From a virus: a stretch of DNA of 36,584 nt. A program made the translations under genes and the position numbers. Below the pieces are notes generated by a model, which saw only the letters and a list, made by a program, of their open reading frames with translations, was not told the DNA's origin and ran no database searches. Below, in pieces: positions 1-36,584 of this stretch. The stretch lies in IMG/VR virus record IMGVR_UViG_3300042429_000585, positions 1 through 36,584 of that record. One strand, 5' to 3'. Numbering within the stretch: position 1 is the first letter of the stretch; every line of letters begins with the position of its first letter.

Positions 1-127
1 TTGAATAGTGAGATAAATGTACATTATTATTTGATAATTGATTATTTGGAGATAAATATGTTGTAGCATAGGCATCTGTCCCGTTAGGTTTAGCACCTGT
101 ACTTGTATGCGTCCAACCATTAACAAA
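1..127. repeat. Terminal direct repeat, left copy (circular closure)
   Basis: The first 127 bases are identical to 36458-36584. An overlap of exactly 127 is what a k=127 assembler leaves on a circular contig, so the molecule is best read as a 36,457-bp circle. It does not by itself show the physical ends of the packaged DNA. Confidence 0.95.
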
Positions 128-382
128 CTGCAATCTAAAAGCAACATTTAAATCTCTTGGGTCTTTCAAATTAAACCTATGTTGTGAAGCAGTACCACCA
201 ACAAATGGATAAATTGCTTTCATTTTAGTCCAAATGTTTGCAGATTTTAAATCTAATACTAATTGATTGATTGCACTTTTTTGTGTGTTATTAGTTATGT
301 TTGCAGCTGTTATAAATGCTTGTGCATCTGTATCATAAATGATTTGACTTGAACTTATTATTCCGTGAGTTGCTATTATCAT
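1..382 (-). CDS. Tail protein, N-terminal part (gene continues across the join)
   Basis: This is the first 127 codons of a gene that starts with ATG at 382 and continues in frame across the circular join to a stop at 36024, 271 residues in all. It follows the tail fibre gene by 3 nt and so sits in the receptor-binding end of the late operon. The N-terminal part (MIIATHGIISSS...) has an alpha-helical stretch and then a YPFVGG and FNLKDPRD segment that I associate with Bacteroidetes phage tail proteins. The C-terminal half resembles a concanavalin/LamG-like fold (see the 36024 entry). A surface or receptor-binding role is inferred from position and composition. Confidence 0.85.
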   Translation of the reverse strand, partial: MIIATHGIISSSQIIYDTDAQAFITAANITNNTQKSAINQLVLDLKSANIWTKMKAIYPFVGGTASQHRFNLKDPRDLNVAFRLQFVNGWTHTSTGAKPNGTDAYATTYLSPNNQLSNNNVHLSHYS

Positions 383-385
383 AAT

Positions 386-1636
386 TTACGCTGTTAAATC
401 CCCACTAATATAAAATTCACTTGCTGAAATACAAATAATTGTAGCCAACGAATATTGACCTGTCAATTTTAATTTTCCACCTGGAGAACGTAATGTAACT
501 CCCGAACCTGCTACAAATGTTACTTGACCAGCACCATATTGAGACACTAAAATTTGATTTCCTGCTGTAAATACACTATTATCAATAGTTACGTTATTAG
601 CAGTTGCAACGTTCATTTCAATTAACTTGTTATTATCACTTGATACTAACGTGTAAGATGCTGTTTTGCGATCTAATGTTAAGTTTTTAGTTGCATAACC
701 TGATAAGTCTTGGTCACCTGTGTTAGTTCCGCTTGTGTTACCTATTACAGTTAATTGAGCATCTGTAACAAATCGTTTGTTTGAACTATCTGTAATGTTT
801 GCAGTTGTTGTTGTATCTGAGTTAACCACATTTGAAAGTCCAACATCCGTTTTTGTAACGTTGTGAGGGTTGCCACTTGTTAACTGTGAGTGGTCGTATG
901 CTATTTTACCTCTATCCCCTCTGTAAGCACTTGCAGAAGTTTCTCCTAAAGCAAGGCTTGGACTAATTTCCACATAAGTAGTACCACCCCAACGATATGT
1001 TAGATTGGTGTCTAAAGCAATATATATTTTTCCACTTGCACCAGTAACAGGAAAACCAGCAAAATTTGCATATTCTTCAACATCATCTACATAACTTGGT
1101 AATTGTGAACTTGGCACTTTACCCGAACCGTCTAACTCAGCAACTCCATTATTAGCACCCTTTAAATCTGTTGTTAAAAATGTTCCAAATAAGTTAGTAC
1201 CACCTCGTTTAATGCTATACATTATCCTCAAAGGACTTTTATTAATCAAAGTAGCATAAATGTAATTGTCTTCCCCTGTAATATAAGGCAAAGAATCGGC
1301 ACTTTTAATAAATTCACTTGTAAATGTAGGCTCAATGCTATCATTATGTAACATAACCGAAGTCATATTAATAATCATATCCGCCTCTAACCCTATATTA
1401 ACACCTACGTTACCAGTTAAAGGATCAAAACCAGTTCCAACTGTTGGCGTTGCGTGAAATGTTTTTTGGTCGAATCTAAATAATAGACTTGAATTATACG
1501 CCGTTGCTTTTGTTTCATAACCATTTAAAGCCGTTTGCGTGGCTGTTGAAATTGGTTTATCTAAATCGCTTGTATTATCGACTTGATCTAATCCTAAATC
1601 AGTCTTATTCACATAAATATTAATCTCGTTTGCCAT
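386..1636 (-). CDS. Tail fibre protein
   Basis: 416 residues. The N-terminal block has GLDQVDNTSDLDKPIS, and a second copy of the same type near residue 265 reads TDVGLSNVVNSDTTT; this V-G-L-x-x-V-x-N-[ST]-x-D repeat is typical of trimeric phage fibre shafts. A linker ending GSGKVPSSQLPSYVDDV precedes a beta-rich tip domain with the segments RGDRGKIAYDHSQ and GNPHNVT, also common in phage fibres. The C-terminus is Gly/Thr/Val-rich and probably a small beta-sandwich or helix cap. The gene abuts its neighbours (1 nt from 1638, 3 nt to the join-spanning gene). Host recognition is inferred from family and place. Confidence 0.85.
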   Translation of the reverse strand: MANEINIYVNKTDLGLDQVDNTSDLDKPISTATQTALNGYETKATAYNSSLLFRFDQKTFHATPTVGTGFDPLTGNVGVNIGLEADMIINMTSVMLHNDSIEPTFTSEFIKSADSLPYITGEDNYIYATLINKSPLRIMYSIKRGGTNLFGTFLTTDLKGANNGVAELDGSGKVPSSQLPSYVDDVEEYANFAGFPVTGASGKIYIALDTNLTYRWGGTTYVEISPSLALGETSASAYRGDRGKIAYDHSQLTSGNPHNVTKTDVGLSNVVNSDTTTTANITDSSNKRFVTDAQLTVIGNTSGTNTGDQDLSGYATKNLTLDRKTASYTLVSSDNNKLIEMNVATANNVTIDNSVFTAGNQILVSQYGAGQVTFVAGSGVTLRSPGGKLKLTGQYSLATIICISASEFYISGDLTA

Positions 1637-1637
1637 A

Positions 1638-2258
1638 TTAATTATCTAAGGTTATTAAAGTTACTAATTCTTTATAATTTCCATTTACATTTACCTCAAA
1701 ATCCATATCTGGGAGCGTATATGTAGTTCCACTTGCTACAATATAGGTATAAGTACCGTTTGAATTAACAATAGTCGCTGGGTCGCAACCTATAGAAATA
1801 CCACCTCCAAAGTCATACCCATTTAAAGGTAGATTACAAATTCCGTTTGAATCTCTAATCTCTAACGAGAAAGTAAGTACGTGTCCTGCAATCTCATCTT
1901 TACCTCTTTCTACAAATGCGGTTATATTACCATTTGATACACGACCAATAGAACTCCAACGTTTTGACTTCTTTAAAACATTGAATATATCCCTACATAT
2001 TTGTAAAGTATCGGACTTAGTTTCAACAAGGTTTGAATTATCTTTATACACCTTATCAGCAATAACCATTACAAACTGAATGTTTGTATTCAATTCGTTT
2101 ATATTGCCACTATTGTAGTCAATAGCAAGTAATGGATAAAGCAAAGACCTGTTTTGGAGTGCTAAATTAAGTTCACCAAAGTAAAACGAGTTTAATTGAT
2201 AGTGAGCCTTTTGAATTTCTTCAAACTCTTTCTCTAATATGTTAATTGTAGTTATCAT
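1638..2258 (-). CDS. Putative tail terminator/completion protein
   Basis: 206 residues, starting 4 nt inside the connector gene (ATGA-type overlap at 2255-2258). The N-terminal 130 residues have alternating helices and strands (YPLLAIDY, IQFVMVIADKVY, SSIGRVSNGNITAFVERG) as in small head-tail joining or tail terminator proteins. The last 60 residues are a separate Gly/Thr-rich segment that may be a short beta extension. The call rests mainly on its place between the connector and the fibres and on resemblance to proteins at this place in other Bacteroidetes siphophages. No catalytic motif is visible. Confidence 0.55.
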   Translation of the reverse strand: MITTINILEKEFEEIQKAHYQLNSFYFGELNLALQNRSLLYPLLAIDYNSGNINELNTNIQFVMVIADKVYKDNSNLVETKSDTLQICRDIFNVLKKSKRWSSIGRVSNGNITAFVERGKDEIAGHVLTFSLEIRDSNGICNLPLNGYDFGGGISIGCDPATIVNSNGTYTYIVASGTTYTLPDMDFEVNVNGNYKELVTLITLDN

Positions 2259-2779
2259 GCAAATACAACGTTAATATCTGGTCCTCCATTATCTGGTTTA
2301 ATTTCACCTAAAGAATCATCACAAGGGTAAAGGTAACTGTAATAACTACCATACTCTGGAAATAGCGTATAATTCAATTTTAAGAACCTTACTAACCTTT
2401 CTCTATAAAAGTTATAGTCTTTCTTTAAAGTGTTAATAGAACGATTCATTTCGCTTTCTGAGGCATTGTTTACACCTTCTGAACTTACCTTGCTTAATCC
2501 TATTTGTCTTAATTCCAAAGTAGTCATTTCAACTGCCCTTACTTCTACAGATGCAACCAAACAAGGACTAATGTATTTGTTCAATAGTATTTCTTCATTT
2601 GCATTTAAAGTATCATTATCAACCGCATCTAATAAGTGGTTAAATAATTGACTTCCCAAAATCGACTCTAATACAGTGTCTTGAACACGTGTGATTAAAG
2701 TAGAAATTAAACTATCATCTACATTTGAACTAATGTAACTTAGTTTCTTAAGGTTTGTTGTTGATATTAAATGAGCCAT
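2255..2779 (-). CDS. Head-tail connector protein (DUF6712-like)
   Basis: 174 residues, mostly helical. The N-terminus MAHLISTTNLKKLSYISSN, followed by a helix ending IQDTVL-like (VQDTVLESILGSQLF), is the pattern of DUF6712/gp6-type adaptor proteins of Bacteroidetes phages, where the helical bundle docks under the portal ring. It lies 11 nt downstream of the portal gene and overlaps the next gene by 4 nt, which fits an adaptor role. The C-terminal tail is Tyr/Pro/Asp-rich (YGSYYSYLYPCDD). Confidence 0.7.
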   Translation of the reverse strand: MAHLISTTNLKKLSYISSNVDDSLISTLITRVQDTVLESILGSQLFNHLLDAVDNDTLNANEEILLNKYISPCLVASVEVRAVEMTTLELRQIGLSKVSSEGVNNASESEMNRSINTLKKDYNFYRERLVRFLKLNYTLFPEYGSYYSYLYPCDDSLGEIKPDNGGPDINVVFA

Positions 2780-2790
2780 ATTACTGTTTA

Positions 2791-4680
2791 TTAATTACTT
2801 ATAACCACGGTAAACCAAGTGTGTCTGCACGAAGGTGTATGTACCTTTGTATTAGGGTTAGTGTACCAGCCTCCCTTATATTCCCAAACATTTCTATCTA
2901 TACCAGCAGATTTTAAACGTGCTGTAATCATATCTATTTCTTCGCGTGTGAATACTTTTTTAGATGCTAATAAAGCCTTACAAAATGGTCGACTTTCACC
3001 TTTTAAAGGCGGTGCGTCTGTTCTTTCTCTATATTGGTAAACTACTCTAAAATCTACATTCCCAACGTTAGACTTACCTTGTGGTGTAAGTTCAAAGCCT
3101 TTAATCATTCCTAATTTCTCAAGTTCGATTAATTGTTTACTTACATAAGTAGCACCCTTATCAATTGCTTTAACTATTGCTCCATAACTTTCTCCGTTAT
3201 TGATTAACTCGATAATTCTGTTTTGGTCATCACTTAAAGTATCAGCAAATTTGTATTTAGAAAGTAGTTCTTTTTCGCTCATATCTAAGTTCTCAAAACT
3301 TTTCATCTCTTGAGAATATATTTCTTTATATTCAGTAGTTCCGACTTCATTGAACCAACTTAAAACAACGTTCTCGTCTACTTCACTGAACGCCTGTCGT
3401 GTACCTTGTAATACATCCCCATTTACAATTGGAGGTAAACCAGCCAATGCTCTTTGTTCATTGATAGTTAAGTTGGCTAACACAGAAGTTGCTAATAAAG
3501 GACTCATTTTGTCAATAGTATCAGCAATTTGAGACTTACTTTCAACTTGTTGTGTTAATTGTAAAGGTTTCGGTATAAAAAATATAGTACCATAAAAATT
3601 ATTAAGCGTATAATGAGCGTGTTCCAAAGCGTCTGTAATAGTCTTTTGCCTATCTTGAGCGTAATTATTCATAAATATCGAATAAGCCGTTTCAAGCTCA
3701 GCAGTACCGCCTAATTGACCGGCTGTTTTCACCGAAAATAAAGCAGGATTAATCACTGAGTGACCTACCATAATCTCATCTACTATACTTTCTTGAGTTA
3801 ATAGGTATCTTTGATCTAAGTTATTACCATTTATTTGAACAACACTTGGAGCTGTTTCTTGAGACTTACTAAAAGTAACTACAATTCCACCTTGTTTATC
3901 TCTGTCAGAACTTTCACCCTTTAATTTAGCGACAATTTTTTTCTTCTCATCTTGGTTGTTAGGTTCACCTGTTGGTACGTTTATTATAGTACCGCCTTTA
4001 AAGCCGTTTACAACTTCTGAATATCTGAAATAGTTCATTTCAACGCTTGCCAAAATAGAACTAATACACCCAGAATAAGAAGGAATAGGATATACCGATT
4101 TAGTTAATTGCTTTGTTTTATCGTCAACTAAATGCTGTTTAGATTTAGCACTTACGTATAATAATACTTCTTTATCCTGTAAACTTAAAAAATCTATCGA
4201 CTTGATTAGTTTATAACCAGTCTTTTCTTCGCTTTGATTTCTTTCTTTCCAGTTTTCTGAATATTCGTAATACTCTTCGTTTGACGATTTTCTAATCAAT
4301 TCAACTGGTACGTGGTGAGCGTCCCAAAATTTACTGATAGGATTTTTCTTGAATAAAACCGCAAATGAATTTAATATCTCTTGGTCATTCGCTAACATTA
4401 CAGCAATCTCATCTAATGAATAAGGAGCGTTACCGTTCTTTTTAATTAGTTCCCATTTCGCTTTGTCTGTTGAATCTGAATCTAAACCACTTGAAGCAAT
4501 ATATTTCACCTTAGAGTTTACAATTCCTTGGTGTATAGAACTGTTATAGTATAGAGATACTAAAAATTGAGGATAAAGGTTATTTTCACCCCAAGATATA
4601 TGAGTTTCACCTCTTTTTTGATTTTCTATTGGCAAAGGAACACTTGCCTCTCTAAATATATATTGATCACTCATAGACAT
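2791..4680 (-). CDS. Portal protein with C-terminal MuF-like extension
   Basis: 629 residues. The first 430 or so look like a Bacteroidetes phage portal: an N-terminal segment with SWGENNLYPQFL, a long central wing/stem region and the segment GHSVINPALFSVKTAGQLGG common in these portals. After it comes a winged-helix-like stretch around 480-535 (DQNRIIELINNGESYGAIVKA split over two helices) and then about 67 residues with SRPFCKAL, WEYKGGWY and CRHTW, resembling the C-terminal signature of MuF-type head morphogenesis proteins. The fusion is my inference from these motifs. The gene overlaps the upstream gene by 14 nt. The portal forms the dodecameric vertex for DNA entry. Confidence 0.8.
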   Translation of the reverse strand: MSMSDQYIFREASVPLPIENQKRGETHISWGENNLYPQFLVSLYYNSSIHQGIVNSKVKYIASSGLDSDSTDKAKWELIKKNGNAPYSLDEIAVMLANDQEILNSFAVLFKKNPISKFWDAHHVPVELIRKSSNEEYYEYSENWKERNQSEEKTGYKLIKSIDFLSLQDKEVLLYVSAKSKQHLVDDKTKQLTKSVYPIPSYSGCISSILASVEMNYFRYSEVVNGFKGGTIINVPTGEPNNQDEKKKIVAKLKGESSDRDKQGGIVVTFSKSQETAPSVVQINGNNLDQRYLLTQESIVDEIMVGHSVINPALFSVKTAGQLGGTAELETAYSIFMNNYAQDRQKTITDALEHAHYTLNNFYGTIFFIPKPLQLTQQVESKSQIADTIDKMSPLLATSVLANLTINEQRALAGLPPIVNGDVLQGTRQAFSEVDENVVLSWFNEVGTTEYKEIYSQEMKSFENLDMSEKELLSKYKFADTLSDDQNRIIELINNGESYGAIVKAIDKGATYVSKQLIELEKLGMIKGFELTPQGKSNVGNVDFRVVYQYRERTDAPPLKGESRPFCKALLASKKVFTREEIDMITARLKSAGIDRNVWEYKGGWYTNPNTKVHTPSCRHTWFTVVISN

Positions 4681-5035
4681 TTATTATAGTAGTTGTATTC
4701 GTATATGTTGGTGTAATTGTTTCATCTTCATAAACTCGTGCTTTTCCTGTTTCGCATTCAATTCCAGTCGTGTAATCTTCATTTAATACCGTCTTTTGGT
4801 AAACAAAATACGTATAATCCCCCAAAGGTAATGTTATATCCGTGCCTTCGTAAAGGTTAAATAGGTTATATCTTTTAGGGCTTGTGCTTAAGTCGGTTAA
4901 AAAACAAAAATATTCCTTTTTTGATTGTTCATTTACGAATCTAAACAACCAATTAACTGCTAATTCTGAATCAGATTTCTCCGTTAGAGTTAGTGCTATT
5001 TGATTTAGACTTTCTTTTTCTATTAGACTTAACAT
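4667..5035 (-). CDS. Conserved Bacteroidetes phage structural protein
   Basis: About 122 residues from the ATG at 5035. A longer reading from 5095 would need a TTG start and gives a Lys/Leu low-complexity N-terminus that is just the shifted frame of the small gene at 4971-5135, so I prefer 5035. The core reads LTLTEKSDSEL, then an FCFLTDLSTSPKRYNLF segment and LPLGDYTYFVYQ, a pattern I associate with short beta-sandwich proteins encoded near the portal in Bacteroidetes siphophages. The C-terminus carries GIECETGKARVYED. Function is unknown; a head or neck decoration role is possible. It overlaps the portal gene by 14 nt. Confidence 0.7.
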   Translation of the reverse strand: MLSLIEKESLNQIALTLTEKSDSELAVNWLFRFVNEQSKKEYFCFLTDLSTSPKRYNLFNLYEGTDITLPLGDYTYFVYQKTVLNEDYTTGIECETGKARVYEDETITPTYTNTTTIINVYE

Positions 5036-5135
5036 TTGTTTTCTTTGAGTCAATAAAAGTAATAATTTTTTCGCCTTTTTCTTCTTTAATTTCAAACATT
5101 TTGTTTAAAATCTCGTCAATATGTTCTTTTTGCAT
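4971..5135 (-). CDS. Small highly charged protein (54 aa), overlapping gene
   Basis: The ATG at 5135 opens a 54-residue frame beginning MQKEHIDEILNKMFEIKEE and ending in a Lys/Arg/Ser/Asn-rich tail (SNRKRKSKSNS). It starts right after the strong terminator that follows the tail tube gene and overlaps the next gene by 65 nt in another frame, as translationally coupled phage genes do. The amphipathic helix followed by a basic tail suggests a nucleic acid or acidic-protein contact, but no family is recognised. It could instead be part of a frameshifted longer product. Confidence 0.5.
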   Translation of the reverse strand: MQKEHIDEILNKMFEIKEEKGEKIITFIDSKKTNVKSNRKRKSKSNSTNSNGEI

Positions 5136-5144
5136 TTTACAGAA

Positions 5145-5170
5145 TAAAAAAGGGGCTACTTAAAGCCCCT
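5145..5170 (-). terminator. Rho-independent terminator after tail tube gene
   Basis: On the minus strand AGGGGCT - TTAAGT - AGCCCCT is followed by a T-rich run. It has a 7-bp GC-rich stem, a 6-nt loop and sits 13 nt past the tail tube stop codon. It would limit transcription into the portal genes. Confidence 0.85.
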
Positions 5171-5182
5171 AATTAATGTTTA

Positions 5183-5707
5183 TTAAGATAATAAAGTTGT
5201 AACTATTGCACCTGATATTTTCGGCGCGTTTTTAGTTTCTCTCCCTGTGAAAGTTAAAGTATTCATGTTAGCATCTTCAAACTTAAGACCTGAAGTGCGT
5301 GATACAGTGAATTTTAACCCTTTATCAATTCCTAACACTTCTCTCGAACCATCGTTCAATTCTGCAATTAAACATAAACGATCTTTAACAAGGCTTTCAA
5401 ATTGATCTATATTATCAGCTGTATTACCAGCAAGTTTAATAGTTCCAGAAATATCAAAACCTGTTGAAGCGTTTTCACGTGTTCCAATAGACGCAACTGT
5501 GAAATCTGACATTTCAGCATCTACCAATATCTCATAAAACAATTTTGCACCTACATTTGCCATTGCAGTAATTTCTCCTGCAGTTCTTGTGTAGGTAAAG
5601 TTCGCAGCTCCTGTTGTTTCATCTCTCAATGAGCCTATAAACCATTTGTTAACGCCACCGCTCGAATCGCAATTTAAGGCTCCAAAGCCACTCAAAATTT
5701 CACACAT
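5183..5707 (-). CDS. Major tail tube protein
   Basis: 174 residues, rich in Thr, Gly and beta-strand patterns, with little charge clustering. It runs from MCEILSGFGALNCDSSGG through a strand-turn-strand core (VGAKLFYEILVDAEMSDF) to TLTFTGRETKNAPKI. Size, composition and separate flanking terminators (an incomplete one upstream, a strong one downstream) fit a highly expressed tube protein that stacks as hexamers. It lies directly downstream of the major capsid gene. I have no sequence motif that proves it, so the call is by resemblance and context. Confidence 0.7.
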   Translation of the reverse strand: MCEILSGFGALNCDSSGGVNKWFIGSLRDETTGAANFTYTRTAGEITAMANVGAKLFYEILVDAEMSDFTVASIGTRENASTGFDISGTIKLAGNTADNIDQFESLVKDRLCLIAELNDGSREVLGIDKGLKFTVSRTSGLKFEDANMNTLTFTGRETKNAPKISGAIVTTLLS

Positions 5708-5719
5708 ATATATAAGTTT

Positions 5720-5743
5720 TAAAAGGGTAGCCTAAACTACCCT
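5720..5743 (-). terminator. Hairpin with short U-tract after major capsid gene
   Basis: Minus strand AGGGTAG - TTTAGG - CTACCCT followed by four T residues lies in the 46-nt gap between the capsid and tail tube genes. The perfect 7-bp stem with a short T-tract suggests a partial terminator or an RNA 3'-end stabiliser that raises capsid mRNA. Confidence 0.7.
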
Positions 5744-5753
5744 ATGTTAATAA

Positions 5754-6722
5754 TTAAGCCCTTTTAACTCTTACAAAGTATTGTGGGAATACATATTGAA
5801 CTCCTAATCTGAAAGAAGTATCAACTTTCAATTTCTCATTATAAGAATCGTATTTGATATCAAAGTTTTCATCTTCTCTTGAATCAGTACCTAAGAATAC
5901 TAAAGATACAGGCACAGCAAAGATTTCGTTTGACGCATCCAAAGAAGGTACAGTCAACACTTCAACGTTTGTTTGTGGTAAAGTGAATCTTAAAGCACCA
6001 CCTTCGTTAACTGGTTGAATTCTGTCGTATGGATTAGAAGTATTCCATGCAGTTATAATGTTTAAAGCCTCAGTACGACCAGTGTAAAGAGCAATATCCA
6101 TTTGGTTGTCGAAAATCTCTGCAGGGATTTTAGTGAAAACTTCATAAGCTGCATCGTACGCGTTTGTAGATGTAATAGTAGCATAAGTAGTTGTAGTTTT
6201 CAATACAGCAGTATCAGCCTTTAAAGTCTTAACTAAACCGTCGAAATGTACTAAATCTGGATCCAAAGAAGTAGTGTCACCTAACCAGATAATTCTTTCT
6301 GCTTTCTTTTGTAACATCTTAGTCAAGTATGCCATTAAGATAGTTTCAAGTGATGCAGGTAACTGTCCTTCTTGGTTCTTCATACCTAAAGCATTTAACA
6401 CCTGAGTCATTTTAGTGTTTAAAGTTTCGTTACAAAACTCAAGACCCATATATAAAGCCTTAGTAGTTAAAACTTTTTCCGTGAAAACTACAGAACCATC
6501 AGGTGAAGGTGTACACGCTGCTTTAGCCTGTAAAGCAACAGATGAAGACAATAAAGCAATCTCTCTCGAACCTTTCACACCCTCTTCTAACATTAATTTG
6601 TCAAGGAAAGTAGAAGTTGATAATAAATCTGCAGTGATGTTAGGAAGTTTGTTGTCTTTCCACGCTGCTAATCCTGATACATCGTATCCAAATTTTTCTT
6701 TAAGTGTTTTTTGTAATTTCAT
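5754..6722 (-). CDS. Major capsid protein
   Basis: 322 residues, the expected size for an HK97-fold shell protein, located downstream of the protease and scaffold genes and followed by its own hairpin. The N-terminus MKLQKTLKEKFGYDVSGL is helical, the middle holds a helix-rich spine region (LETILMAYLTKMLQKKAERIIW split by turns) followed by WLGDTTSLDPDLVHFDG, and the C-terminus is beta-rich (FRLGVQYVFPQYFVRVK). The WLGD...HFDGL pattern is common to capsid proteins of Bacteroidetes siphophages. It assembles the icosahedral head on the scaffold. Confidence 0.88.
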   Translation of the reverse strand: MKLQKTLKEKFGYDVSGLAAWKDNKLPNITADLLSTSTFLDKLMLEEGVKGSREIALLSSSVALQAKAACTPSPDGSVVFTEKVLTTKALYMGLEFCNETLNTKMTQVLNALGMKNQEGQLPASLETILMAYLTKMLQKKAERIIWLGDTTSLDPDLVHFDGLVKTLKADTAVLKTTTTYATITSTNAYDAAYEVFTKIPAEIFDNQMDIALYTGRTEALNIITAWNTSNPYDRIQPVNEGGALRFTLPQTNVEVLTVPSLDASNEIFAVPVSLVFLGTDSREDENFDIKYDSYNEKLKVDTSFRLGVQYVFPQYFVRVKRA

Positions 6723-6731
6723 TTTGTTTTT

Positions 6732-7220
6732 TTATTTTTTAGTTAATATTTCTTTTACTGTCAAAGTTTTAAACTCTTCAACTTTTTTTCTTTCGTCTTT
6801 AAATTTAGACTCTTTTACATTTGCCAATTCATTGAATTTGTCTTCTAATGCTTTGAATCTCTCATCAATATCATTAATGATTTTTTCAGTCATAGATGAA
6901 AACTCTTGTTTAGACATCATTTCAGGCGCAAATGTTTCTTCTGGAGTTTCCTCTGTCATTACCTCTTCTAAAGCAGTAATAACACCGTTTACATCTACAG
7001 ATACAACCCATACCTTTTCTTCATACTCAACTTGAAAGTCACCTTCTGGAGCAGGAATCTGGTTGTTTTCAGCATCCAATACAAAAACAGGAGTTCCTAC
7101 AGCCAAGTCACCTTCATAGAATAAAGTGATACCGTCAACTGTTTGAACTTCTGAAAATGCAATCTTTACTTCCTCTTCTTTTTTAAAGAAATCGAAAATA
7201 GATTTTACTTGTTTGTTCAT
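6732..7220 (-). CDS. Scaffolding-like protein
   Basis: 162 residues, acidic in the middle and Lys/Glu-rich with a predicted coiled coil at the C-terminus (MTEKIINDIDERFKALEDKF, then FKDERKKVEEFKTL). The N-terminal half contains a beta-rich segment with VDGITLFYEGDLAVGTPVFV, seen in scaffold proteins of Bacteroidetes phages. It sits between protease and capsid genes with 6-9 nt gaps, the normal place for a scaffold cleaved during maturation. Confidence 0.8.
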   Translation of the reverse strand: MNKQVKSIFDFFKKEEEVKIAFSEVQTVDGITLFYEGDLAVGTPVFVLDAENNQIPAPEGDFQVEYEEKVWVVSVDVNGVITALEEVMTEETPEETFAPEMMSKQEFSSMTEKIINDIDERFKALEDKFNELANVKESKFKDERKKVEEFKTLTVKEILTKK

Positions 7221-7226
7221 ATTTAT

Positions 7227-7748
7227 TTATTTTAGTTTAAGTTCTATTTGCTCAAATAAGCCTTCAACACTATACCCACTAAATTTTCCACGTTTAATAT
7301 CGTTCCAAATTGTAGGATTGTCAACTTTGTAAGAACGAATCCAGGTTCCAACTTGTAAATTAAAACCAGCAAATTGTTTAGGTATTTGTTTTAAATCGGT
7401 AATAATGTAATCAGATAGCATTCTAACGCCTTCAACAACCCTATTTGAGTCATGTTCAATATTCACGTTGTTTGCAAAACCTAACTTCTTATTTTTCTCT
7501 CTAATAACCTTAATAGTTTTAGGTTTAAACAATACGTAACGATCAGGATTAGACCTATAAATAGGTGTGTTTGCACTAATCATTACACCTGTCACAATTC
7601 TCTTTTCTTCATTAAAAACAAAGTGTTCTTTTACGTCCTTATTAAAAGCGAAATAAGGTTTATTATGTGCAGGTCGTAAAACAAAAGAGTTAAAATCAAC
7701 TCCTGTTTCATCGTTCTCGTTTACAACTAATTCAAAAAAAGGTAACAT
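7227..7748 (-). CDS. Prohead protease (XkdF-like serine peptidase)
   Basis: 173 residues. It carries the XkdF-type prohead protease signatures: a VTGVMISANTPIYR strand-turn, a conserved His in NIEHDSN and the C-terminal GKFSGYSVEGLFE in which the Ser of GYSVEG is the expected nucleophile. It degrades the scaffold and trims the prohead. Its place right before scaffold and capsid genes supports the call. Confidence 0.9.
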   Translation of the reverse strand: MLPFFELVVNENDETGVDFNSFVLRPAHNKPYFAFNKDVKEHFVFNEEKRIVTGVMISANTPIYRSNPDRYVLFKPKTIKVIREKNKKLGFANNVNIEHDSNRVVEGVRMLSDYIITDLKQIPKQFAGFNLQVGTWIRSYKVDNPTIWNDIKRGKFSGYSVEGLFEQIELKLK

Positions 7749-7784
7749 TTCGATTAGATTTTAGTCAAATTTAATGATTAGATT

Positions 7785-9872
7785 TTAAATAGTTGAAATT
7801 AATTCAGTTTTTTTCGTCTTTTCTTGCATTTTAGTGATATCTGAGTCAACAACTACTACCTTATAGGTACTTTGGGCTTGTACGTTTGTTTGCGTTCCTT
7901 GTGTGCCACTATTTGCACCTACTCCTAAATTAGCGTTTGGTCCTCCTACTGTTGGCGGTTGTACACTTACGCCACTTCCTAATATTGATTTTACTCTCGA
8001 CATGTTAGCAATTATTTTTGCAGTACCCGTAGCAAGTTTAATGTATGGACCAAGTGGGTTAACTATATTGTCCCCATTCGTAGGGCTAAATGAAATAGAA
8101 GTTAAACCAGATAAAGCCGTTGCCGTATCAATAGCAACCTGTGTAATAGCAAAAGCCTTTTGAACTGCAGAGGCTTGTTTAGACATTCCAGCAAGTTCAC
8201 CAAAGATACTACCCACCGCATTCATTAATTCTTTTTTAGACTCTTGTAATGCTAAATCAGTTTGTTTTTGGCGTTCTGCTGACTCATCATTGATAGCATT
8301 GATATTAGACTCGTGTTGTGCTTTTAGTAACTCTAACTCACCATTTGTTAATTCTGTATTAGACTTCTTTTGTTCATAGTCTAAATTCTCAAGTTCAATT
8401 CTTTTTTGTTGTTTTAAGTTAAAATCTTCTTCTGCCCTAATTAACTCTGCCTCAAGTTGTGAACGTTTGTCTAAATTTTCTTTGTCTTTTTTAGCCTTTT
8501 CTTTTGCTAATCGTTCAGCCTCATCTTTGTCCTCTTGTTCTTTTTTATCGGCTTTTTGTTTGTCTGTTAGTGCCTTTTCTTCTTTGTTTTGATTTTCTTT
8601 TAATTTCTTTTCAAGTTCAGAAAATTCTTTTTTCTTACCATATTGTACTGTTATTTCTTCAAGTTCTCTTCGGTGTTTTTCTCTAAGTGCCAAAAGTTCT
8701 CTTGTATCTGTATCCTCAATGTTAGCAATAGTTAAATCATTAATTTTATTTTGAAGTTCCTGTCTCTCTTTTAGTTTTGCTAATCTTTCGGCTTCGTTTT
8801 TTTCTTCATTCTCTTTTGATTTAGCATTAATTTCTTTTTGCTTATCAGCCTGTTTTTGTTTTATAGATGTTCTAAGGGTCTCAATCTCTACTAACTTAGC
8901 GTTATAATCCTCACTGCCTTTTTTAAGTAAGGTAAGTTCTTTTTTTAGTAACTCTAAGCGTTTTTTACTAACATCTTTACCTTGTGCCTCCATAAGGTCT
9001 AATTGTTGCTTAGTGCTTTCTATATAATGTTTTGTTTTAAGTTCTTTATCTTTTTCTGCATACCCTTGGTTATAAGCCTTAGATACGTTAGAACCAAAAT
9101 TTTTAGCCTCATTCCACGCTGAAGATACATCGCCTGTTAATAAATCTAACATTATTTTCCCTACACTTTTAAAACCTTCAATTAATCCATTTATAACACC
9201 ACTTGCTATTTGTTTTATGTTGTTGAAATACGCTCCAATTTTTGCGAGTGCTGGAAAAGATTTAGTTATAGCAGATGAAAATTCATTCCAATTCGCTATA
9301 ATACTTGTTATAATAATAACTAAAGCACCTATACCTGTTGATATTAAAGCACTTCTTAACGAACCAAAAGCACTTACAACCTTGCCTTTAATCATAGTTG
9401 CTAAATCTCCAAAGTCATTACGCAACTCTTTCATTGCACTAATACCTTGCGTTAAAGCAATAGCACCTTGAACTTTTAACATTTGCTTTTCAATCTCTTC
9501 AGATTGTTGACCAAATAACGCTTGTGCGCCTGTTACAGCGGAGAATGCTCCAGCAATACCCTCTGCAGTACGTTGGAATTTACCACCAAAAACTTCTGGA
9601 TCGGCATCGTTAATTGCATCAGCAACTCCACGCATTTGTTCTTTTATTTGACCAGCCCTTTGTGCTACCTTTTCAAATTCTTTACTTGCTGGGTCTAAAT
9701 TCTGAAGTTGGATAGTTAGGTCTTTTAACTCCTTTCTTAAAGAAGTAAACGAACCAGCAGTTTTCTTAGTTTCCTTACCAACGTTTTCAACTGAATCCCC
9801 TACTTTGTCAACATCACTTTTAGCGGTGCCTGTGTCAACTCCGACTTTAAATATTATTTCTTCTTGTGCCAT
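7785..9872 (-). CDS. Tail tape measure protein
   Basis: 695 residues. The N-terminal 100 residues look like phage tape measure starts (FKVGVDTGTAKSDVDKVGD). A hydrophobic segment at about 176-194 (ISTGIGALVIIITSIIANW) is followed by a long Lys/Glu/Gln coiled coil from about 290 to 520, then a second hydrophobic region and a Gly/Gln/Thr-rich tail. This fits the rod inside the tail whose length sets tail length and which inserts in the membrane. It is the longest coiled-coil gene here. Unusually it lies downstream of the tail-tip genes. It starts 1 nt into the preceding gene's stop codon. Confidence 0.92.
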   Translation of the reverse strand: MAQEEIIFKVGVDTGTAKSDVDKVGDSVENVGKETKKTAGSFTSLRKELKDLTIQLQNLDPASKEFEKVAQRAGQIKEQMRGVADAINDADPEVFGGKFQRTAEGIAGAFSAVTGAQALFGQQSEEIEKQMLKVQGAIALTQGISAMKELRNDFGDLATMIKGKVVSAFGSLRSALISTGIGALVIIITSIIANWNEFSSAITKSFPALAKIGAYFNNIKQIASGVINGLIEGFKSVGKIMLDLLTGDVSSAWNEAKNFGSNVSKAYNQGYAEKDKELKTKHYIESTKQQLDLMEAQGKDVSKKRLELLKKELTLLKKGSEDYNAKLVEIETLRTSIKQKQADKQKEINAKSKENEEKNEAERLAKLKERQELQNKINDLTIANIEDTDTRELLALREKHRRELEEITVQYGKKKEFSELEKKLKENQNKEEKALTDKQKADKKEQEDKDEAERLAKEKAKKDKENLDKRSQLEAELIRAEEDFNLKQQKRIELENLDYEQKKSNTELTNGELELLKAQHESNINAINDESAERQKQTDLALQESKKELMNAVGSIFGELAGMSKQASAVQKAFAITQVAIDTATALSGLTSISFSPTNGDNIVNPLGPYIKLATGTAKIIANMSRVKSILGSGVSVQPPTVGGPNANLGVGANSGTQGTQTNVQAQSTYKVVVVDSDITKMQEKTKKTELISTI

Positions 9873-11221
9873 TATACTGGTATTTTTACAACGTTAAAGT
9901 TAAAATCTGTTACTCGAATATCTGTTGAACTTGTATTTCTAACAAACAATTCTATATAGTCGTTTGCAACCATTTCTAATACCGCTTGAGTGCTACCCCC
10001 ATGTTCTACGTTTGCCGTTGCTGTTCTAACTATACCCTCGCTTTCAGTTATTATAGTTCCATTTTTAGCCACTCCAATACTTATACTTTGATTTGTACCC
10101 GCACTTCTAACAGTTGCATTTAAGGTTACTAAGAATGAATTTGTAAAAGCACCATTATACGTTAGTCTATTTGTTGTATGTGTAAATTTCGAGTTCGTCC
10201 CTGTTGTTGTCGTTCCTGTTGCTTTTACCCATGTGTTCACGTTAGCAACTCCGATAGTTGTATCTGTAGTGTTATTAAGCATGTACATGAATCCCTTAGT
10301 AGAAGTGTTTGTAATACCAACACAATTGACAAATAAAGCCTTGTTATCTGTATAAGACACGCCAGCCAAATAAGTACCACCACCTGAGAAATTAACAGTA
10401 TCTAAAATATATCTTTCGCTCGATATTGTAGCGCTTGCATTTACGTTTATACCTGTTTCACCGGTTAGCACAACAAAAGACGAATAAATAATCCTGAAAC
10501 GTCTCGATACAGTTAGAGTACTCGGAAGTATTAAAGCAGTTGAAGTACTCGCACAGTCAAATAAACAATTACTCATTCCGATAGTTCCTATTGTACCGTC
10601 AAATGTTAGGTTACCACTATTCAAAAAAGCACTATCACTCATCACAAAGTTTGTGTAATCTTTAATAGTTCCTACAGTAGCGCAATCTGTAAAATTAACT
10701 CCAAACCAATCAAGTGCGGTTGTTGTACCGTCACCGTCCAAATTTAAAGCAGTACCATGAGTTATAGTTATATTTCTCATAGGCAAAGAATAAACCGACG
10801 TTATCAATGCAGTAGATGAACTTAAACCAGTACTTTTTAAAATACAGTTTTCAGAAGACCCTCCTATGATTACACTATTAACACCACCTACTAAACGATC
10901 ACCTGTTAAGTCAATAGTCTTTGTTATAAAGTAAGTATAATTGTCAACTAATGTAATTACACCACTCACAGGCGTTGGTAAATCTAACTTTGAAAATACA
11001 AACACAAATTCATTGCCTGCAAGTCCAGAAGATGAAGGGAATAAATCTACAATTGTGCTATCATAACGAGTATAGTTTAATCCTGTTACCGTGTCTAAAT
11101 ATAACTCACCTTCATAAATATCAGTCGCTAACCATGACCCGTCTCTATGGTCGTTAGACGTTGGAATAGTAGGCACTCCAGCCCCTTTCTTAATTATTAT
11201 TCTTCTTGTTTCATCACTCAT
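9872..11221 (-). CDS. Tail spike/fibre-like protein, beta-helix plus jelly-roll
   Basis: 449 residues. The N-terminus (RRIIIKKGAGVPTIPTS, then WLATDIYEGELYLDTVTG) is a short attachment domain shared by Bacteroidetes phage tail appendage proteins. Residues 70-310 are repeated short strands with Asn/Gly/Ser turns, as in pectate-lyase-type right-handed beta-helices. The last 120 residues (VTLNATVRSAGTNQSISIGV, AVLEMVANDYIELFVRN) resemble a C1q/TNF-like jelly roll, a common trimerising receptor-binding tip. No catalytic residues can be assigned, so polysaccharide cleavage is only a possibility. Confidence 0.7.
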   Translation of the reverse strand: MSDETRRIIIKKGAGVPTIPTSNDHRDGSWLATDIYEGELYLDTVTGLNYTRYDSTIVDLFPSSSGLAGNEFVFVFSKLDLPTPVSGVITLVDNYTYFITKTIDLTGDRLVGGVNSVIIGGSSENCILKSTGLSSSTALITSVYSLPMRNITITHGTALNLDGDGTTTALDWFGVNFTDCATVGTIKDYTNFVMSDSAFLNSGNLTFDGTIGTIGMSNCLFDCASTSTALILPSTLTVSRRFRIIYSSFVVLTGETGINVNASATISSERYILDTVNFSGGGTYLAGVSYTDNKALFVNCVGITNTSTKGFMYMLNNTTDTTIGVANVNTWVKATGTTTTGTNSKFTHTTNRLTYNGAFTNSFLVTLNATVRSAGTNQSISIGVAKNGTIITESEGIVRTATANVEHGGSTQAVLEMVANDYIELFVRNTSSTDIRVTDFNFNVVKIPV

Positions 11222-11801
11222 TTGTCATTATTTTAGAATTTTTACTTATACCATTTATTCCCCCTAACATTTTATAAACGTCCTCATCAGCATTATTCAC
11301 ACCACCATTTAATATAGGTGCGTTAATACTCGTCAGGTTCATTCTTTCAATCGTTATTACATCATTTAAATATACCTTTCTAACAGGAATAGTTGCGTAG
11401 AATGTTGTTTTAGTGCTATTTGGATTTGCTCCTGTCGTTGTGTTTAATGATTTAGCGGTTGTCGAAGTAACTTCTGTTGAACTCCAAAAGTCATAACCCG
11501 TTACAGTATAACCAGCGTAATAGATAGCATTCAATTCGTCTATGCTTGGACAATACCAGTCGGAATAGGTTGCTAACACTAAATCTTTACACTCTTTCGA
11601 TACAGTGTTATTTACACCACTAAAGTCTACTATTAAATCCGTGTTAAACTCTCCTGTATAAGTATCATTCGAACCGATTAAACCAGCCAACGAATATCTC
11701 ATATCTATGGTAATATAAGTGTCATTTGTTGAAATATCATTTTGATAAATCATTAATGAATAATCTTCATTGTAGGGTATTGTTTGTGTACCTGAAGCCA
11801 T
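11214..11801 (-). CDS. Tail-associated DUF1566/lectin-like protein
   Basis: 195 residues. The middle carries YSDWYCPSIDELNAIYYAG followed by YDFWSSTEVTSTTAKSLN, which matches the W-x-x-P-S-x-x-E-L ... [YF]WSSTE pattern of DUF1566/Lcl-type C-lectin-fold domains found in adhesins and phage tail proteins. The gene is inserted between the big tail-tip gene and the beta-helix protein, with overlaps of 1 and 8 nt. A sugar or surface binding role at the tail tip is inferred. There is no reverse transcriptase or template repeat nearby, so it is not a DGR target on this evidence. Confidence 0.65.
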   Translation of the reverse strand: MASGTQTIPYNEDYSLMIYQNDISTNDTYITIDMRYSLAGLIGSNDTYTGEFNTDLIVDFSGVNNTVSKECKDLVLATYSDWYCPSIDELNAIYYAGYTVTGYDFWSSTEVTSTTAKSLNTTTGANPNSTKTTFYATIPVRKVYLNDVITIERMNLTSINAPILNGGVNNADEDVYKMLGGINGISKNSKIMTNE

Positions 11802-14023
11802 TAACCTAAATATTTTAATAGTTCAACTTGAGTAGTACCGTAAGCATCGGAATCAAAATCTTTTATCGCATTCAATCTGTATAGTATACCGTCAATCATT
11901 TTCAATTTACTAAAGTCTAAGTCGTGAATATCTTTGTAATCTAAATTCAAGTATAAAGATAACAATTTAGAATTTTGCGACGTTATTTCGTTTACAAACT
12001 TTGCATGGTAGTTATCAAAAGTGTTTTGATTAGGGATTACTTGTAACCCGTCAAACGTATAATTTCTCGAACTAAAATGTAAATCAAACAAAGGTTCGAA
12101 ATTTAGATTATTCTTATATCTTATGTGGTGTAAAAATGGATATGCTAAAGGCTTTGTATTATCATCATCGTTACTATTCATGATCGTTATATCTCCGCCT
12201 CGAATACCATTGTAAAAAGTAAGCATTCCTTTACCCTTATAAGGCTTAATAGTTGTATTCCCGTTGTTATCTATTGATTGATCTATGATTTTAGTGTAAA
12301 TAATATCTGTGTTTTCTTGTTTAAAAGGCACATAAGTATTAAAAGGTAGTTCAAATTTAACATCTCCACTTGCCCATGTGCTTAATTGTATTGATTTTTC
12401 CCCATAATTTAAGCCTGTTAACTCTTTATATTTTGCGTTAAAGTAGTCTTTCTCATCACTAAATTTGTATATATAATTACTACCCTCAACAAGTGAATTA
12501 CTTTGTATTGTAATTTCTCTTTGATAGTCAACTTTATCTGTCCAATTATCGTACACAGAAGCGTTTTCGTAGTAGTTTATGAATGAATCTATGTAGATAG
12601 TCGATTTGTTTGTTAAATGGTCGTAAATTGGATCACTCATATAAGCATAAAACAAGTTCATTATACCCTTTAAGAACTCTGAACATTTAATATCTGGAAT
12701 TGATGAGTTAATTCTAACAATCGAATTGTCTGTTAATACATTATTAGCATCAGCAGTTAAAGAAATATCTATATCCGTATAATTAACATTTATAGTTGTT
12801 TGAGCAAAAGTATTAATTGCAGTAACTAAATTTATTTGATAAAGATTTCCTGCTTGTGCATCTATATTTACTGAAAACACAAAGTTTTTGCTTTCATTCG
12901 CACTAACAGGGAAAAATTCTGTTTTTTGATTCCAATTTTTATCATTATAAACTTGCACCGATATTCCACTCGGTTGGTTTGGATTACTATTAGATGTTGC
13001 ACAAGTTACAGTTACGCTAACGCTAACTTGCAATTTGTATAATCCTTTTTGATTTGTTTTTATGTAATAAGAATTATTTGTTCCTTTTTGTATTTTATTT
13101 ACGTTTTGAGTAATTACTCCAGTATTAGTTATTCCAGGATTTAAAATTTTTGATTCATACCTATAATAATAACAACCAACTCCGTTTGAATTAGCGACTC
13201 TATTATTATCGTAATTTATATCTTCAACTAATACTTTTATATCATTTAATTGCTCGTTATTTAGTTTCAATTGTTCACCGCCACCATAACCATAGATTAA
13301 CTTTTGCATATTAGCGTTAGTAAAGAATGAAGTAGTATAATCAACCTCTATATTCTCGTCTTGCAAAGCATCGCTTAAAATCTTTTGTAGTGCCTCTTTA
13401 ACATAGATAAACGGATACAATTGATTTGTTCTAAATGTAGTCGGACTGTTGTTGGGTTTTTGAAACCCATAATCTACAATAGGATAAATATAACCGTATG
13501 ATTTAGGTTGAAACCCGTAATCATCAGCGCCAAAATTTCTATTATCTACTCCGTTTAGTTTTATTCCAGATACCCAACTATTAACAACATTTGAACGTGT
13601 TAAATTATGATTGTATTCCGACCAATCTAACTCGTTTAACTTCTTATCTTTTAATTTCGTGAATATATCTACTACATCACTAAACAAAGTACAATCAAAG
13701 TAGTAATTCTTATCTTGAATAATTACCTCGTTTAGTTTCAATTTACCTTTGAATATTAGCAAATCATTTTTATAAAACTCACAAGGGTTACGGATAGCAG
13801 GATCAAAAGATACGTTAGAACTATTTTCAACATCCATACTTAAAGAGTAAGCACTTAAAAAGAAAGCCATGTTGTTTGAAGTACCTTCTAACTTAATAGA
13901 TTTAGAATAACTCCTTTTGCGTTTCTCAGGCTCTTTAACGTCACTTATTGACAAGTTTAATGGTACGGCTATATTCTCAGATAAATCAAGTTCTGTGCCA
14001 TTTACGATTAATTTACTATTCAT
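11801..14023 (-). CDS. Large tail tip / baseplate hub protein
   Basis: 740 residues. The N-terminus (LIVNGTELDLSENIAVPLNL followed by KRKRSYSKSIKLEGT) resembles Bacteroidetes phage tail-hub proteins, which begin with a strand-rich domain that sits on the tail tube. There are many aromatic and Asn residues in the middle, a possible carbohydrate-binding beta-sandwich about 340-430, and a C-terminal portion with DGILYRLNAIKDFDSD. Overlaps of 1 and 4 nt link it to its neighbours. The hub role comes from size and context; a peptidase or lysozyme motif is not visible. Confidence 0.65.
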   Translation of the reverse strand: MNSKLIVNGTELDLSENIAVPLNLSISDVKEPEKRKRSYSKSIKLEGTSNNMAFFLSAYSLSMDVENSSNVSFDPAIRNPCEFYKNDLLIFKGKLKLNEVIIQDKNYYFDCTLFSDVVDIFTKLKDKKLNELDWSEYNHNLTRSNVVNSWVSGIKLNGVDNRNFGADDYGFQPKSYGYIYPIVDYGFQKPNNSPTTFRTNQLYPFIYVKEALQKILSDALQDENIEVDYTTSFFTNANMQKLIYGYGGGEQLKLNNEQLNDIKVLVEDINYDNNRVANSNGVGCYYYRYESKILNPGITNTGVITQNVNKIQKGTNNSYYIKTNQKGLYKLQVSVSVTVTCATSNSNPNQPSGISVQVYNDKNWNQKTEFFPVSANESKNFVFSVNIDAQAGNLYQINLVTAINTFAQTTINVNYTDIDISLTADANNVLTDNSIVRINSSIPDIKCSEFLKGIMNLFYAYMSDPIYDHLTNKSTIYIDSFINYYENASVYDNWTDKVDYQREITIQSNSLVEGSNYIYKFSDEKDYFNAKYKELTGLNYGEKSIQLSTWASGDVKFELPFNTYVPFKQENTDIIYTKIIDQSIDNNGNTTIKPYKGKGMLTFYNGIRGGDITIMNSNDDDNTKPLAYPFLHHIRYKNNLNFEPLFDLHFSSRNYTFDGLQVIPNQNTFDNYHAKFVNEITSQNSKLLSLYLNLDYKDIHDLDFSKLKMIDGILYRLNAIKDFDSDAYGTTQVELLKYLG

Positions 14024-15243
14024 ATTCTTATTGAGTTTTCTGGTGTAAATTCAATCTCAACTATCTCATTGAATAACTCGTCGTGTTTATCCTGTTTAAT
14101 TTGGTAACTTGAATTAACCACAACTACGCTTTCATCTTCTGTACCCTCGTTAATATAAACCGCAGGACTATCATATAATTGAGTTAACCAATTTTGAGTA
14201 GTTTCGTCTAACCAATCGGAACTAAGTTCTAATTTCTTTGTTGTTTGTTTTAGATAGTTTAAACGACCCGTGTTAGTCTTACTCAAAGAATAAGTACCAT
14301 TGTCCCAACTGCCTTGAGAACGTTCAAACTCGAACGCTTTTACGCTTGCAGAATATCGTTTATTATAAGTGAATAGATAATTATCATACGCTCCAAACTT
14401 ATTCATAAATCTTAAGTTAGCACCATTATAAAAGCAAGTAGTATCGAAAGTAATAATGCTTAAAGGAGATATAACATTATCAGAGGTATCCAATAAAAAC
14501 ACCCATACACTTGTACAACTTGTAGCCTGTCCACTTGTTAGATATGATAAAGCAACGTGATTATCTAAGTTGAAATATATCGAACCCAATAAACCTTGAT
14601 TGGCAGTTGTTATTGTTTCTTCATAAGTTGTAATGAGTGAAACACCGTTATAATATGAATATTTTACTTTGTAATTTGCAGGTGTATCTATCGTCGTGTT
14701 GTCTATCCATGTGAATGACAAACTATCCTCTTTTTTTAAACCTTGGTTGTATATGCTAAATAGACTGGTATAGTAGGATTTATCTGTTAATAATTGTTTT
14801 AAAGCACCCTTTTTATAATCTGTATAGTCCCAACTCAAAAACTCATTTCGTGAAAGTTTACCTTTAAACACTCCTATCTCATTACTCGTCGCACTTGCAT
14901 CTATTTCGGGAATACCGTCAATAGTTGTTGAATACTTTTCGTACACTTGAACTTGTATAAATCTATAACCATCTGGATCAAAAATAGTTGCTGAAGTAAT
15001 AGGCTTTAAAAATTGAGTAGGTATATAAGGAGCGACTATGTTACTCACATCTATTTTACCATAGCAATAAGTTGCATCTATATCTTCTGGATAAACTTCA
15101 TACCTACCAACGCTACCACTTACAAGCACATCGATAACAAATGACATGTTAAACTTACCGCTTATGGTTTGTTTAAATCCAAATATAACAGGATTATCCG
15201 AAGGCGTTGCATACGCTGGTTGTTGTGTAATACTAATACTCAT
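14020..15243 (-). CDS. Putative distal tail / tail tip protein
   Basis: 407 residues, beta-rich throughout, paired with the 740-residue hub gene with a 4-nt overlap. The start MSISITQQPAYATPSDNPVIF and the end NEIVEIEFTPENSIRI are typical of structural proteins placed before the hub in Bacteroidetes siphophages. A distal tail (Dit-like) adaptor role is inferred by position only. No enzyme motifs are seen. Confidence 0.55.
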   Translation of the reverse strand: MSISITQQPAYATPSDNPVIFGFKQTISGKFNMSFVIDVLVSGSVGRYEVYPEDIDATYCYGKIDVSNIVAPYIPTQFLKPITSATIFDPDGYRFIQVQVYEKYSTTIDGIPEIDASATSNEIGVFKGKLSRNEFLSWDYTDYKKGALKQLLTDKSYYTSLFSIYNQGLKKEDSLSFTWIDNTTIDTPANYKVKYSYYNGVSLITTYEETITTANQGLLGSIYFNLDNHVALSYLTSGQATSCTSVWVFLLDTSDNVISPLSIITFDTTCFYNGANLRFMNKFGAYDNYLFTYNKRYSASVKAFEFERSQGSWDNGTYSLSKTNTGRLNYLKQTTKKLELSSDWLDETTQNWLTQLYDSPAVYINEGTEDESVVVVNSSYQIKQDKHDELFNEIVEIEFTPENSIRI

Positions 15244-15791
15244 GTAGTTGGTTTTTTAATTATCGTTATAATAGATTCTTTAATTAATGCTGAAATTGGT
15301 TTACTCATTTCTTCTACTCTTTGAGGTGTAACAACCTTATCATAAAAGTGAGTTGCCTCAATACCATTTGTAACTAATCTCTTTTGGATAGCATAAGCAA
15401 GTCCATCATGAGTGCTACCTTGTGGAATTGGAATACCTTTATCATAAATCCATTTCTTAATAGCATCATGAAAAGACAAACCAGTTTTAGGTGCTTGACC
15501 GTGAGTTGGTGCGCCTCTATTTATTATAGTACCATTTACCCCGTAGTTTATGTATTTCCAATAATACGGTGCGGTTACCTCAATACTTTCTGGATTTATT
15601 TTACTCGGTACAATTGATTGCTCTAAATTGCCACTTGCTCGACTCTTTACTAATTCTTTTCGTAAGTCAACAATTAACTCATTTGTTAAGTCTAATAATA
15701 GTTGCGACAAAGGACTATTAGAAGTATTAGATAATATACTTTCAGCCTCCCCAAAATCAATATTATTAACTACATCAACTTCTACTGCCAC
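15240..15791 (-). CDS. HK97 gp10-like tail completion protein
   Basis: 183 residues, starting with GTG at 15791 (no ATG is available at the start; the reading VEVDVVNNIDFGEAE follows). The body has the gp10-type pattern: a helix (LLLDLTNELIVDLRKELVKS), then ITAPYYWKYINYGVNGT-type strand (VTAPYYWKYINYGV) and a Gly/Pro loop (RGAPTHGQAPKTGLSFHDAI), which in gp10 family proteins surrounds the tail-tube end. The start overlaps the -1 frame end of the chaperone gene by 17 nt. It would join tail and head. Confidence 0.75.
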   Translation of the reverse strand: MAVEVDVVNNIDFGEAESILSNTSNSPLSQLLLDLTNELIVDLRKELVKSRASGNLEQSIVPSKINPESIEVTAPYYWKYINYGVNGTIINRGAPTHGQAPKTGLSFHDAIKKWIYDKGIPIPQGSTHDGLAYAIQKRLVTNGIEATHFYDKVVTPQRVEEMSKPISALIKESIITIIKKPTT

Positions 15792-16529
15792 GTTGTATTG
15801 TCTTTATTTCTTGTTGTTTCTCAAAATTAATAAAATTTAGTCTATGATTGAATTTATAAACGTTCCATTTTACTATGTCTTCCCAACTTGTGTTATATTC
15901 TTTGCTTAAAAAGTGTATCACTTTCTCCCACGTATAGCGAGTAGATTTTTTATCAATCTTAGTTTCGTCTTCTTTTGGCTCCCCGTATAACTCTCGATTA
16001 ATACGATTGATTGTCGCAAAAAAAAACTAACCACATTCAAGTATATAGGCAAAGGTAAATGCTGTTTAAATATCTTTTCCCTTTCTTGATTCGAGTACAT
16101 CATATTCCCGTTAGCATCTAAGTCTCCGTAGTTCGTACCTTTCTCAATGTACATCAAAGCCACTAACCTTGCGGGATTCGTTTGCATATCTGAGTTAGAT
16201 ACATCAATGTGCCAACCAACACCAACTTTTTTCGGGTCTACTAACTCATACTTTTGTCCAAGTACTTCAATCTCTTTCTCTGGTTCTGTTACCTTGTAAT
16301 TCTCAAATAAGCCTATACAGTGTACGTAAATATCTTTTAACTCCGATATATTAACTTTCTTTAATTCGTTTACTGTACCACTTGTAAGCACGCTTAGAAA
16401 GTCTATTATATCTTTTAAGTCTAAGTTACCTGTTGTAAACTTTTGATTCGTCAATGCTTGTAAATGTTCAATCCTTAAGTCATTCATTGACTTCGGTGCT
16501 TTTATGTTAATATACTTCAAAATACCCAT
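15775..16529 (-). CDS. Frameshifted tail assembly chaperone (G-T type fusion)
   Basis: The 0-frame gene that ends at 15918 contains a run of nine T residues (16018-16026 on this strand). A -1 slip there opens a frame that stays open for 81 further codons to TGA at 15775, giving a tail beginning ATINRINRELYGEPKED and including RYTWEKVIHFLSKEYNTSWE. This extension is charged, helical, W-containing, and reads like a chaperone T domain, whereas it has no ATG of its own. Fusion by programmed -1 frameshifting is the standard tactic for gpG/gpGT chaperones in siphophages. The extension overlaps the next gene's start by 17 nt. Confidence 0.75.
15918..16529 (-). CDS. Tail assembly chaperone, 0-frame product (gpG-like)
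   Basis: 203 residues in the unshifted frame. The N-terminal part is helical (APKSMNDLRIEHLQALTNQK, then DIIDFLSVLTSGTVNELKKV), and LGQKYELVDPKKVGVGWHIDV precedes IYIEKG-like strands. Its last 30 residues, after the T9 run, are basic and look unlike a folded domain, which supports the view that much of the biologically relevant C-terminus is in the -1 frame. It follows the large terminase gene with a 23-nt overlap. It would coat the tape measure protein during tail assembly, although the tape measure gene is 6 kb further downstream. Confidence 0.8.
   Translation of the reverse strand: MGILKYINIKAPKSMNDLRIEHLQALTNQKFTTGNLDLKDIIDFLSVLTSGTVNELKKVNISELKDIYVHCIGLFENYKVTEPEKEIEVLGQKYELVDPKKVGVGWHIDVSNSDMQTNPARLVALMYIEKGTNYGDLDANGNMMYSNQEREKIFKQHLPLPIYLNVVSFFLRQSIVLIESYTGSQKKTKLRLIKNLLAIRGRK
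16018..16026 (-). promoter_or_regulatory. T9 slippery sequence for -1 frameshift
   Basis: On the minus strand the codons AGT TTT TTT TTG CGA hold nine T residues, including the slippery heptamer T TTT TTT. Re-pairing one base back yields TTT GCG ACA and enters the open -1 frame. A downstream stimulatory structure was not identified by eye. Confidence 0.75.
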
Positions 16530-17703
16530 TGCTTATTGTTTTAATTGATTGCACTGCTAACGCTAAACTCATTACACCATCATCATGTACTCCTTGAGGT
16601 GCGCCGTATTGCACTCTCCTTGTTTTCTCATTGTACACATAAGTGAAAGCATTTAGTTCATCTATTAGCCAGTTTTGATTTAATACTTTTATTTCTTTAT
16701 TTTCGAATAATACCGATAAATCCTCAATCATAATAGGCTTAGACTTTACCGAAGTAACATAAGGTTCTACATGATTATATATTCTATTTTGGAGCATCTC
16801 AAAGAATACATCGCCTTGGTTATTTACCTCAACCATTACCTTAGCATTATAATGCTTTATAACCTCTGAAACCTCATCTATTATCTTTGACCATTCTAAG
16901 TGCCTCCAACGATTAACGTATATCATTTCATAGTTAGAATTTAAGATTGTTAGCACTGTATAGTCATCCGCTCTACCTATATCTAACCCTCCGTATAAGT
17001 TACCTTTGTTTTCTGTACCTTCAAATACGCAACTATCTACATTCTTGAATAGTCCACTCGCATTGTCTATAAACTTCGCTAAATACTCCTGTTCAAATAT
17101 GTGGCTTGGTAGGTTACGTTTCCTTTCTTCTAAGTCGTTTGGATCAATCATAGGATTGTCGAAAGACGTATAATGAAAGTACTTATATCTCTCATCGTAG
17201 TTAGGCTGTAAGCTCATCTTATAAAAATGATTCTTACCCTTTGGAGTAGATATGAATATAACCTTTTTGCCTTTTACTAATACAGTTGCTGAAAGAACTT
17301 CGCTCCATAACTCAGCACGTGTAAAAGCATACTCATCGATTATAAGATAGTCGAATGTATTACCACGAATATTGTCAGGACGTTCACCAGAAAAGAATTG
17401 TATCTTACTTCCTAAGCCCGTAATCGTTAAATCTGACCTATTGTATTGAAAGAGTCCACTTCGTGCTGTTACGCCCTCCATTTCGTCAAATACCTTCTTT
17501 GATTGTTTGTATATCGGAGTAACCCATGCAATATTACAACCTTTGTGGTTAATCGCCCAGTAAAGCATCTGGTTAATACCTAACATGGTCTTTCCAAACT
17601 GCCTACCTATATTTAAAACGTAATACTTATACGGCTCGTTGTTTATCGAGTGATGTATTAGTCTCTGCTTTTCGTGGGGTTTATATCCTTTAATCGTTGC
17701 CAT
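16507..17703 (-). CDS. terL: Terminase large subunit
   Basis: 398 residues from the ATG at 17703 (a TTG 3 nt earlier is a less likely start). ATPase domain: Walker A GRQFGKT near residue 35, Walker B LIIDEYAF near 120 with the catalytic Glu, and the coupling motif FISTPKG near 150. Nuclease domain: GGLDIGRADDYTV (first Asp), VEVNNQGD and GVHDDGVMSLALA (last Asp pair), giving the RNase H-like metal site. It drives DNA packaging through the portal and cuts concatemers. The start lies within the last codons of the small subunit gene, the usual pairing. Confidence 0.95.
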   Translation of the reverse strand: MATIKGYKPHEKQRLIHHSINNEPYKYYVLNIGRQFGKTMLGINQMLYWAINHKGCNIAWVTPIYKQSKKVFDEMEGVTARSGLFQYNRSDLTITGLGSKIQFFSGERPDNIRGNTFDYLIIDEYAFTRAELWSEVLSATVLVKGKKVIFISTPKGKNHFYKMSLQPNYDERYKYFHYTSFDNPMIDPNDLEERKRNLPSHIFEQEYLAKFIDNASGLFKNVDSCVFEGTENKGNLYGGLDIGRADDYTVLTILNSNYEMIYVNRWRHLEWSKIIDEVSEVIKHYNAKVMVEVNNQGDVFFEMLQNRIYNHVEPYVTSVKSKPIMIEDLSVLFENKEIKVLNQNWLIDELNAFTYVYNEKTRRVQYGAPQGVHDDGVMSLALAVQSIKTISNGYFEVY

Positions 17704-18097
17704 CAAAATCGAATTTCTCGATTATAGTTTGCTCTATTTGTTGTTTTTCGGTAAGTCCGTTTAATCGTTGTGTAATACTTGGATTGTATTGTCCTACCAT
17801 ACCACCTTCAATCTGATCCTGTCTAATTATGTCCTTTATATACGAACAGATAGTAATATAATCGTTGTATCTTTTATCTGGATTATCAAAATATTGTTTT
17901 ACACAACTATGATTTTCAAAGCAATACACTCTAAACCCTTCCATTGTTAGTGGCCTTTCAAGTTCTTGCCTTGCATCGTTTCCGTCTTTACCTACAAACA
18001 CATGGTTTGTTCTTGGTCTACTCTTTGTATAGTCTCTATACTCTTTGAATATTTGCCAAAGCATTTCAGGTGTTTCTATTAGCTTTGTTCGTCCCAT
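17690..18097 (-). CDS. terS: Terminase small subunit
   Basis: 135 residues. It has an N-terminal helix pair (ETPEMLWQIFKEYRDYTKSR), a central ERPLTMEGFRVYCFENHSCV segment and a helical region (ITICSYIKDIIRQDQIEGG), then the C-terminal LNGLTEKQQIEQTIIE, all typical of Bacteroidetes phage terminase small subunits that recognise pac/cos DNA. It overlaps terL. Recognition DNA itself is not evident. Confidence 0.85.
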   Translation of the reverse strand: MGRTKLIETPEMLWQIFKEYRDYTKSRPRTNHVFVGKDGNDARQELERPLTMEGFRVYCFENHSCVKQYFDNPDKRYNDYITICSYIKDIIRQDQIEGGMVGQYNPSITQRLNGLTEKQQIEQTIIEKFDFDGND

Positions 18098-18101
18098 TGC
18101 T

Positions 18102-18368
18102 TTATGCTTTTGGTTTACGTGTTCTTGTTTTCTTTGGTTGTTCTACTGAATACTTTGATTTCGTTTCTTCGTAAAATCTAACTTTCCAATTCTCTATAAT
18201 CTTCCATGCAGAAAGTAGACAGTTATTACACCCTTTAGTAATTGGTCTTTTCGTTATCTCTGAATATACTTCATTTAAAAGTAAGAATTCGTTATCTGAC
18301 AACTTAGATTCGTTTTGTTTGTCTTTTATCTTTTCGTAAGACTCCAGACTATTTTGCGATATTATCAT
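18102..18368 (-). CDS. Small phage protein with CxxC, upstream of terminase
   Basis: 88 residues. It has a helical N-terminal half, ITKGCNNCLLSAWKIIENW with a CxxC pair, and a strongly basic tail (KKTRTRKPKA). It is located 4 nt upstream of terS and resembles small proteins found at this place in Flavobacterium phages. A DNA- or terminase-associated role is a guess from basic charge and position. It overlaps the next upstream gene by 20 nt. Confidence 0.6.
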   Translation of the reverse strand: MIISQNSLESYEKIKDKQNESKLSDNEFLLLNEVYSEITKRPITKGCNNCLLSAWKIIENWKVRFYEETKSKYSVEQPKKTRTRKPKA

Positions 18369-18585
18369 ATATTTTTGCTATTAAAAACGTTGTTAAAGGT
18401 AAATATAAATCATTTAAAAATAAACCAAAAGGTAGACTAATCCAAAAGGTAAAACAAGGGAAGCAATCTAATGGTTTAATTGGTTTGCTTATTCTCGTTC
18501 CTGTGACCTTTCTAAGATAGTAACCTATGTTTAACTCATGGTGTAGTATTACACTCGTGAAAAGGGCTAATATTTCGTATTTCAT
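18349..18585 (-). CDS. Small membrane protein
   Basis: 78 residues with three hydrophobic stretches: residues 1-16 (EILALFTSVILHH), 41-57 (DCFPCFTFWISLPFGLFL) and 60-72 (LYLPLTTFLIAKI). A CxxC motif (CFPC) opens the second. The family is unknown; DUF-like phage membrane proteins with a CxxC occur next to terminase genes in Bacteroidetes phages. It overlaps its upstream neighbour by 4 nt. Confidence 0.6.
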   Translation of the reverse strand: MKYEILALFTSVILHHELNIGYYLRKVTGTRISKPIKPLDCFPCFTFWISLPFGLFLNDLYLPLTTFLIAKIYDNIAK

Positions 18586-18815
18586 AATTTCTCTAATTCG
18601 TTTTTTACTTCAATCCAATATTCAATAGTATTATTATTAATTTCTCCACCAAACTCACAACTTGGCAAAGTAGATTCAATTAACTCATCAACTGCAATTA
18701 TTGCACATTGTTTGGCATATATTACATTTGTAAAATAACCGCTATCGGTTTCTTCTGTTCTTATTGCATAACAGTATTTATTAAACAATTCTTTTGCTTT
18801 TTCTTCTGCTTTCAT
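18582..18815 (-). CDS. AKQCAIIAVDE small protein, paralogue 1
   Basis: 77 residues, the first of three related small proteins in this genome (others at 20794-21009 and 25872-26102). Shared pattern: EKA-x-EL near the start, AKQCAIIAVDELI in the middle, and a C-terminal W-x-E-VK-x-ELEKL. The family is frequent in Flavobacteriia phages and has no known function. Two helices around a conserved Cys suggest a small helical fold. Starts 1 nt past the preceding small gene's stop region. Confidence 0.7.
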   Translation of the reverse strand: MKAEEKAKELFNKYCYAIRTEETDSGYFTNVIYAKQCAIIAVDELIESTLPSCEFGGEINNNTIEYWIEVKNELEKL

Positions 18816-18816
18816 A

Positions 18817-18909
18817 CTAATTCAAATAATAAATTATTTCTATTCCTCCGTTATAAAAATCCGACTCAATGTAGATTAAATGGTATTTTGGCTTAAGTTT
18901 TACTTTCAT
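18817..18909 (-). CDS. Possible leaderless 30-aa peptide
   Basis: ATG at 18909 opens 30 codons (MKVKLKPKYHLIYIESDFYN...) ending 1 nt before the next gene's start. The ATG lies only 4 nt past the -7 box at 18914-18921, so an mRNA from that promoter would start at or just inside it. It is either a leaderless leader peptide of the late operon or not translated. Confidence 0.35.
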   Translation of the reverse strand: MKVKLKPKYHLIYIESDFYNGGIEIIYYLN

Positions 18910-18913
18910 ATCA

Positions 18914-18921
18914 CAAATATA
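18914..18921 (-). promoter_or_regulatory. Late operon promoter (-7 box TATATTTG)
   Basis: A perfect TAnnTTTG box directly after the early terminator's U-tract and before the genes that lead into terminase. A -33 TTG is only weakly placed (within the terminator loop, 14 nt away), so activity may need a phage factor. Confidence 0.6.
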
Positions 18922-18923
18922 AT

Positions 18924-18951
18924 AAAAAACCCTAACAAATTAATGTTAGGG
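18924..18951 (-). terminator. Rho-independent terminator ending the early unit
   Basis: Minus strand CCCTAAC - ATTAATTT - GTTAGGG followed by six T residues. It is a perfect 7-bp stem between the last early gene and the late promoter box. Confidence 0.88.
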
Positions 18952-18983
18952 CTGGCTGGAAAAAAGCAAAAGCGAAAGCGTGT

Positions 18984-18991
18984 CAAATATA
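18984..18991 (-). promoter_or_regulatory. Second -7 box upstream of the terminator
   Basis: Another perfect TATATTTG abuts the stop codon of the 39-aa gene, about 35 nt before the terminator stem. Transcripts from it would stop after 50-55 nt unless antiterminated. No clear -33 TTG. Confidence 0.45.
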
Positions 18992-19111
18992 CTAATTATT
19001 TTCCTTTTCTTTTAAATAAATATCAATCATTTCTTCAATTGACTTATGAGTATACTTTTCGCCGTGTAATTGAAACCATCTGAAAAATCTGTATAGTAAG
19101 TCTTTCTCCAT
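18992..19111 (-). CDS. Small protein (39 aa)
   Basis: ATG at 19111 overlaps the stop codon of the pyrophosphohydrolase gene (TAATG) and runs 39 codons: MEKDLLYRFFRWFQLHGEKY ... MIDIYLKEKENN. The 1-nt overlap is the same coupling used throughout this operon, which supports real translation. No family recognised; one amphipathic helix with aromatic face. Confidence 0.55.
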   Translation of the reverse strand: MEKDLLYRFFRWFQLHGEKYTHKSIEEMIDIYLKEKENN

Positions 19112-19848
19112 TATTTATTAAAGAATTGCTTTAGATTCGGTTTAAAGTAGTTTTTACCTTTTAGTATCTTACCGTCTTCTCTGTGTAATGCTTTTCCATT
19201 CTCTAACTTTGACATATTAGATTCGTGAATTTCGTTGAAAACATCAAATATAACGTCTTGTAATCCATGTTTAAGTATTGTACCTACCAAAACATATAAC
19301 TGATCCCCTAAAGCGTCCGCAACGTCTTCTATTGTTTTGGCTTCAAGATACTCGGTGTTTTCTTCTTGCATTAATTTAAAGCGTAGCAATCTTTCATCTT
19401 TGTTTAACACTGGCACTATACTGTAAGGAATTTTAAAAGCCTTATTAAAATCTTTTACTTTTTGTATTATGCTTTCTTTTTGTTGGCTTTGTAGTTTCTG
19501 AAGATATAAAGTAAAATCCATCGCTTCCTCCATAGCATGAGTAATGAAATTGTCTTTGTTATTGTCGTTTAAAGTAGTGCCATACTTTTCAATACCTACC
19601 TTTGAACGCTCAAGGAATTTATTAACTACGCTTTCTACTATCGGATCTTTCTTTTCTTCTTTTGGTTTAAAGTATTTTAATAAGTTTTCGTTTAGTTCGT
19701 GACCTTGGATGAATTCACTTGTTAACCACATATAATCTTCTGTTTGTTGCACCACATATTCCCTACCCTTTTCAAACATCAATCTGTAATTGTCCATGTA
19801 GTCAGAGATACAAACTAATATATCATTTTCTTTAATCGTATTCTTCAT
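19111..19848 (-). CDS. MazG/HisE-like nucleotide pyrophosphohydrolase, multidomain
   Basis: 245 residues in three parts. Residues 1-65 are a small beta-rich domain (KENDILVCISDYMDNY). Residues 70-120 match the phage dATP/dGTP-hydrolase-like motif RSKVGIEKYGTTLNDNN ... HAMEEAMDFTLYLQKL. Residues 130-245 are an all-alpha NTP pyrophosphohydrolase with the metal-binding pattern EENTEYLEA ... DVADALGDQLYV, then EIHESNMSKLENGK and HREDGKILKGKNY. Such enzymes hydrolyse NTPs/dNTPs or alarmone-like nucleotides and act in the cytoplasm. Next to ThyX it fits dNTP pool control. The fused arrangement is inferred from motifs. Confidence 0.8.
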   Translation of the reverse strand: MKNTIKENDILVCISDYMDNYRLMFEKGREYVVQQTEDYMWLTSEFIQGHELNENLLKYFKPKEEKKDPIVESVVNKFLERSKVGIEKYGTTLNDNNKDNFITHAMEEAMDFTLYLQKLQSQQKESIIQKVKDFNKAFKIPYSIVPVLNKDERLLRFKLMQEENTEYLEAKTIEDVADALGDQLYVLVGTILKHGLQDVIFDVFNEIHESNMSKLENGKALHREDGKILKGKNYFKPNLKQFFNK

Positions 19849-19963
19849 TCTTATAATCTATTGATTTTCTTAAACTTAACCTTTTAAAATACTTATTTGC
19901 TATAAGTTCGTTTTTAGAAATGGGAGTTCTAAACCCCCATCCGTATAATCTTAGCCTATTCAT
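19832..19963 (-). CDS. Small basic protein (43 aa)
   Basis: ATG at 19963 overlaps the stop of the OB-fold gene (TAATG) and runs to TAA at 19832, 17 nt inside the pyrophosphohydrolase gene. Sequence MNRLRLYGWGFRTPISKNEL ... KRLSLRKSIDYKNEEYD is strongly basic. Coupled spacing on both sides supports translation. No family recognised. Confidence 0.5.
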   Translation of the reverse strand: MNRLRLYGWGFRTPISKNELIANKYFKRLSLRKSIDYKNEEYD

Positions 19964-20319
19964 TAAAATGGTAATAATTCATCTGACTCTGCTGGCGGTG
20001 CAGAAAGATCCGCGTATGTTACTGGCTTCGCAACTGGTGTACCTTGTTGTACTGAAACTTGCCAGCATTCGAGCGTTGTAAACCACTTTTTTACACCTTG
20101 TGGGTTAGTCCAAGGCCTACCTTTTAGATTTATGCTACATTCAATTTGCTCACCTACTTTTATACTGTCAATTAAGTAGCAATTGTCCTGTCCTAACTGT
20201 ATAAGTAACTCTTGAAAGTAATTACCTTCTTTTACTTTTAGTACAAATTCACGTTTCAAATACTTTTCAGAAACTTGTACCGCATCGAATTTTTCGATTA
20301 ACTCACCTGTTATTTTCAT
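19963..20319 (-). CDS. DUF3127 OB-fold ssDNA-binding-like protein
   Basis: 118 residues from ATG at 20319 (a reading from 20328 would need TTG). The pattern MKITGELIEKFDAVQVSEKY - KREFVLKV - LDSIKVGEQIECSINLKGRPW - WFTTLECWQVSV matches DUF3127, an OB-fold family of Bacteroidetes. The C-terminus is an acidic tail ending ESDELLPF, like the SSB tip D-D-D-I-P-F that recruits partner proteins. It probably coats ssDNA during phage replication or recombination together with ERF. Confidence 0.85.
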   Translation of the reverse strand: MKITGELIEKFDAVQVSEKYLKREFVLKVKEGNYFQELLIQLGQDNCYLIDSIKVGEQIECSINLKGRPWTNPQGVKKWFTTLECWQVSVQQGTPVAKPVTYADLSAPPAESDELLPF

Positions 20320-20321
20320 AA

Positions 20322-20513
20322 TTACCAATTTACTGGGTTGTTCACTTTCAAATAAATATTATTAAACCTTACTTTCGTGTTTACGAATTCTGTTTTCGTA
20401 TTGTAAGCATCGGAATATATTACCTTATAGGTTAAGGTGTTATCTTCGCTTTTAATTACCTTTACCAATTGCTTTCGAGTTACGTTCTCGTAATACTCAT
20501 TTTCATTTATCAT
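20322..20513 (-). CDS. Hypothetical protein (63 aa)
   Basis: Starts by ATGA overlap with the preceding gene and ends 2 nt before the OB-fold gene. Beta-rich (VTRKQLVKVIKSEDNTLTYK, FVNTKVRFNNIYLKV), resembling a small SH3-like barrel. No family recognised. Confidence 0.6.
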   Translation of the reverse strand: MINENEYYENVTRKQLVKVIKSEDNTLTYKVIYSDAYNTKTEFVNTKVRFNNIYLKVNNPVNW

Positions 20514-20797
20514 ACTTGTAATTTAACTTGTTTTGTTAATTTCTCTACTTCTGCTACAATCTTTACATATTCCTCAGATTCAAATATATCTAATTGTGCT
20601 GTTAAAGTTTCAACTATTGATTCTAACCATTTCAAAGTTTTGTTTAGTTGTCTTTTGTTTTCTCTAACAAATATTACACTATCACTTACACTTTCTAAGT
20701 TATGAAGTGAAACCTGGAATAGCAAACAACATTGGAAGATACTATTTAATGTATCGATCTGCACTGGGCTTAATTCTCTTTTACTTTTTGCTTTCAT
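20510..20797 (-). CDS. Hypothetical coiled-coil protein (95 aa)
   Basis: Almost wholly helical, with heptad-like Leu/Ile/Val spacing in LNKTLKWLESIVETLTAQL and VKIVAEVEKLTKQVKLQV. The N-terminus is basic (KAKSKRELSP). Overlaps both neighbours by 4 nt. No family recognised. Confidence 0.6.
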   Translation of the reverse strand: MKAKSKRELSPVQIDTLNSIFQCCLLFQVSLHNLESVSDSVIFVRENKRQLNKTLKWLESIVETLTAQLDIFESEEYVKIVAEVEKLTKQVKLQV

Positions 20798-21009
20798 AAT
20801 TTCTCTATTTCTTCTTTAACTTCTTCGTAATAATCAACCCACCCATAATATCCATCAGTGTATTTTGCAAGCTCAATTAATTCATCAACTGCAATTATTG
20901 CACATAGTTTGGCTTGTATAGTATCTATTATTGATATCCCATCCTGTATATTAGGACTTTTTGATAGCATTTTTTTAATTAATGCTTCTGCTTTTTCTTG
21001 TGGTGTCAT
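20794..21009 (-). CDS. AKQCAIIAVDE small protein, paralogue 2
   Basis: 71 residues: EKAEALIKKML at the N-terminus, AKLCAIIAVDELIELA in the middle and YYEEVKEEIEKL at the end, the same layout as the copies at 18582 and 25872. A 24-base block within the central motif (20882-20905) is identical in all three genes. Unknown function. Confidence 0.7.
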   Translation of the reverse strand: MTPQEKAEALIKKMLSKSPNIQDGISIIDTIQAKLCAIIAVDELIELAKYTDGYYGWVDYYEEVKEEIEKL

Positions 21010-21638
21010 AATTCAAATGCTTTTAATGATTGTTCAAAACTTCCATTCTCTTTTACTTGTTGTAACATCAATTCAACTACTTCCCTTGTTTCTTGTTGAG
21101 CATCCGACTTTAATCTAAGTTTAAATAAATGGATAAATGATAGTAGACTACCCGTCCAAATGAATTGAGTGTTTAGATTCAATGGTAATACGCTTCTCGC
21201 TTGTTCTTTGCTTACACCCATTGAAATTAAATCTTCGTATGCTTGTTTGCATTTTATAATTATATTCTTTTCAATTTGTGAACATAATTCTTGACTATTC
21301 ACTACCCCTTCACTTCCTTGTTTACTATCTTTTGATTGTTTTCTCCACTCTTTAATTGTTGTGTATGTATCAGAGAAATCGACATAACGACCAGAGATAC
21401 TATTTGCACTCATTCCAACTTGGTGTTTAAATAATTGCCTTTCTACATAAATAGGACATACTATTCTAAATTGTAATTGTGGGTGTCTAAACACTGATGT
21501 GTGTTTATGACTTACTAAATATTTGATTAGTTTTTCGTCATTTAAATCAAATACTTCTTTCTTCTTTCCGTAACTAACTCTGGCTGCATTCACCACCATT
21601 AAGTCATTACCAAAGGTTTCTAATAATTGAACTTTCAT
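21006..21638 (-). CDS. thyX: FAD-dependent thymidylate synthase
   Basis: 210 residues from ATG at 21638; an earlier TTG overlaps the promoter box, so it is not the start. ThyX hallmarks: NAARVSYGKK near the start, the FAD/dUMP loop ERQLFKHQVGMSANSIS-GRY in place of the usual RHR-x-x-S-x-N-E-x-S-x-R-Y, and the C-terminal EQARSVLPLNLNTQFIWTG with LRLKSDAQQETREV (catalytic region). The E of the N-E-x-S motif is Ser here. It makes dTMP from dUMP using CH2-THF and FAD. It sits just downstream of the cassette array, behind its own -7 box. Confidence 0.93.
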   Translation of the reverse strand: MKVQLLETFGNDLMVVNAARVSYGKKKEVFDLNDEKLIKYLVSHKHTSVFRHPQLQFRIVCPIYVERQLFKHQVGMSANSISGRYVDFSDTYTTIKEWRKQSKDSKQGSEGVVNSQELCSQIEKNIIIKCKQAYEDLISMGVSKEQARSVLPLNLNTQFIWTGSLLSFIHLFKLRLKSDAQQETREVVELMLQQVKENGSFEQSLKAFEL

Positions 21639-21659
21639 TTGCTTTGCTTTTTGTTTAGA

Positions 21660-21667
21660 CAAATATA
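21660..21667 (-). promoter_or_regulatory. Promoter -7 box before thyX
   Basis: Perfect TATATTTG 22 nt upstream of the thyX ATG, followed by an A-rich leader (AAACAAAAAGCAAAGCAAATG). The upstream 40 nt are extremely AT-rich without an obvious -33 TTG. Confidence 0.55.
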
Positions 21668-21721
21668 GTAAATATATTTATATAAATTACTTTTTTATTA
21701 CTTTTTATTTGTTGTATATGC

Positions 21722-21758
21722 GACATATGGCTATTAGCCATTAGTTATATGAAATGCC
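21722..21758 (-). repeat. attC-like site A, degenerate end of the array
   Basis: Minus strand reads GGCATTTCATATAAC, then TAATG, then the small hairpin GCT-AAT-AGC and CATATGTC. The first part is the AAC core of the methyltransferase cassette and pairs 14 of 15 with that cassette's other end at 22535-22549. The 5-nt spacer is as in other sites, but the stem is short and no GTT core follows, so this looks like a worn-out or array-terminal site. Confidence 0.6.
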
Positions 21759-21821
21759 TTGCCGACCGCTTCCAATTGAAGTTCCGTGAAGGAAAAACAA
21801 AAAGAAAAAGCCACCGCACTT

Positions 21822-22472
21822 TTAAAATAACGTAGTTTGTTGTTTGTATTCATTAAATTTCTCTATTCCTTTGGTATAATACTCAGGGTCTATTTCACAA
21901 ATATCTAAATCAAAATCCTCTTTATCGCAAGCCCTCGCAATAGTCATACTGCCACCGTGTGTATCGAGTATTTTCATACCTTTTTCAGCAAACAGCAATA
22001 ATGTTTTTCTATACAAATCAATCGGTTTTTGAGTTGGGTGTGTTTTTTCATCCACCACGCTTGTTTTGCCTTGTAAGTTGCCATAATATCGGTAATCAAT
22101 ACACACGGCAGGTTTTTTAAAAGAAGTCCAAGCAAGCTCCCCATCTGCAAAATTTGGCACAGGGTTTTGTTTATACCAAAAAATGAAGCATTGTGTAGGC
22201 GGCAAGTCAAAGTAATTACCGCCCCAAATGATTTGATTTTTACTTACTCTAAATAATTGCTCAAAATATTCATCTGTTGGTATTCCTTTATCCCAGTCTT
22301 TTTTACCGTTTTTCGTGTATCGTTCCTTTACTTTAATTCCGCTACTTCCACGCTCATAATCACTAAAACCTATTCCATAAGGTGGGTCAACTATTGCCAA
22401 ATCGTAATGATTGTCAGGTTTAGTTTTCATAAACTCAATGCAATCAATATTGTAAAATTTTATTTCTGCCAT
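21822..22472 (-). CDS. DNA N6-adenine/N4-cytosine methyltransferase (cassette gene)
   Basis: 216 residues. Motif IV VDPPYGI near residue 29, then IIWGGNYFDLPP, HPTQKP near 158 and the AdoMet-binding motif ILDTHGGSMTIARAC near 183 give the motif order of beta-class methyltransferases. The C-terminal TTLF end is typical for such enzymes. No restriction enzyme gene lies near it, so it is an orphan that could protect phage DNA or alter expression. It is in the last cassette (21744-22549); 70 nt of non-coding DNA separate its stop from the AAC core. Confidence 0.92.
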   Translation of the reverse strand: MAEIKFYNIDCIEFMKTKPDNHYDLAIVDPPYGIGFSDYERGSSGIKVKERYTKNGKKDWDKGIPTDEYFEQLFRVSKNQIIWGGNYFDLPPTQCFIFWYKQNPVPNFADGELAWTSFKKPAVCIDYRYYGNLQGKTSVVDEKTHPTQKPIDLYRKTLLLFAEKGMKILDTHGGSMTIARACDKEDFDLDICEIDPEYYTKGIEKFNEYKQQTTLF

Positions 22473-22534
22473 CGCTTTTTTTTCTTTTTGTTTTTTTGTT
22501 TAGTGTTCCAATTGCGGTTCATCGTAAATAAGTC

Positions 22535-22599
22535 GGCACTTCATATAACAGCGGTTTGGCGGCATTAAAACGACCGCCAAGCCGCCTACCGTTAGTGGC
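22535..22599 (-). repeat. attC-like site B
   Basis: Minus strand: GCCACTAAC - GGTAG - arm GCGGCTTGGCGG - 11-nt loop - arm CCGCCAAACCGC - T - GTTATATGAAGTGCC. The 12-bp stem has a single G-T type wobble. Separates the 136-aa gene (stop 5 nt away) from the methyltransferase cassette. Confidence 0.8.
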
Positions 22600-22603
22600 A
22601 AGG

Positions 22604-23014
22604 CTATGATAGCACCCAACTTATAGACTTTATCCAGTATTCAAATTGTTCTTCTTGCTTTTTGGCTTCTGATATTTCTAAAGGACATGCATCTGATGAT
22701 CTTTGCCAAAACATATGAAGTAAATCACCGATAGGTTTATCAGTAACGTGCAGTCCTACACTACTATCTTTGAAGTGCTTTAAATGCTTTATATGTTCTT
22801 CTTTTGATTCAATGTCAAATTTTAATTTTTTAATTCTTTTTTCATCATATTGTTTTTGATAAACAAGTATTTCTAAAATTTTATAAACATCGTTTAAATT
22901 AATATTTCTGATGATTTCATCAACTATACATTCTTGACTTTCATTATCAAAAGCACTTTCTAAAATTTCATAAATATTTTCATTGAATTTTGACTGCTTG
23001 TTAAATATTTCCAT
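22604..23014 (-). CDS. Unknown protein (136 aa), cassette gene
   Basis: Helical, with IYEILESAFDNESQECIVDEI at the N-terminus (split by a turn), a long Lys/Glu coiled coil at 55-80 (EKRIKKLKFDIESKEEHIKH) and a Trp-containing C-terminus (YWIKSISWVLS). No family recognised. It is alone in its cassette (22591-23049); the stop codon lies 5 nt before the AAC core of site B and the ATG 35 nt after the GTT core of site C. Such unknown single-gene cargo is what integron cassettes usually carry. Confidence 0.75.
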   Translation of the reverse strand: MEIFNKQSKFNENIYEILESAFDNESQECIVDEIIRNINLNDVYKILEILVYQKQYDEKRIKKLKFDIESKEEHIKHLKHFKDSSVGLHVTDKPIGDLLHMFWQRSSDACPLEISEAKKQEEQFEYWIKSISWVLS

Positions 23015-23040
23015 TTTATCTAATTTTGTGAGAAAGCCCA

Positions 23041-23135
23041 GCCACTAACAGCAAGTAAGCAATAGTGCAGAAACATTCTCGGTTAATAATTTATTTATCG
23101 TAAGCACCATCGCTTACTTGCAAAACGTTATGCGT
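23041..23135 (-). repeat. attC-like site C
   Basis: Minus strand: ACGCATAAC - GTTTT - arm GCAAGTAAGC - 51-nt loop - arm GCTTACTTGC - T - GTTAGTGGC. The 10-bp stem is perfect. Its GTT side pairs with the AAC side of site B (9 of 9) and its AAC side with the GTT side of site D (9 of 9). The upstream gene's TGA overlaps the core. Confidence 0.85.
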
Positions 23136-23560
23136 CAGGCTAAAAGACCGTTCCACCTTAACATATTACCGACAACAGTCCAATCAACAAATGGACGTTC
23201 TGCATATTCTTTATCGTGTATTAACGGACAACCAAGTGCAGCATCATCAATATACATTTGAGCATAAGCCTTTGGGCTTGTAGTCCAAGTGTGTTGAGTT
23301 GGATTAGTTTGTATTCCGTAAAGTGGTATTTCATTTTCTTTGAACCAATTAACGGCATCGGTTAAATAGTTCCCACTTTCAAGGTGTAATTCGTTATCCT
23401 CACCAGTAGGATTAACTATATCACTTCGCATTGTGAATAAGACTAATTGGTGTCCATTTTCAACTAATGCTTTTAATACAGGAACGGCTTTTATATCCTT
23501 TCCTACTTTTGGAAATTCGTGAGTTACACACGTTCCATCAAAATCAATTGCTATTATCAT
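23135..23560 (-). CDS. HAD-superfamily phosphatase (BT0820-like), cassette gene
   Basis: 141 residues from ATG at 23560; the in-frame extension upstream starts with TTG and reads through the attC-like site. HAD motif I is AIDFDGT with the two catalytic Asp at residues 6 and 8, motif II LVLFTMRS, motif III Lys around KAYAQM, and motif IV YIDDAALG, with the C-terminal VDWTVVGNML. This is the small HAD hydrolase family typified by Bacteroides BT0820. Substrate unknown; nucleotide or sugar phosphates are possible. Lone gene of cassette 23127-23604, and its TGA overlaps the AAC core of site C. Confidence 0.88.
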   Translation of the reverse strand: MIIAIDFDGTCVTHEFPKVGKDIKAVPVLKALVENGHQLVLFTMRSDIVNPTGEDNELHLESGNYLTDAVNWFKENEIPLYGIQTNPTQHTWTTSPKAYAQMYIDDAALGCPLIHDKEYAERPFVDWTVVGNMLRWNGLLA

Positions 23561-23595
23561 ATTTTTTAAATTTAATTCGTTAAACAAAAGCCCGA

Positions 23596-23732
23596 ACGCA
23601 TAACAAGGGTTTGTAGCAATAGGGGCAGAAGTGCAAGTTTTGAGCCTTATTACTTCTATTGGGCTTTGGTGCTATATTGAACAGTAGTGCTATAAATCCC
23701 CTACTGCTACAAGCCCCGATACGTTGTGCGTA
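23596..23732 (-). repeat. attC-like site D
   Basis: Minus strand: GCATTACGCACAAC - GTATC - a 20-nt arm (23698-23717, GGGGCTTGTAGC...) - 72-nt loop - a 19-nt arm (23607-23625) - TT - GTTATGCGT. The arms pair over 19 positions with one bulged G and G-T wobbles, like the extrahelical base of integron attC sites. The GTTATGC core is a classic attC core. Confidence 0.85.
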
Positions 23733-23735
23733 ATG

Positions 23736-24062
23736 CTAAGAAACATCCTGCTCAACTTCATAATCCCGATTTAATTTAGATAATAGTTTTTGAATTGAAT
23801 CATCTGGAAGTTTTTCAAAAAGTCGTTCAATTAACGAACTACTATCAAATTCACGTTCTCTATAATCAATCAAATCGTCTAATACTCTAACAATTTGTTC
23901 AATTACATCTGTGTTTATATCTCTTTTAGGTGGTTTTGAAAAATCATTTTTCCCATTCTCTAATTTTGGATATATGCGTTCTTCTATATCTTCCTCTACA
24001 TTTACATTTTCAGCTTTGAAAACTAAATAATAGCCATAATTTCTTTTTACTGATATTTCCAT
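23736..24062 (-). CDS. Unknown protein (108 aa), cassette gene
   Basis: Start ATG at 24062. A longer reading to 24200 would translate the attC-like site E hairpin and is rejected. N-terminal beta strands (MEISVKRNYGYYLVFKAEN) and a helical C-terminus with IEQIVRVLDDLIDYREREFD and IERLFEKLPDDSIQKLLSKL. Acidic overall. No family recognised. Cassette 23723-24092; 30 nt leader after the GTT core. Confidence 0.75.
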   Translation of the reverse strand: MEISVKRNYGYYLVFKAENVNVEEDIEERIYPKLENGKNDFSKPPKRDINTDVIEQIVRVLDDLIDYREREFDSSSLIERLFEKLPDDSIQKLLSKLNRDYEVEQDVS

Positions 24063-24082
24063 TGTTTTGATTATTAAAGCAC

Positions 24083-24222
24083 TACGCACAACATGCAATA
24101 TAAAACATGCTGGGTTTCGTGCGGTTATTATTCTTTTTCTCTCGTTTCTAAGTTCGTGCTGTTCGATAGTTTCGTGCTTCGTAATCCAGCACGATTTCAT
24201 ATTGCCATCCGTTAGTACTAAC
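24083..24222 (-). repeat. attC-like site E
   Basis: Minus strand: GTTAGTACTAAC - GGATG - arm at 24186-24205 (GCAATATGAAATCG...) - 72-nt loop - arm at 24095-24113 (...TTTTATATTGC) - AT - GTTGTGCGTA. Arms pair over 19 positions with one bulged base. The AAC side merges into the 43-bp mini-cassette next to it. Confidence 0.8.
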
Positions 24223-24253
24223 CCTAAACGGGTCGCTATCGCTTACTACTAAC
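24211..24253 (-). repeat. Gene-less mini-cassette 2
   Basis: 43 bp between the AAC core of site E and the GTT core of site F. It starts GTTAGTAGTAA and ends TTAGTACTAAC (10 of 11 complementary), enclosing GCGATAGCGACC and TTTAGG. A close copy lies at 24984-25023. Confidence 0.7.
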
Positions 24254-24574
24254 CCACGATAGGCAATATAAAAAGAAAACTTTAAGAGTTCGCTTCGTCT
24301 ATAATCTGCTCTATCAAATCTTCAAATTCGTGTTCTAAACTTTCACAATGTTCACAGTCACATTCTCCATTAAATCTGAAACTTTCTACAGTTTCTACAA
24401 TACAACCTTGTGCCTTATAATAAGCAATTTGTAATTTAGTTTCTGCATCTAAAAAATCTTCATTTATACCTGTGAAAATCCTTCCATTTTTACAACTTAT
24501 CGTTATCATCTTTTCGTCTTTAATTTACATTAGTGTTTTCTTTTTCCATCGCCTATCGCTGTCCGTTAGTAGGC
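24243..24574 (-). repeat. attC-like site F, arms flanking a gene
   Basis: 5' part at 24548-24574: GCCTACTAAC - GGACA - arm GCGATAGGCGAT. 3' part at 24243-24267: arm ATTGCCTATCGT - GG - GTTAGTAGTAA. The arms pair over 12 positions (wobbles allowed), but the whole 24282-24509 gene lies between them, in the place of the usual hairpin loop. Confidence 0.65.
24282..24509 (-). CDS. Small acidic Cys-rich protein (75 aa), inside site F arms
   Basis: Starts MITISCKNGRIFTGINEDF, has a CDCEHC cluster at about 51-56 (ECDCEHCESLEHEFEDL) that could bind zinc, and ends in an acidic helix (LIEQIIDEANS). No family recognised. It has 36 nt of leader after the hairpin arm and no promoter of its own. Confidence 0.7.
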   Translation of the reverse strand: MITISCKNGRIFTGINEDFLDAETKLQIAYYKAQGCIVETVESFRFNGECDCEHCESLEHEFEDLIEQIIDEANS

Positions 24575-24892
24575 ATTTGGAACGTACTCATCCAAATCTT
24601 CATTATTCCAATCCCAATAAAATACTTCCCAATAACCATTCAATGAGTATCCCATATCTCTATATAACTTTCTATACACTTCTGAATTTTTGTCGTAACC
24701 TAAACACTTTAAAAGAGGACATAAATCATTTAAAGAAATATTTTTAAGAAAGTGTTGTACATCTTTGTTTTCTTTCCACCTTAAAATTCCATTTTCATCT
24801 TCAATAATTATATGATTATGATGAGTTTCTTTGTCTAAAATTAACCTATAATTTTCAACTGTAATTTCTTCTCTATTTACTTCTTTTAACAT
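24566..24892 (-). CDS. Unknown protein (108 aa), cassette gene
   Basis: N-terminal part with strands (EITVENYRLILDKETHHNH) and an alpha/beta C-terminus with many aromatics (YRKLYRDMGYSLNGYWEVFY, then WDWNNEDLDEYVP). Isoelectric character acidic. No family recognised. Occupies cassette 24565-24932, with its TAA stop inside the AAC core of site F and the start 31 nt after the GTT core of site G. Confidence 0.75.
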   Translation of the reverse strand: MLKEVNREEITVENYRLILDKETHHNHIIIEDENGILRWKENKDVQHFLKNISLNDLCPLLKCLGYDKNSEVYRKLYRDMGYSLNGYWEVFYWDWNNEDLDEYVPNAY

Positions 24893-24922
24893 ATACTTTT
24901 AAATTTACTGTGTGAATAAAAC

Positions 24923-24994
24923 GCCTACTAACAGCACCTATACGCAATTACGTACTTTGTTTAGGTGCGTATAGTTGCAAAACGTTAGTAGTAA
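24923..24994 (-). repeat. attC-like site G
   Basis: Minus strand: TTACTACTAAC - GTTTT - arm GCAACTATACGC - 21-nt loop - arm GCGTATAGGTGC - T - GTTAGTAGGC. Stem pairs at 11 of 12 positions. The GTT side is perfectly complementary (10 bases) to the AAC side of site F. Confidence 0.85.
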
Positions 24995-25023
24995 CCTAAA
25001 GGTCGCTATCGCTTACTACTAAC
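24984..25023 (-). repeat. Gene-less mini-cassette 1
   Basis: 40 bp, GTTAGTAGTAA ... TTACTACTAAC with perfectly complementary 11-nt ends around GCGATAGCGACC-TTTAGG. Near-copy of 24211-24253. Confidence 0.7.
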
Positions 25024-25368
25024 ACACGATAAGCAATATAATTAAGGCTTAGATGGTGCTTCGATTAAAGCAAAATGAGTAACTCTACATAAATCGCCTT
25101 CTAAATCATATCCTTCATAAAATCCATTTTCATTAAAATCAAATGTAGTTCTATGAGTTAATGGATAAATATCTATATGACTTTCTTTATAATGAATAGC
25201 TCTTTGAAATCTACTACACTCTTCATCATTTAAGTTATGTTGCCAAATTAATATATTTCCTTTAGGTTGAATTTTGTCTATTTCTCTAATATCAATCCAA
25301 TTCATCTTTTCTAATTTTTAGTTACTTAATCGCCTTAATTACATCGCCTATCGCTGTCCGTTATTTTA
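25013..25368 (-). repeat. attC-like site H, arms flanking a gene
   Basis: 5' part at 25343-25368: TAAAATAAC - GGACA - arm GCGATAGGCGAT. 3' part at 25013-25037: arm ATTGCTTATCGT - GT - GTTAGTAGTAA. Arms pair over 12 positions with wobbles; gene 25042-25305 lies between them. Both parts closely match site F. This is the upstream end of the array. Confidence 0.65.
25042..25305 (-). CDS. DUF551-like protein (87 aa), inside site H arms
   Basis: Starts MNWIDIREIDKIQPKGNILI and ends CRVTHFALIEAPSKP, which recalls the W-I-x-V-x-x-x-x-P-x-x-G ... V-T-H-W-x-P-L-P-E-P-P layout of DUF551 phage proteins (moderate confidence). Beta-rich with aromatic residues in the middle. Function unknown. Leader of 37 nt after the hairpin arm. 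Confidence 0.7.
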   Translation of the reverse strand: MNWIDIREIDKIQPKGNILIWQHNLNDEECSRFQRAIHYKESHIDIYPLTHRTTFDFNENGFYEGYDLEGDLCRVTHFALIEAPSKP

Positions 25369-25684
25369 TAACTTTAACTTTTACATAAATTACTCCTGTT
25401 TTTAATTCTGCTATTCGTTTAAACGCACCTTTCGACAAATCGATTGTATACTTAGACATTGCTCCTTTGTCATTAATTCGTACAATAACACTCTTTCCGT
25501 TTTCTTTATTCGTTACCTTCAATTTAGTGCCTATTGGAAAATGATTACTCGCAGCTGTCATTTTATTCATATCAAACTTTTCTCCAGAAAATGTAACTTG
25601 GTCATTGAATTCCTCACCATACCAAGTAGCATTGAAAGTAAAGGACGTTAGAAACAACGCCCCTATTAAGATTAATTTTTTCAT
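25361..25684 (-). CDS. Secreted RlpA-like double-psi beta-barrel protein
   Basis: 107 residues. Signal peptide MKKLILIGALFLTSFTFNA, with no lipobox Cys, then ATWYGEEFNDQVTFSGEKFD - MTAASNHFPIGTKLKVTN - SVIVRINDKGAMSKYTIDLS - AFKRIAELKTGVIYVKV, the RlpA/DPBB pattern including the conserved Asp of RINDKG. RlpA-type proteins bind or cleave peptidoglycan denuded of stem peptides; whether this one is active is unclear. Its stop codon is part of the AAC core of site H. Periplasmic location inferred. Confidence 0.85.
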   Translation of the reverse strand: MKKLILIGALFLTSFTFNATWYGEEFNDQVTFSGEKFDMNKMTAASNHFPIGTKLKVTNKENGKSVIVRINDKGAMSKYTIDLSKGAFKRIAELKTGVIYVKVKVIK

Positions 25685-25875
25685 AATAATGATTTATCTA
25701 AGTGAATAATTTTTAATGTTGCTTCGTCAATAGTTGCAACATAACGAACTTCTTTATTTTCGTTTAAAACTTGAATAGCGTGTGTAAAATGTTCATTATG
25801 TCCTTTGTAAAATATATAATTACCTTTTACTTTCTCGCCTGTTCTTATTTCTGTTGCTTCAAATAATACTCTCAT
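25681..25875 (-). CDS. Hypothetical protein (64 aa)
   Basis: Beta-rich (MRVLFEATEIRTGEKVKGNY, VRYVATIDEATLKIIHLDK), joined by 4-nt overlaps to both neighbours. No family recognised. Confidence 0.6.
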   Translation of the reverse strand: MRVLFEATEIRTGEKVKGNYIFYKGHNEHFTHAIQVLNENKEVRYVATIDEATLKIIHLDKSLL

Positions 25876-26102
25876 AATTTTTCTAATTCTTGTTTTACTC
25901 GTTCATAAAATTCAGCTTCATCCCAAAGGCTTTCATCATGACTACAACCTAAATTTAAATCAAGTATTTCATCAACTGCAATTATTGCACATTGTTTGGC
26001 TATATTTTTTCTTACTACTCTATTTAAAACTGACTTTATTTCTTCAAGTCCTTTCATTGAATATTTATAATATAATTCTTCTGCTTTTTCTTCCGGTGTC
26101 AT
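25872..26102 (-). CDS. AKQCAIIAVDE small protein, paralogue 3
   Basis: 76 residues: EEKAEELYYKY at the start, AKQCAIIAVDEILDLN in the middle and FYERVKQELEKL at the end. Third copy of the family, with the same 24-base identical block (25969-25992). Located just upstream of the cassette array, whereas the other two copies lie downstream of it. Confidence 0.7.
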   Translation of the reverse strand: MTPEEKAEELYYKYSMKGLEEIKSVLNRVVRKNIAKQCAIIAVDEILDLNLGCSHDESLWDEAEFYERVKQELEKL

Positions 26103-26587
26103 TTGATTTGAAGATTTATGTTTTCTACTATTCTACACCCTATAACTTCTTGACCTTGCTCAATTGCTTTTTTTATTTCCATTTTATTAGGCTCTCTTTG
26201 AATTGTAATTTTAGTATAATCTTTAGGTAAATCATCAATATCACAATTAATAACGACCTTTTTTGATTTTCTTGTGCTGAACTTCAAAAATCCTGCTTCA
26301 AAATTACCAAACAAATTAACTGCATTCAAAAGGTTGTTTTTTAATCGTAGTATAAGATTATCATTTTGCTTTTTTAATGCCTGTAATCGCTTTATTTCAT
26401 CATCTATACGTGTGTTAAATGATTCTCTTTGCTTAATCACTTCTACATACGCTATTGACTTTACCTCTAATTCGTTTTTATTGATCTCTAAGGCACTTTC
26501 TAACTCCAGAGTTAATTCTCCCTCTAATGATTCTATTTGACTTATTAGGTCGTAATAATCATTGTTTATCTGATATAGTGTTTTCAT
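26099..26587 (-). CDS. Gp157-like phage protein
   Basis: 162 residues. A long N-terminal coiled coil (about 1-100) is followed by FSTRKSKKVVINCDIDDLPKD and then EPNKMEIKKAIEQGQEVIGC, the signature of siphovirus Gp157 (Sipho_Gp157). Gp157 proteins typically lie beside ERF/SSB genes, as here. Role in replication/recombination is presumed but unproven. Confidence 0.88.
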   Translation of the reverse strand: MKTLYQINNDYYDLISQIESLEGELTLELESALEINKNELEVKSIAYVEVIKQRESFNTRIDDEIKRLQALKKQNDNLILRLKNNLLNAVNLFGNFEAGFLKFSTRKSKKVVINCDIDDLPKDYTKITIQREPNKMEIKKAIEQGQEVIGCRIVENINLQIK

Positions 26588-26711
26588 CTTCTTTTTGCTT
26601 TTTGTTTTTTTTCTCTTTTTGTTCTTGATACCATTCCAAATAACTCAACATTTCTTCGTGTTCAATTTCGCTTTGGTCTGGTGTTCTGTAAAAATCATAT
26701 ACTCTGCTCAT
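26559..26711 (-). CDS. Small charged protein (50 aa)
   Basis: ATG at 26711, overlapping the ERF gene by 17 nt and Gp157 by 29 nt: MSRVYDFYRTPDQSEIEHEE ... NKKQKEDENTISDKQ. Middle is acidic/aromatic, then a Lys-rich stretch. Fills an otherwise non-coding gap with good coupling, but the Lys-rich part partly reflects the A-rich leader of the next gene. No family recognised. Confidence 0.45.
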   Translation of the reverse strand: MSRVYDFYRTPDQSEIEHEEMLSYLEWYQEQKEKKNKKQKEDENTISDKQ

Positions 26712-27225
26712 TTATTAAGGCTTTAATTATCTCTTCTATTTCAAGAATTTGTTGTGGTGTAAATTCAAATTTTTCTTTAAGTTTTAAATATAAATCAACT
26801 TCACCATTAATAATACGTTCAACCGCTTTATTAAATTGTTGCTCTGAAATCAGTTGTTTTTTAGATTTAATGTTTTGAGACGCGTTGTTTCCATCATCAT
26901 CTATTACCTCTAAACTTAAAGCACTTTGTAGACTGTAACGTCTGTAATAAGTTATTTGGCTTCCTCTTTGTTGTGGGTTTAAACTTCCATCTAAATCTAA
27001 AATACTTTCTATTTTTTCTCCACTTTCAACGTCAATTATTTGTGTTACTACTCTATTATTAATTATAGGTTGTAATAATAATAATCCGTTTTCTAAAAGA
27101 ACAGGTTCAACAACTTCTAATAAGTTATTAATATCTGCATAGGTATTTTTAAAATGACCATTTTTCATAGTCTTTTTTATTTTACCCATTTCTTTCTTTG
27201 CTTTTGCTAATTTTCCGTAAATCAT
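26695..27225 (-). CDS. ERF-family ssDNA annealing protein
   Basis: 176 residues. The hallmark is SQITYYRRYSLQSALSLEVI-DDDGNNAS near residue 90-115, preceded by YADINNLLEVVEPVLLENGL, as in Erf/Sak-like single-strand annealing recombinases. The C-terminal part is helical (Q-rich then FEFTPQQILEIEEIIKALIN). Together with DUF3127, Gp157 and NinG it makes up the phage recombination module. A little shorter than P22 Erf. Confidence 0.88.
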   Translation of the reverse strand: MIYGKLAKAKKEMGKIKKTMKNGHFKNTYADINNLLEVVEPVLLENGLLLLQPIINNRVVTQIIDVESGEKIESILDLDGSLNPQQRGSQITYYRRYSLQSALSLEVIDDDGNNASQNIKSKKQLISEQQFNKAVERIINGEVDLYLKLKEKFEFTPQQILEIEEIIKALINEQSI

Positions 27226-27226
27226 T

Positions 27227-27427
27227 TTATTTTGCTTTTAATAGTTCTATAATTTGTTCATCACTTAACTGAGCAAATAACTCAATCATTTTGTTTGTGT
27301 AAAAAGGCTTACGTTCTGAATAACCTTTTACATAGTTAGCAATCTTTTTAAAGCGTTTAATCTCTTCATTTGACTGCTCGGATAACTTCATTGTGATACC
27401 CTTAAATTTCGTCTCTAAATCTTTCAT
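27227..27427 (-). CDS. Hypothetical protein (66 aa)
   Basis: Helical and basic (MKLSEQSNEEIKRFKKIANY) with C-terminal helix LFAQLSDEQIIELLKAK. Overlaps the preceding gene by 26 nt, so a start at the internal Met (MKLSEQS) is possible. No family recognised. Confidence 0.55.
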   Translation of the reverse strand: MKDLETKFKGITMKLSEQSNEEIKRFKKIANYVKGYSERKPFYTNKMIELFAQLSDEQIIELLKAK

Positions 27428-27665
27428 AAATTAATTCTTGTTGATTGTTACTAAATGTTCCAAGTTGAAGATAATTCTCGGTGATATCCCCTATCTGTTC
27501 AACTTTACCTTTTAAGGTTATTTCTATTACAAAAGGCCTGTAATCTACTAATACAGATACCCATAGTTTTTTGTAACCAAATGAAGCCTGATATTTATCT
27601 GTTACTTCATAGTTACCAAGAGCAATTTGCTCTTTAAAATGGTTTTGAATGCTCTCTAAATTCAT
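27402..27665 (-). CDS. Hypothetical protein (87 aa)
   Basis: Alpha/beta, with strands in YKKLWVSVLVDYRPFVIEIT. It is the first coding gene after the tRNA-like gene and promoter at 27.8 kb, with an A-rich leader AACAAAAAGCAAATG. No family recognised. Confidence 0.6.
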   Translation of the reverse strand: MNLESIQNHFKEQIALGNYEVTDKYQASFGYKKLWVSVLVDYRPFVIEITLKGKVEQIGDITENYLQLGTFSNNQQELIYERFRDEI

Positions 27666-27686
27666 TTGCTTTTTGTTTTTAATTAG

Positions 27687-27760
27687 TGGTTGTGATAGGA
27701 CTCGAACCTATGCTCTCCAGCGTTTACATACAGAGGTGCTTCCAGCTACACCACACAACC
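27687..27760 (-). tRNA. tRNA-like gene, aberrant anticodon arm, isotype undetermined
   Basis: 74 nt. Acceptor stem GGTTGTG/CACAACC is perfect, D-arm GTGT-AGCTGGAA-GCAC contains the GG, and the T-arm ATAGG-TTCGAGT-CCTAT is perfect; discriminator A, CCA not encoded. The anticodon arm (27715-27735) pairs only as CTCTG/TGGAG around an 11-nt loop TATGTAAACGC, or with a bulge around ATGTAAAC. A T33-GTA-A reading would mean Tyr, but bacterial tRNA-Tyr is class II, so I leave the isotype open. Functional tRNA, decayed tRNA or decoy are all possible. Confidence 0.75.
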
Positions 27761-27766
27761 TATTTT

Positions 27767-27784
27767 CCGATATGTCAAAGAACT
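27767..27784 (-). promoter_or_regulatory. boxA-like antitermination element in tRNA leader
   Basis: Minus strand AGTTCTTTGACATATCGG lies between the -7 box at 27794 and the tRNA-like gene. GTTCTTTGACATAT resembles boxA of Bacteroidetes rRNA/tRNA leaders, the Nus-factor entry site. Confidence 0.6.
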
Positions 27785-27793
27785 TTCGTTTTA

Positions 27794-27801
27794 CAAATAT
27801 A
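27794..27801 (-). promoter_or_regulatory. Promoter -7 box before tRNA-like gene
   Basis: Perfect TATATTTG in the 74-bp gap between ninG and the tRNA-like gene, followed by the boxA-like leader. The region upstream is very AT-rich; no clear -33 TTG. Confidence 0.65.
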
Positions 27802-27834
27802 GTTAAAATATTTAATTAAATAACTTTTTTGTAA

Positions 27835-28380
27835 TTATTTTATCATTTTATTTAATCTTTTATATTTCTCTGCTATTTCTTTGACTTCATCGATACTGAA
27901 TTTTCTTGTTTCGTTTGCTATTTGATCAAGTTTTTCAAGTCTTTCAATACCTATTCTATTAATTAAACCTTTTCGGTATTCAATAAGATTGCCACTTAAA
28001 TACTGGTTACACGTAATGCAGCTGCTATGCACGTTATCTTCATTAAATCGAACGTTCCAATGGTTGTTGGCGTTATAGTAGTGAGAAGCATTTACACGCC
28101 CTTTAATTGGTTTAAAACAACTAATACAGTCTTTTCCTTTATCTCTAAGATTAATGTAACTGTTGAATATAGATTGAGCAATTTTAATATAGTCCTGCAA
28201 AGTCATCAAGTCGCTTTTCATCTTAGCCTTTCTTTTTTGCCAGTCTTTCTTTTCTTTCTTTTCGTTTAGTTCCTTAGCGTAAATTAGTGAACAATGGTAA
28301 TTACAGACTACTTGAGTGCTTCTAAATGGTGTAAATTTAGTTTCACAAACTCGACAAACTTTATCTTTTAATGGCTTCAC
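27835..28380 (-). CDS. ninG: NinG-like recombination nuclease
   Basis: 181 residues, GTG start. Zinc-finger N-terminus (KVCRVCETKFTPF ... VVCNYHCSLIYAKEL), a Lys-rich linker and the NinG core DCISCFKPIKGRVNASHYYN with NVHSSCITCNQYLSGNLIEY giving a His/Cys metal centre as in HNH-like enzymes. NinG/Rap of lambda is a structure-specific nuclease acting on Holliday junctions and D-loops. It lies beside the ERF genes and overlaps the upstream small gene by 20 nt. Confidence 0.9.
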   Translation of the reverse strand: MKPLKDKVCRVCETKFTPFRSTQVVCNYHCSLIYAKELNEKKEKKDWQKRKAKMKSDLMTLQDYIKIAQSIFNSYINLRDKGKDCISCFKPIKGRVNASHYYNANNHWNVRFNEDNVHSSCITCNQYLSGNLIEYRKGLINRIGIERLEKLDQIANETRKFSIDEVKEIAEKYKRLNKMIK

Positions 28381-28591
28381 AATAATTCTCGTTTATATCA
28401 TAATTTTTTTCGAGTAACATCTGGTCCAACAAACAAATGATCTCATCTAATTGCTCTGCATCTATTAATGTGTAAGATTCAAAGTTATATTTTGTTTTTA
28501 TATGCCAGTTAATATCTAATTGATCTACTTCATATATCTGAGATACTTTTGGGATTAACACGCCTTTAATAAATCGTATTCTTTTTTTCAT
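28361..28591 (-). CDS. Hypothetical protein (76 aa)
   Basis: Basic N-terminus (KKRIRFIKGVLIPKVSQIYE) and a helical C-terminus (LDEIICLLDQMLLEKNYDIN). Coupled by 4 nt to the methyltransferase gene. No family recognised. Confidence 0.6.
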   Translation of the reverse strand: MKKRIRFIKGVLIPKVSQIYEVDQLDINWHIKTKYNFESYTLIDAEQLDEIICLLDQMLLEKNYDINENYCEAIKR

Positions 28592-29655
28592 AACTTACTT
28601 AACCATTGATTATATATTTCTACTGCTATTCTTTTTGTCATTAAAGGTGGGACACTCATACCAATTAAATATTGAGGTTTTAATTTTAAAAAATTATAAT
28701 CTTGAGGATAGGAACCAATTTTGCAAAGTTCAATTTTATTTAGGTGTCTACATTCATCAAATAACACATTTAAATCATTTGCTATAATTGTATTAGGAAC
28801 TTTATTATTATAAATAAAATTATAAGCAAAATATGAATTTGGTCTATTTTCAATTCTATTCATAACACAAGAAAAATCTAAATCTCCATCTTTTCTATTA
28901 CTCCATACATACTTAAATCTATCGCTTAAAGTTCTATCAGTTAAATTAAAATATACATCTTTAAAAGGTATTTCTTTCTCATTAAATTCTAATTCTATTT
29001 TTGGAAGTTCTGTAAACATATCGACATACTCCATAAAAGGACCAGATAAATCTTTACGTAAAGCAATAAAAAAAACGCGTTCCCTTCGTTGTGGCACACC
29101 CATTTTTGAAGCATTTAATAAAAAATGTTGGCAATAATAACCGGCTTCATCAAATGCCTTGTATATCTTACGCACATAATCAATTGCATTACCTAATAAT
29201 AGCCCTTTTACATTCTCAGCAACTACTACTTTTGGTTGTAACTCTTTTGCTAAATCTATAAAATCAAAGAATAGAGTATCTAAAACTTGTAACTCTTGAC
29301 CTTCTCTAAATTTCTTTTCTTTTCCCCAGTCCTTTTCACGATTACCAGCCATTGAAAAACTTGAACAAGGTGGCGAGCCATCTAAAATATCCAACTCATA
29401 TAACTCTTTTGGTAAGTCTTTACGTTTTGCAAAAGTTGTAATACTTTCTAAATAACTATACTTTGGTTTATGGTTTTCTTTATACACTTCAACCATTTTA
29501 GGATCTATATCATTATGCCCTATCACATCAAAACCAGCCAATTTATAACCCATAGTAGAACCACCACCACAAGCAAAACAACTAAATACTTTTCCTTTAT
29601 CCTTTGTGAAATTCGCTTCACTTAATTTCCATTCATATTCTCTCATAATCTTCAT
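28588..29655 (-). CDS. C5-cytosine DNA methyltransferase
   Basis: 355 residues. Motif I FSCFACGGGSTMGYKLAGF (residues 23-41), motif IV GSPPCSSFSMAG with the catalytic Cys near 97, motif VI VVAENVKGLL near 148, and QRRERVFFIALR near 190 (motif VIII); the C-terminus carries motifs IX-X (IGMSVPPLMTKRIA). An orphan enzyme, with no restriction gene adjacent. ATG at 29655 is 1 nt after the previous stop. Probable self-protection of phage DNA. Confidence 0.95.
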   Translation of the reverse strand: MKIMREYEWKLSEANFTKDKGKVFSCFACGGGSTMGYKLAGFDVIGHNDIDPKMVEVYKENHKPKYSYLESITTFAKRKDLPKELYELDILDGSPPCSSFSMAGNREKDWGKEKKFREGQELQVLDTLFFDFIDLAKELQPKVVVAENVKGLLLGNAIDYVRKIYKAFDEAGYYCQHFLLNASKMGVPQRRERVFFIALRKDLSGPFMEYVDMFTELPKIELEFNEKEIPFKDVYFNLTDRTLSDRFKYVWSNRKDGDLDFSCVMNRIENRPNSYFAYNFIYNNKVPNTIIANDLNVLFDECRHLNKIELCKIGSYPQDYNFLKLKPQYLIGMSVPPLMTKRIAVEIYNQWLSKL

Positions 29656-29656
29656 A

Positions 29657-29824
29657 TTAATCTTTTTTACTAAATTCTTTTAATGCTTCATTATATCCTT
29701 GCTCTAAACCTTTGTTATAGGCTTTCTTTACATCTTCACTTACTTCTAATAATTTATGCTTAAGTAAATTGTTTTCAAATTGCAAGTAAGATAGATATTC
29801 TTTATCTGTCATTTTATCTCTCAT
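29657..29824 (-). CDS. Small coiled-coil protein (55 aa)
   Basis: ATG at 29824 overlaps the upstream gene's TGA (ATGA) and runs to TAA 1 nt before the methyltransferase ATG: MRDKMTDKEYLSYLQFENNL ... NEALKEFSKKD. Entirely helical with heptads. Spacing to both sides makes it very likely real. Confidence 0.65.
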   Translation of the reverse strand: MRDKMTDKEYLSYLQFENNLLKHKLLEVSEDVKKAYNKGLEQGYNEALKEFSKKD

Positions 29825-30180
29825 TCTAATAGTCTTTTAATTTTGTTTTTTAATTCGTCGTTTTCGATTTCTAAATTACGTATATACGTTTCATTCACCG
29901 CAAAGTCATTGTTTTTTTCTTCATATTCTTTTAACTTTTGTAATACAGAATAGTATTTTAAATTTAAATCTCCGTTTAACCTTTCAACTGCATTAATTGT
30001 ATATTCCATTTTTCTGTGATTTGCGAGCACTTTTGTAAGTTCGTCAATACTTTCATCAAGTGAGTTAATTAAATCCGTTCTATGAGCGTTTTTTGCCCTA
30101 ATATCGTCAACAGATAACTGCATTTTCAAAATGTTTTTTAAAATCAATTGTTGATCTATTATAATATCTAAATTTTTCAT
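29821..30180 (-). CDS. Coiled-coil protein (119 aa)
   Basis: Helical throughout; the last third is a clear leucine-rich coiled coil (YIRNLEIENDELKNKIKRLL). Starts 2 nt after the helicase gene's stop. Could be a helicase accessory or loader by position only. No family recognised. Confidence 0.6.
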   Translation of the reverse strand: MKNLDIIIDQQLILKNILKMQLSVDDIRAKNAHRTDLINSLDESIDELTKVLANHRKMEYTINAVERLNGDLNLKYYSVLQKLKEYEEKNNDFAVNETYIRNLEIENDELKNKIKRLLE

Positions 30181-30182
30181 AA

Positions 30183-31166
30183 TTAAAAAGGACAGTCTTC
30201 GTCTTTAATTGGTGTTATAAATTTATACTCGTTTACTTCCCTACCTATATTCATTAAATTGGCTGGTTTAGGTACTTCTTCTTTTGGTATATGCAAATTA
30301 GTTTGTATGTTCTCTGGTCGTTTAATACAATCCTTTCCGTTGCATTTAAAACCATATCCATAATTATAATCAAAAAAAACAGGCTGATCTAATAAGGTTT
30401 GTTTTCCGCCTGTATCAGTATCTTTTACTTTTTGAACTTCAACAAGCGTTGTAAACTTTAAGTCTTTATGTCCATTCAATCTATGAATAACTAAAAAATC
30501 ATCTGCTTTATTTGAGAACGCTTTACCACCTTCAATATCTGCTTTAAATGGAGCTGTTAAATGACCTTCCCAACTATGACCTTTTGGATATACTGCATTT
30601 CTCCTACCACTTGCGGTGGCTGGGTGAGCATTTATGTATATTGTTTTATTAGTCTTTTTGCAAAACATTTTTAAATCATTTAACACATCATAGTTTCCTG
30701 AGTATGTTAAAGAAGTTTTTAAAGCATTAAAAGGGTCAATTAAACAAACATCTGTATTTGCATCTTCAAACACTTTTAAAAGGTCTTCTGGTGTATATCT
30801 AAGTTTATTATCTACAAACTTAAAATAATACTCTAATTTGATTATTCCTTTCTCAATTTCGAGATTAGTCATTTGTTCAATAGGCTTAGCATAATACATC
30901 TTTAACATATCTCTAATTACTTTATATGAAGCATTTTCATCCATAAATAAAGTAAAAGTTAAATTATGATTAGTTGCAAGTGCTAAAAAATACCATTCCA
31001 TAAAATAAGTTTTACCTACGTTATCATGTCCTAAAGCAAAGTTTAATTGACCTTGTTTATGAACAAAGAACTCATCAAAGTAAATATCTAATCCAAGTCC
31101 TTTTGGTATCAATCCATTTTTATAATCTAAAATAGATTGTAAACTATGTCCATCTTTAAGTATCAT
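30183..31166 (-). CDS. RecA-fold replicative helicase-like ATPase
   Basis: 327 residues. Walker A GHDNVGKT at 46-53, Walker B CLIDPFN near 147, a conserved IYINAHPATASGRRNAV stretch after it, and sensor-like AFSNKADDFLVIHR near 222, as in DnaB/RepA-type single-domain helicases of Bacteroidetes phages. It has no primase or TOPRIM part. Unwinds DNA at the fork, probably loaded by the overlapping initiator gene (4-nt overlap). The C-terminal 60 residues hold a CIKRPEN segment and an acidic end DEDCPF, like an SSB-type tip. Confidence 0.82.
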   Translation of the reverse strand: MILKDGHSLQSILDYKNGLIPKGLGLDIYFDEFFVHKQGQLNFALGHDNVGKTYFMEWYFLALATNHNLTFTLFMDENASYKVIRDMLKMYYAKPIEQMTNLEIEKGIIKLEYYFKFVDNKLRYTPEDLLKVFEDANTDVCLIDPFNALKTSLTYSGNYDVLNDLKMFCKKTNKTIYINAHPATASGRRNAVYPKGHSWEGHLTAPFKADIEGGKAFSNKADDFLVIHRLNGHKDLKFTTLVEVQKVKDTDTGGKQTLLDQPVFFDYNYGYGFKCNGKDCIKRPENIQTNLHIPKEEVPKPANLMNIGREVNEYKFITPIKDEDCPF

Positions 31167-31834
31167 GCTTTATAGTTTTTAAGTATTTGTTCTTCTATAC
31201 TTAAATCTTCATCTTTTTTTATACCAAAATTAGGATTAGTTTCCCTTCTACGTTTTATCCAGTTTTGAATAGTAAGATTTACAGAATTATTTTTTTTAGT
31301 CAATTCTTTTGAATTTTCCATAGATTCTAATATATCTTTAATTGCAAACCTATCATATTTACTAAGAAGTTTTTTAGCTTGTTCATTTGTTAATTGAATT
31401 GATAATTTAGATACATTTTTTAAATCATTTTGAATCCAAAAACAAAGTGGATGCATCTCTATATTATTATTAGTATTATTAATAGTAGTATTATTGGGTA
31501 AAGTTTCTTTACTACCCCCCAGTAAAGTTTCTTTACTACCCCCGTTAAGTTTCTTTACTCCCCCTAAATAAATTTTATACCTATTAAAACTAACTCCATT
31601 AATAGTGTTTACATTCTTAATAATTAGGTTTTTATCAGTTAAAAACTTTAATGATTTTATAGCAGTAGGGCGTGAACAATTAAGCCATTTACATAGATAA
31701 TTAATAGAACCAGTAAACTCTGTTTCACCGTCTTGAGAAAAGCCGTAAATAAGGGCGTATGTAAGCAAATCATTACCTGATAAATTCAACTCTGAAACCA
31801 TCCATCCTTGAACAACTAAATAATTATCTTTCAT
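31163..31834 (-). CDS. Winged-helix replication initiator
   Basis: 223 residues. N-terminal winged helix (residues 15-90: LSGNDLLTYALIYGF, TGSINYLCKWLNCSRPTAI, KFLTDKNLIIKN), like DnaD/RepA-type phage initiators. Residues 91-126 are encoded by three direct DNA repeats and an AT-rich stretch and read GG-x-KK-LNGGSKETLLGGSKETL followed by an Asn/Thr run. C-terminal helical domain (YDRFAIKDILESMENSKELT, VNLTIQNWIKRRRETNPNF). An origin within the initiator gene is common (lambda O). Overlaps the helicase gene by 4 nt. Confidence 0.82.
   Translation of the reverse strand: MKDNYLVVQGWMVSELNLSGNDLLTYALIYGFSQDGETEFTGSINYLCKWLNCSRPTAIKSLKFLTDKNLIIKNVNTINGVSFNRYKIYLGGVKKLNGGSKETLLGGSKETLPNNTTINNTNNNIEMHPLCFWIQNDLKNVSKLSIQLTNEQAKKLLSKYDRFAIKDILESMENSKELTKKNNSVNLTIQNWIKRRRETNPNFGIKKDEDLSIEEQILKNYKA
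31461..31566. other. Probable replication origin: three iterons plus AT-rich element
   Basis: Three direct repeats at 31496-31520, 31521-31543 and 31544-31566 share GTAAAGTTTCTTTACTACCC; the third is diverged (GTTAAG...ACTCCC). Each full unit contains the perfect inverted repeat GTAAAG-TTT-CTTTAC. Directly next to them 31461-31495 is nearly pure A/T with runs of ATT, as expected for the unwinding element. They lie within the initiator gene. Confidence 0.7.
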
Positions 31835-32010
31835 TACTTCATTTCTTTATGTAGTAAATGTAAAGCACCAATTAAATGGTAAATATCTTTTTTGGATAAA
31901 TAAGCATTAACAGGATTGTCATTTTCATCAAGGATTGAAAAACTAATTGTTTTCTCATTAAATTGCTCGACTTCCATAGTCGTTGTTTCGTCTTGAAACT
32001 TGTAAATCAT
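31834..32010 (-). CDS. Small protein (58 aa) before initiator gene
   Basis: ATG at 32010 leads to TAA overlapping the initiator ATG (TAATG): MIYKFQDETTTMEVEQFNEK ... LIGALHLLHKEMK. Beta strands then a C-terminal helix. Sits just behind the terminator of the structured RNA. No family recognised. Confidence 0.65.
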   Translation of the reverse strand: MIYKFQDETTTMEVEQFNEKTISFSILDENDNPVNAYLSKKDIYHLIGALHLLHKEMK

Positions 32011-32033
32011 AAATAAATAAATTTTTGGTTAAT

Positions 32034-32086
32034 AAAAAAACCCCTTTGACTTTCACGGCTCTCACCTCGCTACTCATCAAAAGGGT
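32034..32086 (-). terminator. Terminator with 27-nt loop (32.04 kb)
   Basis: Minus strand ACCCTTTTGA - 27-nt loop - TCAAAGGGGT followed by a T7 run (32034-32040). Stem 10 bp with one G-T pair. The loop holds GTGAGAGC, complementary to GCTCTCAC 28 nt before the stem. Confidence 0.82.
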
Positions 32087-32126
32087 AAATTCAATTTCTT
32101 TAAGTTCTATAGTGTGAGAGCGAACC
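32034..32126 (-). ncRNA. Putative structured leader / small RNA with pseudoknot potential
   Basis: About 93 nt from just past the -7 box at 32133 to the terminator's U-tract. GCTCTCAC (32114-32121) can pair 8 of 8 with GTGAGAGC (32058-32065) in the terminator loop, which would make a pseudoknot or compete with the terminator. It may be a stand-alone phage sRNA or an attenuator in front of the replication genes. Confidence 0.55.
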
Positions 32127-32132
32127 GATACA

Positions 32133-32140
32133 CAAATATA
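32133..32140 (-). promoter_or_regulatory. Promoter -7 box before the structured RNA
   Basis: Perfect TATATTTG 5 nt past the lipoprotein gene's stop codon (32145), with an AT-rich upstream region but no clear -33 TTG. Confidence 0.6.
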
Positions 32141-32144
32141 ACTA

Positions 32145-32411
32145 TTATTTTTTAATTAATCCTGTTTCTGTAATTATTTCTTCGCAATATTCTTCTCCAA
32201 CGTTTGCGTCTTTCCATTCTTCAGGAGTAAGAGTAATTGTTCTATATTTTCCACTTTCGTACAAAATTGTTATAGAATACATTTCTTCATAATCTGCTAC
32301 TATTAAACCACAATATTGATTTTTTGAAGCGTTGCTAACTGTTTTTTTTACTTCTTTCTCACAACTTAATAATGTTAAAGCTGTCGCTAATACTAATACT
32401 ACTTTTTTCAT
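32145..32411 (-). CDS. Small lipoprotein (88 aa)
   Basis: MKKVVLVLATALTLLSCEKE is a type II signal peptide with lipobox TLLSC at the Cys (residue 17). Then a short Lys-rich stretch and a beta-rich domain with YCGLIVADYEEMYSITILY and EEWKDANVGEEYCEEI. A phage-encoded lipoprotein early in infection suggests superinfection exclusion, but that is inference. No family recognised. Confidence 0.8.
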   Translation of the reverse strand: MKKVVLVLATALTLLSCEKEVKKTVSNASKNQYCGLIVADYEEMYSITILYESGKYRTITLTPEEWKDANVGEEYCEEIITETGLIKK

Positions 32412-32432
32412 TTTATTTTTATTTATTGGTTA

Positions 32433-32582
32433 TTAAAATAATGTTTGTTGTTTAAATTCTTGTATCTCATACCCCAAAACATTAAATACTATTTTCTTTC
32501 CGTATAAGTCAATTAAAGCATAATTACCAGACTTTTGAATGATGTTAAACAACTTGTTATAATTAGGAATAAATACTTTCAT
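32433..32582 (-). CDS. Small protein (49 aa)
   Basis: ATG at 32582 overlaps the preceding gene's end by 20 nt; sequence MKVFIPNYNKLFNIIQKSGN ... FNVLGYEIQEFKQQTLF. Alpha/beta. Fills an otherwise empty 150 bp. No family recognised. Confidence 0.55.
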   Translation of the reverse strand: MKVFIPNYNKLFNIIQKSGNYALIDLYGKKIVFNVLGYEIQEFKQQTLF

Positions 32583-32913
32583 TTCTTGAATATATTAATT
32601 GTTCACTTATTGAAAGGTCTTCATAACTACATTTAAAACCGTTTATCATTTCTTCTTCAGTCATATAAGATTCGTTTTTATGACCGAAATAAATCTTCTT
32701 ACTATCCAACTCTTTTTGCTTTTCTCTTTCGAGTTGTACTTTACTTTCTCGTGAGTAGTACTCTTTTAACCTGTTTTGGCGTTTTAAGATTATGTGGTTA
32801 ATTACACAGGCTTCTTCAGAGCCAAACTCGATGCTTTTAAGAATTTTTCTTAGTGAGTCGACTGTATATCTAATATACTTTTTACGGATTTCGTTTTTTT
32901 CGTCTATTATCAT
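32563..32913 (-). CDS. Hypothetical protein (116 aa)
   Basis: Preferred ATG at 32913, overlapping the previous TGA by ATGA; a longer reading to 32994 would overlap 85 nt. Helical and highly charged (MIIDEKNEIRKKYIRYTVDS; KRQNRLKEYYSRESKVQLER), with a C-terminal MTEEEMINGFKCSYEDLSIS. No family recognised. Confidence 0.65.
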   Translation of the reverse strand: MIIDEKNEIRKKYIRYTVDSLRKILKSIEFGSEEACVINHIILKRQNRLKEYYSRESKVQLEREKQKELDSKKIYFGHKNESYMTEEEMINGFKCSYEDLSISEQLIYSRNESIYS

Positions 32914-33272
32914 AAGTTGTTTTTTATGTATTTTTCCAAACCAAATGTAGTTTCGAGAATACTCGTTGCACGTTGTGTAAGGCTTTCTATACACGCTCTA
33001 ATCTCTGTAACATCGTTTGAGCAATAATACCCATTTTTAGTGCTTAATATTGGTAAGATTGAATTTATACGATAGTAGTTAATTATTTTTCTTAAACGTA
33101 CCTCTGTAAACTTGAAATCTAAAACCATATTAGCATTAACCAGTTTAACAATATCACAAGCCAAAATAGGATTGTTAGGTGTTCTCTTTTTAAAAGCAGG
33201 AATTAACTTGTGTGCTAACTGAATTTCAGCATCTGTCATATTACTCGTGTGTTGTTCAAATCCTACTAACAT
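32910..33272 (-). CDS. Phage winged-helix-like protein (120 aa)
   Basis: Helical N-terminus (TDAEIQLAHKLIPAFKKR), then EVRLRKIINYYRINSILPIL and STKNGYYCSNDVTEI, a pattern seen in Flavobacterium phage proteins next to DnaA-like genes and suggesting a winged helix (the G-Y-Y turn as wing). It may regulate early transcription or replication. Overlaps the DnaA-like gene by 17 nt. Confidence 0.6.
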   Translation of the reverse strand: MLVGFEQHTSNMTDAEIQLAHKLIPAFKKRTPNNPILACDIVKLVNANMVLDFKFTEVRLRKIINYYRINSILPILSTKNGYYCSNDVTEIRACIESLTQRATSILETTFGLEKYIKNNL

Positions 33273-33648
33273 GATTTTCTAATAATAAAAGTGAATTAAC
33301 TAAATTAATATTGGTATCTGTATTGCTCACACAAGTGTTTTGACCATACTTTAAAACTTTGTCGAACTTTTCCTTTAATCTCGGATGAAAGCCCGTTAAA
33401 GCGTCTAAAATTTGATTTTCTGCATGCATAACAGTAGTATGATTTCTGTTAAACATATCCCCAGACTGTTTTAGTGTCATTCCAGAAAGTCGCATCCATA
33501 CCATTCCAACAGTACGCCAACTTACTATTCTTTGTAACCTCGAAGTTCCTAATAAATCATTCAACGGAATAGGACAAACTTCAAAAAAAGCGTTTTGATT
33601 TATCACATAACGGTAAACGTGGTTGTGTATTTCGTTAATATTTGTCAT
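33256..33648 (-). CDS. DnaA domain IV-like DNA-binding protein
   Basis: 130 residues without any ATPase domain. The segment GMTLKQSGDMFNRNHTTVMHAENQI matches, in two helices, the DnaA box-binding domain including the signature [FN]-R-[DN]-H-T-T-V. The preceding part (SRLQRIVSWRTVGMVWMRLS) matches the domain's first helices. A phage protein with only this domain could bind host oriC DnaA boxes or phage DNA. The first of the early genes with a recognisable function. Confidence 0.82.
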   Translation of the reverse strand: MTNINEIHNHVYRYVINQNAFFEVCPIPLNDLLGTSRLQRIVSWRTVGMVWMRLSGMTLKQSGDMFNRNHTTVMHAENQILDALTGFHPRLKEKFDKVLKYGQNTCVSNTDTNINLVNSLLLLENHVSRI

Positions 33649-33785
33649 AACTTAGGTTTAAAAGTGTTTTTTATCTGTTTTTCTTCATTTAAACGATCTA
33701 TTTTACGATTGTAATTAAATAGTGCCTTACACCCTAAATATATCGTTAGAACGTATAAAATTGCTATAATTAGAGATATTTCCAT
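33645..33785 (-). CDS. Small membrane protein (46 aa)
   Basis: ATG at 33785, stop TGA overlapping the DnaA-like gene's ATG (ATGA). One transmembrane helix at the N-terminus (MEISLIIAILYVLTIYLG) followed by a basic tail (NYNRKIDRLNEEKQIKN), predicted N-out/C-in. Good coupling on the downstream side supports it. Confidence 0.6.
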   Translation of the reverse strand: MEISLIIAILYVLTIYLGCKALFNYNRKIDRLNEEKQIKNTFKPKL

Positions 33786-33796
33786 GATATTAAATT

Positions 33797-34141
33797 TTAA
33801 AAGTTAAAAGGTCTATTTTCACAATTACATTTTTCTATTTCTTCAGATTCAATAGTGTCAAATCCGTATACTTCAGAGCGTGTGTATCCGTTATCGTAAC
33901 AATCAGGACATTGATTATACTCGACAAAATTGGTGAAATAATACAAGTCAGAAATAAAACCTACAAACTCATCATTCTCATTGAAGATTTCACCATCTTC
34001 AGATACTAATAAACATTGAGTGTCGTTTAAATAGTCTATGCAAATTTCATCTTTGTATCCGTGGAAATTTACTTCGATTTCGTTAAAGTGGTCAGGTAAA
34101 TAATTGAACACTTTTCTAAATATTTTTTCTACTACTGCCAT
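33797..34141 (-). CDS. Acidic Cys-rich protein (114 aa)
   Basis: Rich in Asp/Glu/Tyr/Phe with CPDC at about 78-81 and CNCEN near the C-terminus, a possible zinc knuckle resembling a DnaJ-type Cys pair. N-terminal amphipathic helix (VVEKIFRKVFNYL). No family recognised. Second gene behind the early promoter. Confidence 0.65.
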   Translation of the reverse strand: MAVVEKIFRKVFNYLPDHFNEIEVNFHGYKDEICIDYLNDTQCLLVSEDGEIFNENDEFVGFISDLYYFTNFVEYNQCPDCYDNGYTRSEVYGFDTIESEEIEKCNCENRPFNF

Positions 34142-34173
34142 AATTTAAAGGTTTAAAGGGTATTTCTACCCTA

Positions 34174-34365
34174 TTAATTAAATGGATCAATTCCTAAATC
34201 TATTAATTGATTATATAAGTCTTGCGCTATTTTTAAAGCTTCATTATATTCGTTTGAAGTTTCTACACCTCCATAACCAATTAAAGATATTCCACCGTTT
34301 GCTTCAATTTCAGATACTTTTTTATCTGCTTGTAAAAATGCTTTTTTTAATTCTTGTGCTTTCAT
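34174..34365 (-). CDS. Hypothetical protein (63 aa), first early gene
   Basis: First gene downstream of the 34.39-kb promoter, behind the A-rich leader AAAAAGCAAAACAAAATG. Helical (MKAQELKKAFLQADKKVSEI) with a Gly-rich turn (GGISLIGYGGVETSNEY). No family recognised. Confidence 0.6.
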   Translation of the reverse strand: MKAQELKKAFLQADKKVSEIEANGGISLIGYGGVETSNEYNEALKIAQDLYNQLIDLGIDPFN

Positions 34366-34390
34366 TTTGTTTTGCTTTTTAATTATAGAA

Positions 34391-34423
34391 CAAATATAAT
34401 AACTTATTTCGAGTTATTGACAA
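34391..34423 (-). promoter_or_regulatory. Early operon promoter
   Basis: -7 box TATATTTG at 34391-34398 and a TTG (-33 type) at 34421-34423, 22 nt apart, fit the Bacteroidetes consensus TTG-N(17-23)-TAnnTTTG. The best promoter in the genome by both boxes. Located right after the late terminator. Confidence 0.8.
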
Positions 34424-34459
34424 AAAATAATAAAAAAATTATAAAATATTTTAAGAGAT

Positions 34460-34483
34460 AAAAAAAGCGTAACTTAATACGCT
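34460..34483 (-). terminator. Rho-independent terminator ending the late unit
   Basis: Minus strand AGCGTA - TTAAGT - TACGCT followed by T7 (34460-34466), 6 nt past the endolysin stop codon. With the one at 18.93 kb it splits the circle into two transcription units. Confidence 0.88.
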
Positions 34484-34488
34484 AATTT

Positions 34489-34965
34489 CTAAATGTTTAT
34501 ATACTTTATGTTGTTTTCAATTATGTAATCTTTTTTTACAATCTTCTCATACATCTGTTTCCAACTTAAACCAAAGTCTTTTTGAAAGTGTGGAGGGTCA
34601 ACAAACTTCCAGTCACCGCCCCATTGATAACCTTTACTTTTAAAGTAATTAATTACCTTTTGGTGATGAGGTGATTTTAAATCCCATAAAACGCTCTCAA
34701 ATGACCCATTATTGTCCTTATCTAATAGTATAACATAGTCCCAAGCCAATGCGTATTGGTGTATAGACTGCCACGCTTTAGCATTTGTTACCTTTGGACG
34801 TTGGTTAAATAGTGCTGTTTGCTCTTCAGGTGAACGATAAGTATAAGCAAAACGTAATCTAACGCCTTTAGGTAAAAGATTGTTACACTGAATATAATGA
34901 GCCTTTAACTGTTCTCTAATTTTAGGGTGTGCAAGTGCTATCCTATCAATTGTTAACTTGTCCAT
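34489..34965 (-). CDS. M15-family peptidase endolysin
   Basis: 158 residues. Metal site: SIHQYALAWD (H69 and D76, pattern S-x-H-x-x-[GA]-x-A-x-D) and DPPHFQ (H126), preceded by YTYRSPEEQTALFNQRP, all as in VanY/L-Ala-D-Glu type peptidases such as phage T5 and A500 endolysins. It cuts peptide stems of peptidoglycan at the end of infection. It overlaps the putative holin gene by 20 nt. Confidence 0.9.
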   Translation of the reverse strand: MDKLTIDRIALAHPKIREQLKAHYIQCNNLLPKGVRLRFAYTYRSPEEQTALFNQRPKVTNAKAWQSIHQYALAWDYVILLDKDNNGSFESVLWDLKSPHHQKVINYFKSKGYQWGGDWKFVDPPHFQKDFGLSWKQMYEKIVKKDYIIENNIKYINI

Positions 34966-35167
34966 TCTCTACTTTTTGAGCGTTATACACAGCAACCGCT
35001 CCTAACTTTACAGAAAGCACTTCTAAACCTATTTTGATTAAAGGTCGGTTATCTACTAAACCACTTTCAGCAACTGCTAACGATACAGCACCTAATACAG
35101 ATGCAATTTTCAAACCTAATTTATTCTTTTTAGGCGTTTTTTCTTGTATTCTTTCTATTATATTCAT
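34946..35167 (-). CDS. Putative holin-like protein (73 aa)
   Basis: Basic N-terminus (QEKTPKKNKLGLKIAS), a hydrophobic segment at about 21-35 (IASVLGAVSLAVAESG) and a second weaker one (ALSVKLGAVAVY-like, LSVKLGAVAVYNAQ) at about 50-63. Size, two hydrophobic segments and position just before the endolysin fit a class II holin. The hydrophobic helices are short, so confidence is limited. Confidence 0.55.
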   Translation of the reverse strand: MNIIERIQEKTPKKNKLGLKIASVLGAVSLAVAESGLVDNRPLIKIGLEVLSVKLGAVAVYNAQKVENGQVNN

Positions 35168-35176
35168 AACTATTAT

Positions 35177-35788
35177 TTATTGAGTTAATACCGCTCCGAT
35201 TTCGTCAGTTTGATTTTTAAATTCTTTGTAGTCAAAAGATAATTTATTATGATTTCTAACAAAGTCTAAGCCTATATACGCAACGAAATAACCATCTTTA
35301 AAATAAGGTGCTACAATCAAACTTTTGATACCTTGTTTCTTTAATGCTAATCGAGTTGACGTTTCTTTTAAACTATCAATATCTCTATATCTACACTTAT
35401 CTAACATAACCTGTTGTAAAAAGATAGGAAACAAAGATACAGGCAATTTCTGTAGTTCTCTTGATTCGTAACTTATACCATTTGCACATACTTCAAAACT
35501 CATCGAAGTATGATTTCTATGCGTTTTATCGTAATACATTACATTATTCGAAAACTGGAAAATGTAAGAACGATCCGCTTTGTATTTCAACATCAAATCA
35601 TTTAACATTTGTTGAATTAGCACGTTATTATTTATATCATGCTTTATTTCATCTTTCTTAACCTTACTTTCAACGACTACTGTAATTAATGACTTGTAAT
35701 AAAACAAAATAAAACTTAAGAAAATAAGTAGTAATAGTGTAAATTTCGCTTTTCTCAGTTGTTCTATTATGTTTTTTATTTCGTTCAT
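35177..35788 (-). CDS. Membrane-anchored GAF-like protein
   Basis: 203 residues. A single transmembrane helix (residues 17-33: TLLLLIFLSFILFYY), a helical stalk (KDEIKHDINNNVLIQQMLND), and a C-terminal alpha/beta domain: MLKYKADRSYIFQFSNN - SFEVCANGISYESRELQKL - TRLALKKQGIKSLIVAPYF - GYFVAYIGLDFV, which resembles a GAF domain. The layout recalls proteins between fibre and lysis genes of Bacteroidetes phages. A sensory or lysis-timing role is inferred only. Confidence 0.65.
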   Translation of the reverse strand: MNEIKNIIEQLRKAKFTLLLLIFLSFILFYYKSLITVVVESKVKKDEIKHDINNNVLIQQMLNDLMLKYKADRSYIFQFSNNVMYYDKTHRNHTSMSFEVCANGISYESRELQKLPVSLFPIFLQQVMLDKCRYRDIDSLKETSTRLALKKQGIKSLIVAPYFKDGYFVAYIGLDFVRNHNKLSFDYKEFKNQTDEIGAVLTQ

Positions 35789-36012
35789 ATCATTTCTATA
35801 ATTACAGGATTATAAGGTATTAAAGGCAGGGTAAACCACCAACTAATAACACCTAATTCATTCGCTCTAACAAGGGTAATCCTGTTATATACTTCTTGTG
35901 AAATATAACGATTCCCATCAGCATCTATTGGCGGAATCATTAACTGCTCACCATCATAAGTTTGTCCTTCAATTTGTTGAGCCTGTTGCTCTGTTAATTT
36001 GTATACATTCAT
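35785..36012 (-). CDS. Small conserved phage protein (75 aa)
   Basis: MNVYKLTEQQAQQIEGQTYD followed by PIDADGNRYISQEV and a hydrophobic end (GVISWWFTLPLIPYNPVII). The family is common next to fibre genes in Flavobacteriia phages; function unknown. Overlaps the GAF-like gene by 4 nt. Confidence 0.65.
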   Translation of the reverse strand: MNVYKLTEQQAQQIEGQTYDGEQLMIPPIDADGNRYISQEVYNRITLVRANELGVISWWFTLPLIPYNPVIIEMI

Positions 36013-36023
36013 ATTATTATTTT

Positions 36024-36584
36024 TTAAACATTTCTACTTAAAGCCACTTGGTAAGCGTTTACAGAATTATAAAAATTTGTAGCCTCTGTGTCCGATATTC
36101 CATCCCCTATTGACGCAAATGCTATTTCTCTTGACGAAAATGCTGTCGCCACATTATCTCGATTTGTTGAACCTAAATAAATGTTGCTATACGATAAACT
36201 TAGAGATTTTACATTTGTATTCGTCGATAATAACGAGCCATTGAAATGTAATTTTTGAATATTATTAGCAGTTCTTGACCCAATCAATAGTCCTAAAGTA
36301 TTTGTATTGTTTATTTGAGACGCATCATTTGGGTAACTACCGTCAAGAAATCCCTTTGCATTTACAGAGTTATAATATTGATACAAATCGAAATTAAGAC
36401 CTCCTGCAGTATCTTCTGAGCCTAAATCATGAGAGTTTGTTGATGTTGTTTGAGTTCTTGAATAGTGAGATAAATGTACATTATTATTTGATAATTGATT
36501 ATTTGGAGATAAATATGTTGTAGCATAGGCATCTGTCCCGTTAGGTTTAGCACCTGTACTTGTATGCGTCCAACCATTAACAAA
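36024..36584 (-). CDS. Tail protein, C-terminal part (continues from position 382)
   Basis: The downstream 3' part of the join-spanning 271-residue gene; the ATG at 36386 is internal. Positions 36458-36584 duplicate the terminal repeat. The visible part contains YQYYNSVNAKGFLDGSY, a strand-rich middle (LHFNGSLLSTNTNVKSLSLS) and ends in IGDGISDTEATNFYNSVNAY - QVALSRNV, which matches the F-x-x-[IL]-G-[DS]-G-[LI]-[ST]-D-x-E-A end of LamG/concanavalin-like tail domains in Bacteroidetes phages. A carbohydrate-binding tail tip is inferred. Confidence 0.85.
   Translation of the reverse strand, partial: FVNGWTHTSTGAKPNGTDAYATTYLSPNNQLSNNNVHLSHYSRTQTTSTNSHDLGSEDTAGGLNFDLYQYYNSVNAKGFLDGSYPNDASQINNTNTLGLLIGSRTANNIQKLHFNGSLLSTNTNVKSLSLSYSNIYLGSTNRDNVATAFSSREIAFASIGDGISDTEATNFYNSVNAYQVALSRNV
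36458..36584. repeat. Terminal direct repeat, right copy
   Basis: Identical to 1-127; see left copy. Confidence 0.95.

Follow-up and report, generated by a model that had tools for sequence, protein, structure and literature searches.

The region between positions 21744 and 25362 of the 36,584-nt stretch of viral DNA analysed here (the window) can be read with high confidence, on sequence grounds, as seven mobile gene cassettes, arrayed in series, that belong to an integron-like system of phages. This reading draws on the anatomy of the sites, the self-complementary ends of the cassettes, the positions of breakpoints, cassette gain and loss in the Freya phages, and the linkage of arrays to a recombinase and an attI-like sequence. 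Inspection of the letters revealed exactly seven minus-strand sites of one geometry, which split the region into seven units, and all motifs listed in the initial annotation were present at their places. On the minus strand each site reads AAC, exactly 5 nt, stem, loop, stem, 1-2 nt and GTT, and the features are as follows.

25361-25684, minus: RlpA-like gene (DPBB_1), whose stop codon TAA makes the insertion point TAA^C
25021-25362, minus: attC-like site 1 (AAC end 25360, GTT start 25023; spacer GGACA); its AAC is composed of the RlpA stop codon TAA plus C, and the loop of its long stem holds an 87-aa ORF (25042-25305)
24985-25360, minus: unit 1 (AA^C to AA^C), made up of the hairpin of site 1, which includes the 87-aa ORF, and of 40 nt from R' to R'' (25023-24984)
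24930-24986, minus: attC-like site 2 (AAC end 24984, GTT start 24932), AAC-GTTTT-GCAACTATACGCA...TGCGTATAGGTGC-T-GTT
24566-24984, minus: unit 2, site 2 plus a 108-aa ORF (24566-24892) with its stop TAA at the junction
24251-24567, minus: attC-like site 3 (AAC end 24565, GTT start 24253; spacer GGACA), with a 75-aa ORF (24282-24509) in the loop
24212-24565, minus: unit 3, the hairpin with the 75-aa ORF and 43 nt from R' to R'' (24253-24211)
24090-24213, minus: attC-like site 4 (AAC end 24211, GTT start 24092), AAC-GGATG-GCAATAT...ATATTGC-AT-GTT
23724-24211, minus: unit 4, site 4 plus a 108-aa ORF (23736-24062); ends GTTGTGCGTAGTG / CATTACGCACAAC
23602-23725, minus: attC-like site 5 (AAC end 23723, GTT start 23604), AAC-GTATC-GGGGCTTGTAGCAGTAGGGG...CCCCTATTGCTACAAACCCT-T-GTT
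23128-23723, minus: unit 5, site 5 plus a HAD-like phosphatase ORF (23135-23560; BT0820-like)
23047-23129, minus: attC-like site 6 (AAC end 23127, GTT start 23049), AAC-GTTTT-GCAAGTAAGCGATGGTGC...GCACTATTGCTTACTTGC-T-GTT
22592-23127, minus: unit 6, site 6 plus a 136-aa ORF (22604-23014)
22547-22593, minus: attC-like site 7 (AAC end 22591, GTT start 22549), AAC-GGTAG-GCGGCTTGGCGGT...GCCGCCAAACCGC-T-GTT
21745-22591, minus: unit 7, site 7 plus an N6/N4 DNA methyltransferase ORF (21822-22472)
21744-21746, minus: closing AAC, which ends the array and serves as R'' of unit 7; next come phage backbone TAATGGCTAATAGCCATATG and thyX
21006-21662, minus: thyX (Pfam PF02511, E 1.3e-45), the phage gene at the other side of the array

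The methyltransferase ORF matched Pfam PF01555 (E 1.6e-10), and the HAD ORF matched NCBIfam NF046079 with an E of 4.5e-19, under the family cut-off. The two sites with an ORF inside the loop (87 and 75 aa) are each followed by a unit of 40-43 nt that contains no ORF, and a counterpart of site 1 with a different ORF is present in one other phage (L078).

The spacer on the AAC side measured 5 nt in all seven window sites, and that on the GTT side 1 or 2 nt. A strict search with exact 7-bp stems and 5 / 1-2 nt spacers recovered 4 window sites, against a mean of 0.25 and a maximum of 2 in 200 dinucleotide shuffles. Across 17 viral contigs, a heat map of spacer lengths peaked at 5/1 (39 sites) and 5/2 (11), with 1 and 2 in the reversed control. 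The ends of the units also pair with each other, as the initial annotation had noted: self-complementary ends scored as 6-mers numbered 5 in the window against a mean of 0.9 in shuffles, and complementarity in 41 cassettes averaged 6.95 of 10 positions between a cassette's own ends versus 3.88 of 10 across the junction. The pairing, specific to each cassette, extends over some 13 bp, position 11 being a G.T pair, and reaches 12.5 of 13 in unit 7. Predicted folding was more stable for a site joined to its own R'' than for the array junction (for example, -26.4 vs -19.6 kcal/mol). The window sites share with attC the R''/R' and L''/L' arms that fold to a hairpin and the AAC/GTT core; their spacers (5/1-2) and those of marine hosts (5-6/2-3) differ from the approximately 5 and 6 nt of class 1, for which we read 5/6. 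Rfam returned no hit above threshold for the array.

Near-identical window cassettes were found in other phages in different contexts, in line with the earlier proposal of integron-like mobile cassettes with a non-canonical geometry. The 359 nt of unit 3 are 92.8% identical in L083, spanning AAC to AAC with different flanks, and unit 5 together with its upstream hairpin is common to L157 (94.7%) and L158 (92.3%), with both breakpoints at AAC. A further cassette of 960 nt, 99.9% identical between two phages, lies at attI in one (L401) and within the array in the other (L413). In an unbiased scan, 56 alignment ends fell at AAC and 9 at GTT; random positions gave 1 and 5, respectively. Unrelated host genomes yielded too few breakpoints to be of use. 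The breakpoints map to AA^C beside the 5-nt spacer on the gene strand, that is, G^TT on the opposite strand, and the crossover lies in the G^TT core as in integrons. The predicted presence and absence of cassettes with single-base breakpoints was borne out; a crossover at the gene-strand GTT was rejected, because phages with a common cassette differ in the hairpin downstream of it and GTT shows no enrichment of alignment ends. As the breakpoints are at AA^C and not at GTT, the hairpin moves with the downstream gene; the cassette is therefore a hairpin plus the gene downstream of it, and its ORFs have the reverse of the polarity usual in integrons. For the 136-aa gene and the 108-aa gene at 24566, the upstream hairpin differs though the gene is 98-99% identical between phages: the 459-nt GTT to AAC part of unit 6 is 98.5% identical in L120, and the 368-nt GTT to AAC part of unit 2 is 99.2% identical in L107 and L109, with different flanks in each case. 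A simple AAC-to-AAC move does not explain these two cassettes. Some loop and leader sequences are common to cassettes with different ORFs. Close relatives with an approximately 99% identical terminase have no array, and in three phages (L002-L004) the RlpA-like gene is followed directly by thyX. The fixed block of genes lacking both breakpoints and a link to a recombinase, named at the outset as the pattern that would speak against mobility, was not what we found.

Gain and loss were seen in the cultured Polaribacter phages Freya_1 and Freya_10, which share an identical backbone over 43,022 nt and differ by 4.9 kb of cassettes. Cassettes of 307-902 nt were gained or lost exactly at AAC, with AAC|ACCCCTATAACA where they enter or leave, directly beside the Freya recombinase gene.

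No tyrosine recombinase was found in the window, which may be an incomplete contig. The initial annotation had noted this absence correctly, and had concluded that the enzyme must come from the host. That conclusion is weakened by about 80 viral loci, on contigs of up to 362 kb, that encode a related recombinase; in most of them the array lies directly upstream of it, adjoining a conserved attI-like site. Upstream of the recombinase and on its strand, 78 phage loci contained 333 sites, with 18 elsewhere and 18 in the whole reversed control, and at least one upstream site was present in 69 of the 78; the counts in this analysis include redundant contigs and are not independent. The attI-like sequence AAC|TATTATATATA was present in 58 of 71 phage loci at a median of 51 nt before the start codon, so that in related phages a site where cassettes enter does lie beside the integrase gene. 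This motif is absent from the end of the window array, and insertion there would therefore be at a secondary site.

Alignment of the recombinases from hosts and from G006 showed that they are without the IntI-specific domain, located near patch III, which is the criterion for an IntI-family integrase (PMC9668308); 58 residues separate the motifs in the array recombinases vs 100 in IntI1. Their scores against TIGR02249 (202, 189 and 140) fall under the cut-off of 265, with IntI1 at 508. As the domain is missing, we regard the recombinases as part of a sister system rather than a standard integron, in agreement with the earlier suspicion of a separate recombination system. The best solved relatives by sequence were Xer-like 4a8e, XerA 5hxy and IntI4 2a3v. 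In a tree where the placement of IntI1 is not secure because of its long branch, the array-linked recombinases make up a clade of their own, separate from the chromosomal XerC and XerD encoded by the same genomes (support 99/97). The search of host genomes proposed at the outset yielded a sister platform with a related recombinase in Flavobacteriaceae chromosomes, where platforms with sites of this kind occur commonly and genes have the polarity opposite to that of phage cassettes. ORFs with the same versus opposite polarity relative to the site numbered 219:10 and 93:1 in phages and 5:116 and 1:19 in hosts; the integron arrangement, with the 3' end of the ORF towards its own attC, is kept in host platforms and is not the rule in phage cassettes, where the site precedes the ORF.

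We propose that each cassette comprises a hairpin site and the gene downstream of it, and that a tyrosine recombinase akin to IntI as well as to Xer would cut next to the 5-nt spacer, at AA^C of the gene strand, probably in a folded single strand. Excision would re-pair the cassette's own ends, and the cassette could then re-insert at one of three kinds of target: the attI adjoining the recombinase gene, the site of another cassette, or a TAA^C that resembles attI, for instance a stop codon. The window phage would have its recombinase supplied in trans, either by a co-infecting phage or by the related platform of a Flavobacteriia host. The cargo, a DNA methyltransferase, a HAD phosphatase and small unknown proteins, probably consists of accessory genes helping against particular hosts. 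Many Bacteroidota phages appear to shuffle such cassettes with an integron-like recombinase of their own, and so appear to possess a system devoted to the exchange of accessory genes. Very likely, Bacteroidota phages from 40 kb to jumbo size own this system complete, with a recombinase lacking the IntI domain, an attI and a mirror-image, phage-specific cassette pool, while integrase-less phages like that of the window carry cassettes and borrow the enzyme. Its chromosomal relatives, widespread in Flavobacteriaceae, would have escaped notice because the standard attC model does not accommodate their sites.

The cassettes might instead be moved only by the host Flavobacteriaceae recombinase, the phage recombinases being unrelated lysogeny integrases. 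Host platforms of the same kind are common, the window has no recombinase, and the Freya integrase was taken by its discoverers as a sign of temperate life (PMC8776804). We consider this unlikely, since the array adjoins the phage-encoded recombinase, in a fixed orientation and with a conserved attI-like sequence, in 69 of 78 phage loci, and the Freya cassettes change right beside the Freya recombinase.

AttC arrays (CALINs) are already known in virulent phages (Qi et al. 2023, PMC9892861). Polaribacter phage P12002L is among them, and IntI1 recombined one of its attC sites; the related phage P12002S has an array of the same style. By definition a CALIN has at least two attC sites by covariance model and no integrase nearby; the window has seven sites by anatomy and no integrase. 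Its cassettes could have been captured from a bacterial integron and be served by a standard IntI, but this is very improbable given the geometry of 5/1-2 or 6/3 against the 5/6 read from class 1 attC sites, a phage ORF polarity that is the reverse of host cassettes, and linked recombinases without the IntI-specific domain that score under the integron-integrase cut-off. It is hardly conceivable that the hairpins are transcription terminators or processing sites and that the genes spread by ordinary homologous recombination. The hairpins do sit between co-directional genes, and loop or leader sequences recur beside different ORFs; however, the fixed 5-nt spacer, the paired distant unit ends, the AAC breakpoints and the recombinase/attI linkage are left unexplained, and cassette gain and loss on the otherwise identical Freya backbone and the scan of alignment ends contradict it.

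The preferred reading, a phage integron-like system, shares with integrons (IntI, attI and attC; class 1 and chromosomal) small genes arrayed between hairpin sites, cassette-specific self-complementary ends, a conserved G^TT / AA^C crossover core, and a tyrosine recombinase adjoining an attI-like site where gain and loss occur. In contrast to integrons, its recombinase is without the IntI-specific domain, its spacers are 5 and 1-2 (or 6 and 3) vs 5 and 6 nt with a one-sided bulge, its paired ends span about 13 bp, and its ORFs lie on the opposite strand relative to site polarity, so that the hairpin precedes the gene. The array-linked recombinases resemble the XerC/XerD, archaeal XerA and integron integrase models (TIGR02224/02225, NF040815, TIGR02249) in catalytic domain and overall length, but differ in adjoining cassette arrays. 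The pdif modules of Acinetobacter (genes flanked by XerC/D sites) are likewise small mobile gene modules with Xer-type recombinases; pdif sites are short and double-stranded with a 6-bp spacer, unlike the long hairpins and self-complementary cassette ends of the phage system. The published phage CALINs are also integrase-less attC-like arrays with methyltransferase cassettes in Bacteroidota phage, whereas the present analysis identified an attI and a recombinase encoded by phages for related arrays, located the side of the crossover and detected the exchange of cassettes among phage genomes; for Bacteroidota phages, none of these findings appears in the parts of PMC9892861 consulted. A literature search, with bioRxiv preprints outside its scope, found no report of the phage platform, the inverted polarity or the recombinase family.

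Our data are evidence for a phages' own version of the integron, with a distinct recombinase and inverted cassettes, that trades methyltransferases and many unknown genes. Integrons are the bacterial platform that spreads resistance genes; the phage system may offer a mechanism for modular gene exchange in phages and a large pool of candidate anti-defence genes. A phage 'integrase' need not imply lysogeny, and the recombinase family may bear on how IntI gained its extra domain. The cultured Freya phages make the system directly testable.

The 108-aa protein of unit 4 has a homologue in the uncultured phage LR756504 (636 kb), with no array around it in the stretch read. Among viral contigs, relatives of the window cassette proteins were scarce for the 136-aa and 75-aa genes and numerous for the HAD gene.

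Between the RlpA-like gene and thyX of the window, a 36.6-kb IMG/VR virus contig on which terminase and portal genes are present, seven minus-strand sites (array at 21744-25362) are built alike: an AAC is followed after exactly 5 nt by the first arm of a hairpin stem of about 12-20 bp; then come the loop and the complementary arm, and a GTT lies 1-2 nt beyond it. The sites alternate with segments in which one end is complementary to the other (GTTANNNNNNGTN to NATNNNNNNTAAC) across about 13 bp, position 11 being a G.T pair. Both the hairpin sites and the cassette-specific complementary ends had been described in the initial annotation, and both were recovered here. Sites of the strict form and paired ends were commoner in the window than in dinucleotide shuffles. 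DNA folding of a site together with the AAC-side end (R'') of its own unit gave a continuous stem from which about 4 nt bulge out on one side and, at most window sites, this fold was clearly more stable than the junction actually present in the array. The cargo comprises a DNA methyltransferase, a HAD-like phosphatase and five small proteins of unknown function, and at two sites a small ORF (87 and 75 aa) lies within the hairpin loop.

Several window units were found again in different surroundings. Locus L120 has the 136-aa cassette at 98.5% identity, L107 and L109 have the 108-aa cassette at 99.2%, L083 has the 75-aa unit at 92.8%, and both L157 and L158 have the HAD unit at 92-95%. For every recurring cassette, homology ends at the AAC 3' of the gene and the next hairpin is not common to both loci; upstream, homology usually spans the hairpin up to the preceding AAC. 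In an unbiased scan of all viral loci, 56 alignment ends fell at AAC and 9 at GTT, compared with 1 and 5 for random positions. These homology limits and the scan place the putative crossover at AA^C on the gene strand, that is, G^TT on the other strand, and not at G^TT on the gene strand as first proposed; the cassette would therefore consist of a hairpin and the gene downstream of it. In two window cassettes (136-aa, and 108-aa as compared with L107/L109), the hairpin differs beside a nearly identical gene, which may reflect exchange at GTT too, or hairpin conversion. Between window 24932-24984 and L107 264-322 the arms differ at many bases with pairing kept, next to a gene that is 99.2% identical, in what looks like hairpin replacement or conversion. 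Window 23012-23132 and L118 10987-11106 have in common the hairpin and the leader up to the start codon (92.6%) and carry different ORFs, which suggests that site and leader also move between cassettes as a module.

Cassette presence or absence among related phages, named as a check in the initial annotation, did vary. No such array was found between RlpA and thyX in contigs L004, L005 and L006, whose terminase is about 99% identical to that of the window; in L002-L004 only a few bases separate RlpA from the following thyX, and further relatives have other units at this position or close to it. The L078 array starts at the RlpA stop codon (TAA^C), as in the window, with a different first-loop ORF, and the L104 array starts at the thyX stop codon. 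The difference between L083 and L088 (95-97% alike) is confined to a stretch between two AACs. At the end of thyX, some contigs have a TAA + AACGG junction and others TGA (L014, L015 and L016 versus L012 and L017), probably owing to another insertion at the stop codon.

The Polaribacter phages Freya_1 to Freya_10, North Sea isolates from one host (PMC8776804), encode a relative (38% identical) of the array-linked phage recombinase. Seven of them were compared (Freya_1, 2, 5, 6, 8, 9 and 10; L450-L456). Freya_1 and Freya_10 share a 43,022-nt backbone in which every base is identical, and the remaining compared phages show 0-4 substitutions relative to it. Immediately 5' of the integrase, cassettes of 842, 902, 472 and 307 nt were gained or lost at AAC followed by ACCCCTATAACA, and the 902-nt cassette was also lost from the array interior; all of these changes are exact at AAC. 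The discoverers took the integrase as a sign of temperate potential, leaving integrons unmentioned (PMC8776804). The Freya isolates are laboratory material at hand.

A tyrosine recombinase was looked for across the window contig and none was present, in agreement with the array initially described as having no integrase; the contig is possibly incomplete, and the enzyme would otherwise come in trans, from a co-infecting phage or from the related platform of the Flavobacteriia host. In the initial set of 29 records, array-bearing or related, a single one encodes a tyrosine recombinase: G006, a 61.5-kb phage contig with a DNA polymerase, a DnaB-like helicase and a virion structural protein, in which the recombinase starts 53 nt from the final AAC of the array. 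Its use as a query yielded 80 viral loci, and their contigs reach 362 kb. For the large contigs, assignment to viruses depends chiefly on IMG/VR, as the single terminase model applied matched only 8 of 28. In 78 loci, 333 sites lay upstream of the recombinase on the same strand and 18 elsewhere, compared with 18 in the whole reversed control, with at least one upstream site in 69 and at least two in 56 of the 78, these counts resting on one detector and including redundant contigs. Just before the recombinase (median of 51 nt to the start codon), 58 of 71 loci carry a conserved AAC followed by TATTATATATA, and the sequence upstream of the TAAC is mostly variable, a pattern as expected for an attI. 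The same 960-nt cassette (99.9%) stands at this candidate attI in L401 and within the array in L413, two phages with a 97% identical backbone.

Like sites lie beside a related recombinase in Flavobacteriales genomes such as Fluviicola chungangensis and Polaribacter sp. MSW5. Homologues of the MSW5 recombinase occur in 128 of 201 Flavobacteriaceae genomes, and 30 of 40 fetched loci carry sites; 103 sites lie 3' of the recombinase in one orientation and 7 elsewhere (reversed control: 6). With site polarity as the reference, host ORFs point in one direction by 116:5, and phage ORFs in the opposite one by 93:1 (219:10 in a second count). We infer that the inverted orientation persists in phages because, at TAA^C or beside their own attI, only cassettes inserted that way match phage transcription. 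Chromosomal integron-like platforms, with arrays 3' of a recombinase without the IntI domain, were seen at L257, L262 and L298-L337 (Flavobacteriaceae and Fluviicola genomes), and many of the recombinases there lie at the end of a contig, as though the arrays had interrupted assembly.

Judged from its sequences, the phage system appears to be integron-like in its working. It is not a standard integron, because the array-linked recombinases lack the IntI-specific domain and score under the integron-integrase cut-off, and because the spacers of the phage and host platform sites differ from those of class 1 attC. The polarity of phage cassette ORFs is also reversed with respect to standard integrons. 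In a tree, the array-linked recombinases form a clade separate from XerC and XerD of the same genomes, and the position of IntI1, close to them on a long branch, is insecure. Phage attC arrays have already been published, including one in a Polaribacter phage with a site usable by IntI1 (PMC9892861). In the literature searched, no report was found of a phage-encoded platform, inverted cassettes or this recombinase family; a preprint is possible.

In L406, on a 126.8-kb viral contig, a homologue of the window HAD gene (3511-3954) lies between two sites in an array with its own recombinase, which links the cassette pool of the window to recombinase-bearing phages. L424 and L433 belong to one 246-kb viral contig (IMGVR_UViG_3300025030_000041) with two recombinases and their arrays, which have a 234-nt cassette in common (99% identity). 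Most of 118 cassette ORFs from L367-L444 are without a Pfam match; about eight are DNA methyltransferases, and RNA ligase, exonuclease and Lar-type restriction alleviation each occur once.
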